53,866 bases of DNA. Source: Bacteroidia bacterium (GTDB lineage Bacteria; Bacteroidota; Bacteroidia; NS11-12g; UBA9320). Location: NCBI GenBank assembly GCA_016779945.1, contig JADHMR010000006.1, positions 1 through 53,866 on the forward strand, read 5' to 3'. Of the stretch, positions 1 to 53,866 are shown piece by piece (the first letter of the stretch is position 1; each line of letters opens with the position of its first letter). The notes under the pieces were generated by a model that made no database searches, had not been told where the DNA came from, and was given only the letters and a program-made list of their open reading frames with translations. The position numbers and the translations under genes were made by a program.

Positions 1-1
1 A

Positions 2-793
2 TCACAATTTTGATGAGAACGGATTTTTCAATCCAGACATATCTGTAATATCCACTTTTACAGATCCAATGTAGATGTCAGCTTTAACTCGAATAGGGAC
101 CTTGTTTTCGTCTGCACTTACCCATATAGTCATGTCATCTTCATCTTTAAATACGCGGTCTACAACTAGTTGTGGACGTAACTTGAAACATTTTATTTTC
201 CCGAGGTCTGTTTTTATTGTCTCAATTCCTAAATACTTAAATTTTAGATTGTAAATCTCTTGGTCAAGATAGATATTGATCGGAAATGATTTTCCCGGTT
301 TTGTATTTGCAAAATCCATTGTCCTTGCATAAAATATACCGCTTACAATATCTTGCAGATATGCAGGCATAGCCATGTTTTTCTTTTTACCTATAAGTTT
401 CTTTTTAGTATGGTTATAATAGACAAGGTCCTCATCTCTATAATTGTCTTCTCTAACATTTTTATAATACTTTAATGGGGCTAAGCTGGCACTATCCATA
501 TAAGTTTCGAAATGATCCCTAACTTTATATGCCCAATCAAATGATCGATATGTTTTACCGTAGGCCTTAATATTATAGGTAGTTCTACCATTCACTTTTT
601 TGGGTTTGTCGCCTACTTTAATATCAATAGATGCAGCGTTGATCCAACCGTAATGAACACGATATTTAAGATGCTCGCCAAATGTAAAAGCTTGATTGGA
701 ATGATTTCTGAGATTTTCATTAATCTGATGATCAATTTTGAAGCCGCTTCCTAATATGAAGACCGTTAAATAAGTAAAAAGTAATCTAATCAT
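2..793 (-). CDS. DUF3108 domain-containing exported protein
   Basis: This is a 263-residue protein with a hydrophobic N-terminus (about residues 1-18) suggesting export. The body fits the DUF3108 family of periplasmic beta-rich proteins: an early FGEHLKYRVHYGWINAA segment, a central DIVSGIFYARTMDF segment, and a C-terminal TIWVSADENKVPIRVKA segment. These match the family pattern of 'build a path, convert, compare the derivative'. The molecular function of DUF3108 proteins is not established. The stop codon is at the very left edge of the window (bases 2-4), so the gene is complete but nothing can be said about what follows it. It is divergent from the outer-membrane protein gene at 891. Confidence 0.75.
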   Translation of the reverse strand: MIRLLFTYLTVFILGSGFKIDHQINENLRNHSNQAFTFGEHLKYRVHYGWINAASIDIKVGDKPKKVNGRTTYNIKAYGKTYRSFDWAYKVRDHFETYMDSASLAPLKYYKNVREDNYRDEDLVYYNHTKKKLIGKKKNMAMPAYLQDIVSGIFYARTMDFANTKPGKSFPINIYLDQEIYNLKFKYLGIETIKTDLGKIKCFKLRPQLVVDRVFKDEDDMTIWVSADENKVPIRVKADIYIGSVKVDITDMSGLKNPFSSKL

Positions 794-890
794 AATTGTA
801 GTAGTGTAATCAAATATTATGCCTGTTAATTAATACTATTGAAAAACCACTGCAAAGTTGCTTATTTGTATCATTAAAACGCATATCTCA

Positions 891-2015
891 ATGATTTTAA
901 AGCAATATTCATTTCTCTTATTCTTATCTTTCATGTTCAATAATGTTTACAGTCAATATGAAAATTCTTTTTTTGATAATGATAAATATGAGAAAGTAAT
1001 TGACTCTTCGCATATTCAGTTTCATTTTGATAACATGAGTTATTTTAGAAATGCGGAGTACCTTTCTTTAGTAGATAAAGGGTCTTCATATGTGGGGTTT
1101 AATCTACTGCCATATATGCAATACTCTTTTAATGATAAGGCTCAAATTTATGGTGGATTTTTAGTTCGTTATGATTTTGGTAATCCAGAAATAAAGACGA
1201 TTGAACCGTATTTTAAATTTACGTATGAGGATGTATTGAAACACAATGTCACTTTTGGAAATCTGGACGGAACCTTACAACACAAGATGATTGAGCCAAT
1301 GTATGACTACGAAAAGGTAATAACTGATCGTTTTGAACAAGGGGTTCAAATCACGAAACCTGGTGACCGATTAACTTATGATTTATGGATTGATTGGCAC
1401 GATATGATTTATTATGATGATCCAAAGAATGAAACATTTGTGGCTGGGTACAATGTTTTCCTAAACCCAATAAATAACGAAAAACATAAATTGTCACTTA
1501 ATGCCCAAGGAATCACTGTTCATAGTGCGGGAGAAATTGATAAAAATAGTTCGCCCAATGCGGTAGAGTATAATTTTGCAAATGGTCTTGAGTACAGTGT
1601 TTTTTTAAATAAAAATACATCTTTATACATGAGTGGTCATGTAATTTATTATGAGGATAGAAGTGACACAAAAGTCAATGGTTTTTATGATGGGGTTGGA
1701 CATCTAGGAGTAATCAGATTGAATCATAAAGGGTATCAATTTGTAGCTAATTATTTTGATGGTTATCAATTCCAAGCTCCCTGGGGCGAACAATTGTACC
1801 ATTCATTAGGTAACAAAAATTGGCCAGTTTCTAATGATTACAGAAAAATGATTGGTTTACGTGTTGGGTATGAAGTTGAAATTGGTAAAAATCTAGTTTT
1901 CCTGAACCGATTAGGGTTTAATTATAATGTTCACCCTAATAAAATAGATGTAACGATGGAAAACTATCTACGTTGGCATTTTGTCACACCAAAGAAAAAG
2001 GTAAAATTAATGTAA
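891..2015 (+). CDS. outer-membrane beta-barrel-like exported protein
   Basis: The frame is open from a TTG at 858, but the ATG at 891 is chosen because it places a standard signal peptide (MILKQYSFLLFLSF..., ending near VYSQ, about 22 residues) at the N-terminus. The mature part, about 350 residues, alternates short amphipathic strands rich in Tyr, Phe and Asn (for example QIYGGFLVRYDFG and KGYQFVANYFDGYQF). That pattern suggests an outer-membrane barrel of the phospholipase A1 or capsule-assembly-like kind. No catalytic motif is obvious to me, so no activity is assigned. It ends four bases before the stop of the small lipoprotein gene on the other strand. Confidence 0.65.
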   Translation: MILKQYSFLLFLSFMFNNVYSQYENSFFDNDKYEKVIDSSHIQFHFDNMSYFRNAEYLSLVDKGSSYVGFNLLPYMQYSFNDKAQIYGGFLVRYDFGNPEIKTIEPYFKFTYEDVLKHNVTFGNLDGTLQHKMIEPMYDYEKVITDRFEQGVQITKPGDRLTYDLWIDWHDMIYYDDPKNETFVAGYNVFLNPINNEKHKLSLNAQGITVHSAGEIDKNSSPNAVEYNFANGLEYSVFLNKNTSLYMSGHVIYYEDRSDTKVNGFYDGVGHLGVIRLNHKGYQFVANYFDGYQFQAPWGEQLYHSLGNKNWPVSNDYRKMIGLRVGYEVEIGKNLVFLNRLGFNYNVHPNKIDVTMENYLRWHFVTPKKKVKLM

Positions 2016-2019
2016 TACA

Positions 2020-2145
2020 CTAACCATTAGGGCAGTCACAGTTCTTGGCAGGGCCTTTGTATTTGTATCGTTTCTTTACCTTGCAACTATCCATTAATAG
2101 AATTAAACTTAGTGAAAGAAAAATAATGGTAATAATCTTTTTCAT
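2020..2145 (-). CDS. small lipoprotein, 41 residues
   Basis: This short gene reads from ATG at 2145 to TAG at 2020. The product starts MKKIITIIFLSLSLILL and continues to MDSCKVKKRYKYKGPAKNCDCPNG. It has a Lys-Lys N-terminus, a hydrophobic core and a Ser-Cys at residues 20-21 that reads as a lipobox, leaving a basic mature peptide of 21 residues ending in a CDCP motif. A TAnnTTTG-type promoter element lies just upstream on the same strand (2157-2164). Codon structure, lipobox and promoter together make a real gene likely. Its role is unknown; similar tiny basic lipoproteins with Cys-x-Cys-Pro tails are, to my recollection, scattered in Flavobacteriales. Confidence 0.7.
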   Translation of the reverse strand: MKKIITIIFLSLSLILLMDSCKVKKRYKYKGPAKNCDCPNG

Positions 2146-2156
2146 ATTTAATATTA

Positions 2157-2164
2157 CAAACATA
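2157..2164 (-). promoter_or_regulatory. candidate -7 element, TATGTTTG
   Basis: Read on the minus strand, this octamer matches the Bacteroidota sigma-ABfr -7 consensus TAnnTTTG, 11 bases upstream of the ATG of the 41-residue lipoprotein gene. No convincing -33 TTG is visible. Confidence 0.4.
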
Positions 2165-2188
2165 AAGTGTTAGTTGGGTATGAGATAG

Positions 2189-2196
2189 TAAATTTG
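2189..2196 (+). promoter_or_regulatory. candidate -7 element, TAAATTTG
   Basis: This matches TAnnTTTG and lies 10 bases before the ATG of the DUF368 gene. It would give a very short leader, so it is only a weak candidate for the promoter of the DUF368-aroE run. Confidence 0.3.
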
Positions 2197-2206
2197 TTGA
2201 GAATTC

Positions 2207-3160
2207 ATGAAAGAGGCATTAAAACTTATATTAAAAGGAGCTACTATGGGGGTTGCAGAGGTGATTCCGGGTGTTTCAGGTGGAACATTGGCTTTTATAA
2301 CAGGGATTTATGAGCGACTATTAAGTGCGATTAATGCTATTAATTTTAAGTTAATTAGCGTTTTCAAAAATGAGGGTTTAAAAGGAGTTTGGTCTCAAAT
2401 AGACGGTAATTTTTTGTTAAAAATATTATTTGGGATGGCCATAGGATTTATAGTTGGACTTAAAATTATAGTAGATTTATTAGAGTCTCACCCGATACAT
2501 ATTTGGAGTTTTTTCTTTGGTTTAATTATCGCCTCTATTCCCTTGATTACAAAACAGGTCAAACGATGGGGACTTACAGAAATTCTAATTTTTATTTTGG
2601 GTTTTGGGCTTGTTTATTGGATTACTATTACCAGTCCTTCAACTGGAAGTAATCATCTAGCTATGGTTTTTTTATCAGGGATATTGGGTATTTCAGCACT
2701 CATGCTGCCTGGATTATCAGGAAGTTTTGTATTATTACTTCTAGGTATGTATACAATTATAATGCCTGCTATTAAAGATTTTATTTCAAACCCGTTCGGT
2801 CCTGAACTTCAGATAGTTGTGGTTTTTGGGCTAGGTATGTTAATTGGACTATTTACGTTTTCAAGATTATTGGGTTATACTTTTGATAAGTATCCTAATC
2901 AGACACTAGCATTACTAGGGGGTTTTCTTGTTGGGTCGTTAAATAAAGTATGGCCTTGGCAACACGTTACATCCACCAGGATTAACAGTAAGGGAGAGCA
3001 AGTTGTAAAATTTAGTGAAAGTATTCTTCCTTCCACTTTTTCTGATTTGGAAGAAAATCCCTTGTATGGTACAGATCCTCACATTTTATCATGCGTTATA
3101 CTTATGGCGGTTGCAGTAGTTCTTATTCTTAGTTTAGATAGATTTAGTTCCAAAAAATGA
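2207..3160 (+). CDS. DUF368 family polyprenyl-phosphate transporter
   Basis: This 317-residue integral membrane protein of the DUF368 family carries the family's two related glycine-proline motifs: EVIPGVSGGT at residues 18-27 and MLPGLSGS at 166-173. These mark an internally duplicated fold with re-entrant segments. DUF368 members have been shown to be undecaprenyl-phosphate translocases (PopT type), returning the lipid carrier used for peptidoglycan and surface polysaccharide synthesis to the cytoplasmic face. Roughly eight hydrophobic segments are visible and the length is typical. The stop codon overlaps the aroE start by four bases (ATGA), so the two genes are probably translationally coupled. 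The assignment to the family is firm; transport direction and exact substrate here are inferred from the family. Confidence 0.88.
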   Translation: MKEALKLILKGATMGVAEVIPGVSGGTLAFITGIYERLLSAINAINFKLISVFKNEGLKGVWSQIDGNFLLKILFGMAIGFIVGLKIIVDLLESHPIHIWSFFFGLIIASIPLITKQVKRWGLTEILIFILGFGLVYWITITSPSTGSNHLAMVFLSGILGISALMLPGLSGSFVLLLLGMYTIIMPAIKDFISNPFGPELQIVVVFGLGMLIGLFTFSRLLGYTFDKYPNQTLALLGGFLVGSLNKVWPWQHVTSTRINSKGEQVVKFSESILPSTFSDLEENPLYGTDPHILSCVILMAVAVVLILSLDRFSSKK

Positions 3161-3882
3161 GGAATTATGGTGTTATAGGAAAAAGCTTAGTTCATTCTTT
3201 TTCTCCTCAATATTTTAAGGATAAATTTAATGCATTGTCCATCGATGATTGTTCCTATGAAGCCTTTGAACTATTTTCAATTGACCAAATTGAGGAATTA
3301 ATTCGCAATAAAGATTTAGACGGATTTAACGTAACAATACCCTACAAACAATCAATTATTAAGTATTTAGATGTGATGAGTCCTATTGCTTGTGAAATAA
3401 ATTCGGTGAATACTGTGACGGTTAAAAATGGGTTGTTGTGTGGTGACAATACAGATTATAAGGGTTTCGAAAGTTCGCTCTTAAGGCATATTCAATCTCA
3501 TCATAAGAGAGCATTGATTTTCGGAACGGGTGGCTCTAGCAGAACAATTTCATATGTCTTAAAGACGCTGGGTATTGAGTGCACTCGTGTATCTCAATCC
3601 AATGACGATTTATTAAATTATAATCAGTTGAATCCAAAAATAATCCAAAGCCATCAATTGCTCGTTAATACGACCCCATTGGGGACATTCCCAGAGGTAG
3701 ATGATTGCGTAGACATCCCATATTCATCAATTACGGATAATCATCTTTGCTATGATCTTGTATACAATCCGAAGGAGAGTTTATTTTTAGCAAACTCTAA
3801 ATCGAATGGAGCAACTATTGTCAATGGACTTGAGATGTTAGCAATACAAGCGGATAAATCATGGGAGATATGGAATAGTTGA
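3157..3882 (+). CDS. aroE: shikimate dehydrogenase
   Basis: Reduces 3-dehydroshikimate to shikimate with NADPH in aromatic amino-acid synthesis. The protein is 241 residues, somewhat shorter than the about 270 of E. coli AroE. Visible hallmarks are the substrate-binding SFSP at 14-17, NVTIPYK with the catalytic lysine at 64, GDNTD with the paired aspartate at 100, and the dinucleotide-binding GTGGSSR at 124-130. There is also a late TTPLG. The start overlaps the DUF368 stop by four bases, which suggests one transcript with that gene and perhaps with the lipoprotein gene 28 bases downstream. Confidence 0.92.
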   Translation: MRNYGVIGKSLVHSFSPQYFKDKFNALSIDDCSYEAFELFSIDQIEELIRNKDLDGFNVTIPYKQSIIKYLDVMSPIACEINSVNTVTVKNGLLCGDNTDYKGFESSLLRHIQSHHKRALIFGTGGSSRTISYVLKTLGIECTRVSQSNDDLLNYNQLNPKIIQSHQLLVNTTPLGTFPEVDDCVDIPYSSITDNHLCYDLVYNPKESLFLANSKSNGATIVNGLEMLAIQADKSWEIWNS

Positions 3883-3910
3883 AATTTTAGTATCTTGCAC
3901 GCTAATAATC

Positions 3911-4495
3911 ATGAAAAAAATTAGCATAATCTTTTTTTTAGGTCTTTTAATACCAATTGTTCAAAGTTGTAAAAAACCACCTTTGCCTGTGATAGAGGAA
4001 AATCAAAATTCTACAGATACATCGGGTAATAGTGGGGGAAATAGTGGTAATAATGGAGAGGATGTTAAAGTTAGTCCATTTGTAGGTGATTGGGATTATA
4101 CTAAAATTGATCTAACAAACGGAATATTATCGTTCATGGCTCAAGAAGCAGGTACATTTACCGGGAAAGGTATAGACATTAATGGAAGTGTATCATTTAG
4201 CGAAAATCCTAATCGATTTACTACAGATGTAAGTTTTACTGCTGATGTAGCGGTAGTAGCTGGTGGACAACAACAAAACCAAGAAATACCTGTAGATAGA
4301 GTACAGACTCAGGGGACATGGACAGAAAATAATGGTAAAATATCATTGGTAGATGATGATGGTACTAAAATTCAAGTTATTTCAAATACAAATACTCAAA
4401 TTGTATTTTCAGGTAATTTTACTGAAAAAGTAGAATTCAACCAATTTGTCACATTGGATGCTAATTCTGATGTAATATTCACGATTGAAAAGTAA
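3911..4495 (+). CDS. lipoprotein, lipocalin-like
   Basis: This 194-residue protein has a clear lipoprotein signal (MKKISIIFFLGLLIPIVQSC, Cys20). It is followed by a low-complexity linker rich in Ser, Gly and Asn (about residues 33-50). The rest, starting SPFVGDWDYTKIDL, has the W-x-Y opening and alternating strands of lipocalin-like domains common in Bacteroidota lipoproteins. It is predicted to sit in the outer or inner membrane facing the periplasm or the surface. The ligand is unknown. It is the last gene of the plus-strand run that begins at 2207 and ends seven bases before the bshA stop on the other strand. Confidence 0.65.
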   Translation: MKKISIIFFLGLLIPIVQSCKKPPLPVIEENQNSTDTSGNSGGNSGNNGEDVKVSPFVGDWDYTKIDLTNGILSFMAQEAGTFTGKGIDINGSVSFSENPNRFTTDVSFTADVAVVAGGQQQNQEIPVDRVQTQGTWTENNGKISLVDDDGTKIQVISNTNTQIVFSGNFTEKVEFNQFVTLDANSDVIFTIEK

Positions 4496-4502
4496 ACCTT
4501 TT

Positions 4503-5609
4503 TTATTGGTATAGTCTCTCGTAAATGGGGAGAATTGTGTCTAATTTGTACTTAAGTGAGTGCATTTTTGCAAGTGACTTGAATTGTGCTAAATTTTCTT
4601 CTTTTAAGATATGAAGTGCATCTTTAGCCATTTTAGTGGTATCCCCAACATCACTGGTAAACCCTGTCACGCCGTCAATATTCACTTCTTTAAGACCCCC
4701 GGTATTGGTACTAATTACAGGCACTTCACAAGCCATTGCTTCTAAGGCTGCAAGCCCAAAACTTTCAGTTTCTGAAGGGATAATAAAAAGATCTGCAATA
4801 CTCAATATTTCTTCAACAGCTTCTTGTTTACCCAAAAAAGTAATGTCTTTACACATGTCGCAGGACATGCATTCTTTTTCTAGCATATTCCGCTCAGGGC
4901 CATCTCCTATAAAAAGCATTTTTGCAGGAATTTCTTTTGCTATTTTCCGGAAAACCTCAAGAACATCGAACACTCGTTTAACTTTCCTGAAATTAGAAGT
5001 ATGAATAATAACTTTTTCGTTATTTGGAGCGATCATTTTTTTGAAATGGTCTTTAGGTTGTTTATTAAATCTTTGAAAATCAATAAAATTAGGAACAACG
5101 TTTATTTCACCGTCATAATTAAAATATTTGTGAGTTTCATTCTTAAGACTATTTGAGACAGCAGTAACCACGTCACTTTCAAACAAAGAATGACTAACAA
5201 CAGGCTCAAAGCTTTTATCTTTTCCAACAAGCGTTATATCTGTTCCGTGAAGTGTAGTAACTATTTTAATTTTTATACCCATTTTTTTGAGAATATTCTT
5301 CGCCATCGCTGCAGCCGCAGCATGAGGTATAGCGTAATGTACATGAAGTACATCTAAATTATGATTTTTCACAACATCAACAATTTTGCTTGTAAGAACA
5401 GTTTCGTAAGGAGGGAATTTAAAAAGGGGATAATTATTAAAGCGTACTTCATGAAAAAATATATTTTCATTAAATGTATCCAGTCTGACAGGCTGATTAT
5501 ATGATATAAAGTGAATGGTATGACCTTTTACCGCCAGTGCTTTTCCTAATTCTGTTGCAATAACCCCACTTCCTCCATAGGTGGGATAACATAGTATTCC
5601 AATATTCAT
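4503..5609 (-). CDS. bshA: N-acetyl-alpha-D-glucosaminyl L-malate synthase
   Basis: A family 4 glycosyltransferase that joins GlcNAc from UDP-GlcNAc to L-malate, the first step of bacillithiol synthesis. The ATG at 5609 (MNIGILCYPTYGGSG) matches the usual BshA N-terminus; the frame extends three codons further to a GTG but the family alignment favours 5609. Landmarks are GGSGVIATELG near residue 13, LHVHYAIPHAAA near 95, and the donor-site motif SETESFGLAALEAMA with the E-x7-E pair near 280. At 368 residues it is full length. bshB and bshC are not in the window, as is common since they are often scattered. Confidence 0.92.
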   Translation of the reverse strand: MNIGILCYPTYGGSGVIATELGKALAVKGHTIHFISYNQPVRLDTFNENIFFHEVRFNNYPLFKFPPYETVLTSKIVDVVKNHNLDVLHVHYAIPHAAAAAMAKNILKKMGIKIKIVTTLHGTDITLVGKDKSFEPVVSHSLFESDVVTAVSNSLKNETHKYFNYDGEINVVPNFIDFQRFNKQPKDHFKKMIAPNNEKVIIHTSNFRKVKRVFDVLEVFRKIAKEIPAKMLFIGDGPERNMLEKECMSCDMCKDITFLGKQEAVEEILSIADLFIIPSETESFGLAALEAMACEVPVISTNTGGLKEVNIDGVTGFTSDVGDTTKMAKDALHILKEENLAQFKSLAKMHSLKYKLDTILPIYERLYQ

Positions 5610-5671
5610 TTTTAGCACTGCAAAGATGCATTAAATCTAACTAAATTTACTGCACTTTACTAGCGTATAGT

Positions 5672-8329
5672 CTAAAGTAGATTGGGACTTAGCCATTTTT
5701 TAGCATAATCGTAGGGTACGTTTTTGCGTTTTGCATACTCGACTAGTTGGTCATCACCTATTTTACCAACTGCAAAATATTTACTTTCAGGGTGCGAAAA
5801 ATAAAATCCAGATACAGCTGCTGTTGGATACATTGCGAAGCTCTCGGTTAGACTAATGCCTGTTCTATTTTCAATATCAAGCAGATCCCATAGTTTTTGC
5901 TTTTCAGTATGATCCGGACATGCGGGGTATCCTGGAGCTGGTCGAATACCACTGTATTTCTCTCTAATGAGTAGTTCATTATTCAATGATTCATCAGATG
6001 AGTAACCCCACATTTTCTTTCGTACGTATTCATGCAAGTATTCTGCAAATGCCTCAGCAAGTCTGTCAGCAATTGCTTTTACAAGTATTGAATTGTAATC
6101 ATCATGATCTTTTTCGTATTGTTCGATAATACGTTCGATCCCAATTCCAGTGGTTACTGCAAAAGCTCCGATGTAATCTTTTTTACCTGTCTCTTTGGGT
6201 GCAACGTAGTCTGCTAATGATAAATTTGAGATATTATTTCCCATTTTTCTTTGTTGCCGTAAAAAATTAAATGTTACGTGTTCATCGGGTAGAATAATGT
6301 CTCCGTTATCTTCATATGCTTCAAAAATTCCAACAATACCATTTGCTTTAAGCAATTTTTTGGAGATTAATTGATCAAGCATTAATTGTGCATCTTTAAA
6401 TAATTTTTTTGCTTCTTCTCCTACATATACATCCTCAAAAATATTAGGGTATTTACCCTTCAGTTCCCAAGTTGAAAAGAATGGTGTCCAATCAATATAT
6501 TCCTTAAGTACAGATAAATCAAAATCTTCAAGCAGTTCAACTCCGGTCTTTCTAGGTTTTGGTGGGGTATAGCTATCCCAATTTAGCGTCAATTTATTCG
6601 TTAAACATTCCTTGAAAGGCAGAATGTTTTTTTCAGATTGTCTGGCTGCATGTTGAATAGCCAGTTGACTATATTCTGACTTTATTTGTGCAGTAAAATT
6701 TTTATGTGTTTTTTCTCCGATAAGTTGACCTGCTACAGGAACGGATCGAGATGCATCTAATACATGGATTACTGGACCAGAATATTTTGGAGCGACTTTA
6801 ACTGCAGTGTGCATTCGAGAAGTTGTTGCACCGCCAATAAGAATTGGTATTTTGAGTGATCTTCTTTCCATCTCACTGGCTATATTGACCATTTCCTCTA
6901 AACTAGGAGTTATTAGTCCGCTAAGCCCAATCACATCTACATTGTGCTCAATTGCAGCGTCTATAATGGTATTGGTTGGAACCATAACGCCTAAATCAAT
7001 TATTTTATAATTATTACATGCCAATACAACTCCTACGATATTTTTACCAATATCGTGAACATCTCCTTTTACGGTTGCTAGTAGTATTTTACCTTGTGTG
7101 TTTCCCTCACTTTTCTCTGCCTCGAGGTAGGGTTGTAAATATGCTACTGATTTTTTCATAACACGAGCACTTTTAACAACCTGTGGTAAAAACATTTTTC
7201 CGCTCCCAAAGAGATCTCCAACTACACTCATGCCAGCCATGAGAGGTCCTTCTATCACCTCTATAGGTTTGTTTAGTTGCTGTCTTACTTCTTCGGTATC
7301 ATCTTCGATATATTCTGTAATTCCTTTTATTAGAGAGTGTTTTAATCGTTCATAAACATTTTCGTCTCTCCAACTTAAGTCTTGTACGATTTTTTTCCCA
7401 TCACCCTTGACCACCTCTGCTAGGGCAATTAAGTTTTCGGTTGCGTCTTCATGTCTGTTTAGAAGAACATCTTCAACTGCTTCAAGAATATTTTTAGGGA
7501 GCTCTTCATATACTTCAATCATACCTGCGTTGACAATACCCATATCCAAACCAGCTTTGATCGCATGATATAAAAATGCCGAATGCATAGCTTCTCGAAT
7601 AATGTTATTCCCTCTAAAACTAAACGATATATTACTTATTCCCCCACTAACTTTTGCAAAAGGTAAATTTTCTTTAATCCAACGTGTTGCCTCTATGAAA
7701 TCAACCGCATAGTTATTATGTTCTTCAATTCCTGTGGCAACAGTTAAAATATTGGGATCAAATATGATGTCTTGAGGAGGAAATTGTACTTCATTGACAA
7801 GAATTTCATAGCTCCGTTTACAAATAGCAATACGTTTTTCTAATGTGTCAGCTTGTCCTTTTTCATCGAATGCCATTACAACAGTTGCTGCCCCAAACCA
7901 TTTAATTTTTTTAGCTCTTTTGATGAATTCCTTTTCTCCATCTTTAAGGCTTATAGAGTTAACAATCCCTTTGCCTTGTATTACTTTAAGACCAGCTTCT
8001 ATTATATCCCATTTACTGGAGTCAATCATAACAGGAACACGAGAAATATCAGGTTCTGCAGCAATAAGGTTCAAAAATTTTACCATTGCTGATTTTCCAT
8101 CAAGCATTCCTTCGTCCATGTTCACATCGATAATTTGAGCTCCATTCTCGACTTGTTGACGGGCAACATCTACAGCTTCGTCATATTGGTCATTTAAAAT
8201 TAGGCGAGCAAATTTTTTGGAACCTGTAATATTGGTTCGTTCACCAATATTCATAAAATTGATGTTCGGCGACTTAACCAATGGTTCGAGGCCACTTAAA
8301 CGTAGGTAATTTTCTAATTGTCTTGTCAT
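5672..8329 (-). CDS. metH: cobalamin-dependent methionine synthase, C-terminal part (no homocysteine domain)
   Basis: This 885-residue protein carries three of the four MetH modules. A methyltetrahydrofolate (pterin-binding) domain occupies about residues 20-300 ([11 protein letters not shown] at 26-36). A B12-binding cap and Rossmann domain spans about 330-550, with GDVHDIGKN holding the cobalt-ligand His425. The SAM-dependent reactivation domain spans about 580-885, with [12 protein letters not shown] at 796-807. The N-terminal homocysteine/zinc module of the 1227-residue E. coli enzyme is absent and must be a separate protein, an arrangement known in Bacteroidota. The ATG at 8329 is chosen: the open frame continues upstream to 8368, but that stretch is the riboswitch linker. 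A SAM-I riboswitch precedes it. Confidence 0.93.
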
Positions 8330-8367
8330 AATTATTAATGAGTGAGTACAACTAGGTTTATAGAACA

Positions 8368-8470
8368 CTTATCTTCTCCCCAATGTGGGATAGGATGTAG
8401 CACCTTGATATTCGAATACTCAGGTTGCCAAGACGTCTATGGGCCTAATCCCTCAGTCTTTCTTAATAAG
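8368..8470 (-). promoter_or_regulatory. SAM-I (S-box) riboswitch upstream of metH
   Basis: Read on the minus strand, this stretch has the S-box order of elements. P1 is closed by CTTATT at 8470 and GATAAG ending at 8368. AGAC pairs with GTCT in P2, the core has GAGGGA and GGCAACC, P3 is a hairpin with TATTCGAATA at its top, and then GGTGCTA and a P4 with CCC/GGG follow. It lies 38 bases before the metH ATG, where SAM-responsive control makes biological sense. No run of T follows it, so repression is more likely at translation initiation than by a Rho-independent terminator. Recognised by eye; a covariance-model search was not possible. Confidence 0.88.
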
Positions 8471-8513
8471 CACTGCAAATCAACGTAATTTATTTTAAAT
8501 TGATCTATTAAAT

Positions 8514-8540
8514 AAAAAAACCATTCGCAAAGGCGAATGG
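8514..8540 (-). terminator. Rho-independent terminator after the giant type B gene
   Basis: A perfect 8-bp stem (CCATTCGC/GCGAATGG, 8521-8540) with a 4-base loop is followed on the minus strand by seven Ts (8520-8514). It sits 27 bases past the stop of the 1931-residue protein gene. A T-run also follows on the plus strand (8541-8547), so it could work in both directions, though no plus-strand gene leads into it. It separates the sigma-factor operon from the metH riboswitch. Confidence 0.85.
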
Positions 8541-8566
8541 TTTTTTTAAGTGATATAAATTATTTA

Positions 8567-11500
8567 CTAATTTCTAATTAGGTCTACAGAACCCTCAATT
8601 GGTCCTTTACCTTCATTTTTCTCACCAAACTTGAATGTATAGTTTATGATGTAGAAGTATGTTCCTTCTGGGCATTCTTCTCCTGTATTGTCAACTCTAC
8701 CGTTCCAAGAGTTGTTAATATCAGTAGACTTGAATACAGACTCACCCCATCGATTAAAGATCTTGATTTCGTATTCATCAAGGCTTTCTCCTTCAATCAC
8801 AAATTCAGTATTTTTATCATCAGTACTGTTTGGAGTGAAGACGTTGTATGGGACTAGTCGTCTTAAGAACGTATTAGATACGGTCTGACAAGTATCGTCT
8901 TCGCAACCCTCTGAACTTGTGGCAGTAAGACATACTTGGTACACACCTTTACGCTCATCCCAGTTGTAACAAGGATCTGTTTCTTCGCTTGTCCCATCTG
9001 GTTCAGGATCATTTTCTTCGAATGTCCATTTATAGCTGATAGCTCCAGTGGATGTATTCGTAAAGCAGAATTCTGGTCGAGCAGAGCTGTCGATATCGAA
9101 GCTAGCTTTAACATCAACTACTCTAACACGAATAGTGTCACGATCCCAACATCTGGGTAGTTCGTCATATTCAGGTGCTAAAATAACTTCATAAACACCA
9201 GGATTAGGATAAGAGTAGGTAACGGTTGTGTCCGGAACGTTTTCGTTAATCTCATCATCATTGTAACCCATGAACCATTTCAATCGAATATATCGATTAT
9301 CTAGAATACCTGTAAAAGTAATTGGGTCGTCTGGACAAACCACAGTATCTGATGCGGTAATCTCTACCTCTGGACGAGGATTTACAATGACTACTATTCG
9401 ATGCTGAATTAAGAGGTCTGGATTTGTATCCGGGAAAATTCTAGAACAACGATTACCCGTTCCAGGTATTTCATCTTCTTGAATTAAGAATAGTTCGTAT
9501 GTTCCTGGGGTAGTATAAACGTGACCAAAAACTGAGCCTATATCGCCTGGAAGATCGTTGCTTCCGTCTCCCCAAATAATTTGGAATTTAGGGTCAGAAA
9601 CATCTCCCTGACTTGTATTTTTTAGATTAACTAAATCGTTTACACAAATAACAGCGGTGTCATTTATATTCCATACATCATTGTCAAACTCAAATTGAGG
9701 TTGTGGCCCAGGTATGTAGATCTGTCGTTTGATACTATCGATACAACCCAGTTGTGTTGTAACGGTTAGCATTACAGTAAATGTACCTCCAGATGTATAA
9801 TTATGGGATGGATTTTGAAGGATACTTTTTCGTGTTCCGTCACCGAAATCCCATTCCCATGCAATGATTTTTTCACAAGATAAGTCTATTCCATTTTTAC
9901 ATGTATCTTTAGCTGCACACGGATCAATGATTGAACTTGTATCTTGGAAGTTGATGATCGACGCACAATTAACGAGTTCGCTTCCAAAATCAAATCCTGG
10001 TAGAACTTTAGAAACAAAAACGGTTAGTAAAGTTGTATCTGTACATCCAATACTGTCCTCAGCTACAACGGTAATTGTATACTCTCCAGGATCAGTGTAT
10101 GTATGATTTAGGATAATTGAACGAGTACTGTCAAACTGACCGTCATTGATATCCCAATCTGCTCGATAAGTTTCCTCGTTGGTAAGATATCGAGTTTGCC
10201 ACAATGGGAAATCATGAATGGGGTAGGTAATTGGATCTTGTTCTCCGTATTGGTAGTATCTGAGTGAATCTTCAATGACTAAGTTGAGTCCTTGACATAA
10301 ATTTTCATTACTTACCCAGAAGTCGTTATAGAATCCAACATTGATAAGTTTTGTTGACCTAGCCTCACAACCCGGGGTGCTATTCAAGAATAAAGACGGT
10401 GCCATTGGGCCGCTACCATTTTTATAAATGGTGTCTTTAACTCCTGGGTTACATTCATCAGGATTTGTAATAACAGGATACTTATAGATGTGTCTATACA
10501 GGCCAGTTAACATATCTTTTTTACCATCAAAGTTGGTGTCCAACATAAGCGTATCAAAACCTTGCATAGAGGAATCTCTAAAGTGAAGAATATGTTGTGT
10601 TTCGATTTGAACACTTGGACTGACAGATGTGTCGGTTCTATAAATTTTATCACCAACACGTGTTACTCCCCACTCTCCAGTTTTGTCTGAATAAATCTCT
10701 TTACCAAATTGGAATAAAGCACTTATCCCAGTAGTATCAAGACAACCAAAGGTTCCGTCACCAAGGTAATAGGGAATATCTTCAGCAGGTAATTCATTAT
10801 AATTCAAGTTCAATATTTGCTCGAAAGCATCTTTGATTAGTTGGTCGGTATTGGTTTTGATAGCAACAACCTTCCAGTCTTTTATGATAGAGGTAACAAT
10901 CGTATCGATTATTTCTTCGCCTAAAACATCATCAATATTCCTTCGAACAGTATAGTTGTATAACCAATCTTCACCATTATATACTATGTCTGAATCATTT
11001 CTATTTGCTTTAGGACCAGTATATGGTTGATAATATTTAAATTCCTCTACGTAGATAGATAGATTAGGTCCTTTTCCTAAACCTTGGTATCCCCAAGCCC
11101 AACGAAGTGTTTTTATACTATCTTGAATAGGGTTAGTAATTCTGTAGTAAGCGGTATCTCCTGGACACATGTAGTACTGCAATGGAGTTGTACTAATTGG
11201 CGTAGGATATACAATATCAAAACTTGCATCAAGTGGAAGTATTCTGAATAAATCAGGGTAGTAAAAAGTATCTAAACATGCTGGAGGACCACCGGTAGGG
11301 TTTGGTTTTCCATTTCCAACAATTAATCCTAATGCAAACGAACCAATTGGGTTTCTAGCATAGGGGTTTCCTATTTGTCCTGGGGTGTATCCTTTAACAA
11401 ATTGAGTACCAACATTACCAACTATTTGGTATGGAAGTTGGAATGGGATAGGGTTGCCAGGAGGCGGAGGAGCTAGTAGTCCAGCGTTGTATGGAATAAA

Positions 11501-14362
11501 TGCATTCGGATCAGCAAAAGTGTCTAGATTCACTGCAAACCACTGTTGTGTACAGCCTGGTTTAGTTTCAGAAATATCAAAAGTTAAAACATAATTTAAG
11601 TTATTCCCATCAAAAGGACAGGGTATTCCACTTACCCATTCTAAGCCTCTTGCATTTGGTGGAATAAGGGCTAGTTGTTTAGTCCCAGTTGCCTCACACA
11701 TCAAAGGGTGTATAGTATCTTTCTGCCATAAATTTACTGTAAAACATGTAGCTTGATCGGTAAACCATTTTTCTCGATGACCGGCAGAGTCAACAAAAAC
11801 AGCTTGTTTTACAACCCTAACAGGAATACCAAATCTATTTTCTTGCACTACATAGTTTGATGGTTGTGCATATGAAGTATCTGGGTCATTTTCCTCGATA
11901 TAAATTGTTGGAGATATGGAGTCAAAGCTATACAAAGTGAACTGTTCGTCAGCTTCAATAATTATTGTTTGTGGACCTGTTATAGATCTGGTAGTTCCAG
12001 CTCCACCACCTCCACCACCTGGAGCATCAAGTTTGAGAATGTCAATAGTTACACCATTAGGGATAAAGAATTCCATATCATGATAGGTGATAGTCCATTG
12101 AGTATTTCCATTTCCATTTCGTGGGTTGTTTCTTCCTAAAGAGTCCTCATCATGAAAAGTAGTATCAACCAGGTTATTGATTGCAACAAAAGTATCTCTT
12201 GCTGCGTCCCAATAGAATTTCGTTCCGTAAAACTTGGATGGGGGACGTCTGACTATCCAGTTTCCTAACTTATTTTTTGGATAGGTTACACCAGCAGGAA
12301 TATTTACACCACGATAAGTGTAGGAGGAATCAATAGGGATTGTTAAGACGGTATCACCCGGAACAATCATGGTTTGTGCTGAGTAAATGTTTACTTGATA
12401 ACATTCACGAAGTGGCTTATTGATTCTAGTTTCTCGGTATGGTTGAGTGTAGTTTCTTCCATCTTGGAAGGTTCTGTATATTTCATCCCACGGAGTATAC
12501 CAGTGGCACGGAGCACTATCGATTACCCAATTACAATTTATTCCTACATTTTTATTGACCCATGGTCTAGAATCAGTAGTACATTGAGGAGCATATTGAT
12601 CGCCCATGTCCCACACTCGCCATATATTTGGTCTGTAGTCTCTGGCTTGGAAAGCAGGTGGAATAGCAGTTTGATCCCCAACTCCTACACCTCCTCTACC
12701 TACAGGTGGGGTGTAATTAAACACAAATCTTACTTTTCCATCAACACCGAATCGATAACTTGTATTAGGAGCAGCGGCATAGAAGTCTTTGTGCCAAGTA
12801 GTGTCACCCCCTTTGATCGCGGCTATGGAGTCTTTAGTTGCGTCATAGTATACGCGGTAGCCATTTTCTTTAATGGTATCAGAATTGCCATAAGTAGAAT
12901 CTGTCAGCAAGAAGTTGCCTCGTGGTCGTTCTTCCCATGTTTTATAATGCCAACTGTATAGCCCCGTATTTATATCAAAAACTCGTTCGAAAGTGTACTT
13001 ATAGTAGTAAACAATCGAGTCTTCGTCTAGTCGATTAAAATCATTTTGGTAGTAAGATGAGTTATTTGGGAAGCATACCGTGTCTTCTATTACGCATTGG
13101 TATGTTTGATCTTCAGCTACTCTGTCAAAAGGTACTTCAATTACTGACCCTGGGCCAATTACTTGAACGGTATCATAAACAGTAATATCACACGGGCCAG
13201 ATTGCAATCTCAAGCTAACCATCCATGGTCCAGGGCCATATCCAAATGATGGAGTTAAAGTTTGATTATTAAAGTTTGGAGGTCCTGCAGGAGGATTACC
13301 AAAATTCCATAAAAATGAACTAACGCTTGCCCCATTCAATCCTGCAACAGAAAAATCTATAGGGTTATCGGGAGAACATGCTGGATTTGGCGTTGATATT
13401 ATTTTTGGCTCTAGTATAATATTTCCAACTGCTGCCTTAAATTTAAATGTGTCGAGACAACCATATGCTGAGGCAATCAATGTACCATCAAAAGTTCCAT
13501 TTATTCGATACATATGTTCAATGATTCCTGGTTTTGCCGGGTCTAGTCCATTCCACCATTCTGTATTCGTAGTTGAATTACCTTTGATAGAATTACCGTC
13601 TCCAAATACCCATTCAAAAGAATCCACATCTGATAGTGGTACAAGAGATACATTTTTGAATACACCTAATGTTGAGTCGCAATTGGGATTAGGGTTAGGA
13701 GTTAAATTTAAAAATTCTATACCCAATTTTGGATATACGTATAGATAATCTTTAAAAATTAATTTACTTACACAACCACTAGAATCCTCTGATTCTATAA
13801 CCAAGTCAAAAAATCCACCACTGGGGTCTGTAATATCTACACAGAATGAGTATGGGAATGTTGGGTTTATAGAGTCTATACGTAATCCATTACTGAATAC
13901 ATACGTTTGTCTTACGATTAAACCAGTTGGAGCTTGTGAGCTATCCTGAAAACAGAATGAATTGTTTCTGAAACATTGAGCTGAGTCATTTAAACGTTTG
14001 AAATAAATATCTGGTGAGGGCTTAACTGTAATCGTTAGCGTTTCAGTACATTGACCTGCAAATCCGTCTCCTTTGAAGGTAACAGTATATGTTCCGGCAA
14101 TAGGGTAATTAAACGTTGGTTTTTCAGCATTACTTTTATTGTTGTTATAACCAAAATCCCATTCAATAGTAGTAGTGTATCCTGGAGAGTTTGCTTCAAA
14201 TGCAATAATTTGACCTTCACAAAAAGTACCAGATGTACTCAATGTACCGTCAGTTCTAACAACTTTAGGACTACATTGTGCATATCCAATGATACTTGTT
14301 GAGATAAATAACAATGAAAATAAGTATTTAATAAACACAGATTTTGATTTTGAAATATTCAT
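8567..14362 (-). CDS. giant PKD-repeat protein with T9SS type B sorting domain
   Basis: A 1931-residue secreted protein. The ATG at 14362 is chosen because it gives a signal peptide directly (MNISKSKSVFIKYLFSLLFI, cleavage near GYAQ). Longer in-frame starts exist (ATG 14416, TTG 14425). PKD-type domains with the WDFG/WVFGDG signature lie near residues 60-120, 250-310 and 350-400, and again in the last third (about 1420-1820, for example WEWDFGDGTRKS). The middle third is not obviously PKD, is rich in Tyr, Trp and Pro, and holds a six-glycine linker. The last ~93 residues (NVFTPNSTDD...IFNRWGESVF...GTYFYII) are a type B CTD for export and surface attachment by the type IX system. It is the last gene of the ECF-sigma operon. 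Confidence 0.9.
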   Translation of the reverse strand: MNISKSKSVFIKYLFSLLFISTSIIGYAQCSPKVVRTDGTLSTSGTFCEGQIIAFEANSPGYTTTIEWDFGYNNNKSNAEKPTFNYPIAGTYTVTFKGDGFAGQCTETLTITVKPSPDIYFKRLNDSAQCFRNNSFCFQDSSQAPTGLIVRQTYVFSNGLRIDSINPTFPYSFCVDITDPSGGFFDLVIESEDSSGCVSKLIFKDYLYVYPKLGIEFLNLTPNPNPNCDSTLGVFKNVSLVPLSDVDSFEWVFGDGNSIKGNSTTNTEWWNGLDPAKPGIIEHMYRINGTFDGTLIASAYGCLDTFKFKAAVGNIILEPKIISTPNPACSPDNPIDFSVAGLNGASVSSFLWNFGNPPAGPPNFNNQTLTPSFGYGPGPWMVSLRLQSGPCDITVYDTVQVIGPGSVIEVPFDRVAEDQTYQCVIEDTVCFPNNSSYYQNDFNRLDEDSIVYYYKYTFERVFDINTGLYSWHYKTWEERPRGNFLLTDSTYGNSDTIKENGYRVYYDATKDSIAAIKGGDTTWHKDFYAAAPNTSYRFGVDGKVRFVFNYTPPVGRGGVGVGDQTAIPPAFQARDYRPNIWRVWDMGDQYAPQCTTDSRPWVNKNVGINCNWVIDSAPCHWYTPWDEIYRTFQDGRNYTQPYRETRINKPLRECYQVNIYSAQTMIVPGDTVLTIPIDSSYTYRGVNIPAGVTYPKNKLGNWIVRRPPSKFYGTKFYWDAARDTFVAINNLVDTTFHDEDSLGRNNPRNGNGNTQWTITYHDMEFFIPNGVTIDILKLDAPGGGGGGAGTTRSITGPQTIIIEADEQFTLYSFDSISPTIYIEENDPDTSYAQPSNYVVQENRFGIPVRVVKQAVFVDSAGHREKWFTDQATCFTVNLWQKDTIHPLMCEATGTKQLALIPPNARGLEWVSGIPCPFDGNNLNYVLTFDISETKPGCTQQWFAVNLDTFADPNAFIPYNAGLLAPPPPGNPIPFQLPYQIVGNVGTQFVKGYTPGQIGNPYARNPIGSFALGLIVGNGKPNPTGGPPACLDTFYYPDLFRILPLDASFDIVYPTPISTTPLQYYMCPGDTAYYRITNPIQDSIKTLRWAWGYQGLGKGPNLSIYVEEFKYYQPYTGPKANRNDSDIVYNGEDWLYNYTVRRNIDDVLGEEIIDTIVTSIIKDWKVVAIKTNTDQLIKDAFEQILNLNYNELPAEDIPYYLGDGTFGCLDTTGISALFQFGKEIYSDKTGEWGVTRVGDKIYRTDTSVSPSVQIETQHILHFRDSSMQGFDTLMLDTNFDGKKDMLTGLYRHIYKYPVITNPDECNPGVKDTIYKNGSGPMAPSLFLNSTPGCEARSTKLINVGFYNDFWVSNENLCQGLNLVIEDSLRYYQYGEQDPITYPIHDFPLWQTRYLTNEETYRADWDINDGQFDSTRSIILNHTYTDPGEYTITVVAEDSIGCTDTTLLTVFVSKVLPGFDFGSELVNCASIINFQDTSSIIDPCAAKDTCKNGIDLSCEKIIAWEWDFGDGTRKSILQNPSHNYTSGGTFTVMLTVTTQLGCIDSIKRQIYIPGPQPQFEFDNDVWNINDTAVICVNDLVNLKNTSQGDVSDPKFQIIWGDGSNDLPGDIGSVFGHVYTTPGTYELFLIQEDEIPGTGNRCSRIFPDTNPDLLIQHRIVVIVNPRPEVEITASDTVVCPDDPITFTGILDNRYIRLKWFMGYNDDEINENVPDTTVTYSYPNPGVYEVILAPEYDELPRCWDRDTIRVRVVDVKASFDIDSSARPEFCFTNTSTGAISYKWTFEENDPEPDGTSEETDPCYNWDERKGVYQVCLTATSSEGCEDDTCQTVSNTFLRRLVPYNVFTPNSTDDKNTEFVIEGESLDEYEIKIFNRWGESVFKSTDINNSWNGRVDNTGEECPEGTYFYIINYTFKFGEKNEGKGPIEGSVDLIRN

Positions 14363-14427
14363 AATGAGATTGTTATAATTCATAAAAAAGTTTGTAAAGT
14401 TAGTCTGCTTCGTCATAATATTCAAAT

Positions 14428-15657
14428 TTAGGGGCGTATTAGGGTGAATTTTATATTTTTAGTTTGGATTTTTTCACCGTTTAGTGTGTACTTTATTTTG
14501 GCTATATATTCTCCAGGCGGGCAATTTTCACCTTGATTATAAAGGGAGCCGTTCCATGGATTCTCTGGGTCATCTGAGGTAAATACCAATTGATTTTTGA
14601 CCTGGTCGTAAATAAGAATCTGATAATTTTCATAATTATTTATCTCTACAAGATATTTATCGTTAGTTCCATCTCCATTGGGTGTGAATACATTGAAAAA
14701 CTTGATAGATCCTGAACTCTTTATTTGAAAAGTGGTCGATTTTGGTTTAATGCATGGAGCATTTTTAGGTATAGTTTTAACTACATGTTTACCTACTTGT
14801 TTCTCTGTTAACTGACACGTATTGGTGTTTTCTGCTATTAATGCGTCATCTAGATACCAATCAAAAAGGAGGTCTTGGTTACTGGTTGAGAATAAGAATG
14901 TATGTTGAGTATTTTTTTCAGTAATTATTTGATAATCAATATCAATGACTTGAATAACTTCACTTATTTCACCGTTTTCGTTCACAAATCGAATAGATAC
15001 AGGGTTCTTTGAATCTGGTTTGTATTCTAATCGGTCGTTATTCGTTGATAAAATTTGGTTGTTAATGAACCAATCTCCTTTAGTTTGAGATTTTAAGGTA
15101 ATAGTTTCACCAATGCAAGGCTTTGAATTAGAAACGGCTATACGCTCAGACCTATTATTAATAGCTATTTCTGTTTCGTTGGTCGCTTTGTTTAATCCAA
15201 TGTTAGTGGTTGGTTGACTTTCAGGCTCTGTTGTATTTTCTAATTTTAATGATTGGTTAGTAGCACTTATAATTTTGTTTTTGATTGTCTTGTAACTTTC
15301 TGATATATCAGGTGATATATTTTCATTATATGTAGCAATGTCCTCAGAATTAGTAGGCTCATTAAAAATCGTATTGGAATCTACAGCGAGATTATCATTA
15401 ACATTTTTAGAATCAGCATTTCTGTTTTCTAAGGCAAAAAATAAGATAGTACTGGATACACCAACCAAAGTAGCGAGCTTAATTACTTGAATAGGACTCT
15501 TTATTAACTCAGTAATTTTAGATATGTTAGATTTAGGTTGTTTAAGCGATGAAAAGTCAAAATTTTCTAAAACGGATGATGGTGGCGGAGAATTATAATT
15601 TTTAAGCTTATCTTGGACTAGCTTTTCAAATTCAGATATATTTTTGAATTTCTTCAT
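14428..15657 (-). CDS. single-pass membrane protein, likely anti-sigma factor, with a T9SS-CTD-like C-terminus
   Basis: A 409-residue protein. Residues 1-56 are predicted cytoplasmic and contain a segment (EFEKLVQDKLKNYNSPPPSSVLENF) like the short 'DKL...PP..VW' motif at the front of many Bacteroidota proteins encoded next to ECF sigma factors. A transmembrane segment follows at about 58-78, then an Asn/Ser/Thr-rich periplasmic stalk and two Ig-like regions (about 165-310). The last 94 residues (FFNVFTPNGDGTND...NPWNG...CPPGEY...IKFTLIRP) resemble a type B T9SS sorting domain but lack its NRWG motif. The start overlaps the sigma-factor stop by one base (TAATG), which is why I infer an anti-sigma role. 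There is no signal peptide, so classical export is unlikely. Confidence 0.75.
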   Translation of the reverse strand: MKKFKNISEFEKLVQDKLKNYNSPPPSSVLENFDFSSLKQPKSNISKITELIKSPIQVIKLATLVGVSSTILFFALENRNADSKNVNDNLAVDSNTIFNEPTNSEDIATYNENISPDISESYKTIKNKIISATNQSLKLENTTEPESQPTTNIGLNKATNETEIAINNRSERIAVSNSKPCIGETITLKSQTKGDWFINNQILSTNNDRLEYKPDSKNPVSIRFVNENGEISEVIQVIDIDYQIITEKNTQHTFLFSTSNQDLLFDWYLDDALIAENTNTCQLTEKQVGKHVVKTIPKNAPCIKPKSTTFQIKSSGSIKFFNVFTPNGDGTNDKYLVEINNYENYQILIYDQVKNQLVFTSDDPENPWNGSLYNQGENCPPGEYIAKIKYTLNGEKIQTKNIKFTLIRP

Positions 15658-16199
15658 TATTCAAACCACCCTTTTAATTTTACTTGAAGTTGTTTTCTTG
15701 CCTTAAACAATTGAGTTTTACTGGTACTTTCGGAGATGTTTAATAGCTCACTAATTTCTTTATGTGAGTATCCATCAATGATGTACATATTGAATACTGT
15801 TCGGTATCCTTGCGGAAGTTCTTGTATTACATCAATTAATTTTTTTGCGTCTAAGTCTCCAACTTCGATTTTAGCAGTTCTTGATAATTCAGAGTCGTTA
15901 ATGTTTTCGATATTCTGGTGGTATTTTTTCTTACGAATAAGCTCAATACTGGTATGGATGAATATTTTTTTCATCCACCCTTCAAAACTACCTGTAAATG
16001 AATAAGTCGAAATCTTATTAAACACTTTGATAAACCCTTCTTGCAGTGCATCTTGGGCATCATTATGTGAGTTCATATATCTTAAACAGATACTATACAT
16101 TATTCCAGCGTACTTATTATATATTTTAGTAAAAGCGTTATGATCCCCGTTGCTACAAGCATTTATTAATGATATGTCATCATGTGTTTCATTGCTCAT
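15657..16199 (-). CDS. ECF-type RNA polymerase sigma factor
   Basis: A 180-residue sigma-70 family protein of the extracytoplasmic-function class. Region 2 covers about residues 20-90, with the DAQDALQEGFIKVFNKI core-binding and -10 recognition segment. Region 4 covers about 125-175, with the helix-turn-helix GYSHKEISELLNISESTSKTQL. Region 3 is missing, as expected. It is the first gene of a three-gene minus-strand run with the CTD-bearing membrane protein (one-base overlap) and the giant type B protein, so these are its most likely partner and target. The upstream 55 bases contain no clear TAnnTTTG element. Confidence 0.92.
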   Translation of the reverse strand: MSNETHDDISLINACSNGDHNAFTKIYNKYAGIMYSICLRYMNSHNDAQDALQEGFIKVFNKISTYSFTGSFEGWMKKIFIHTSIELIRKKKYHQNIENINDSELSRTAKIEVGDLDAKKLIDVIQELPQGYRTVFNMYIIDGYSHKEISELLNISESTSKTQLFKARKQLQVKLKGWFE

Positions 16200-16254
16200 T
16201 GCACGGATTAATAAGTAGATGTTTTAACAAAAGAAATAGTTGCCTGCTAAAAGG

Positions 16255-16719
16255 CTAAATTTTTTTAACGTGATATTTTTCAGCAAGATATTCTTTCAGG
16301 TTTTCAGCATAATAACCTACAGCCTCCACAGGCTCAATTATTTCTGTTTCGTTGAGACCCTCTAAAATTCGTTTGAATTGTATGCTAATGATTTTTTGTT
16401 GTGCATTAGCAACAAATTTGGCAGAAAAAAGATGGAAGTTCAAATGAGCCAATTCTTCCATAAACTGTTCTAAATGTTCTTCGTGGGGATATTCACAAAT
16501 GGGAGAAACAATTTGAAATATTCCAGCAATTTTGTTTCGGTCAAAGTATTGCCATTGACTAGTTTCTTCTGGTTGCCAAATATCAACATATAGTTCAGTG
16601 GATTCACCCCGAATTATTACATATTCTCCCTCATTTTTACAGCGAATTTCTTCAGGCTTTACATTGAGGTGTTTTTGAATTGATTTTTCAAATAATTGGA
16701 TTGCTTTATTGACTTGCAT
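16255..16719 (-). CDS. YbjN-like / CesT-like-fold small protein
   Basis: A 154-residue soluble acidic protein without signal peptide or membrane segment. The pattern of an N-terminal helix followed by strands carrying Trp and Tyr (YVDIWQPEET, WQYFDRNKIAGIFQIVSP) and a helix pair (EEHLEQFMEELAHLNFHL) resembles YbjN/type III chaperone-like domains. I propose this only as a fold-level similarity. No enzymatic motif is visible. It lies between dihydroorotase and the ECF sigma gene on the same strand, 32 bases after the dihydroorotase-side boundary and 55 before the sigma gene end, with no sign of functional linkage. Confidence 0.5.
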   Translation of the reverse strand: MQVNKAIQLFEKSIQKHLNVKPEEIRCKNEGEYVIIRGESTELYVDIWQPEETSQWQYFDRNKIAGIFQIVSPICEYPHEEHLEQFMEELAHLNFHLFSAKFVANAQQKIISIQFKRILEGLNETEIIEPVEAVGYYAENLKEYLAEKYHVKKI

Positions 16720-16751
16720 AATAAAAATTCAAAGATAGTTGAATAACAATG

Positions 16752-18089
16752 TTAACGATTGAAAGATAGTCGGTGGCCTAATGTTGATTCATTAAATTTA
16801 CCTCCGGAATATGCAACGTGTCCAGACACAATAGTATGGTCTATTGAAGATGTAAATTTTTTGCCTTCGAAAGGACTCCAACCACATTTATAATGAATAT
16901 TATTCTTGGATACGATTTCTGATTTTTCAGGATCAACGATGACAATGTCAGCGTAGTAGCCTTCTTTTAAATAGCCTCGTTTATTGATGTCAAATAATTG
17001 GGCTGGTGCATGACACATTTTTTGCACTAATTTTTCAAGGGTTATTTTGCCAGATTTTGAATGTTCGAGCATAATCTGAAGGCTATGCTGAACAAGTGGA
17101 AGACCGCTAGGAGCTTGTAGATAGTCATTCATTTTTTCTTCCCATGTGTGTGGGGCATGGTCTGTTGCAATAATATCAAAATAGTCATTATTCAAGGCAT
17201 GCCAAAGTGCGGTTTGATCTTTTTCTGATTTTATTGCTGGATTACATTTTATTAGGCTTTGTTTTTCTGGATAATGGGTGTCATTAAAACTCAAGTGGTG
17301 AACGCATACTTCTGCTGTTATCCTTTTTTCTTTAAGTGGTATAGAATTGGTAAAAAGTTCAATTTCTTGTTCGGTAGATATATGTAAAATGTGAAGCCTT
17401 GCATTGTATTCTTTTGCAAGTTCTGTGGCCATTTTACTTGATAAATAGCATGCCTCATGATTTCGAATGATCGGATGTGCTTCAAATGGAATTTTAGTGC
17501 CATATTTTTCTTTAAAAATAGCAGTATTGTTTCTCACTGTGGTTTCATCCTCACAATGGGTTGCAATTAACATCGGGGTTTTGGAGAATATACCTCTTAG
17601 GGTTTGTTCGTTATCGACAAGCATATTCCCAGTACTACTTCCCATGAATAGCTTTATTCCACAAATATTTTTGGGATCAGTTTTTAAGACTTCCTCCAAG
17701 TTATCGTTGGTCCCACCCATAAAAAACGAATAATTAGCTAAAGAGCATTGCTGTGCTCTTGAATATTTTTTTTCTAATTCAGTCTGTGTTGTAGCTTGAG
17801 GGTTGGTATTGGGCATCTCCATGAATGAGGTGGTGCCTCCAGCTACAGCGGCTTTAGCTTCAGTATAAATTTCTGCTTTGTGTGTTAAGCCGGGTTCTCT
17901 AAAATGAACCTGATCATCAATTATGCCGGGCAATACTAATTTCCCTTCGGCTTCAATTACTCTAGTTGCCTTTCGATTTATTCCATTTCTTGAAATTTCA
18001 GCAATAAAATCACCTTCTATAAAGATGTCAGCAATGAATTTTTCATTTTCGTTTACTAATAGCCCGTTTTTAATTAAAATTGATGTCAT
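16752..18089 (-). CDS. dihydroorotase (class I type)
   Basis: A 445-residue amidohydrolase, expected to cyclise N-carbamoyl-aspartate to dihydroorotate in pyrimidine synthesis. The ATG at 18089 (MTSILIKNG) is chosen; 24 codons of frame upstream overlap the NUDIX gene. Metal-site elements are DDQVHFREPG at 58-67, the candidate carboxylated Lys146 in GIKLFMG, His178 in ATHCEDE, His236 in LHILHIS, and Asp310 in ATDHAPH. In the usual D-x-H-x-H motif the first His is Gln60, which I recall as common in Bacteroidota dihydroorotases. Allantoinase and hydantoinase are relatives but the REPG and TDHAPH context favours dihydroorotase. It starts six bases from the divergent NUDIX gene. Confidence 0.85.
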   Translation of the reverse strand: MTSILIKNGLLVNENEKFIADIFIEGDFIAEISRNGINRKATRVIEAEGKLVLPGIIDDQVHFREPGLTHKAEIYTEAKAAVAGGTTSFMEMPNTNPQATTQTELEKKYSRAQQCSLANYSFFMGGTNDNLEEVLKTDPKNICGIKLFMGSSTGNMLVDNEQTLRGIFSKTPMLIATHCEDETTVRNNTAIFKEKYGTKIPFEAHPIIRNHEACYLSSKMATELAKEYNARLHILHISTEQEIELFTNSIPLKEKRITAEVCVHHLSFNDTHYPEKQSLIKCNPAIKSEKDQTALWHALNNDYFDIIATDHAPHTWEEKMNDYLQAPSGLPLVQHSLQIMLEHSKSGKITLEKLVQKMCHAPAQLFDINKRGYLKEGYYADIVIVDPEKSEIVSKNNIHYKCGWSPFEGKKFTSSIDHTIVSGHVAYSGGKFNESTLGHRLSFNR

Positions 18090-18095
18090 AAAAAT

Positions 18096-18518
18096 ATGAA
18101 CAAATTTAATGTACGCGTTTATGGTATTTGGATTAAAAATGAGAAAATATTGCTCAGTCATGAAAATATTGACGGCTTTGAGATGATAAAATTCCCTGGT
18201 GGAGGTTTAGAATATGGCGAAGGAGCTTTGGATTGTCTAAAACGAGAATTTAAAGAAGAATTGGATGTGGAAATTAGCTACTCAAAATTAATTCACGTCT
18301 CAGAAAAATATATTCAAAGTGCATTTAAAGAGAATGAGCAAGTTATTGCGATTCATTATCTTGTAGATTCAGCGGGAAAAATTAAAAATTATAAAATAAT
18401 TCAAGAAACTGCTGTCGGAAAAACGAATCAACATCATTTTAAGTGGTATAAACTTTTGCCATCAATAATAGATAGCTTAACATTTGAAATGGACAAAGAA
18501 GCTTTTAGGAAACTTTAA
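18096..18518 (+). CDS. NUDIX hydrolase
   Basis: A 140-residue protein with a complete Nudix box from about residue 37 (GGLEYGEGALDCLKREFKEELDV): G-x5-E-x7-RE-x2-EE, with Asp in place of the late glycine. The metal-binding REFKEE is intact, so it should hydrolyse a nucleoside diphosphate linked to another group, but the substrate cannot be read from the sequence. The gene is divergent from dihydroorotase with only six bases between start codons, so each promoter must lie inside the other gene or upstream of it. Its TAA overlaps the stop codon of the convergent type B protein gene (TTAA). Confidence 0.88.
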   Translation: MNKFNVRVYGIWIKNEKILLSHENIDGFEMIKFPGGGLEYGEGALDCLKREFKEELDVEISYSKLIHVSEKYIQSAFKENEQVIAIHYLVDSAGKIKNYKIIQETAVGKTNQHHFKWYKLLPSIIDSLTFEMDKEAFRKL

Positions 18519-21070
18519 TAAATTGGCTGTACAGTACCCTTAGCATTTCGGGTATTGCCATCGCAACCTCTGTAATTTACATAATAGAAAAAGGTTTCAT
18601 TGGGCACTTTTTTACCTTGGAAGGTTCCGTCCCAATTGTCGGTTTCTGATGTTCTTGAGTCAAACATTTTTTCGCCCCATCGGGAAAATATCATTATGTA
18701 ATATGCCGGTTGAGCAACATCCATTTGATAAGGGAACAACTCGTTGAGGTTATCGCCATTTGGTGTAAATGCGTTTGGAAAATACATTTCATTCGGAAGT
18801 GCGTTTTCATCTACCGTGATATATAGGCTATCAGACCCAAAGCACCCAAAGTTGTCTGTTACGGTTACTTCATAGAGCCCTTCCAAAATTGTTGTAATGG
18901 CAGAACTCGAATTACCGTCGTTCCATAAATATTCAACAAATCCAGTTGGAGCAGATATAGTTGTCGGAGAATTAATGCATATTGTTGTGTCATTGCCCAA
19001 ATCGAAAGTTGGCGAGATAGAAACACTAATTAAAACAGAATCTTCTTTAAAACAGCCATCTATGTTTTCAACAAGAACTGTGTATTTTCCTGGGGTATTT
19101 ACATCAATTTCTTGTGAGGTCTCACCATTACTCCATGTGTATTTTATACCATCAGGTCCAGCGTCTAATGATGTGGCTACAAAATCACAAAAATGTTGAT
19201 TGTCTCCCAATTCAAGATTGACAACTGAATTACCGACAATAAAAGTATCCGTATTTACGCAATGCCTTTGTGTTAATTGTATCCATCGATTGCCAGGACT
19301 GGTGTATGTTACAGTAGGCGTGGTATTGCCATTGTCCCATAAATACTCAGCTTCTTCAATGCCGGATAAGTCGACAAGATGATTAAATTCATCACAGTAG
19401 AAAACATCTTCAACTTTTGGATGAGTTGCTTGCCACACCCTTACGGTATCTTTTATGACACAATTTAGATTCATGGCAGTTACAATATAGTCTCCAATTG
19501 AATTAACATTCAGTGTTTTTGAAAAAGTTGGAGGATTAGTATTCCAAGAGTAACTCAATCCAGTTACACCAGCATCTAAGAGAATGTCAATGAGTGTGTC
19601 GCACTCTAGGGTATCTTTTGGTAAACTAAGTTTCGGAACTTTATCATATCTCAATTTAATGGTGTCTTTGTATACACATTTTCCATAAGAAACTGTAGGA
19701 ATATATGTGCCAGTATCACTAACATTTATTCGACTGCCTTTTGCTCCCGAATTCCAATCTACGGAAATTGCATCTGGGGCTTTCGTATCAAGCAGTATTG
19801 TAAAATCATCACAAAATACACGATCTGGGCCCAAATTAATAGCCCTAGTAGAGCGAATCCGTACACCATATTTATAAGTATCGTTACATATAGAGGATGT
19901 AATGGTTAGGTTCACCGTGTAGTCTCCATTTCCTGGGTAGACGTATTCAACCTTTTCATTAAGATCGAAGGTAGTTAGTGTGTCATTATTTGTTGTTGGA
20001 TCTCCAAAATCCCAAAAGAATTTCACTTTTGGTGTTTTTGATTTATTCCAGTTGCTTATGTTATTAAAGCTAGCGGTATCTCCACATTCAAATGCATATG
20101 ATCCTCCTACAGCAGTTCCTCCAGTTATGTTAAAGTTTGCGATAACATCAAATTGACAATCAATGACTGTAAATTGGTAATCACTCAATGTAGCCCCTAA
20201 TAAAACACCATTTCTATATTCAAGTACTCTAACGCCAACTGCATAAGTACCCTTGGCTGTTGGCGTAAGGGTATATTCTCCTGTTTTCCTATTGATAAAA
20301 CTAGACGGATTACCAGTTACTTGATTATTAGATGAAAAAGAAGGGTTCCATGATAATAAAGCATATGGCGGAGGACTGGGATTGTCTGGTTTTGGTTCTG
20401 TTGGTGATCCACCCAAATATGGCGTGTAAAATTCATAAACTAACGAGTCCCCATCAGGATCTTCAGCACTGTAGTCTAATGTCAAAGGAGCGTTTATACA
20501 AACGTACGTGGGAGGTACATTCTTGAATCTCGGACTAGAATTGTTTGTATTTTTTGGTGGGATATAACTCCAATACGTTGATCCAGCATTACCTGCATCG
20601 TTCACATTGTCAGTTATTGCATTTCTACAGCATAATTGGTGAGACAGAATAAGACCATTTGTTCCAGGATCTAAAAATACAGTTCTTTTGTAGGTATATT
20701 GAACCACACAAACTCCAGATGGTTCTTTCACACATTCGTAGTTTACAGAGTTAACTTCTTTTCTTACACCGTTGGTAAGTTGGATAGTTTGTTTGCGGGT
20801 ATTAGTAATAGCGTCAAAAACTCCAATATTGGCAAGATTACCGTCTCGATCAATAGTTCCAGGATTTGCATTCTGACAATCAAAATAAATCTTAAATACA
20901 ATTTCATATCGCACACTTCCAAGTTGATTAATAACTCGGTTGTAGTATAATTCTCCTCCAACTACATGTGAAGCGTCAGCCGAAAAAGCTCTCATAAAAA
21001 GTATAAAAAAGAAAGATAAAGCAAATGCTTTTGACTTTAGAATACGATATGTTATTGACAATTTTTTCAA
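18515..21070 (-). CDS. repeat-rich secreted protein with T9SS type B sorting domain
   Basis: An 851-residue protein. The only in-frame start that keeps the signal peptide (KKLSITYRILKSKAFALSFFFILFM, cleavage near SADA) is a TTG at 21070. The mature N-terminus opens SHVVGGELYY, a recurrent opening of Bacteroidota type B cargo. A PKD domain lies around residues 340-395 (FFWDFGDP). Four to five tandem Ig-like units of about 75 residues follow (about 410-750). Each contains a near 'LG.D...C' start, a 'Y.W..G' middle and a 'G.Y.V...N..GC' end. The type B CTD is at about 760-851 (FPNAFTPNGDN, IFSRWGEKMF, NWDGTFQG). Likely a surface adhesin. It is 22 bases behind the DUF5777 gene. Confidence 0.88.
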   Translation of the reverse strand: MKKLSITYRILKSKAFALSFFFILFMRAFSADASHVVGGELYYNRVINQLGSVRYEIVFKIYFDCQNANPGTIDRDGNLANIGVFDAITNTRKQTIQLTNGVRKEVNSVNYECVKEPSGVCVVQYTYKRTVFLDPGTNGLILSHQLCCRNAITDNVNDAGNAGSTYWSYIPPKNTNNSSPRFKNVPPTYVCINAPLTLDYSAEDPDGDSLVYEFYTPYLGGSPTEPKPDNPSPPPYALLSWNPSFSSNNQVTGNPSSFINRKTGEYTLTPTAKGTYAVGVRVLEYRNGVLLGATLSDYQFTVIDCQFDVIANFNITGGTAVGGSYAFECGDTASFNNISNWNKSKTPKVKFFWDFGDPTTNNDTLTTFDLNEKVEYVYPGNGDYTVNLTITSSICNDTYKYGVRIRSTRAINLGPDRVFCDDFTILLDTKAPDAISVDWNSGAKGSRINVSDTGTYIPTVSYGKCVYKDTIKLRYDKVPKLSLPKDTLECDTLIDILLDAGVTGLSYSWNTNPPTFSKTLNVNSIGDYIVTAMNLNCVIKDTVRVWQATHPKVEDVFYCDEFNHLVDLSGIEEAEYLWDNGNTTPTVTYTSPGNRWIQLTQRHCVNTDTFIVGNSVVNLELGDNQHFCDFVATSLDAGPDGIKYTWSNGETSQEIDVNTPGKYTVLVENIDGCFKEDSVLISVSISPTFDLGNDTTICINSPTTISAPTGFVEYLWNDGNSSSAITTILEGLYEVTVTDNFGCFGSDSLYITVDENALPNEMYFPNAFTPNGDNLNELFPYQMDVAQPAYYIMIFSRWGEKMFDSRTSETDNWDGTFQGKKVPNETFFYYVNYRGCDGNTRNAKGTVQPIY

Positions 21071-21092
21071 TGCTTAAGTTCTACAGAATAGA

Positions 21093-21980
21093 TTAAAAAT
21101 CAAATATTCTTGCTATGTTAAAACCGAATCGAACGTCTCCGTCGACCCATCTCCCTTTGGTGTCAGTTATAAATCCTTTTTCAAAGGGGGAGTATGCGTT
21201 GGTAAAGAAAAGCTGGAAAACATGTCCTCCAGTTTCAATATCAAACCCCAAAGATAAAGCATTTACACTGTTTTCGTCAAGTTGGTCAGGGAGAACATAA
21301 TAGTATTCCAAATTAATGGATACTCGAGATACTAGTTTTTGTCTAGCTCCTACCCCAATAGAAATAATATCATTAGTTAGACTGCTGTTTTCTACAAGGT
21401 TAAGGTGGGTGAGGGTTGGAGTTATCTGAGCACTAAAGTTTTTAGAAAACTTTCTAGCTAGCAATAATTGATGCGTGTAGTGTAATCGACTAGTAAATAA
21501 GTTCTCTTTTTCGGGGTTTGTCCATTTCAGTGAGTTGATTCCCATATGACTCATAATAACCCCAGTAATTGGGCTTGGTTTTTGCCCTTTACTTTGTTTA
21601 AGAAACTTATATTTTATAAAACCATCATATGTTTTCTCGACGGTACTTCTTCCTAAACCAATATTTAGATTATCAGTTATACCAAAATCTCCTCCCATTC
21701 TCATTGAGGCTTGATCGAGTCCAAACAAATCATAGAAACCGTTACCTACAATGCCAAAACGATGAGATATTTTAAAATCAAATTCGTTTTTTGCTACTGT
21801 TTCAATACTGTGTCCGTTGACTATTCGGTTGGTTTTAAATGTTGCTATGGTATATATTTTTTCTTGGGGTTCATTATCGTCAATTAAATTTAAATCTTGA
21901 GAAAATGCGGTTCCATAGATGGTAGCTAAGACTACGATTAATTTTAATCTTAAAACCAGTATGTGTTTGAAAATTCGCAA
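21093..21980 (-). CDS. DUF5777 family beta-barrel protein
   Basis: A 295-residue protein with a signal peptide (ending near AFSQ) and alternating strands typical of an outer-membrane barrel. The family signature regions are visible: FKTNRIVNGHSIETVAK, the DFKISHRFG segment, YDLFGLDQA and a terminal DGDVRFGFNIARIFDF. No ATG exists at the front; the TTG at 21980 lies 13 bases after the YceI stop and is the best start. DUF5777 proteins commonly sit beside YceI and haem c proteins in Bacteroidota, exactly as here, but the transported or bound molecule is unknown. Confidence 0.82.
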   Translation of the reverse strand: MRIFKHILVLRLKLIVVLATIYGTAFSQDLNLIDDNEPQEKIYTIATFKTNRIVNGHSIETVAKNEFDFKISHRFGIVGNGFYDLFGLDQASMRMGGDFGITDNLNIGLGRSTVEKTYDGFIKYKFLKQSKGQKPSPITGVIMSHMGINSLKWTNPEKENLFTSRLHYTHQLLLARKFSKNFSAQITPTLTHLNLVENSSLTNDIISIGVGARQKLVSRVSINLEYYYVLPDQLDENSVNALSLGFDIETGGHVFQLFFTNAYSPFEKGFITDTKGRWVDGDVRFGFNIARIFDF

Positions 21981-21993
21981 ACTTTATTAATGA

Positions 21994-22551
21994 TTAATGT
22001 TTGTGCGTGTAATCAGAATCAACCGTAATTTCAATACTTTCTGAAATTTTTGGTGCTATCATTTTTGGTATTTTCACATTATAATCATAAGGATTAACAT
22101 TAAATGTTGCTTTCGCATTTACAACTCCACCTGAAACTACAAATGTTGCTGTTGTAGAAACCTCTTTACTTACATCTTTAATTGTGAGCTTGCCTTTAAC
22201 TTCAGAAGTGTATGTCCCGTCTTTGTTAAAATCAATTGCTGAAACGGATGCAATAAAACCATCAAATGTAGCCTTAGGAAAAGTTGTACTCTCCATGTAA
22301 CTTTCATTGAAATGTTCTTGCATTAATGCTTTTTTGAATTCAAAATCTTTGATTAGGCAACTAAACTGGAGTTGACCAGATTCGGATGAGAAAGCAGTTT
22401 TTACTTTGTGGTTTAATGCGCGAATATCCTCAACAGGGGTGTGGCTGTAAAAGCTTATATTCCCGGTGTTAGTTTTATAAATCCCACCGCTATGGTTAAT
22501 GAATGCAAATAGACTTAATAGTGCTGTAAATACAAATATTGTTTTTTTCAT
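21994..22551 (-). CDS. YceI family periplasmic protein
   Basis: A 185-residue protein with a signal peptide (MKKTIFVFTALLSLFAFINHS) and a YceI lipocalin-like barrel. Recognisable parts are NISFYSHTPVEDIRA, the central MESTTFPKATFDGFI and the late SKEVSTTATFVVSGG. YceI proteins bind long isoprenoids such as polyprenyl chains or quinones in the periplasm. Genes on both sides run in the same direction with gaps of about 10 bases, so it is part of the haem c - OB-fold - YceI - DUF5777 run. A quinone-related periplasmic role is an inference. Confidence 0.88.
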   Translation of the reverse strand: MKKTIFVFTALLSLFAFINHSGGIYKTNTGNISFYSHTPVEDIRALNHKVKTAFSSESGQLQFSCLIKDFEFKKALMQEHFNESYMESTTFPKATFDGFIASVSAIDFNKDGTYTSEVKGKLTIKDVSKEVSTTATFVVSGGVVNAKATFNVNPYDYNVKIPKMIAPKISESIEITVDSDYTHKH

Positions 22552-22560
22552 GGTTATATT

Positions 22561-23007
22561 TTATTCAATAATTATGCTAGATGATAGTGTTACGTCTTTG
22601 TCTTCTATAAGTGTGAGTTCGTCATCGCCATTGATTCCTTTACATATTCCTTTAACTTTTATAATAGATGAGTCTTTTAGCTGTTCTAAATTTTGAAGTT
22701 GACTGGGTTTAAAACCACAACGTATAAATCCACTCTCATTATCTGTTTTTAATATCATTTGAGGCTCTAGTTCGTTTGAAAAATCTTTGGCAAAGAGCGT
22801 ACCTGTGACCACAATGATTTGCTCAGAAAATTGATTCATGGCTGAGTCTTCATTTTTGTCAAATTTGTCAAATAATTGTTCAGCACTAATAATTTCTTTA
22901 GCATTAGATTGTTCAACATTAGTGTGCGGTTTATTATACATTCTATTCGCAAATAAAAGAACACCTAGAACTATAAAACTTATTGATAGAAATGCTATTT
23001 TTTTCAT
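22561..23007 (-). CDS. membrane-anchored OB-fold protein (tRNA_anti-like)
   Basis: A 148-residue protein with an uncleaved or cleaved N-terminal hydrophobic segment (residues 3-21). It is followed by an OB-fold-type domain: SAEQLFDKFDKNEDSAMNQF, then IIVVTGTL, IRCGFKP, IIKVKGICKG and ELTLIEDKDV. This is the pattern of the tRNA_anti-like family of exported OB-fold proteins in Bacteroidota, for which nucleic-acid binding has not been shown. Its position between a haem c lipoprotein and YceI suggests a periplasmic accessory protein rather than anything to do with RNA. Confidence 0.65.
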   Translation of the reverse strand: MKKIAFLSISFIVLGVLLFANRMYNKPHTNVEQSNAKEIISAEQLFDKFDKNEDSAMNQFSEQIIVVTGTLFAKDFSNELEPQMILKTDNESGFIRCGFKPSQLQNLEQLKDSSIIKVKGICKGINGDDELTLIEDKDVTLSSSIIIE

Positions 23008-23014
23008 GGTTTAA

Positions 23015-23392
23015 TTAATTATTTCGTGCTCCATCTGATATCCAAGATTCAATTTTTTTGATATCGCATGAATCCATTTTAGCTTGAAATTTTGGCATTG
23101 GAGAGGCCCCATTATGATTGATGCTCTTGACTAGAATCGTGTTATCAATCCAAATTTTTGTTTGTTCGTAGCCTTCCAAATTAACAGCACCTTGAGGATT
23201 TACTGTATTATGACAACCAATGCAACCATAATTTTGGAGGATAGGAGTAATGTCATTGCCGTATGACATATCATAACTTTTACAATCATCATAGGGATAT
23301 AAATCATTTTCGTTGTCATATTTACAACTGAATAACATAAAACTAATTGTAATAAAAATTAGTTTGGTGAAATACATTTTGAAGTTTGACAT
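23015..23392 (-). CDS. c-type cytochrome lipoprotein
   Basis: A 125-residue protein counted from the ATG at 23392; a GTG at 23419 and an ATG at 23377 are alternatives, the latter giving an equally good lipoprotein signal (MYFTKLIFITISFMLFSC). A single haem-attachment motif CIGCH follows about 40 residues after the lipobox, and an SPMPKF segment supplies the likely distal methionine ligand near the C-terminus. The length and motif order fit the small haem c domain found in many Bacteroidota secreted proteins. It should be an electron carrier anchored in a membrane on the periplasmic side. It heads the OB-fold, YceI and DUF5777 genes, eight bases before the next gene. Confidence 0.82.
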   Translation of the reverse strand: MSNFKMYFTKLIFITISFMLFSCKYDNENDLYPYDDCKSYDMSYGNDITPILQNYGCIGCHNTVNPQGAVNLEGYEQTKIWIDNTILVKSINHNGASPMPKFQAKMDSCDIKKIESWISDGARNN

Positions 23393-23436
23393 TGATAATT
23401 GATTAACTATTAAACGCACAAAAACTAGGGATAGTT

Positions 23437-24975
23437 TTAAAGAGGTATGTTACCATGTTTTTTTCGAGGTATAGAATCTACCTTATTTTCTAGCATGGCA
23501 AATGCTTTGATAAGTTTTAGTCGAGTTTGTTCTGGATGAATTACCTCATCAATAAAACCTCGTTCAGCAGCTCGATATGGATTGGCAAATATGTCGGCAT
23601 ATTCTTTCTCTTTATTTGCAAGGGCAACTTTGGGGTCTTTAGCAGATTTTATTTCGTTTTTAAAGATAATTTCTGCTGCTCCTTTTGCACCCATCACTGC
23701 GATTTCTGCACTGGGCCACGCAAAATTCATATCAGCACCTATGTGTTTGCTATTCATTACGTCATACGCCCCACCATAGGCTTTGCGTGTGATGACAGTA
23801 ATTCTGGGGACAGTAGCCTCACTAAATGCGTACAATAATTTTGCACCATTTGTGATAATTGCGTTCCACTCTTGGTCAGTGCCCGGTAAAAATCCAGGAA
23901 CATCCTCCAAAACAAGTAGCGGTATATTAAAACAGTCGCAAAATCGAACAAAACGAGCAGCTTTTTGTGATGATTGTACATCTAATACGCCTGCTAAATA
24001 TGCTGGTTGATTTGCAACAACTCCAATACTTTTACCAGCTAATCTAGCAAATCCAACAACAATGTTGGGAGCAAAATCTTTATGTATTTCAAAGAACGAT
24101 TCGTGATCGATGATGCCATGAATAACTTCTTTTATGTCGTAGGGTTGATTTGGATTTTCAGGGACAATAGTGTTAAGATTATTTCTTATTTCATCCTTGA
24201 TTGTATATGGTATTACAGGGGCAGAATCTTCGCAATTTTGTGGAATGTACGATAGTAGTTTTTTAATATCTTCGATAGCCTGCAAGTCGTTGTTTGATAT
24301 GAGATGTGCTACTCCGCTTTTTTCTGAATGAACCGATGCTCCTCCTAAGTCTTCTGCAGAAACCTCTTCGTTTGTTACAGTTTTCACAACATTAGGCCCG
24401 GTTACGAACATATAGCTGGTATCTTCCACCATCAGAATAAAATCTGTAATTGCAGGAGAATATACCGCTCCTCCAGCACATGGTCCCATTACTAGACTCA
24501 ATTGAGGAATTACTCCACTTGCACGAGTATTCCGATAAAAGATGTCAGCATACCCACCTAGAGAAACCACACCCTCTTGAATTCGTGCACCTCCGCTGTC
24601 ATTTAATCCAATTACGGGAGCTCCGTTCTTCATAGCCATATCCATAACTTTACAAATTTTTTCAGCATGGGTTTCTGATAATGATCCTCCAAAAACTGTA
24701 AAATCTTGTGAAAATACATAAACCAATCTCCCATGAATAGTTCCGTAGCCAGTAACAACTCCGTCTCCAGGAAAGTGGGTTTTTTCCATACCAAAATCAG
24801 TACTTCGATGCTTTATAAGTGCACCAATTTCCTCAAATGAGTTTTTGTCGAGCAGTAAGTCCAGTCGTTCTCGTGCGGTAAGTTTATTTTTTGCATGTTG
24901 AGCATCAATTCTTTTTTGACCCCCACCCATCTTGGCTGCAGTCAGTTTTTGGTTTAAGATGTCACTTTTATTCAT
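23437..24975 (-). CDS. acyl-CoA carboxylase carboxyltransferase (beta) subunit
   Basis: A 512-residue carboxyltransferase of the propionyl/methylmalonyl/acetyl-CoA carboxylase group. Two crotonase-like halves are visible: the first with [33 protein letters not shown] and [13 protein letters not shown], the second with [30 protein letters not shown] and [10 protein letters not shown]. The ATG at 24975 is chosen because it is one base from the yebC stop and matches the family N-terminus; the frame runs five codons further into yebC. The biotin carboxylase and carrier subunits are not in the window, so the acyl-CoA substrate cannot be settled, though propionyl-CoA is the common one for this type. 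Confidence 0.9.
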
Positions 24976-24976
24976 G

Positions 24977-25735
24977 TTAGTTGTCTTCAAGTTTGGCTAT
25001 TAATTCTTCGGTTAGTTCTAGATTATGAAATACAGATTGAATATCATCATCTTCTTCAAACTTATCTATAATTTTTAAAACCTCCTCTGCATCGGTGAGT
25101 TCAAGTTTTTTTGTATTCAACGGAATTTGTTGAATCTCTGTAGATGTAGGTGTGATGTTCAGTTCTTGCAATTTGGATTGCATATCCCCATATTGATCAA
25201 AGGATGTGAAAACAGTTAGGTTTTCATCATCCAGTTCGACTTCTTCAGCTCCGCCATCTATTAATTCAAGTTCTAATTCATCAATGTCCCAATCAGAAAT
25301 GGATTCGTTGGGGATTGTAAAAACTCCTTTGGTTTCAAAAACATAGCTTAAAGATCCGTTAGTTCCCAACGAGCCGTTATTTTTGGTAAATATTGATCGG
25401 ACATTGGCAACGGTCCTATTAATATTATCTGAGGTTGCATGAAGATAGATAGCAATTCCATGTGGTCCGTAACCCTCATAAGTGTATGATTGTAGGTTTG
25501 CGGCTTCGGCTCCTGAGCCTTTTTTGATAGCACGTTCTATCGTATCTTTTGGGAGGTTAGCACCTTTTCCATTTTGAACAGCTAGTCTAAGACTTGGGTT
25601 GCTATCCAAGTCGGGTCCGCCGTCTCTTGCTGCGATGGTAATTTCCTTGATAATCCGAGTCCAAATTTTTGCTCGTTTTTTATCTTGTGCTGCTTTTCGA
25701 TGTTTAATATTAGCCCATTTGCTATGTCCTGCCAT
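24977..25735 (-). CDS. YebC/PmpR family protein
   Basis: A 252-residue cytosolic protein with the unmistakable YebC N-terminus ([20 protein letters not shown]). It also has the central [19 protein letters not shown] and [16 protein letters not shown] segments. The family was long annotated as DNA-binding transcriptional regulators; more recent work links members to translation at difficult proline-containing sequences. Length is typical. A good TAnnTTTG element stands 22 bases upstream, right after the terminator of the preceding gene, so yebC probably begins the long minus-strand run that includes the carboxylase subunit. Confidence 0.93.
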
Positions 25736-25757
25736 AGTTTAATTTTTCGTGTTTAGG

Positions 25758-25765
25758 CAAACTTA
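25758..25765 (-). promoter_or_regulatory. candidate -7 element, TAAGTTTG, for yebC
   Basis: On the minus strand this matches TAnnTTTG and lies 22 bases before the yebC ATG, immediately after the terminator at 25778-25806. The position between a terminator and a start codon makes it one of the better promoter candidates in the window, although no -33 TTG at the expected spacing is seen. Confidence 0.5.
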
Positions 25766-25777
25766 AATGAAACTCAC

Positions 25778-25806
25778 AAAAAAACCGCTCTCAATTGGAG
25801 CGGTTT
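25778..25806 (-). terminator. Rho-independent terminator after the type A T9SS gene
   Basis: A 9-bp perfect stem (AAACCGCTC/GAGCGGTTT, 25782-25806) with a 7-base loop is followed on the minus strand by a run of Ts (25784-25778). It stands 22 bases past the stop of the 250-residue type A sorting-domain protein and insulates yebC from it. Confidence 0.82.
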
Positions 25807-25828
25807 GGTTTCGTGTGGTTGAGTAATA

Positions 25829-26581
25829 CTAATGTGAGATAGTTACTTTGGATGTACTTACCTTGTTACCATTACTTACTTTTAGTATGTAAACTCCTTT
25901 ATTCAAATCCGCTACATCAAAAGTATATTGATTAGTTGTACTGAATTGATTTGTATTAGGAACTGCAACAACTTTACCAGTCAAATCGAATAACTCAATA
26001 TTGACAGCATTGCTCTCTGCAAATAATAAACGTACGTTTAATTGATCATTTGCAGGATTTGGGAATACTGCAACATTATCAGAATTATAGGCAACATCTT
26101 CTACAGATACGTTCCATCTCTGAGGATTCCACCAAGTTATGTCAACAAAAGTGGAGTTGTTACTTGAATCTGAGTCAACATACGGAGAGGTTCTATCAAA
26201 TATAAAGGATGATGCACCCAATCTAATATCTCGAGATTCGTATGGATACGAATTAAGAGATATATTTTCTTGTATTACATTATATGTACCCCCAGCTGGG
26301 ATATCTTGCGTTACGACTTGTAAGTAAAAACCGTTAGGTATTTGTGCGATAACCTGACTAAGCTTTAAGTCAATTAACAATAAATTATAGGCTATTGTAT
26401 CGCCAGCAAAAATTGTAGATGAACCTCGATTTTCACATTCTAAGTTCACTTTTATTGGAGTGCCCGAAGAAGTGTTAGATTCAAGTTCAGTTGGTTCTTT
26501 TATAGATTTGATCGCCCAATCTACTTGAGCAATAGTAAGGGTCGAAAAAGTAATAAGTAATAGGGTAAAAATTTTTTTCAT
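25829..26581 (-). CDS. secreted protein with T9SS type A sorting domain
   Basis: A 250-residue protein. It has a signal peptide (MKKIFTLLLITFSTLTIAQ) and one beta-rich domain of about 140 residues that resembles a CARDB/FxLD-type domain (VNLECENRGSSTIFAGDTI, DSDSSNNSTFVDI). The type A C-terminal sorting domain covers about residues 175-250 (VFPNPANDQLNV, IELFDLTGKVV, LNKGVYILKVSNG). Type A CTDs direct export across the outer membrane by the type IX system and attachment or release at the surface. The function of the short cargo domain is unknown. A strong terminator follows. Confidence 0.9.
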   Translation of the reverse strand: MKKIFTLLLITFSTLTIAQVDWAIKSIKEPTELESNTSSGTPIKVNLECENRGSSTIFAGDTIAYNLLLIDLKLSQVIAQIPNGFYLQVVTQDIPAGGTYNVIQENISLNSYPYESRDIRLGASSFIFDRTSPYVDSDSSNNSTFVDITWWNPQRWNVSVEDVAYNSDNVAVFPNPANDQLNVRLLFAESNAVNIELFDLTGKVVAVPNTNQFSTTNQYTFDVADLNKGVYILKVSNGNKVSTSKVTISH

Positions 26582-26620
26582 GGGCTTAAGATTTCAACAA
26601 ATTTAAAGGATATTTTTTTA

Positions 26621-29503
26621 TTAATCTAATAAAAGTTGGAGGTCTTCTATGTTAAGATTGGCTAATACATTGCCATCGGTATGAATAATATCCTTAGATA
26701 TTTTGTTCTTTTGATTTTGCAATCGTGTTATTTTCTCTTCAATAGTTCCTCTGGATATAAATTTATAACTAAAAACAGGTTTAGTTTGACCTATTCTATG
26801 ACTTCTATCTCTTGCTTGAGCTTCAGCTGCCGGATTCCACCATGGATCAGCAATAAACACATAATCTGCAGCAGTTAAATTGAGCCCAACACCACCAGCT
26901 TTTAGTGAAATTAGAAAGACAGACGGCACATTGGTTTTTTGAAATTTTTGGACATATTGATTCCTCCTTAATTTAGTTGTTGCACCTGTAAGTTTATAAT
27001 AAGGAATGGATGATTTTTTGAGGTCCATTTCAAGCAATTCCAGGTAGGTAACAAATTGAGAAAATACTAGTATTTTGTGTCCATCAGATATTCCTGTGCT
27101 GATTTTTTCTAGTAATAGTTCATGTTTTCCGCTATTATGAGTATAATCACTATCCATTAGTATTGGGTGGTTAGAAATTTGTCTTAATTTGGAAAGTCCT
27201 TGTAAAACAGAGAGTTTGGAGGTCTTGAATTTTTGTTGGTCTTCAATATTTAATAGATTGTTACGATATTCTGATTTCACTTTTTCGTAATATTTATCTT
27301 GTTCGTCAGACATATCGCAGTAGATTATTTTTTCAAGGATATGGGGTAAATCTTTTGCAACTTCCTCCTTTGTTCTTCGCAGGATAAATGGTTTGATGAT
27401 CTGTTTTAATTCGTCAGTTTTAGTGTTGTCATCCTCTTTTTCAATGGGTTTAGCATATTTTTCATTGAACTGATTTAATGAGCCGAGCAATCCTTTGTTT
27501 AAAAAATTCATTTGACTCCATAAATCCCTAATTGTGTTCTCGATGGGAGTTCCAGTTAGAGCGATTCTACAGTTTGCTTGTAGTTTATTGATGTATTGGG
27601 TAGTTTTTGCGGAGTAGTTTTTAATATTTTGACTTTCATCCAATAAGATGATTTCAAATTGAGCTTGTTCGAATAATTCAGTATCGTTTCTGATCAAACC
27701 GTAACTGGTGATGATTAAATCTACATTTTCAAATTGGTTGAATTCGGTGTTTCGTTTATTGCCTGAGTGAATTCTGACCCGAAGCTCTGGTGTGAATTTA
27801 GAGCATTCATTTTCCCAATTAAAGAGGAGTGATGTAGGGGCAACTATTAAAAAAGGGGGATTTGTTTTTTGCTTTGGGAGTGTATGAAATACTTTTTGAA
27901 TGAATGCAAGTGCTTGTATAGTTTTTCCTAAGCCCATATCATCTGCTAAAATTCCACCAAATCGGTTGTTTTTCAGAAACATTAACCAACTTAAACCATC
28001 TTTTTGATATGGTCTAAGTGTTCCTTTAAACCCAGAGTGTGGGTCTTCGTCCTTAAAATCAACCAGTTTATTTAAGTGTTTTTTAATTTTCTGGGATTGG
28101 ATATGATTTAAGATATTCAGCTCATATTTTTGGATGGCGTATTGATTGTCTTTTTGTTTGGAATGAAACAGAGATTCTCCAAGGGCAAACCATTCTTCTG
28201 GAAACAAAAAGATTTCACCATTTGGAAGTTCCATCTGAGTTTGACCTTTTTTCATTTCAGAAACGATTTTATTAAATGGAATTTTAAATTCACCGACAGT
28301 GACTACCATTTTTAAATCGAACCAATCAATTTTATCTTGAATAGCGTATTCTATGGTTGGTTTATTAAGATTAAGTGAATACTCTAATTCACTGGAGATG
28401 TTAAAATTGTTTTGCGTTAATAATTCACGATGTTTCTGCAACCAAGCTAGGCACTGCTGAATTGACTCGAAATCACCCCTAAAAAAAGATCCATCTTGAT
28501 GGGTTAATCCGTTTTCAACCAAAAAATTTGATTTATTTGATTCCCATATTACAGAGCGTTTATATTTTGTAAATACCGGTTCATTATTTTCCCAATTCAT
28601 CTTTACATGAAAAAACTTGTTGGGGTGGTATGCGAAGGTGTTATCGCCATAGCAAATGTTTAGATTAAACCCGAAAACCCTATTTTTTTGAGTAACAGAA
28701 ATTTGGGGGATTGCGGGTTCTTTTTTAGTCAATATTGTAAATCCTTGAGCTAAAACGGGAGAGGTTTCAAGTAATTGGCGTACAAATTTTGTGTAGTAAG
28801 ATTGTTGATTTTCAGGCTTGACATGAATGTACTTTTTATGAAGAAAGATGCCAATTTTATTACCATCTACAAAGTCGTAAAATTTATAAATGGTATTATG
28901 GACCAATATTCTTGCTGGTTTGGAAGAAAGCAGAAGCCCATTTTGTTTCATAAATAAAATTCTTTCCTCACCATGCTTTAGCGTAACGAAGTACGAGGTT
29001 CCGTTTTCGTTTTTTCTGAAATGAAATAAAACCTTTGTGAATTCTGCTTTGATTTCTATGGGATGTGCTGCCGGATTAATTTCATCAGCTAAGTAAATCT
29101 GATTATTGGTAGAATCAATTTTTGTAAAAAAATTAGAAATAGTTTGGTCGATATATGGTCTAATTTCTTCTTTAAAAATAGCTTTATCAAAATATTTATA
29201 GAAGTATTCTTTTGGACGAATTTTTTGTTTGGGTGAAAATTTCCGGATGATATTCTCAACCATTAATGGGTCCAGTATTTTAATTTGCTTGAGTTCATTG
29301 TCGGACAATTTATCATAGTATGAAGCGTTCCCGGAGAATACTTTTTGATAGGTAAGAGATAGGGTGTTCTTAGATGTATAGGCAACTACATACGGGTTTA
29401 TTAACACTCCAAGTTGTGAATGTTGGTGTATGCTAAATACTAATTTGTACGTTGAGTTGTTTTCTACTTTCAAGCGAGTAATACGGCTTATAAAATCAAG
29501 CAA
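26621..29503 (-). CDS. SNF2-family DEAD/DEAH-box helicase
   Basis: A 960-residue SNF2/Swi2-type ATPase. The N-terminal ~480 residues are a poorly conserved accessory region. The two RecA-like lobes follow, with motif I DDMGLGKT near 525, motif II DESQ near 620 (in place of DEAH), motif III LTGTPIEN, and motif VI QARDRSHRIGQ near 900. Such bacterial proteins remodel or translocate on DNA or RNA polymerase complexes (RapA/HepA relatives) but substrate is unknown. The first Met codon lies about 80 residues in, so the start is taken as the TTG at 29503; another TTG at 29473 is possible. It follows the unknown 185-residue gene by 34 bases. Confidence 0.85.
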   Translation of the reverse strand: MLDFISRITRLKVENNSTYKLVFSIHQHSQLGVLINPYVVAYTSKNTLSLTYQKVFSGNASYYDKLSDNELKQIKILDPLMVENIIRKFSPKQKIRPKEYFYKYFDKAIFKEEIRPYIDQTISNFFTKIDSTNNQIYLADEINPAAHPIEIKAEFTKVLFHFRKNENGTSYFVTLKHGEERILFMKQNGLLLSSKPARILVHNTIYKFYDFVDGNKIGIFLHKKYIHVKPENQQSYYTKFVRQLLETSPVLAQGFTILTKKEPAIPQISVTQKNRVFGFNLNICYGDNTFAYHPNKFFHVKMNWENNEPVFTKYKRSVIWESNKSNFLVENGLTHQDGSFFRGDFESIQQCLAWLQKHRELLTQNNFNISSELEYSLNLNKPTIEYAIQDKIDWFDLKMVVTVGEFKIPFNKIVSEMKKGQTQMELPNGEIFLFPEEWFALGESLFHSKQKDNQYAIQKYELNILNHIQSQKIKKHLNKLVDFKDEDPHSGFKGTLRPYQKDGLSWLMFLKNNRFGGILADDMGLGKTIQALAFIQKVFHTLPKQKTNPPFLIVAPTSLLFNWENECSKFTPELRVRIHSGNKRNTEFNQFENVDLIITSYGLIRNDTELFEQAQFEIILLDESQNIKNYSAKTTQYINKLQANCRIALTGTPIENTIRDLWSQMNFLNKGLLGSLNQFNEKYAKPIEKEDDNTKTDELKQIIKPFILRRTKEEVAKDLPHILEKIIYCDMSDEQDKYYEKVKSEYRNNLLNIEDQQKFKTSKLSVLQGLSKLRQISNHPILMDSDYTHNSGKHELLLEKISTGISDGHKILVFSQFVTYLELLEMDLKKSSIPYYKLTGATTKLRRNQYVQKFQKTNVPSVFLISLKAGGVGLNLTAADYVFIADPWWNPAAEAQARDRSHRIGQTKPVFSYKFISRGTIEEKITRLQNQKNKISKDIIHTDGNVLANLNIEDLQLLLD

Positions 29504-29537
29504 TATACAATTAGATTATCTTCCAATAAAATCTATT

Positions 29538-30095
29538 TTACCCTTCTAAAAATTTAATTTCTAATAGCTCAATAATTTGGTCAGGTTTTAGCTTTCTCCA
29601 ATCAATTTCGTTTAATCTGCCACCAAACGATAGTTGATGATTGAGGTGATATCGGTATAATTCATCCAACACATGAGGAAGTGCGTTGATTAAATAAATT
29701 TCTCCTTGAATTTCTTCTTTCCATTCTTGATAATAGTCATTTGCATCTGCATGAAAATTGAGTACATTTTCCATGATAATCACAAAATTTTGAATACCAC
29801 AATCAATTAGTTGATCAATGAGCTCTGTTTTAAGTAGCATGATGTCATTATTGATAGCGTCATTCCATTCACCAATTAGCTCAATGATGCAAAATTGATC
29901 TTCATAATCTGCATAAATTAGTTTGTACAATAAGGCGTCACTTCCAAAATTATCCCATTGAGGATGAAGTACGTAGTTGTATACCTTGTTTGTGTAATGA
30001 AATTCTGAATATTGATTTTTATAGTTTAGAGCATTAGGGTCATGCTCAGATTTGTACAAATCTCGCCATAAAAAAAAAGGTTCAATGTTATGCAT
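29538..30095 (-). CDS. conserved-looking protein of unknown function
   Basis: I do not recognise this 185-residue protein. It has no signal peptide or membrane segment and is acidic and rich in aromatic residues (FFLWRDLYKSEHDPNALNY near the start, EIDWRKLKPDQIIELLEIKFLEG at the end). A central strand-helix pattern (FCIIELIGEWNDAINNDIMLL, FVIIMENVLNF) suggests a compact alpha/beta fold, perhaps like STAS domains, but this is a guess. Its start lies inside the 3' end of the glycosyltransferase gene (eight-base overlap), so the two are very likely co-transcribed and translationally linked. Confidence 0.6.
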   Translation of the reverse strand: MHNIEPFFLWRDLYKSEHDPNALNYKNQYSEFHYTNKVYNYVLHPQWDNFGSDALLYKLIYADYEDQFCIIELIGEWNDAINNDIMLLKTELIDQLIDCGIQNFVIIMENVLNFHADANDYYQEWKEEIQGEIYLINALPHVLDELYRYHLNHQLSFGGRLNEIDWRKLKPDQIIELLEIKFLEG

Positions 30096-31017
30096 GAATA
30101 TCTATATTGGTGTCATCAACCAAGTATAAGGGTCTACCTTTTACATTGTCATTTATACGGGCAATATATTCGCCTATCATCCCAATGCCAAGAAGCTGAA
30201 TGCCCCCAAGAAATACAATACTAATCATTAGAGAAGGCCAGCCAGGCTCATATATTTTTAAAATAAATTTTGCATAAAGCGTATACAAGATGAGAATAAA
30301 ACCAATAACTGCACACACAAATCCAGACAGTGTTGCTAATCGAAGTGGCCAATTAGAAAATGAAGTAATAGCGTCAAAAGCTAAACCAATCATTTTTTTG
30401 TAGGTATAATTAGTCTCTCCCGCATTTCTTCCCTTTCGTTCATACTCTACAGGTGTTTGTTTGAAACCTAGCCATGCGATTTGTCCTCTTAAATATCGTT
30501 GCTTTTCAGGCATTTGCTTAAGAGCATCAATAACTTTCCGATTGATTATTCTGAAGTCGCCAGTATCAACTGGAATCTCAATCGATGTGATTTTGTTCAG
30601 TATCTTATAAAACAAGCTGGCAGTCCATTTTTTCATGACAGATTCCTTAGCTCTTTTGATTCTTTTGGCATAAACAACATCATATCCTTCATCCATTTTA
30701 TGAATTAAATCTGGGATGACTTCTGGAGGATCCTGCCCGTCTGAGTCCATCAAAATTACTTGATCTCCTGAGGCATAATCTATTCCTGCCGAAATAGCAA
30801 TTTGGTGTCCAAAATTGCGACTTAAGCCAATAAATTTCAATTCAGCATAGTTGGTGCAGAGTGATTGAATAAGTTGTAAAGATTTATCGGTACTCCCATC
30901 ATTGACAAGTATTATCTCAAAACTTTGACCAATACTCTTCATTTGAATATACAGATCATCAATAAAAGAGGATAGCCCTTTTTCTTCGTTATATATAGGT
31001 AAAACTACCGATATCAT
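30088..31017 (-). CDS. family 2 glycosyltransferase, polyprenyl-phosphate type
   Basis: A 309-residue GT-A glycosyltransferase with two C-terminal transmembrane helices (about 228-252 and 262-288). This is the architecture of GtrB/DPM1-like enzymes that transfer a sugar from a nucleotide donor to a polyprenyl phosphate at the inner membrane. Visible are the nucleotide-binding SVVLPIYNEEKG at 3-14, ILVNDGSTD near 37, the metal-binding LMDSDGQDPPE near 90 and the acceptor-side QMPEKQRYLRGQIAWLG near 170. Possible roles include glucosylation or mannosylation of surface polysaccharide or flippase-linked modification; the sugar cannot be determined. It overlaps the next gene by eight bases. Confidence 0.88.
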   Translation of the reverse strand: MISVVLPIYNEEKGLSSFIDDLYIQMKSIGQSFEIILVNDGSTDKSLQLIQSLCTNYAELKFIGLSRNFGHQIAISAGIDYASGDQVILMDSDGQDPPEVIPDLIHKMDEGYDVVYAKRIKRAKESVMKKWTASLFYKILNKITSIEIPVDTGDFRIINRKVIDALKQMPEKQRYLRGQIAWLGFKQTPVEYERKGRNAGETNYTYKKMIGLAFDAITSFSNWPLRLATLSGFVCAVIGFILILYTLYAKFILKIYEPGWPSLMISIVFLGGIQLLGIGMIGEYIARINDNVKGRPLYLVDDTNIDIHA

Positions 31018-31106
31018 TCATGCAAATTAACGTATAATTTAGAAATTTGGGTGTAAACTAAATAAGCCAATAATTTTTGTGATCGAATGATGGTTTATCG
31101 ATTCTT

Positions 31107-31114
31107 TATTTTTG
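31107..31114 (+). promoter_or_regulatory. candidate -7 element, TATTTTTG, for the Mpl-type ligase gene
   Basis: This matches TAnnTTTG and lies 43 bases before the ATG at 31158, within the 140-base divergent region between the glycosyltransferase and ligase genes. Spacing would allow a leader of about 35 bases. Confidence 0.45.
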
Positions 31115-31157
31115 GTTATAAATTCGCCATAATCAAAATTAAAAATAAGCAAACCAG

Positions 31158-32477
31158 ATGCGAATTCATTTAATAGCCATAGGTGGGGCGATAATGCATA
31201 ACCTAGCGATTGCATTGAAAAGAAAGGGGTATCATGTTACTGGTTCTGATGATGCTATATATGATCCGGCTAAAACTAATTTGAACGAAAATGGGCTACT
31301 CCCAAAAATCGGGTGGGATGAGGATTTAATCACAGCAGACATCGATGTTATTATTCTTGGTATGCATGCTAGAAAGAATAACCCTGAACTTGTAAAAGCC
31401 CAAAAATTAGGTTTAAAAATCATGTCGTTTCCTGAATTTGTAGCTGCTGAAAGTAAAGACAAGAAGCGGGTTGTCATAGCAGGGAGTCACGGTAAAACAA
31501 CTACTACCGCAATGATTATGTATGTATTGTCTCGTTTAAATCTAGATTTTGACTATTTGGTTGGGTCTTCAATCAATGGATTTGATTTATCTGTTAAAAT
31601 TTCAGACGCACCAGTAATCATTATTGAAGGAGATGAATACTTGAGCTCTCCCCTCGACCTAAAATCTAAATTTTTGTGGTATAATCCTCACATTTCTATA
31701 ATCACAGGGATTGCATATGATCACATTAACGTCTTTCCTACATTTGATTCGTACTTAGATACGTTTGAAAAATACATGAATAGTCATGTGTCAAATGGGC
31801 ATTTTTTGTGGTATAAAAATGATGAACACCTTCAAAAATTAACACAAGAAGTCACTACTTCAAATAACGCATACGATACTCCAAAATACAGAAATACTTC
31901 TACCGGTTCGGAAATATTTCACGACGGTATATGGTATCCTTTAATGATTGTTGGTAAACATAATCTAGAGAATTTATATGCAGCCCAGTTGGTTTGTGCA
32001 GAATTAGGAGTTTCTGGGCATGAATTCTACGAAGCAGTTTCAGATTTTACGGGTGCCGGTAGAAGGATGGAGAAAATTTATGACAAAAATGGTCAAGTAA
32101 TTTATAGAGATTTTGCTCACTCACCTAGCAAGCTAAAAGCAACAACTAACGCAGTGAAAGAGTCATTTGGAGGCACATTGTTAGCTGTTTTTGAATTACA
32201 TACATTTAGTAGTTTGACAAAAGCTTTTATACCGTTATACGAGGATGCTATGGATGCAGCGGACCGTGCAATTGTATTTTATAATGACGAAGTTTTCGAA
32301 CACAAAAAAATGGAGTATTTAGATTCTTCGTTTGTCCAAAATTGTTTTGGGGATGTAAGCATTATTAATTCAAAAGAAGAATTGGAAAAGCTTGTGAACT
32401 CGTCTTTTGAAAATGGCGAAAATATTTTGTTAATGAGTTCGGGGACCTTTCAAAAAGCCTCTTTTCTATTTGATTAA
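31158..32477 (+). CDS. mpl: Mur ligase of the Mpl type (UDP-MurNAc : tripeptide ligase)
   Basis: A 439-residue Mur ligase. The N-terminus (RIHLIAIGGAIMHNLAIALKRKGYHVTGSDD) and overall length resemble Mpl, which attaches the recycled L-Ala-D-Glu-mDAP tripeptide to UDP-MurNAc, more than MurC. The ATP-binding P-loop GSHGKTTTT is at 109-117, EGDEYLSS follows near 157, and the AYDHINVFPTF and DFAHSP segments mark the central and C-terminal domains. It therefore probably belongs to cell-wall recycling. Its stop codon is shared with the convergent HmuY-family gene in the palindrome TTAA. Confidence 0.85.
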   Translation: MRIHLIAIGGAIMHNLAIALKRKGYHVTGSDDAIYDPAKTNLNENGLLPKIGWDEDLITADIDVIILGMHARKNNPELVKAQKLGLKIMSFPEFVAAESKDKKRVVIAGSHGKTTTTAMIMYVLSRLNLDFDYLVGSSINGFDLSVKISDAPVIIIEGDEYLSSPLDLKSKFLWYNPHISIITGIAYDHINVFPTFDSYLDTFEKYMNSHVSNGHFLWYKNDEHLQKLTQEVTTSNNAYDTPKYRNTSTGSEIFHDGIWYPLMIVGKHNLENLYAAQLVCAELGVSGHEFYEAVSDFTGAGRRMEKIYDKNGQVIYRDFAHSPSKLKATTNAVKESFGGTLLAVFELHTFSSLTKAFIPLYEDAMDAADRAIVFYNDEVFEHKKMEYLDSSFVQNCFGDVSIINSKEELEKLVNSSFENGENILLMSSGTFQKASFLFD

Positions 32478-33475
32478 AGCTTTTTGATTTCAAATGTAAC
32501 ACTGTGGTTGCCAACCGATGAACCAATAATATTGAGAGCTCTAATTACGTAATATTCGTCATCACTTCGTAAAATCAAATTTTGTTTTGAATTGCTCTGT
32601 AGCTGGCTTGTAATAGGATCTTTCTGATAAAATAATCCGATACTATTTTTAGATTTTTCGAATGTTAAATTTCTAGAGTTGATGTAATTAATTTGTTCAA
32701 AGTTCATCACTGTGTCTAGGAATATTTCAACGTGTTCATGATTTAGTTCAAAGCTAGGGAATAACCCCAAAGAGCTATTTGAAGTGGATGAATAGGGTAT
32801 TTTAGTGTGTTTATTGATTGAATCTACTTGGTAACTAAAGTGAATGTGCCATTCATTGGTATTTGGTTCGATTGTTTTTGCCTGTTCATTATTCACCAAT
32901 GAAAAGTATGAATAAAGTTGAACCTCTTGTTTATTAATTGTTTCAATTTGAAATGAAGTTTCGTTCAACGGTCCATATTTAAAATGGTATGTATTGATAT
33001 CCGCATCAAGAATTTGAAACTTATAATAGTAATCTTGTGAATCTTGGGTCCAATTTAGGATGTAAACATCTTTGTATGATTCTGGATTAGGGAAGTCAAA
33101 ATCTCCCCATCTACCAATAGCACTTTTAATATTAGTTGATTTTACATCGTCATACTCCCAAATAGTATTTCCATCAATCGAGCTTAAATTTATTAAATCA
33201 TAACGATTGATTTTGGTATTGAATATTCGAATAGGTTCTGTCGGATTTGTGTAAATGCCCCATTCATCAGCGGTATTTTCAAATCTAAGTTGCCAGTTAC
33301 TTTTTTCTTTGGAGAGTGTGCCCGTAGGAAAACCAAGTTTAATGAATGTAGAGGGGCTTTCAGTTGAGTTTAAAGAAATATTAATCTTTTCAGAATCAAT
33401 TTTTGGCAAATATTCGTCTGGAGTGAAGCAACTAGTTATTGAAAAAACAAGAAAAATGTAGACTGCTTTTTTCAT
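32474..33475 (-). CDS. HmuY-family lipoprotein
   Basis: A 333-residue lipoprotein (MKKAVYIFLVFSITSC, Cys16). The repeated plan of the Bacteroidota HmuY family is visible in two halves: SNWQLRFENTADEWGIY, then a stretch with SAIGRWGDFDFPNPESYKDVYIL, and later EPNTNEWHIHFSYQVD with a final DDEYYVIRALN...SVTFEIKKL. HmuY proteins bind haem (P. gingivalis) or related tetrapyrroles at the cell surface and hand them to a TonB-dependent receptor. The start overlaps the receptor gene's stop by four bases (ATGA), matching the canonical hmuR-hmuY pairing. Assignment is by family pattern; haem binding itself is not demonstrated, and the axial ligands cannot be judged by eye. Confidence 0.72.
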   Translation of the reverse strand: MKKAVYIFLVFSITSCFTPDEYLPKIDSEKINISLNSTESPSTFIKLGFPTGTLSKEKSNWQLRFENTADEWGIYTNPTEPIRIFNTKINRYDLINLSSIDGNTIWEYDDVKSTNIKSAIGRWGDFDFPNPESYKDVYILNWTQDSQDYYYKFQILDADINTYHFKYGPLNETSFQIETINKQEVQLYSYFSLVNNEQAKTIEPNTNEWHIHFSYQVDSINKHTKIPYSSTSNSSLGLFPSFELNHEHVEIFLDTVMNFEQINYINSRNLTFEKSKNSIGLFYQKDPITSQLQSNSKQNLILRSDDEYYVIRALNIIGSSVGNHSVTFEIKKL

Positions 33476-35394
33476 GGGTTTGTGTATACTACTTTGAATG
33501 TAAACGACCTTGGATAGCCACTTATAACTCGCTCATTATCGATAAATTCCCGATTAATTTCTGTTAGTCTGTATATGTCATTACTAATGAATGGCGTTTG
33601 AAGAATATTATTTATTCCAAAGGAAATTTTAAGTTTTTCTTTGATGAAGCTTCGTTTAATTCTTAGGGATAAAAATCGCATTTTTTGCTGTTCAGCAATG
33701 TAAATGGTATTATTTGAAATAAAAGAGTTTGTATGCTTACCGATATATTTTGCATTCAGTCCTATGGTAATTTTTGAATTTGGTATTCGAATATGTGTGT
33801 TAAGGTTTAATTCCGGATAAAAGAAGGTTAAATTCACAGTGTCTCTTGTGTTGTTTATAGCATGCATCATTGCACTAGGTTTAATACTTACTATGTCATT
33901 GAAGATATTAATGCTTGCATAAGTAGAAAAACTTGACGCCTTACCTGCTGAATTGAATGTATTTGATTCGTCTACTCGTGGTATGTCACTTTGTGCAATA
34001 AATATTAAACCACTCACAGCGTTAAGATTTTTTTGTTTGAGAATTACATTAGCATGAATAGCGTTTTGTTTTATTGGATTTAATAAAACGTTATTTCTCA
34101 CTCCCTCATTAAAATTTGTTGGGTAAAATAGCTGCCTAAATGGGGCATAAGAAACGGAGGTGTTTGACGTAAAATTGAGCTGAATAACTTCTCGTGGTGC
34201 AAGCTCAATTTGAAATTGTGGCAAAAGAAAATTACCCGTCAAATTGTTGTGAAACAAACGTAAGCCTCCGTGTAAAATTAATGTATTTTTGAGTTTGTAG
34301 GATAAAATTCCATAAGCTGTATAATCATTGTAAGCAGTAGATATAGCGTCAATATATTGATATGTATTATCCCGAGTATTACTCAAATCAATCCCTAAAG
34401 AATATTCTAGAGGTTTGTTGAATGATTTAAGAGAAAGCCTAATTAGACCTTGATTATACCCAGTGTTAGGATGGGTGTTTGTATGGGTACTTAAATTTTG
34501 CTGACCAGAATTTAAATTTTTATCAATAAGTGTGTTATTATTTTTAAAATGGTGAACCATCCCTTCCAATGATAGGGTATGATGTTTGGATGCTTTCAGT
34601 TGAAGCGAGCCGCAAATATTATGTTTATTGAAGTCATTTTCATGGTCCCTAACACGTGATGTTCCGGGTATGATTTTACCTTTATTTTGAGTATGTACAA
34701 TTGCGTTATCACTCTGAATATTTAGCGTAACACTCGGAAGAATTTTGTATTGGTACTTTAGATTTAAGTCGTATCTCTCAAATGCCCCAAGTGATGTTGA
34801 TCGAAGTCTTTCATCGTCATATAAGTCATTTGTAAAACTTCTACTTATACCAACTTGCCCACTATGCGTTAAATTACTAAGTCCTAAAATGAATGAACCA
34901 TGGAAATCACTAGAAGAGGTGTTGGTAAGGTTTAATTTAGTCCAAATAGGTTGCTCAGGAATTTTTAATGAATACAGATTAATTACGATAGCGTTATTTT
35001 TAACTTGGCCAACAACTGGTGTTAGGTGAATTTCTATTCGATCTATGTCCCAGAGTGGTATTGATCTGAAATCATAGTTAATATTTTGATCTAAAGCTGC
35101 AGGAAATCCATCTTTAAAGACAGCGATATTATCTATACCAAGTGATCCGTAACTGATTTGAGGACTTCTATTTTTGATGTATTTATGAAATATAGGGAGT
35201 ATGGATAATGCTTCTTCTAGGTTCTGAAGATTTGATGTTTCTATGTCATCCCTAGATAGTGTATAGGCACAGCTAGTGCTGTCTTGGGCCATTGTTTGGT
35301 TGGCTATACATGTGATTAAACATGCAAACACGATCATGATTGAACAATAGTTTCTCAATTTAAAGGGATATTTATTGATAATTGACTTATACAA
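33472..35394 (-). CDS. TonB-dependent receptor
   Basis: A 640-residue outer-membrane receptor, short for the family but similar to HmuR-type receptors. A plug domain occupies about residues 40-145 (LEEALSILPIF, IDNIAVFKDGFPAAL, DIDRIEIHLTPVVG), followed by an about 480-residue barrel rich in alternating aromatic strands. It lacks the carboxypeptidase-like extension of SusC-type receptors and no TonB box is obvious. The open frame starts at a TTG (35394); an ATG at 35337 would give a signal peptide without a basic N-region, so I keep the longer form. It is coupled to the HmuY-family gene by an ATGA overlap and lies 43 bases behind the metal ABC permease gene. Confidence 0.82.
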   Translation of the reverse strand: MYKSIINKYPFKLRNYCSIMIVFACLITCIANQTMAQDSTSCAYTLSRDDIETSNLQNLEEALSILPIFHKYIKNRSPQISYGSLGIDNIAVFKDGFPAALDQNINYDFRSIPLWDIDRIEIHLTPVVGQVKNNAIVINLYSLKIPEQPIWTKLNLTNTSSSDFHGSFILGLSNLTHSGQVGISRSFTNDLYDDERLRSTSLGAFERYDLNLKYQYKILPSVTLNIQSDNAIVHTQNKGKIIPGTSRVRDHENDFNKHNICGSLQLKASKHHTLSLEGMVHHFKNNNTLIDKNLNSGQQNLSTHTNTHPNTGYNQGLIRLSLKSFNKPLEYSLGIDLSNTRDNTYQYIDAISTAYNDYTAYGILSYKLKNTLILHGGLRLFHNNLTGNFLLPQFQIELAPREVIQLNFTSNTSVSYAPFRQLFYPTNFNEGVRNNVLLNPIKQNAIHANVILKQKNLNAVSGLIFIAQSDIPRVDESNTFNSAGKASSFSTYASINIFNDIVSIKPSAMMHAINNTRDTVNLTFFYPELNLNTHIRIPNSKITIGLNAKYIGKHTNSFISNNTIYIAEQQKMRFLSLRIKRSFIKEKLKISFGINNILQTPFISNDIYRLTEINREFIDNERVISGYPRSFTFKVVYTNP

Positions 35395-35437
35395 TGATAA
35401 ATATCCTCCATAAAATAAAGGGAAGAATCACTGGATT

Positions 35438-36298
35438 TTAGTTAGATATTACATCTATTTTACTTTTCCGAAGTGTTGTAGCAGTAAAAACAATGGCGAA
35501 AACACCACCAATTACTACAGAAATCGAACCTGCCACTGAGACATCTAATGATTTGGCCAAGTAGTATCCAATGATTGAACATAGTATTCCAAAAGCACAT
35601 GATAGCACGAGCATTTTCTTAAAATTTCCGGTAAGCAAATAGGCGATTGCAGGGGGCCCTGATAAAAATGCGATTACAAGGATAGCTCCCACAGACTCAA
35701 AAGATACAACTGTGGTAAGTGAGACTCCGCTCATCAAAAAGTAATGCCAAAATCCAACACCAATCCCTATGGATAAAGAATAGTTCTCGTCAAATGTGGT
35801 TATTAATAATCCCTTGTAGCCCCAAATCACTGCAAACAAAACAATAACAGACACGATAAGTAGAATGATGGTTTGTTTTGGTAAATAAAAATTACCAATA
35901 ATGGGTTCTAACCACAAGGGTACATATTCTAATTCTCCATATAATACACATTGCTGATCGATATCTGCATTAGCTCCAAATTTTGATATTAATATAATTC
36001 CGATGGCAAATAAAAGTGTGTATGAAATCCCAATTGATGCATCGCTCTGAAGCTTTGCTTTGTGGGTTAGCCACTCAATAATAATGGTGGCTAAAATTCC
36101 GCTAGAAGCGGCACCTATGAGTATCGGTAAACTAGAGGTTGACCCCGAAAAAATATAGGCAAAAAATATTCCGGGTAGTACTGCATGTGAAATAGCATCG
36201 CCAATCATAACCATTTTTCGCATGACCAAAAAACTACCCATAATCGCACAGTTAATTGCGACAAGACAAGCGGTTAGTATGATATAAAAGTCGTTCAT
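35438..36298 (-). CDS. metal ABC transporter permease (ZnuB/MntB/YtgD type)
   Basis: A 286-residue permease of the ABC-3 metal family, with about eight hydrophobic segments. The family landmarks are present: MGSFLVMRKMVMIGDAISHAVLPG near residues 20-43 and the conserved cytoplasmic loop with FDENYSLSIGIG near 174-185, which contacts the ATPase. It pairs with the other permease to form the channel. Its ATG shares a base with the stop of the permease-repressor fusion gene (TAATG), so the two are translationally coupled. The transported ion may be Mn, Zn or Fe; see the fusion gene for arguments. Confidence 0.9.
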   Translation of the reverse strand: MNDFYIILTACLVAINCAIMGSFLVMRKMVMIGDAISHAVLPGIFFAYIFSGSTSSLPILIGAASSGILATIIIEWLTHKAKLQSDASIGISYTLLFAIGIILISKFGANADIDQQCVLYGELEYVPLWLEPIIGNFYLPKQTIILLIVSVIVLFAVIWGYKGLLITTFDENYSLSIGIGVGFWHYFLMSGVSLTTVVSFESVGAILVIAFLSGPPAIAYLLTGNFKKMLVLSCAFGILCSIIGYYLAKSLDVSVAGSISVVIGGVFAIVFTATTLRKSKIDVISN

Positions 36299-37578
36299 TA
36301 ATAGGGAATTTCACTTTGGTGAGGATCTTTTTCAGGTCTATCTAAAAGTGTGATTAAATGCTTTTCAATTTCGGGGGTTATAATGTGCTCAATTCCCTCT
36401 GCATCGTCATGAAGATGGTCTGCATCTAGGTTAAAATATTTGGATAAATAAATTTCCCAAAGGCGATGTTTACGAATCACTTCTCTTGCGGCTAATTTTC
36501 CTTTTTCTGTTAAGATTACGGATTCTTTAACTCGACTAAGTATTTGGTTTTTTTCTAATCTTTTTAATGTTGCTTTAAATTGAGTAATGGATTGATTATT
36601 TATTAATTGATCTCGGGATATACTTTCATTTCCTTCTTTTGACAATTTATAGATTGTCTTCAAGGTATTTTCATTATTTATTTTAATGTTATTAGATTTT
36701 CTTATTCTCATTCGAGCAATTACGCCTTTTTCTTTACCAAAAAAGATAGCAAGAATTGTGAATGTTGACAATACAACTACAATCCAAGGGCCAGTTGGCA
36801 TAGCTTCCCCACTCGAGCTAATTATGACACCAGTGAAACCACTAAATAATGCAAAAATCCCAGCATATACTAGCATTTTTTTTACAGAATTTGTTAAAAA
36901 ACGGGCACCACTTGCAGGAGTAATTAACAAAGCTGCCATTAGAACAATACCAACTGATTGTATTCCTATTGCAACGGTAATGACTGTTAGTAAAGCCAAA
37001 AATGATTTAATGACTTTGACATTGAATCCTATACTTTTTGCATACTCCTCATCAAAACTAATAATGCTAAAAGCTCTTAAGAAAACAACAATACAGATGG
37101 TATTAATTAGAGCAATTATCGAAAATGTAATGACATCGTGCATCGTCATACTAGCAGCTTTTCCAAATAAAAAACTGTCTAAACCACTTTGTGCAGCGTC
37201 CCCACTATGTTGTATTTTGGTGAGTAAAACAATACCGATTCCAAAAAAGACACTTAACGTCAAGGCAAGAATGGTGTCTGGTTTTAGTTTGGATTTACTT
37301 TGAATGAAATCAACAAGCCAAATGGATAAAATCCCTGAGGTTGTAGCACCAATTAAAAAATAGAGTGGGTCTTTTACCCCTGTTAGCATGAATGATATTG
37401 CAACTCCCGGCAAAACAGCATGAGAAACAACATCACCTATTAAAGCTCTTTTTCGGAGGTAAGAAAATGTACCTACTATACCTGCAGCAAAGCAAATTAT
37501 TCCTGCACCGATACTGACTACCCAAAATGTGTAGTATTCACTTGAAAAATAGGTTGATATGTTTTGCCAAAAACTCAT
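36298..37578 (-). CDS. metal ABC transporter permease fused to a DtxR/MntR-type repressor
   Basis: A 426-residue protein. Residues 1-285 are a complete ABC-3 permease (GTFSYLRKRALIGDVVSHAVLPG at 36-58, SFDEEYAKSIGF near 174-185). Residues 295-426 are a DtxR-family unit: a winged helix (TLKTIYKLSKEG, then VILTEKGKLAAREVIRKHRLWE) and the metal-binding dimerisation domain ending DPHQSEIP, without the SH3 domain. His371, Glu375, His390, Glu397 and His398 occupy metal-ligand positions of DtxR; Glu394 replaces DtxR Cys102 as in MntR. The N-terminal ligands of MntR appear to be Asn and Lys. The same architecture is known as YtgCR of Chlamydia, where the repressor is released. It overlaps the ATPase gene by four bases. 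Confidence 0.88.
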   Translation of the reverse strand: MSFWQNISTYFSSEYYTFWVVSIGAGIICFAAGIVGTFSYLRKRALIGDVVSHAVLPGVAISFMLTGVKDPLYFLIGATTSGILSIWLVDFIQSKSKLKPDTILALTLSVFFGIGIVLLTKIQHSGDAAQSGLDSFLFGKAASMTMHDVITFSIIALINTICIVVFLRAFSIISFDEEYAKSIGFNVKVIKSFLALLTVITVAIGIQSVGIVLMAALLITPASGARFLTNSVKKMLVYAGIFALFSGFTGVIISSSGEAMPTGPWIVVVLSTFTILAIFFGKEKGVIARMRIRKSNNIKINNENTLKTIYKLSKEGNESISRDQLINNQSITQFKATLKRLEKNQILSRVKESVILTEKGKLAAREVIRKHRLWEIYLSKYFNLDADHLHDDAEGIEHIITPEIEKHLITLLDRPEKDPHQSEIPY

Positions 37579-38351
37579 CGATGCCTGATTGGGAATTCTT
37601 TATTCTCTAACTCTTGGCTAATTTTTGCTATTGTGGTCAATTTCCCACCATAGGTATCAGTTAGTATTTGATCGGTAAATACATCGGATGTTTTGCCACA
37701 TGCCACTAATCGTGTATTCATTAAAACTAAATGGTCAAAATAAGATTGAGCAGTGTGTAAGTCGTGATGAACAATGACAAGTGTTTTTCCTTTACTTTTC
37801 ATATCCTTAAGAAGGTCAACAATTAATTCTTCAGTCGCTACATCAACTCCTGCAAAGGGCTCATCCATTAAAAATAATTCGCCTTGTTGGGCTAATGCTC
37901 GGGCTAAAAATACGCGTTGTTGTTGTCCACCTGATAATTGGCTAATTTGTCTTTTAGCAAAACCCAGCATATTGACTTTCTCTAAACTTTCTTTAATGAT
38001 ATCATTATCCTCACTGGTAAGTCTTTTGAATAAACCACGTATGTGAAATCTACCCATTGATACAACATCCCAAACACTAGCAGGGAAATCCCAGTCGATT
38101 TCTTGTCTTTGTGGAACATAACTCACTTTGTGCCGAACTTTTTCTAGCTCTTGATCGTATAGTTTTGTGTATCCAGTAGTTGGGTTGATGACTCCCATGA
38201 TAGCTTTAAGTAGTGTACTTTTTCCACTGCCGTTAGGACCCATAATTCCAATTACTTGACCTTCAGGAAGCTTAAAATCAACATTCCAAATGGCAGGTTT
38301 CCTTCCATACAGAACAGTTAAATTATGTGCCTCGATTATTGGTGTTTTCAT
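37575..38351 (-). CDS. metal ABC transporter ATP-binding protein
   Basis: A 258-residue ATPase with Walker A GPNGSGKST near residue 39, signature LSGGQQQRV near 139, Walker B LFLMDEP near 159 and the switch histidine in IVHHD near 193. The GWxxP-like region YVPQRQEIDWDFPASVWD is typical of the Mn/Zn/Fe importer group. It supplies the energy for the two permeases. Both flanking junctions are overlaps (one and four bases), so it is the second gene of a tight operon. Confidence 0.93.
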   Translation of the reverse strand: MKTPIIEAHNLTVLYGRKPAIWNVDFKLPEGQVIGIMGPNGSGKSTLLKAIMGVINPTTGYTKLYDQELEKVRHKVSYVPQRQEIDWDFPASVWDVVSMGRFHIRGLFKRLTSEDNDIIKESLEKVNMLGFAKRQISQLSGGQQQRVFLARALAQQGELFLMDEPFAGVDVATEELIVDLLKDMKSKGKTLVIVHHDLHTAQSYFDHLVLMNTRLVACGKTSDVFTDQILTDTYGGKLTTIAKISQELENKEFPIRHR

Positions 38352-39262
38352 TATTTTAATCCTTTAATTATGGTTTGAACATTCGAAATTAACATTCCTT
38401 CATATGTTCCGCCTAATGAATTTTCTTCTCCCAAAGCATCGCTGTACAATGTTCCTCCAATTCGGATATTGTAGCCTCTTGCCCAAGCACTAGCTACAAC
38501 CGCTTCTAAATTCTTATTTGGAACGCTTGTTTCTACAAAAACAGATTTTATCTCGTTTTTGATAATAAAATCAGTAAGCTCTTTTATATCTCTAGTGCCA
38601 TATTCTGCAGTTGTTGAAATTCCTTGTAATCCTCTTACCTCAAACTCAAAAGCATCCCCAAAATATTCAAAAGCATCATGACTAGTAATTAAGATTCGTT
38701 TGGTTGAATCTAGTGAGTCATTTAAAAGTTGTTGGAGCTTTATCTGTGTAGATTGAATATTTTTAGCATAGTCTTGGTAGTTTTCTAAAATGCTATCAAG
38801 ACCATCATTTTTGTCCAATTCTTTGGCGATACCACTAAGACCATCAAGCCATAAATTTGGGCTAAACCATACATGAGGGTCAACTAAGTCTGATGTGTTA
38901 TCTACTTGTTTTAAATCTGATTTTTCAATGTAATCACCAATTGCAAAAACAGGCTTTGTTTTTGAAAAGTTTTTTAGCATTTGAGCCATTTTACCCTCTA
39001 AATGTAAGCCGTTGTAAACAATGATATCTGCTTCTGAAAGCTTTGATATATCGCCTTGTGATGCTTTGTATAGGTGAGGATCCACTCCAGCTCCCATAAT
39101 TGAAACTACCTCAGCTTGGCCATCAACAATTTGAGACACACAATCTCCCAAAATACCAGTTGTAGTGACAATAGTTATAGATTTCTTCTCTTGATCCGTA
39201 GTTGAACAACTACTAAAAAAGATCACTGAAATGAAAAATATTAGAAGTTTCTTTAAATACAT
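38351..39262 (-). CDS. metal-binding lipoprotein of ABC importer (cluster A-I)
   Basis: A 303-residue solute-binding lipoprotein of the TroA/PsaA/YtgA type. The ATG at 39262 (MYLKKLLIFFISVIFFSSC) is chosen over a GTG two codons upstream and gives a lipobox at Cys19. The four metal ligands are seen in order: His in GVDPHLYKAS, His in LVDPHVWFSP, Glu in SVFVETSVPN, and Asp in LYSDALGEEN. There is no histidine-rich loop, which argues against a high-affinity zinc-only ZnuA and towards Mn or Fe. It is the first gene of the operon, with an inverted repeat in the region before it. Confidence 0.92.
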   Translation of the reverse strand: MYLKKLLIFFISVIFFSSCSTTDQEKKSITIVTTTGILGDCVSQIVDGQAEVVSIMGAGVDPHLYKASQGDISKLSEADIIVYNGLHLEGKMAQMLKNFSKTKPVFAIGDYIEKSDLKQVDNTSDLVDPHVWFSPNLWLDGLSGIAKELDKNDGLDSILENYQDYAKNIQSTQIKLQQLLNDSLDSTKRILITSHDAFEYFGDAFEFEVRGLQGISTTAEYGTRDIKELTDFIIKNEIKSVFVETSVPNKNLEAVVASAWARGYNIRIGGTLYSDALGEENSLGGTYEGMLISNVQTIIKGLK

Positions 39263-39311
39263 TACCACGAAATTACCATATTTTGCTTTATGCTTATCTT
39301 AAGTTTGATGA

Positions 39312-39338
39312 ATAATCCAAGTATGGATACATAATCCA
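39312..39338. promoter_or_regulatory. repeat cluster, candidate operator of the metal operon
   Basis: The 102-base region between the divergent metal-importer operon and the hypothetical gene at 39365 holds a direct repeat ATAATCCAA (39312-39320 and 39331-39339) and a short palindrome TGGAT-ACATA-ATCCA (39324-39338). Such a cluster is a reasonable binding site for a dimeric regulator such as the DtxR-type domain encoded in the operon, but the match is only to symmetry, not to a known operator. Confidence 0.35.
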
Positions 39339-39347
39339 ATTTCTACT

Positions 39348-39355
39348 TAAATTTG
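39348..39355 (+). promoter_or_regulatory. candidate -7 element, TAAATTTG
   Basis: This matches TAnnTTTG and lies 9 bases before the chosen ATG at 39365. It would give an extremely short leader, so it is a weak candidate. Confidence 0.3.
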
Positions 39356-39364
39356 TATAAGTTC

Positions 39365-39898
39365 ATGGGCTACCGACAATTCTTTCTAATAGCTTTTATA
39401 CAAATATCATTTCTTACAAATGCTCAGTTGTATGTTCTAAAGGATCAAAGACCTGATACTAGTAAGTACAACTGCATGTTGCATGAGGAATTACCTGTTT
39501 TGTGCGATACTTTTTACAGGGCAATTTCGCATTTAGATTTTGAGATTTTAAAACCTTTTGTTCCAGACCTCAAGTTTTTAAGAGAAACTTTCGACACTTT
39601 AGCGATAAATTTCAGGAACGATCAGGTGCTTTACAGACAACAATTGTTACTTAGAGGGCTTCAGCGAGATCACCATAAAATCATTAAGACATTGAATAAA
39701 CTTGATATCAATTTTAAAAAACTGATTAGAACAGAATTGGACTATAATTATGGTAAAGATGAAAAGGGCAATCAATATTGTTACGTGACCCAGTATTATC
39801 AACGGAGGAAACAAAAATATTCCATATCATTTATTGCTATAATGTTAAATAATTACTGGTTTTTTGGGGATGAACTTAAATTTGATCTGACAAAATGA
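39365..39898 (+). CDS. exported protein of unknown function
   Basis: A 177-residue protein from the ATG at 39365 (a TTG at 39353 is also in frame). The signal peptide is MGYRQFFLIAFIQISFLTNAQ, with the mature protein starting near LYVLKDQRPD. The mature part is helical and basic in the middle (FRNDQVLYRQQLLLRGLQRDHHKIIKTL) with a final strand pair (YSISFIAIMLNNYWFFGDEL), a layout that recalls periplasmic NTF2-like small domains. I do not recognise the family. The stop overlaps the start of the WG-repeat gene by four bases. Confidence 0.6.
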   Translation: MGYRQFFLIAFIQISFLTNAQLYVLKDQRPDTSKYNCMLHEELPVLCDTFYRAISHLDFEILKPFVPDLKFLRETFDTLAINFRNDQVLYRQQLLLRGLQRDHHKIIKTLNKLDINFKKLIRTELDYNYGKDEKGNQYCYVTQYYQRRKQKYSISFIAIMLNNYWFFGDELKFDLTK

Positions 39899-40506
39899 GA
39901 AAATGTACCATCGTGTTTATATTGTATGGACTCTTCGGGTATTCGCAATCATGGGAGGTTAAATCACATCCAAATAATCGTAAAATGGCCATTTTTAAAA
40001 ATGGTCAGCAAATAAGTAGTTATCGGTTTTCTGAGGTAAGTGAGCTTTCTGAGGGAGTATGTTATGTAGCTGAAGGTGACTTATATGGGTATCTTAATTC
40101 TGATGGCAAGTTGTTAACGCCATACCAATTTGCTATTGCTAGCAACTTCAAAAAGGGCTTTGCTTTGGTAGGCGATAGCTTGTATCAGAATATTCTTACT
40201 CGACAGATGAAGTTGATACTCCCTCAAGCTTATGTTCGTGTTCGGTTACCCAAATTTGGACTTATTTTAGTTCAATCAAAAGAGGGACTCTGGGGAGCTT
40301 ATGATGTGGAAGGAAACTTAAAATTACCGGTTATTTATTCGTTACCCCCATATCTAATTAATGAAAATAAAATTATCATAAAATTAGCAGATGAGTATGG
40401 GTTGATAGATTCTGAAAATAATATCATATTCAATCCGTCCTATCAATATATTAGTCCAAAAGGATATGGGTATAAAAGTGGGATTTACTTGCGTTTATTC
40501 CAGTAA
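39895..40506 (+). CDS. WG-repeat-like exported protein
   Basis: A 203-residue protein with a signal peptide (MRKCTIVFILYGLFGYSQS). It contains several degenerate WG/KWGYID-like repeats of about 25-30 residues: EGDLYGYLNSDGKLLTPYQF, SKEGLWGAYDVEGNLKLPV and ADEYGLIDSENNIIFNPSY. WG repeats form small beta-stranded units in secreted bacterial proteins; their ligand is usually unknown. It is translationally linked to the preceding gene by an ATGA overlap and followed after 18 bases by a lipoprotein gene. Confidence 0.7.
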   Translation: MRKCTIVFILYGLFGYSQSWEVKSHPNNRKMAIFKNGQQISSYRFSEVSELSEGVCYVAEGDLYGYLNSDGKLLTPYQFAIASNFKKGFALVGDSLYQNILTRQMKLILPQAYVRVRLPKFGLILVQSKEGLWGAYDVEGNLKLPVIYSLPPYLINENKIIIKLADEYGLIDSENNIIFNPSYQYISPKGYGYKSGIYLRLFQ

Positions 40507-40524
40507 TATTGCAATATTTGAATT

Positions 40525-41136
40525 ATGAGAGTCCTTAAGCCAATTCTTTTTTTAACAATAGTACTTTCCTCATGCCAGTCGAATTATCACGGTCGTATGG
40601 TTCGAGTAAAAAAGCAAAAAATTGAAATCAGTCAAACCACAAAAAAGAAAGATGTTTTAGGTAACCCGTTGTTTAATTCAGAGCAGGGCGTTAAAGATTT
40701 TCCGAATAATGTGGATTTCACTCCAATAACTAACACTATTTCCAAATCTAATACTGATTTTAGAAGTATAGTTTTAAAAAATCCAAAGAAAATCAGATCG
40801 AGATATGGTTTGATTTCAAAGGTGATAACTAGTCAACCACAAGACAGTATTCAAAGATCTATTGAGCAAGAGTTTTATATAAAGGAGCAGTATAAAAAAG
40901 CAAATACGAATGCATGGCTTTCATTAGCTCTACTGGTAACTTCACCTTTTACCATAATAGGAATACTCTTTGCTATTTCACAGTCCATAAAAGCCATACG
41001 TATATACCGACGATATGAAAATCCTGGGGTGCCAGAGTATTACGGACTTGCTTGGGGGGTCCTAATTTTTTCTATTTTGTTGGTATTGTTAGCAATTGCC
41101 CTAATAATTATTATCTATTCACTATTGGGTCTTTGA
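40525..41136 (+). CDS. lipoprotein with two transmembrane helices, unknown function
   Basis: A 203-residue protein with a lipobox-like N-terminus (MRVLKPILFLTIVLSSCQS, Cys17). About 100 polar residues rich in Lys and Thr follow, then two strongly hydrophobic helices (about 129-150 and 173-202) flanking a conserved-looking loop with ENPGVPEYYGLAWG. The combination of lipid anchor and C-terminal helix pair places it in the inner membrane with a periplasmic middle. I do not recognise the family. Same strand as the WG-repeat gene and the kynureninase gene. Confidence 0.6.
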   Translation: MRVLKPILFLTIVLSSCQSNYHGRMVRVKKQKIEISQTTKKKDVLGNPLFNSEQGVKDFPNNVDFTPITNTISKSNTDFRSIVLKNPKKIRSRYGLISKVITSQPQDSIQRSIEQEFYIKEQYKKANTNAWLSLALLVTSPFTIIGILFAISQSIKAIRIYRRYENPGVPEYYGLAWGVLIFSILLVLLAIALIIIIYSLLGL

Positions 41137-41189
41137 TTGATTTTGAATACTAAATTTCAGAACACGTATTTTGTTGTTTTATTTGCAGT

Positions 41190-42446
41190 ATGCCGACTAC
41201 AAGTAAGCAAAAAGCTGAGGATTTTGATAAGAATGATTCGTTAAAAGAATATCGCAGTCATTTTTATATTCCTTCTGGTAAAACTCGAAGTGAGCAGCTA
41301 TACTTTACTGGAAACTCATTGGGGCTTCAACCTAAATCAGTTCACACGTATATTCAACAAGAACTTGAAGATTGGGAAAACCTTGGTGTTGAGGGCCATT
41401 TTCATGGGAAGAATCCTTGGTTTAATTATCATCAATTTTTTGATAAAGAGGCCAATGTTGTGGGAGCAAAAAATGACGAGGTGGTTGTAATGAACAACCT
41501 AACCGTTAATCTTCACCTTTTATTGGTTAGTTTCTACAGACCATCTTCAAAACGTTATAAAATCATCATGGAAGCTGGAGCTTTCCCAAGTGATATGTAT
41601 GTTATCGAAAGCCAGGTTAAACATCATGGATACGATTATGATGATGCCGTCATAGAACTCGAACCAAGAGAAGGGGAGCATCACTTAAGAACAGAGGATA
41701 TAGTTCAAGCAATTGAAGAAACGGGCGATGAATTGGCACTCTTATTTTTTAGCGGGGTTCAATATTATACTGGGCAGTATTTTGATATTCAAGCACTAAC
41801 AAAAGCAGCTCACGATGTAGGAGCAATTGCAGGTTTTGATTGTGCCCACGCTGCGGGTAATGTTAAACTTGAGTTGCATGATTGGGGGGTAGATTTTGCG
41901 GCATGGTGTACTTATAAATACATGAATTCTGGTCCTGGAGGTGTAAGTGGTGTGTTTGTCCATGAAAAGCACGGAAATAATCCAGATACTCCGCGATTTG
42001 CTGGATGGTGGGGACACAAAGAGAGTGAGCGTTTTCAAATGAAACGCGGGTATATTCCCGAGCCAGGTGCCGCTGGTTGGCAGTTAAGTAATGCTCCAGT
42101 AATTTCAATGGCAGTTCACAAAGCTTCATTGGATATGTTTGACGAAGTGGGGATGGATGCATTAGTTTCCAAAGGAAAAAAGTTAAATCATTTTTTGGAG
42201 GAAGTTGTAAATGATGCCCAAGAAAAAAATCCAAAACTTGCTTTCGAAATTATTACTCCTAAAGATCGAGGATGTCAATTGAGTATGCTTACAAATGAAA
42301 ACGGTAAATCGTTGTTTGAATACCTTACTGCAAACGATGTAATTGCAGATTGGAGAGAACCCAATGTTATTCGACTCGCACCTGTTCCCTTTTACAATTC
42401 ATTTATGGATATTTGGGAGTTTGGTGAATTACTAAAGAAATTCTAA
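41190..42446 (+). CDS. kynU: kynureninase
   Basis: A 418-residue PLP-dependent enzyme that cleaves kynurenine to anthranilate and alanine (or 3-hydroxykynurenine to 3-hydroxyanthranilate). Family landmarks are LYFTGNSLGLQPKS near 37-50, HFHGKNPWFNYH near 70, FDCAHAAGN with Asp217 that pairs with the PLP nitrogen, and CTYKYMNSGPGG with the Schiff-base Lys243. RFAGWWGHKESERF follows near 268. Full length for the family. Other kynurenine-pathway genes are not in the window, so whether it serves NAD synthesis or tryptophan breakdown cannot be said. Its TAA shares bases with the TAG of the convergent methyltransferase gene. Confidence 0.94.
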   Translation: MPTTSKQKAEDFDKNDSLKEYRSHFYIPSGKTRSEQLYFTGNSLGLQPKSVHTYIQQELEDWENLGVEGHFHGKNPWFNYHQFFDKEANVVGAKNDEVVVMNNLTVNLHLLLVSFYRPSSKRYKIIMEAGAFPSDMYVIESQVKHHGYDYDDAVIELEPREGEHHLRTEDIVQAIEETGDELALLFFSGVQYYTGQYFDIQALTKAAHDVGAIAGFDCAHAAGNVKLELHDWGVDFAAWCTYKYMNSGPGGVSGVFVHEKHGNNPDTPRFAGWWGHKESERFQMKRGYIPEPGAAGWQLSNAPVISMAVHKASLDMFDEVGMDALVSKGKKLNHFLEEVVNDAQEKNPKLAFEIITPKDRGCQLSMLTNENGKSLFEYLTANDVIADWREPNVIRLAPVPFYNSFMDIWEFGELLKKF

Positions 42447-43417
42447 TTTTTTTTTAGTTGATAAATTCCAAATACAAAATCTGAAGATTCATCTTTTAGA
42501 TACTCATCTTCAAATTTGAATAACGAATCAAGAATTTGATTTTTTTCAGAATTCAATTCTGTGAAATGATGTGAAATATCTTTCAATACGTGCATGAGAA
42601 TATTGCCTCCGTATGGTCGTTCATCAATGGTATCAAAGTAGGTATGTATAGTTGGTAAAATACTTGTCGAATCAATGCATTCAGAAGGGTCTGCAAGTAT
42701 CATGCGTATAAGTCCTGAGCCAGTATAGCGATTTTTTATCCATCCAGTTTGATAGCGATTCCTAAATTTAAGAGGAATCATTTTTAACCCCTGATTAATA
42801 GCTTGAATTTGTAGTTTAGGATGTTGAAGCCTTGTAGGGCCAACATATTCATTGATAACAAGATGTCCGTTTGGCTTTAGCAGTGGAATTATTTTACTTG
42901 GAATCAGGGTTGATATATTGTTAAAGTGATGGAGTGATGAGTGAAAAAATACAATATCGAAGGTAGATTCAAATGGATACTCCAACGCATTGGCACAGAT
43001 GAAAGAGATATTATTAAGATTTTGATGTTGAGCTATTTTTTTTGCCTCATTGAGTCGATTATCAGCAATATCTACACATAAAATTTCTTTAAAGTTAGCA
43101 TATGATGCCAGTTTCAATTCATGACTACATGAACCTGATCCGATAGATAGCAATCGAAGATTTTTTTTATCCTTAAAATGACCATTCATCATAAATTCCT
43201 CGTAGGGTACTTGAGGATTGCCAGAAATTAGTTGATTCCATCGGTCTTTAATTGCAGATATTATCCACCAATTTGCATGCTTAATTGCAGAGTCATCAAA
43301 TGCACTCTTAGTTCGGTTTAATTTATCTAAGGTGAGTTTGGAGAGTAAAAAATTTAGTCCACGTTGTTTGCCTTTTGCAATTACATCTGTAACATCATCT
43401 GAGGTAATTAGTCTCAT
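42443..43417 (-). CDS. class I SAM-dependent methyltransferase
   Basis: A 324-residue protein from the ATG at 43417. The SAM-binding Rossmann core is clear: LLSIGSGSCSHELKLA (motif I, about 88-103), VDIADNRL (acidic end of strand 2), CANALEYPFE, and DIVFFHSSLHHF (motif IV-like). The flanking N-terminal helices and the C-terminal region with TGSGLIRMILADPSE are not of a family I can name. The substrate is unknown: a small molecule or lipid is as likely as a macromolecule. The gene is convergent with kynU (CTAA overlap) and follows mfd by 15 bases. Confidence 0.78.
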   Translation of the reverse strand: MRLITSDDVTDVIAKGKQRGLNFLLSKLTLDKLNRTKSAFDDSAIKHANWWIISAIKDRWNQLISGNPQVPYEEFMMNGHFKDKKNLRLLSIGSGSCSHELKLASYANFKEILCVDIADNRLNEAKKIAQHQNLNNISFICANALEYPFESTFDIVFFHSSLHHFNNISTLIPSKIIPLLKPNGHLVINEYVGPTRLQHPKLQIQAINQGLKMIPLKFRNRYQTGWIKNRYTGSGLIRMILADPSECIDSTSILPTIHTYFDTIDERPYGGNILMHVLKDISHHFTELNSEKNQILDSLFKFEDEYLKDESSDFVFGIYQLKKN

Positions 43418-43438
43418 GTTCAAACAAAGGTAATGCCT

Positions 43439-46400
43439 TTAGGAGGAGGATTTGAACAATTCAGGGGATTGAGCCAAATTCAAAATTTCATTCAAACCGT
43501 CTTGAATACTTCTAAACCCTTTAATGGTTAGGATAAGGTGCTTATTTGCTTGGTTAAAACTGAAGTGTTCAGGCTTAAGACGAACGACATCCATAATATT
43601 ACTAAATGCTTTATCCTGGTAAAACTCTTCGCCTAAATCATTATTAAAGTATAAATATAAATCGGAACCTCTTGTTTTTAGCTTTTCAGCGTAGATATTT
43701 TGTGCAGCTATTTTAAGACGAATACTTAGAAATAAATTGGAGACTTCTTTGGGGAGTTTCCCAAATCGATCGATGATTTTTTCCATTGATTGATCCAAAT
43801 CTTCAGTTTTATTTAAAGCACTAAGTTGGGTGTAAAGGTTGATTCTTTCAGATACGTTACTCACGTATTTTTCGGGTATTCGTGCATCAAAGTCTGTTTC
43901 TACAGTGGATGTAATCACTTGTTTTTTAGGTTTTTGTTTACCGTCAACCTTTTCTAGGACTTCTTTGAATTCACCATCTCTTAATTCTTGGATAGCTTCA
44001 TCCAGTATTTTGTGATACATGTTAAATCCTATCTCGGCGATAAACCCACTTTGTTCAGCTCCCAATAGATTGCCTGCCCCACGGATATCTAAATCTCTCA
44101 TGGCAACATTAAATCCACTCCCCAAATCGGAGAATTCTTCGATGGCTTGTAATCGTCGTCGTCCCTCATCAGGAAGCGTATGTATTGGAGGTGCCAACAA
44201 GTGGCAATATGCCTTGATATTGCTTCTTCCCACCCTTCCTCGCATTTGGTGCAAGTCGCTAAGTCCAAACATGTGAGCATTGTTAATCACAATGGTATTT
44301 GCATTTGGAATGTCTAAGCCGCTCTCGATAATAGTGGTAGCTACTAGCACATTATATTCTCCTTCAATGAATTGAACCATTACTTTTTCGAGTTCATCTC
44401 CCTTCATTTGTCCATGGCCAACAATGACGTTGGCTTGTGGAACTAGGTTTCGGACTCGTTGTGCAATTTCTTGAATATCTTTTACCCGATTATGAATTAC
44501 AAATGCTTGTCCTCCACGAGTAATTTCTGCAGAGATAGCTTCTTTTAAAATCTCATCATTCCACACTTGTACCTCCGTTTGAACGGGTCTTCTGTTTGGA
44601 GGTGGTGTTTGGATGATACTTAAATCTCGAGCTCCCATCAACGAAAAATGAAGTGTTCTAGGTATTGGTGTAGCTGTTAGAGTAAGCGTGTCAACGTTAG
44701 CTCTAAACTCTTTTAGACGTTCTTTAGCACTTACTCCAAATTTTTGTTCTTCATCGATTATCAGTAAGCCTAAATCCTTGAAATTTGTTTTTTTGCTCAG
44801 CAGTTTATGCGTCCCTATGATGATATCCAATTTACCATCTTCCAGATTTTTTAAAGTTTGGGTTTGTTGTTTTGCCGTCCGAAAACGATTGATATAATCC
44901 ACGTTGCAAGGGAAATCTCTGAGCCTGTCTCTAAATGTTTGAAAATGTTGTTGAGCCAAAATGGTAGTTGGAACGAGAATAGCCACTTGTTTACTATCGG
45001 TTACAGCTTTGAAAGCAGCTCTAATTGCTATTTCGGTTTTGCCAAATCCTACATCTCCACAGATCAGACGATCCATTGGATATGGACTTTCCATATCTTT
45101 TTTGAAATCTTCAGTCGCTTTAGCTTGATCGGGTGTGTCTTCATACAAAAAACTAGCCTCTAACTCAGTTTGAAGATAAGTGTCAGGATGAAATTTAAAT
45201 CCTATTTCAGCCTTTCTCTTAGCATACAATTTGATAAGATCCTTGGCAATATCTTTTACTTGGGCTTTAGTTTTGCGTTTCAAATTAGTCCAAGCGTCAC
45301 CCCCTAGCTTATTAACTTTAGGAGGATTGCCACTATTACCTTTGTACTTACTAATTTTAAATAGAGAGGCAATATTTACATATAATAAGTCATTGTTTTT
45401 ATATTCGATTCGAATGGCATCTTGCATTTTACCAGCCATCTCCATGCGTTGTAAACCTTTGAATTGACCAATTCCATGGTCAATGTGAACCACAAAATCG
45501 CCGGGGTTTAAGTTTTGTAACTCTTTGAGAGAAATAGCACCACTCGTAGAAACTGACTTTCCAGACCTAGCAAGGTAATATCGATTAAAAATCTGATGTT
45601 CGGTATATGCAGCAATCTTCAGTGAATGGTCAATAAATCCTTCACTTAAACTTTTATAAACGGGCTGTAATTGATATCCTGCATTTAAATCATCAAAAAT
45701 GCTTTCTAGTCGTTCAATTTGCTTAGGGCTTTCGGAGAAAATTAGGGGTTTATACCCTTGAGTTTCTAACGATTTAAAAGTATCAATAAGGAGGTTAAAG
45801 TTTTTATTGATGGGTGCCTGTGGTGCTTGATTAAATTTAACTTTTACAGAAGGTCTAAAATGGTATTGACTCCCAAATTCTATTACAGAATGTGCTGCAA
45901 TCTGATTGACGATTTCAGGAAGCTCGAAAAAAATCTGAGTTGGATTGTGTTCTTCAGTTTTTTGTGAATTTACTTTTTCTAATCCTTTTTTGATTTTGGC
46001 AATAGCTTTTGGTAAGTCTGTGCAGAAAACAATGGGTTTATCACCCAAGTATTTAAAAATATGTGTACCGCCTTGCATTTGGACACTTTCGGACACATTA
46101 GGAACAACAGTACCTCTTACGAGAGTTTTGGTGCTAAGTTGACTGATGGGGTCAAATTCCCGGATACTTTCAATTGTCCGACCCAATAATTCAAGCCGAA
46201 TAGGCAAATCATTGGCATATGAGAATAAATCAATGATACCACCTCGAATCGAAAATTGTCCGGGCTCATAAACAAAGTCTTCTCTGTAAAAATGGTACTC
46301 ATTAAGTAACTCAATCAAAAAGTCAAGGTCAACTTCCTCCCCAATTCTGAATGTTAACTTACTTTTTTTTAGTCGATCTTCATCGATAATTTTTTCAGTA

Positions 46401-46783
46401 ATAGCCTCGGGGTAGGTTACGACTATTTTGGGATGGTCAATGTCAGATATTGCATCAAGAACACTTGCATTGTTTTGTATTTTAGCATTGTCAGAGTTTG
46501 ATAGATTAAAGCTTTTACGGAAAGAATCTTTCCACAAGAATACGTAGTTGTGGTCCGTAAATACTTCTATATCTGAGTACATATTCTCGGCATGTTCTAT
46601 ATCATCACAGAGAATGAGTTGACTTCGGTTTGTGGCTTTTAGTAATTGAGTGAGTACAATAGATTTAGAAGACCCAATACAATTTTGAATACCAAAACGG
46701 GTTTTCCCGGCTATAATCTCGTCCTCTAATTCCTTGAGAATGGAGTGTTTGTCAAAGAGATGTACAAATTCTTGGCTATTCAC
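43439..46783 (-). CDS. mfd: transcription-repair coupling factor
   Basis: A 1114-residue Mfd protein that removes stalled RNA polymerase and recruits UvrA. Domains in order are a UvrB-homology region (about 1-330), the RNA polymerase-interacting domain (about 425-490, beginning GDFVVHIDHGIGQFKGLQRMEMAGK), and the RecG-like translocase with GDVGFGKTE near 575. DEEQKFGVSAKERLK follows near 676, then the helicase lobe with IESGLDIPNANT and QMRGRVGRS near 820, and the C-terminal inhibitory domain. The start is a GTG at 46783; no ATG is nearby. A TAnnTTTG element stands 14 bases upstream. Confidence 0.95.
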   Translation of the reverse strand: MNSQEFVHLFDKHSILKELEDEIIAGKTRFGIQNCIGSSKSIVLTQLLKATNRSQLILCDDIEHAENMYSDIEVFTDHNYVFLWKDSFRKSFNLSNSDNAKIQNNASVLDAISDIDHPKIVVTYPEAITEKIIDEDRLKKSKLTFRIGEEVDLDFLIELLNEYHFYREDFVYEPGQFSIRGGIIDLFSYANDLPIRLELLGRTIESIREFDPISQLSTKTLVRGTVVPNVSESVQMQGGTHIFKYLGDKPIVFCTDLPKAIAKIKKGLEKVNSQKTEEHNPTQIFFELPEIVNQIAAHSVIEFGSQYHFRPSVKVKFNQAPQAPINKNFNLLIDTFKSLETQGYKPLIFSESPKQIERLESIFDDLNAGYQLQPVYKSLSEGFIDHSLKIAAYTEHQIFNRYYLARSGKSVSTSGAISLKELQNLNPGDFVVHIDHGIGQFKGLQRMEMAGKMQDAIRIEYKNNDLLYVNIASLFKISKYKGNSGNPPKVNKLGGDAWTNLKRKTKAQVKDIAKDLIKLYAKRKAEIGFKFHPDTYLQTELEASFLYEDTPDQAKATEDFKKDMESPYPMDRLICGDVGFGKTEIAIRAAFKAVTDSKQVAILVPTTILAQQHFQTFRDRLRDFPCNVDYINRFRTAKQQTQTLKNLEDGKLDIIIGTHKLLSKKTNFKDLGLLIIDEEQKFGVSAKERLKEFRANVDTLTLTATPIPRTLHFSLMGARDLSIIQTPPPNRRPVQTEVQVWNDEILKEAISAEITRGGQAFVIHNRVKDIQEIAQRVRNLVPQANVIVGHGQMKGDELEKVMVQFIEGEYNVLVATTIIESGLDIPNANTIVINNAHMFGLSDLHQMRGRVGRSNIKAYCHLLAPPIHTLPDEGRRRLQAIEEFSDLGSGFNVAMRDLDIRGAGNLLGAEQSGFIAEIGFNMYHKILDEAIQELRDGEFKEVLEKVDGKQKPKKQVITSTVETDFDARIPEKYVSNVSERINLYTQLSALNKTEDLDQSMEKIIDRFGKLPKEVSNLFLSIRLKIAAQNIYAEKLKTRGSDLYLYFNNDLGEEFYQDKAFSNIMDVVRLKPEHFSFNQANKHLILTIKGFRSIQDGLNEILNLAQSPELFKSSS

Positions 46784-46796
46784 TTGTTAGGAAACA

Positions 46797-46804
46797 CAAA
46801 TGTA
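46797..46804 (-). promoter_or_regulatory. candidate -7 element, TACATTTG, for mfd
   Basis: On the minus strand this matches TAnnTTTG, 13 bases upstream of the mfd GTG. It would give a short leader of about 6 bases. No -33 TTG at the expected spacing is seen. Confidence 0.4.
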
Positions 46805-46888
46805 TAGTTTTGGTTATGGTTAAATGTGAAATTTTTGGTGTGAATCGTGAATAAAGAGGAATTTTTACTGTTGGAGATTTATTGAGTA

Positions 46889-46919
46889 TTTATTTATGGA
46901 TAAATCTTTCATAAATAAA
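46889..46919. repeat. 10-bp perfect inverted repeat upstream of sucA
   Basis: TTTATTTATG (46889-46898) and CATAAATAAA (46910-46919) are perfect inverted copies separated by 11 bases, centred about 65 bases before the sucA start and just upstream of a candidate -7 element. The two half-sites are one helical turn or more apart (21 bases centre to centre), as expected for a dimeric regulator. There is no T-run after it, so it is not a terminator. The AT-rich sequence makes chance occurrence possible. Confidence 0.4.
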
Positions 46920-46943
46920 GTGAGTCATAACAAAACACATTTT

Positions 46944-46951
46944 TATTTTTG
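46944..46951 (+). promoter_or_regulatory. candidate -7 element, TATTTTTG, for sucA
   Basis: This matches TAnnTTTG, 17 bases before the sucA ATG at 46969, and lies 24 bases downstream of the inverted repeat at 46889-46919. Confidence 0.45.
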
Positions 46952-46968
46952 TTCTATATATTTAATTA

Positions 46969-49692
46969 ATGTTAAATCATTCTTACCTCAGCAATGCAGA
47001 TGTAGATTCAATCGAGCATCTATACGAACAATACAAGACAGACAAATCTTCATTGGATGAAAGCTGGCAGCGGTTTTTTGAAGGTTTTGATTTAGCCTAT
47101 GGTGATTTGGGTCTGAGTTGTAAGGTCGAGTGGGTATCTGAAGATATGATGAAAGAGATAAACGTCTTGAATCTTATCAATAAAGGCTATCGCTCAAGAG
47201 GGCATCTTTTTACGAAGACCAATCCAGTAAGAGCTAGAAGGAAATATTCGCCAGATTTGTCAATCGAGAACTTTGGACTTACCAAATCAGATTTAGATAA
47301 AAAATTTAATGCGGGTGTTGCACTAGGAATTGGTCCTGCCAAACTGAAAGACATTATAGCTCATTGTGAGGAGACCTATTGTGGAAGTATCGGAGTGGAA
47401 TACATGTACATGACTAACCCCGAACAACTGGAGTGGCTTCAAAGTCGGATGGAGCAACGAAAAAATAAACCCAACTTTACCATTGAGCAGAAAAAATTGA
47501 CGCTAGAAAAGTTAAATCAAGCCGTTGCTTTTGAGAATTTTTTGCATACTAAATATGTTGGACAAAAACGATTTTCTCTTGAGGGATTGGAGTCATTGAT
47601 ACCTGCTTTAGACGCAGCAATTGAACTAGGTGCTGGACAAGGAGTTGAGGAATTTGTGATTGGAATGGCTCACCGAGGGAGATTGAATGTTTTAGCAAAT
47701 ATTATGAAAAAAAGCTATGCAGAAATATTCAATGAGTTTGAAGGCAAAGCGTATGAAGAATCTGTTTTTGAGGGAGATGTTAAGTATCATCTAGGCTATA
47801 CTAGCTCTGTGACTACTAGTCTAGGGGAAAAAGTTAAACTCAATCTGTGTCCTAATCCAAGCCACTTAGAGGCGGTAAATCCAGTGGTTCATGGAATGAC
47901 TCGAGCAAAATTGGATGAACGTTATAACAATGATTTATCAAAAATTACACCCATTTTAATTCATGGTGACGCAGCAATTGCGGGACAGGGAATAGTTTAT
48001 GAAGTTATTCAAATGGCGGGATTAAATGGTTTTAATGTTGGTGGGACACTTCATCTAGTTACAAATAATCAGATAGGCTTTACGACTAATTACACAGATG
48101 CAAGAACTTCGATATATTGTACGGATGTTGCCAAGACTACCAAATGTCCAGTTTTTCATGTAAATGGAGACGATGTCGAGGCAGTTATTTATACAATTAA
48201 GCTTGCATTAGAATATAGGCAAACATTTAATTCAGATGTATTCATCGATATCTTAGGGTATCGTAAATATGGTCACAATGAGGGTGACGAGCCAAAATTT
48301 ACGCAGCCTGTTTTATATAAAGCAATAGCAAAACACCCTAATCCAAGAGAAATTTATGCCAAAAAACTAAGTGAGCAAGGGACAATAGAATCAAATCTTG
48401 CAAAAGAGATGGAGCGTGAATTCAAAAAGATGCTCCAGGAGGATTTAGAAGATGTTCGAGTAGATATAAAACCCAAAGACAACAACTTACCAAAAAATAC
48501 TTGGAGTGTCATTAAGTCTGCGACTAAAGAAGATTTCGAGCGTTCTTTTAAAACTGCTGTTACAAAATCAAATTTAGAGAAGGTTGCAAGTGCAATTACT
48601 TCCATACCTGATAATCATACACCAATAAAAAAAGTAACCAAACTATACAATGATCGAAGGCAAATGATATCGTCAGGAGTATATGATTGGGCAATGGGAG
48701 AATTAATGGCCTACGGTACATTGGTAGATGAGGGTTATCCGGTAAGAATGAGTGGGCAAGACGTAGAACGAGGTACATTTTCACACAGGCACTCAGTTAT
48801 TAATATGGAGGATGGGGTTGAAAAATTTGTCCCACTTAATCATATTTCTTCAAATCAAGCTTCTTTTGAAATTTACAATTCGTTGTTGTCTGAATATGCA
48901 GTATTAGGATTCGAATATGGATATTCAATTACCAACCCGCAAGGACTTACCATTTGGGAGGCTCAGTTTGGTGATTTTGCAAATGGTTGTCAGGTAATGG
49001 TTGATCAATTTGTCGCAAGTGGAGAAACCAAATGGGGAAGATACAGCGGTCTAGTAATGCTTTTGCCGCACGGGTACGAGGGTCAAGGCCCAGAACACAG
49101 TAGTGCTCGCTTAGAACGCTATCTGCAATTATGTGCCTCGGCAAATATGCAGGTAATGAATATCACAAATCCTGCTAACTTATTTCACGCTCTCCGAAGA
49201 CAAATTCATAGAGACTTCAGAAAACCGCTAGTCATTCTGAGCCCAAAAAGTTTATTGAGACATCCAAAATGTGTGAGTTCAATAAATGATTTTACAAAAG
49301 GGACATTCCAAGAGTTAATTGATGATGTGAATGTAGATCCTAAAAAGGTAAAGAGGGTTAATTTATGTAGTGGTAAGATTTATTATGATTTACTTCAAAA
49401 GCAAGAGACCGATCAACGTGAAGATGTCGCAATTGTTAGAATAGAGCAACTTTATCCACTTCCAGAGTCACAAATTCAGAAACTATTCAAGAAATATCCA
49501 AAAGCAGAATATTGTTGGGTACAAGAAGAACCAAAAAATATGGGAGCGTGGATGCATATACTTCGTTACGATTGGGCTAGAAACTTCAAAGAGATTACCC
49601 GTCGAAGTAGTGCTAGTCCTGCCACTGGATATGCCGCGGTTCATGCCCGAGAACAAAAAGCGATTGTAGATGAAGCATTCGATTTAAAATAA
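46969..49692 (+). CDS. sucA: 2-oxoglutarate dehydrogenase E1 component
   Basis: A 907-residue thiamine-diphosphate enzyme that decarboxylates 2-oxoglutarate in the citric acid cycle. Landmarks are the E2-binding N-terminus (LSNADVDSIEHLYEQYK, SWQRFFEGF), GMAHRGRLNVLAN near 230, the cofactor site GDAAIAGQG near 333, and the second half with SGQDVERGTFSHRH near 598. GHEGQGPEHSSARLER-like and EEPKNMGAW-like segments are present (here HGYEGQGPEHSSARLER). Length fits. The E2 gene (odhB/sucB), usually next in Flavobacteriales, is not downstream: a convergent MATE gene follows 28 bases later. Confidence 0.95.
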   Translation: MLNHSYLSNADVDSIEHLYEQYKTDKSSLDESWQRFFEGFDLAYGDLGLSCKVEWVSEDMMKEINVLNLINKGYRSRGHLFTKTNPVRARRKYSPDLSIENFGLTKSDLDKKFNAGVALGIGPAKLKDIIAHCEETYCGSIGVEYMYMTNPEQLEWLQSRMEQRKNKPNFTIEQKKLTLEKLNQAVAFENFLHTKYVGQKRFSLEGLESLIPALDAAIELGAGQGVEEFVIGMAHRGRLNVLANIMKKSYAEIFNEFEGKAYEESVFEGDVKYHLGYTSSVTTSLGEKVKLNLCPNPSHLEAVNPVVHGMTRAKLDERYNNDLSKITPILIHGDAAIAGQGIVYEVIQMAGLNGFNVGGTLHLVTNNQIGFTTNYTDARTSIYCTDVAKTTKCPVFHVNGDDVEAVIYTIKLALEYRQTFNSDVFIDILGYRKYGHNEGDEPKFTQPVLYKAIAKHPNPREIYAKKLSEQGTIESNLAKEMEREFKKMLQEDLEDVRVDIKPKDNNLPKNTWSVIKSATKEDFERSFKTAVTKSNLEKVASAITSIPDNHTPIKKVTKLYNDRRQMISSGVYDWAMGELMAYGTLVDEGYPVRMSGQDVERGTFSHRHSVINMEDGVEKFVPLNHISSNQASFEIYNSLLSEYAVLGFEYGYSITNPQGLTIWEAQFGDFANGCQVMVDQFVASGETKWGRYSGLVMLLPHGYEGQGPEHSSARLERYLQLCASANMQVMNITNPANLFHALRRQIHRDFRKPLVILSPKSLLRHPKCVSSINDFTKGTFQELIDDVNVDPKKVKRVNLCSGKIYYDLLQKQETDQREDVAIVRIEQLYPLPESQIQKLFKKYPKAEYCWVQEEPKNMGAWMHILRYDWARNFKEITRRSSASPATGYAAVHAREQKAIVDEAFDLK

Positions 49693-49720
49693 GATTTGAG
49701 CATTAGTGATTGGATCAATA

Positions 49721-51100
49721 CTAAAAGCTTTTCACTCTTGAATACAACCAAATGCCTGCCCAAGTTCCTGCTAATATCTCACCTAACGGCATAGAAATCC
49801 ATACTCCATCGAGACCTATAAAGTAGCTCAATATATACATTAGAGGTATCATAAAAAGGCCTTGTCGTGCCAGTGTTAAAATAAGAGCGGGAATAGGTTC
49901 GCCGATGGCCTGAAAAAATGCCCCTCCTATAAAACCTATACCCATTATGGGCAAGGAAATAAAAATTAGACGTAATACTCTGGGGGTATGATTAAGTAGA
50001 TCTTTATCCTCAGTAAAAACCTCAATAAGATCTTGTGGAAAGACTGCAATAATGGTTAAAAGTATTATCGAAATGGCAGTAGTCCATTTTACGGCTAACC
50101 AAACAGCGTGTTTAACCCTTTGCCAGTTTTTGGCTCCATAATTATAGCTTACAATAGGCATTAAACCTTGCATAATTCCGATTATTGGGAAAGCAACAAA
50201 CAAGGTGAATCCTCTAATCAATCCATAAATCGCGATAGCGTGAGAACCTCCACTTTGTCCTAATGTGCTTTTATAGGCTATGAGTCCCCACTTATCTAGT
50301 TGACTATATAAAACAATGGCAAGGATGCTAAACATACTTTGTCTAAGCAGTGTTATTGAACCGATTGATGTGATTTCTTTGATGATGTTAAAATCAAGTT
50401 TTAAGTCATCGGGGAGTAGTTTTAATTCACTTCTTCCAGATACAAAAAACCAAAGCGTATATAATCCACTAAGTATGTAACCCGATGTAGTTGCAATGGC
50501 AGCACCCATGATGCCTATTTTGAAATGGTATATCAATATATAATCGAGCACAATATTTGATATTGCTGGAATAATCATGGTCAGCATGGCCACCTTAGGT
50601 TTGCCTTCTGCTCTGATAACATTATTAGTCATCATAGCCCAACCTAAAAAAGGGAGGCCAATTAGTAGAATATTAAAGTATTTTTTTGCGTAAGGAATAA
50701 TCTCATCATTTGCTCCAAAAATCCGTAAAAGTTGCTCCTGAAAAATATATCCAACGAATACAAAAAAGAAAACGATTCCAATAGTTAATTTTATTTGATT
50801 CCCAAATGTTTTTTGGGCTTTGCTTTTATTTCCCTCTCCAAGAGCTCTTGCAAGAACAGATGCACCACCAACCCCAATTGCCATACCAAAAGATGAAATA
50901 AGAAATGTAATTGGTAGCACAACAGTTATTGCAGCAATAGCAATTTCGCCTTCGGCATATCTACTCACAAAAAATACATCAACCATTTGATAAAAGGACA
51001 TTACTAAAAAACCAATTGACGCGGGTAGAGATTGTTGGAGTAGGAGTTTATTCATTTTCTCAGTGCCCAACTTGTCAGATGTTTTATTATTAACCTTCAA
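49721..51100 (-). CDS. MATE family efflux transporter
   Basis: A 459-residue, 12-helix multidrug/toxin exporter with the two bundles typical of MATE proteins. The start is the TTG at 51100: the segment KLGTEKMNKLLLQQSLPASIG just inside it is the family-wide opening (L-G-T-E-K), so the shorter ATG at 51055 would cut conserved residues. Other landmarks are QMVDVFFVSRYAEGEIAIAA near 37-56 and GVGGASVLARALGEGNK near 77. Substrate unknown; these exporters use Na+ or H+ gradients. The gene has no same-strand partner nearby. Confidence 0.9.
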   Translation of the reverse strand: MKVNNKTSDKLGTEKMNKLLLQQSLPASIGFLVMSFYQMVDVFFVSRYAEGEIAIAAITVVLPITFLISSFGMAIGVGGASVLARALGEGNKSKAQKTFGNQIKLTIGIVFFFVFVGYIFQEQLLRIFGANDEIIPYAKKYFNILLIGLPFLGWAMMTNNVIRAEGKPKVAMLTMIIPAISNIVLDYILIYHFKIGIMGAAIATTSGYILSGLYTLWFFVSGRSELKLLPDDLKLDFNIIKEITSIGSITLLRQSMFSILAIVLYSQLDKWGLIAYKSTLGQSGGSHAIAIYGLIRGFTLFVAFPIIGIMQGLMPIVSYNYGAKNWQRVKHAVWLAVKWTTAISIILLTIIAVFPQDLIEVFTEDKDLLNHTPRVLRLIFISLPIMGIGFIGGAFFQAIGEPIPALILTLARQGLFMIPLMYILSYFIGLDGVWISMPLGEILAGTWAGIWLYSRVKSF

Positions 51101-51218
51101 AACGATATCCTACGAAAGTATTAATTAAACCAATATTGAGCAGGATTAAAGGCTAAAGATTAGTTATAAGCTATGGTTAGATTACGCAAAATGAAAAAAA
51201 AAACGTTGATTTGCAGTA

Positions 51219-51875
51219 GTGAATTATTTAAGTCATTATTACTTTGATCGAGACGAGGACAACAAGTACTATAACATTGGTTTAATTCTCCCGGATTTAG
51301 CAAGATCGCACATTGCTAAATTAAGAATCAATCCCTATAAAAATATTACGTTTACAACGAAGGAAATTTCCTCAATGAATGACGGGTGTAATAAACACTT
51401 TGCTAGTGATCGAAAATTTCATAACTGGATGACGTTTGTTGAACTAACCAACAAAGCCACAGATATGATTCGCGAGAGTGGCGATAAAGACATTAATCGA
51501 GACTATTTTATTACACATATTATGGTTGAGATTTTATTAGATAAAATTCTATTAGACAAAAACCCTTCATTGGCCGATGATTTTTATGCGATGATTGATA
51601 GCGTTGAAATGGATTGGATTCTCAAGTTTATGAGATATGCAGGTCTTCAGGACGATGAATTATGGAAAGGCCAGCACCGAAGGTTTATGAAGGCAGGATT
51701 TCTCAAGTCATATACCAGTATTGAGAATGTCATTGCAGCAGTAGAAGGTGTTTGTGCAAATCTTGGCATGATCGAACTCAATGACGATCAACGAAATTTA
51801 TTAATTGAAATCTGTGAGGCAATAGAACCAGAATTAGCTCGTTCTATTGATGCTTTAGAAATTCAATTATTATAA
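51219..51875 (+). CDS. DUF479 / ACP phosphodiesterase-like protein
   Basis: A 218-residue soluble helical protein starting at a GTG (51219), the first start after an in-frame TGA at 51207. The opening NYLSHYYFD and LILPDLARSHIAK resemble the 'N-[YF]-L-[AS]-H-x-Y...[LF]-x-[GP]-D' opening of AcpH/DUF479 proteins of the HD-like fold, and a later RDYFITHIMVEILLDKILL fits their helical core. Classical DUF479 enzymes remove phosphopantetheine from acyl carrier protein, but this subgroup is divergent, so activity is uncertain. It is ten bases upstream of the PorV/PorQ-family gene, on the same strand. Confidence 0.55.
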   Translation: MNYLSHYYFDRDEDNKYYNIGLILPDLARSHIAKLRINPYKNITFTTKEISSMNDGCNKHFASDRKFHNWMTFVELTNKATDMIRESGDKDINRDYFITHIMVEILLDKILLDKNPSLADDFYAMIDSVEMDWILKFMRYAGLQDDELWKGQHRRFMKAGFLKSYTSIENVIAAVEGVCANLGMIELNDDQRNLLIEICEAIEPELARSIDALEIQLL

Positions 51876-51884
51876 TTTTTTCAC

Positions 51885-52976
51885 ATGACGTTATCACAAG
51901 TTAAACATCTCTCTTTTGTGGTTTGTATGGTGGGCTTGTTTAATCAAAATGCTTCAGCTCAAACTACACCAAAATACAGTAATGAATTTTTGTCAATTGG
52001 TGTGGGTGCGAGATCTTTTGGAATGGCTAATTCTGTTGTTGCGTCGGTTGACGATGTAACTGCTGGTTACTGGAACCCCTCTGGACTTGTGAAACAAAAA
52101 GAAAAGTTGCAAGTCAGCTTTATGCATTCTAACTATTTTAGTGGTTTAGCTAATTATGATTTCTTAGGAATTAGTACCCTAGTTAGTGAAAAGTCTACAT
52201 TGAGCTTCTCTATGGTAAGATTTGGTGTAGACAATATCCCGAATACATTGGACTTGATAAGAAATGGACAGATTAACTATGACAGAGTTACAAGTTTTAG
52301 TGCTGTAGATTATGGATTCTTTGTTAGCTATGCACAGAAAGCTCTTAAAAATGGTTTGAGTTTTGGTGGAAGTGCAAAGGTTGTCCATCGACAAGCGGGT
52401 GATTTTGCGTCATCTTGGGGTTTTGGTATTGATATGAGTTCACGATATGAATCCCAAAATGATTGGACTTTTGCTATAATGGCAAGAGATATTACCACTA
52501 CATTTAATGCTTGGAACTATAATTTTTCACCTGCAGAAGAAGAAATATTCCTTCAAACAAATAATGAAATACCTCAAAACTCTTTGGAATTGACTTTGCC
52601 TAAATTCATTTTTGGGGTAGCTAAAAAGATGAATTTAAGTGAGCGATTCAACTTACTTGCAGAAGTGAACTTGGATGTAAATACTGACGGTAAACGAAAT
52701 ACCCTCTTGAAATCAGACTTAATAAGTGGTGACCCGCATTTAGGTCTTGAGTGTGGCTATAGAGATATGGTATTTTTGAGAGCTGGAGTTGGAAATATCC
52801 AGCAACAAATGGATTTTAACTTCAGTAACCAATGGACATTTATGCCCAACATTGGTGTAGGTATAAAATTTAAACAGATTGTTTTGGATTATGCTCTTAG
52901 TGATATTGGTGACCAGAGTGCAGCACAATACTCACATGTATTTAGTGTGAGGGCTTCAATAGACCCTAAACGCTAA
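51885..52976 (+). CDS. PorV/PorQ-family outer-membrane protein
   Basis: A 363-residue outer-membrane barrel with a signal peptide (cleavage near ASAQ). The front of the mature part (KYSNEFLSIGVGARSFGMANSVVAS, then VTAGYWNPSGL) is the signature of the PorV/PorQ/FadL-like family in Bacteroidota. PorV and PorQ take part in type IX secretion: PorV shuttles cargo CTDs to the surface complex. The similarity to the 'PorV2' subgroup seems best, but I cannot separate the subgroups by eye. The type A and B cargo genes elsewhere in this window give it an obvious context. It follows the DUF479-like gene closely and ends 3 bases before the MsrBA stop. Confidence 0.8.
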   Translation: MTLSQVKHLSFVVCMVGLFNQNASAQTTPKYSNEFLSIGVGARSFGMANSVVASVDDVTAGYWNPSGLVKQKEKLQVSFMHSNYFSGLANYDFLGISTLVSEKSTLSFSMVRFGVDNIPNTLDLIRNGQINYDRVTSFSAVDYGFFVSYAQKALKNGLSFGGSAKVVHRQAGDFASSWGFGIDMSSRYESQNDWTFAIMARDITTTFNAWNYNFSPAEEEIFLQTNNEIPQNSLELTLPKFIFGVAKKMNLSERFNLLAEVNLDVNTDGKRNTLLKSDLISGDPHLGLECGYRDMVFLRAGVGNIQQQMDFNFSNQWTFMPNIGVGIKFKQIVLDYALSDIGDQSAAQYSHVFSVRASIDPKR

Positions 52977-52979
52977 GTA

Positions 52980-53866
52980 TTACTCAATAAGATCAGCATA
53001 TTTAATTTTGAACTTTGTTACTTTTGGTCTAATGACCATGCTACAATAACCATTGGTAGATGAGTTATTGTTATAGTAATTCTGATGATAATCCTCAGCC
53101 TTACTGTAGTTGTATATAGACTCTATGGTAGTAACTATTGGGTCATCCCACAAGTCACTAGCATCAATTTTTTTTAGTACCTTCTCTGCAATATCTTTTT
53201 GTTGGGGAGTATGATAAAAAATGACAGATCGATATTGATCACCTACATCATTTCCTTGCCTGTTTAGCGTCGTAGGATCATGTACATGAAAGAAAATATC
53301 TATAAGTGTTTCTGTTGATATGACATTTGGGTCATAGACTAGTTGTGCTACTTCAACCGAACCGGTGTTCCCTTGGCAAACCATTTTATAAGTAGGTTTT
53401 TTTATCTTACCGCCGGCATATCCACTTTCAACATGTGAAACACCTTTGAGTTTTTGAAAAAGCACTTCAACACACCAAAAGCACCCTGCCCCGAATGTTA
53501 TCGTATCAAGCTCTTTAGAATCATTTAAGGTAATAGTTTCAGGAATGGGTTGTCCATTAGGGATGAATTCCATGGAAATACTATTTACACAATGACGCGT
53601 ATTTTTTTCAGTGAACTTCTCTCCAACGAATACATGTCCTAGGTGTCCAGAACAGTTACTGCAAACAATCTCAGTTCTACGACCATCCGAATCAAGAATC
53701 CGATTCACGGCACCATCGATTTCATCATCAAAACTTGGCCAGCCACAATTACTATTAAATTTTGAAGAGGATTGGTAGAGTTGCTGATTGCATTGTCTAC
53801 AGATGTAAGTTCCATCTTCATAGTGTTTATTGAATTCTCCAGTATTGGGATATTCTGTCCCTTTCT
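52980..53866 (-). CDS. peptide methionine sulfoxide reductase MsrB-MsrA fusion, 5' end missing
   Basis: Reduces both diastereomers of methionine sulfoxide in proteins. The reading frame continues past 53708 to the window's right edge, so the gene is cut there. On the minus strand, the extra part reads KGTEYPNTGEFN, then CRQC (first zinc cysteine pair) and CGWPSF, followed by CSNC (second pair), GHLGHVF and RHCVNS with the MsrB catalytic cysteine. A MsrA domain follows with GAGCFWCVE (catalytic cysteine), GYAGG and a C-terminal QNYYNN. Both catalytic cysteines are intact, so the fusion should be active. Order MsrB-MsrA is the arrangement known in several Bacteroidota. Confidence 0.9.
   Translation of the reverse strand, partial: KGTEYPNTGEFNKHYEDGTYICRQCNQQLYQSSSKFNSNCGWPSFDDEIDGAVNRILDSDGRRTEIVCSNCSGHLGHVFVGEKFTEKNTRHCVNSISMEFIPNGQPIPETITLNDSKELDTITFGAGCFWCVEVLFQKLKGVSHVESGYAGGKIKKPTYKMVCQGNTGSVEVAQLVYDPNVISTETLIDIFFHVHDPTTLNRQGNDVGDQYRSVIFYHTPQQKDIAEKVLKKIDASDLWDDPIVTTIESIYNYSKAEDYHQNYYNNNSSTNGYCSMVIRPKVTKFKIKYADLIE

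Follow-up and report, generated by a model that had tools for sequence, protein, structure and literature searches.

Whether the type IX export route, or a giant cargo that uses it, may control a sigma factor, as the first-pass annotation suggested, is the question raised by a minus-strand locus at positions 8567-16199 of the window (the whole 53,866-nucleotide stretch of Bacteroidia DNA analyzed here). At this locus, an ECF sigma factor gene is followed by a gene for a protein with a single transmembrane helix, a gene for a giant PKD protein, and a terminator (Table 1). The ECF sigma gene, the one base shared by its stop codon and the start of the middle gene (TAATG), the 65 bases between the stop of the middle gene and the start of the giant gene, the type B protein of 1931 residues, and the strong terminator had all been described before, and every coordinate was confirmed. 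The sigma protein scores 47.0 bits against Pfam Sigma70_r2 and 63.1 bits against Sigma70_r4_2 and harbors no region 3; among the NCBIfam sigma models listed, only the general ECF model exceeds its cut-off. The giant protein would comprise 1952 aa from an alternative TTG start at position 14425. Its CTD contains FNRWGE, WNG, and PEGTYFY, and the protein displays 91-92% identity in the closest relatives. The terminator was missed by a generic scan and seen on folding, with none of 200 shuffled sequences being equally stable. An ordinary SAM riboswitch (RF00162, 70.1 bits; 8366-8472, minus strand) separates the giant gene from a metH-like gene.

Table 1. Features of the sigma factor operon, with positions in the window
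Feature	Position	Strand	Basis
Predicted ECF-type promoter, GGCAACT-N16-CATCTA	16216..16244	(-)	Conserved upstream of sigma
ECF sigma factor, 180 aa	15657..16199	(-)	Pfam Sigma70_r4_2, 1.8e-17; Sigma70_r2, 2.3e-12
Predicted membrane anti-sigma factor, 409 aa, with a type B type IX CTD at its end	14428..15657	(-)	
N-terminal anti-sigma segment, residues 1-54	15496..15657	(-)	N-terminal profile matches; model helices 7-19 and 27-31
Transmembrane helix, residues 55-77	15427..15495	(-)	Hydropathy peak at residue 58; model helix, low pLDDT
Disordered periplasmic tether, about residues 78-167	15157..15426	(-)	pLDDT <50 across most of residues 60-161
Two beta-sandwich (Ig-like) domains, residues 168-239 and 240-315	14713..15156	(-)	pLDDT about 95; beta strands
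Anti-sigma type B CTD (CHU_C/TIGR04131), without RWG	14431..14712	(-)	PF13585, 48.2 bits; TIGR04131, 40.6 bits
Giant type B surface protein, 1931 aa	8567..14362	(-)	Signal-peptide-like start (judged by inspection); several PKD domains
Type B CTD of the giant protein, canonical FNRWGE	8609..8848 (residues 1839-1918)	(-)	CHU_C (PF13585), 70.5 bits
Intrinsic terminator at operon end	About 8513..8548	(-)	MFE, -20 kcal/mol; z, -7.5

The middle gene had been credited with the architecture of an anti-sigma factor and with a periplasmic end resembling a type IX sorting domain. The latter is borne out by two curated models, PF13585 (cut-off, 27 bits) and TIGR04131 (cut-off, 35 bits), both of which are exceeded, and the former is strengthened by homology between the N-terminus of the protein and the anti-sigma termini of the barrel-type proteins that partner related sigma factors, described below. 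The protein does not harbor a cleavable N-terminal Sec signal peptide; about 54 mainly polar residues lie ahead of the transmembrane helix, the hydrophobic segment of which spans residues 58-76, and residues 1-54 would bind the sigma factor in the cytoplasm. The structure model (mean pLDDT, 76.7) contains three beta-sandwich domains, the third of which is the CTD, and the structural matches of the two Ig-like domains are Ig/FnIII-like. Sequence and fold searches of the PDB with the middle protein retrieved mostly PKD/Ig/FnIII-type structures, and no solved type IX CTD was present among the matches listed. The distance between the transmembrane helix and the CTD is at least 104 residues in all of 93 homologs, and on general geometry this minimum span suffices for crossing the periplasm.

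The first-pass annotation proposed a survey of Bacteroidota for the three-gene order, and the order is indeed found to be conserved. Homologs of the middle protein, searched for in 58 related genomes, are present throughout the genus, and a giant protein with a CTD is encoded at a distance of 5-6 kb. Among 40 loci that were read, nearly all of those that are intact display the same succession of a sigma gene, a gene for a protein with a transmembrane helix and a CTD (about 280-450 aa), and a giant gene (about 1770-2035 aa). A profile made from the middle part of the giant protein led to 80 loci, from genomes that are nearly all metagenome-assembled. The sigma gene adjoins the gene for the transmembrane CTD protein in 62 of the 80 and the giant gene comes next in 56, and most of the loci without the full trio end at contig edges. 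The exceptions with enough upstream DNA yet without sigma and anti-sigma genes (L091, L118, and L152-L154) resemble paralogs; four of the five genomes have an intact operon elsewhere (UBA6063, CRAIB_MAG13, Jr-16oct17-93, and AF21_PE0). At one further locus (L149, 7217-7766), in a single genome, the sigma gene is present as two overlapping ORFs, reflecting either an assembly error or decay.

The same trio, with cargos of about 1430-1650 aa, is also found in two distant families, designated f12 and f38, and in f38 (L158, L159, and L160) porQ lies directly upstream of the operon (NF033711, 340-354 bits in the two loci scored; cut-off, 220). Upstream neighbors differ by lineage, being a 155-aa gene, a gene of 365-388 aa, or porQ, and downstream neighbors, judged by inspection, are metH-like, MnmE-like, or others. 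General neighborhood conservation can be ruled out as the cause of the gene order, as the flanking genes differ between lineages, and the trio is therefore kept together for its own sake. Conservation of this arrangement extends across the taxonomic order, and several further families of the class show it as well.

Among known architectures, that of the Dma (dual membrane-spanning anti-sigma) factors comes closest, and not that of a two-component secretion switch. In the Dma study (PMC13088901), these factors are described as an anti-sigma segment, a transmembrane helix, a disordered tether, and a C-terminal barrel, Dma deletion releases the cognate sigma factor, and the distribution is limited to Bacteroidota, as is that of the CTD-bearing anti-sigma factors. 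The middle protein likewise has an N-terminal anti-sigma segment, one transmembrane helix, a long disordered tether, and an ECF sigma neighbor, but it ends in Ig-like domains and a type B type IX CTD with no beta-barrel, and its operon includes a giant type IX cargo. Because the defining C-terminal beta-barrel is absent, we refer to the protein as Dma-like and not as a Dma.

The relationship between these forms was examined with the best sigma match from each of 60 further genomes, drawn from many families within the class. In almost every one of the 60, the sigma gene adjoins a gene for a partner with a transmembrane helix and an N-terminal motif of roughly F..xL.....PP..vW..I. The C-terminal parts of the partners comprise 23 type B CTDs, 15 beta-barrel-like regions, 6 other long regions, and 16 short ones, counts that are not prevalence estimates, the sigma profile having been built on CTD-type loci. 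The barrel-like assignment is based on length and a C-terminal aromatic residue, and Pfam favors a barrel in all four partners scored, two of them slightly below the cut-off. Some short-type partners (L204-L206, L213, L218, and L219) are followed by a separate gene for an outer-membrane-like protein of ~300 aa, as if the Dma barrel had been split off into a gene of its own; the one protein of this kind that was scored, from L204, has no Pfam match. A profile of the N-termini of CTD-type partners matches all 21 partners of barrel-type or other long form, all 16 short-type partners, and none of 130 shuffled sequences, and the N-terminal profiles of the partner types find one another. Judged by these profiles, partners of the CTD, barrel, and short types share homologous N-termini; the barrel-type proteins concerned are those found here. 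The sigma factors adjoining each partner type are related, and the partner types cluster strongly on the sigma tree (10 changes, versus 33.8 when shuffled), where the CTD type accounts for 6 changes, 1 of them forced by starred branches.

The CTD, which takes the place of the barrel, may or may not act as an ordinary export signal. In the anti-sigma factor of this locus, FTPNGDG.ND, WNG, and P.G.Y are present, and RWG and GTYFY are absent. R[WYFL]G is rare in anti-sigma CTDs (6% of 94) but common in cargo CTDs (94% of 78) and in other type B CTDs (85% of 13); a G-T-Y-F-Y type motif is found in 9% of anti-sigma CTDs versus 86% of cargo CTDs. Anti-sigma and cargo CTDs also form separate groups in a tree (3 changes versus about 62 when shuffled), which is based on few columns and has long branches. 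Identity to the closest relatives in the genus is 78-84% in the CTD, compared to 61-67% in the N-terminal segment and 23-29% in the tether, so that the CTD is under strong constraint; it is the best-conserved segment of the protein, well above the Ig-like domains. In terms of sequence, then, the anti-sigma CTDs make up a diverged subclass that is highly constrained and does not have the RWG motif. In a study of SprB (PMC12618676), secretion through the SprB CTD was found to depend on all five conserved type B motifs (A-E). By our reading RWG is one of the five, with no letter assigned to it, and since SprB needs them all, it is unlikely that a CTD missing a motif serves for ordinary export. 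The combination of constraint and loss of a cargo-typical motif is more in keeping with a mimic that docks than with an ordinary signal for export.

These same data bear on the possibility that the CTD is a working export signal after all. The C-terminus would then be borne on the cell surface with the N-terminus in the inner membrane, the Ig-like domains and CTD would sense an external ligand or contact, and the environment would set cargo expression. Such a protein would have the same layout as Dma with its outer-membrane barrel (PMC13088901), in other families this position is taken by a barrel or by an outer-membrane-like protein encoded separately, and the FTPNGDG and WNG motifs are often retained in anti-sigma CTDs. 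The rarity of the RWG and G-T-Y-F-Y type motifs relative to cargo CTDs speaks against it, as does the fact that conservation peaks in the CTD and not in the Ig-like domains, where a ligand-binding domain would be expected to be conserved. We consider this reading unlikely.

Our preferred reading, the truth of which we judge to be evenly balanced, is a self-regulating Dma-like switch with a CTD as its outer-membrane module, which would mimic a substrate and so sense whether the type IX route is occupied. The sigma factor, the membrane anti-sigma factor, and the giant cargo of the type IX route would all be products of a single ECF-driven operon. The anti-sigma factor would hold the sigma factor in the cytoplasm, cross the inner membrane once, and extend a disordered tether with the type B CTD as a substrate mimic. 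When the type IX outer-membrane machinery is free of cargo, the tethered CTD would dock on it, at the SprA translocon, at a shuttle resembling PorP/SprF or PorV, or at both, and would be retained instead of exported, because motifs that true cargo retains have been lost and the N-terminus is anchored. Docking would alter or destabilize the anti-sigma factor, freeing the sigma factor and leading to production of more giant cargo, and cargo entering the machinery would displace the CTD so that the sigma factor is captured again; the sign of this feedback is a guess. Secretion-sensing by the CTD-bearing anti-sigma factor is plausible, and the presence of porQ beside the f38 operon and of full-length SprA in relatives is consistent with it. 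In the source assembly, too, the type IX translocon is present, with SprA represented by fragments at contig ends.

Binding of the CTD to the giant protein, to its periplasmic intermediate, or to a cargo-specific partner would place the sensing step elsewhere, with unexported cargo titrating the anti-sigma factor in a cargo-specific stress response. The linkage of CTD-bearing anti-sigma factors to large type B cargos in many families is in agreement with such a response, but families f6, f20, and f17 harbor CTD-bearing anti-sigma factors with no adjacent cargo gene (L193-L195, L199-L201, L216, and L225). A local cargo is therefore not obligatory, and we regard cargo binding as improbable.

In the proposed switch, the sigma factor would act on its own operon. 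Upstream of the sigma gene in genus-level loci, the best-conserved intergenic element is GGCAAC(C/T)-N16-C(A/T)TCT(A/T). Across the order, GCAAC-N15-21-TCT is found in 53 of 71 operons versus a shuffled mean of 0.44, although the loci are related and the counts not independent, and similar elements are found upstream of sigma genes with barrel or short partners. The exact promoter pattern has a single match in the window and one match each, at the operon, in four near-complete genomes (G008, G010, G011, and G020). When 40 genomes were searched, 74 matches were obtained versus 58 in a reversed control, with 15 at the operon and 59 elsewhere. The matches away from the operon are thus equal to the control, and no multi-gene regulon is detectable at the stringency of the pattern; further targets could have promoters weaker than the pattern. 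The sigma factor is therefore predicted to serve its own operon and hence the giant protein, and we infer that it transcribes this operon from a GGCAACY-N16-CWTCTW promoter. That the CTD is a mere folded periplasmic cap without type IX recognition, on a sigma pair that answers generic envelope stress and has the giant as one target, would agree with the reusable nature of the CHU_C Ig-like fold and with the loss of export-linked motifs from the domain but is highly improbable: a generic stress regulon would fit neither the CTD being so much more constrained than the remainder of the protein, nor its repeated pairing with type B cargo and, in one family, porQ, nor a single-operon promoter.

In FecI/FecR/FecA cell-surface signaling, a membrane anti-sigma factor relays the state of the outer membrane to an ECF sigma factor. 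The Dma-like switch would resemble this system in that relay, but no TonB-dependent receptor is present here, and the partner sensed would be the type IX machine. In the PorA-PorXY-SigP pathway of Porphyromonas gingivalis, a CTD protein influences a type IX-linked ECF sigma factor (PMC7712824), and here too feedback would come from a CTD-containing protein. PorA is a separate surface protein that acts through a two-component system, with type IX component genes as the targets (PMC7712824), whereas here the CTD is fused to a predicted anti-sigma factor, with a single cargo operon as the apparent target. The giant protein, with its signal-peptide-like start, PKD domains, and canonical type B CTD, is similar to cargos of the SprB/SprF type (PMC12618676, PMC9143113). 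In contrast to the SprB/SprF arrangement, no porP/sprF-like gene is found beside the operon; the next downstream gene is metH-like, and the PorP-family matches of genome G000 lie on other contigs. The anti-sigma factor for its part differs from type B substrates both in a CTD without RWG and in having no cleavable N-terminal signal peptide.

No description of a CTD-bearing anti-sigma factor was found in the literature searched. This CTD-bearing form of a known regulator class is real, widespread among uncultured Bacteroidia, and apparently undescribed. Cells that carry it may directly monitor the machinery by which they export surface proteins. The activator of PorXY-SigP is unresolved (PMC7712824), and the portion of the Dma study available to us reports no signal for Dma factors (PMC13088901); an anti-sigma factor that carries a secretion signal would, if our reading is true, provide a direct molecular answer to the question of the signal in systems of both types. 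More broadly, and with somewhat less confidence than the switch itself, we propose that an inner-membrane-anchored substrate mimic serves as a one-protein secretion gauge, which would dock in the type IX machinery and signal its occupancy straight to RNA polymerase by way of a single-operon sigma factor. It would be part of a modular, class-wide family that swaps a barrel, a separate outer-membrane protein, or a type IX CTD on a shared anti-sigma chassis. If so, exchanging the outer-membrane modules on one chassis is predicted to change the signal that is sensed, and the autoregulated operon with its predicted promoter is usable as a ready reporter.

Genome G000 harbors 18 type B domains and two PorP/SprF-family proteins above cut-off, and several type B cargos may share shuttles there. 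Another type B CTD protein, of 851 aa, is encoded in the window at 18515-21070 (minus strand), beside a 295-aa protein (21093-21980) with no match to a named family. The window also encodes PorV2, a putative type IX sorting protein (51885-52973, plus strand; NF052325, 480.6 bits; cut-off, 325), which is a possible docking partner for CTDs.
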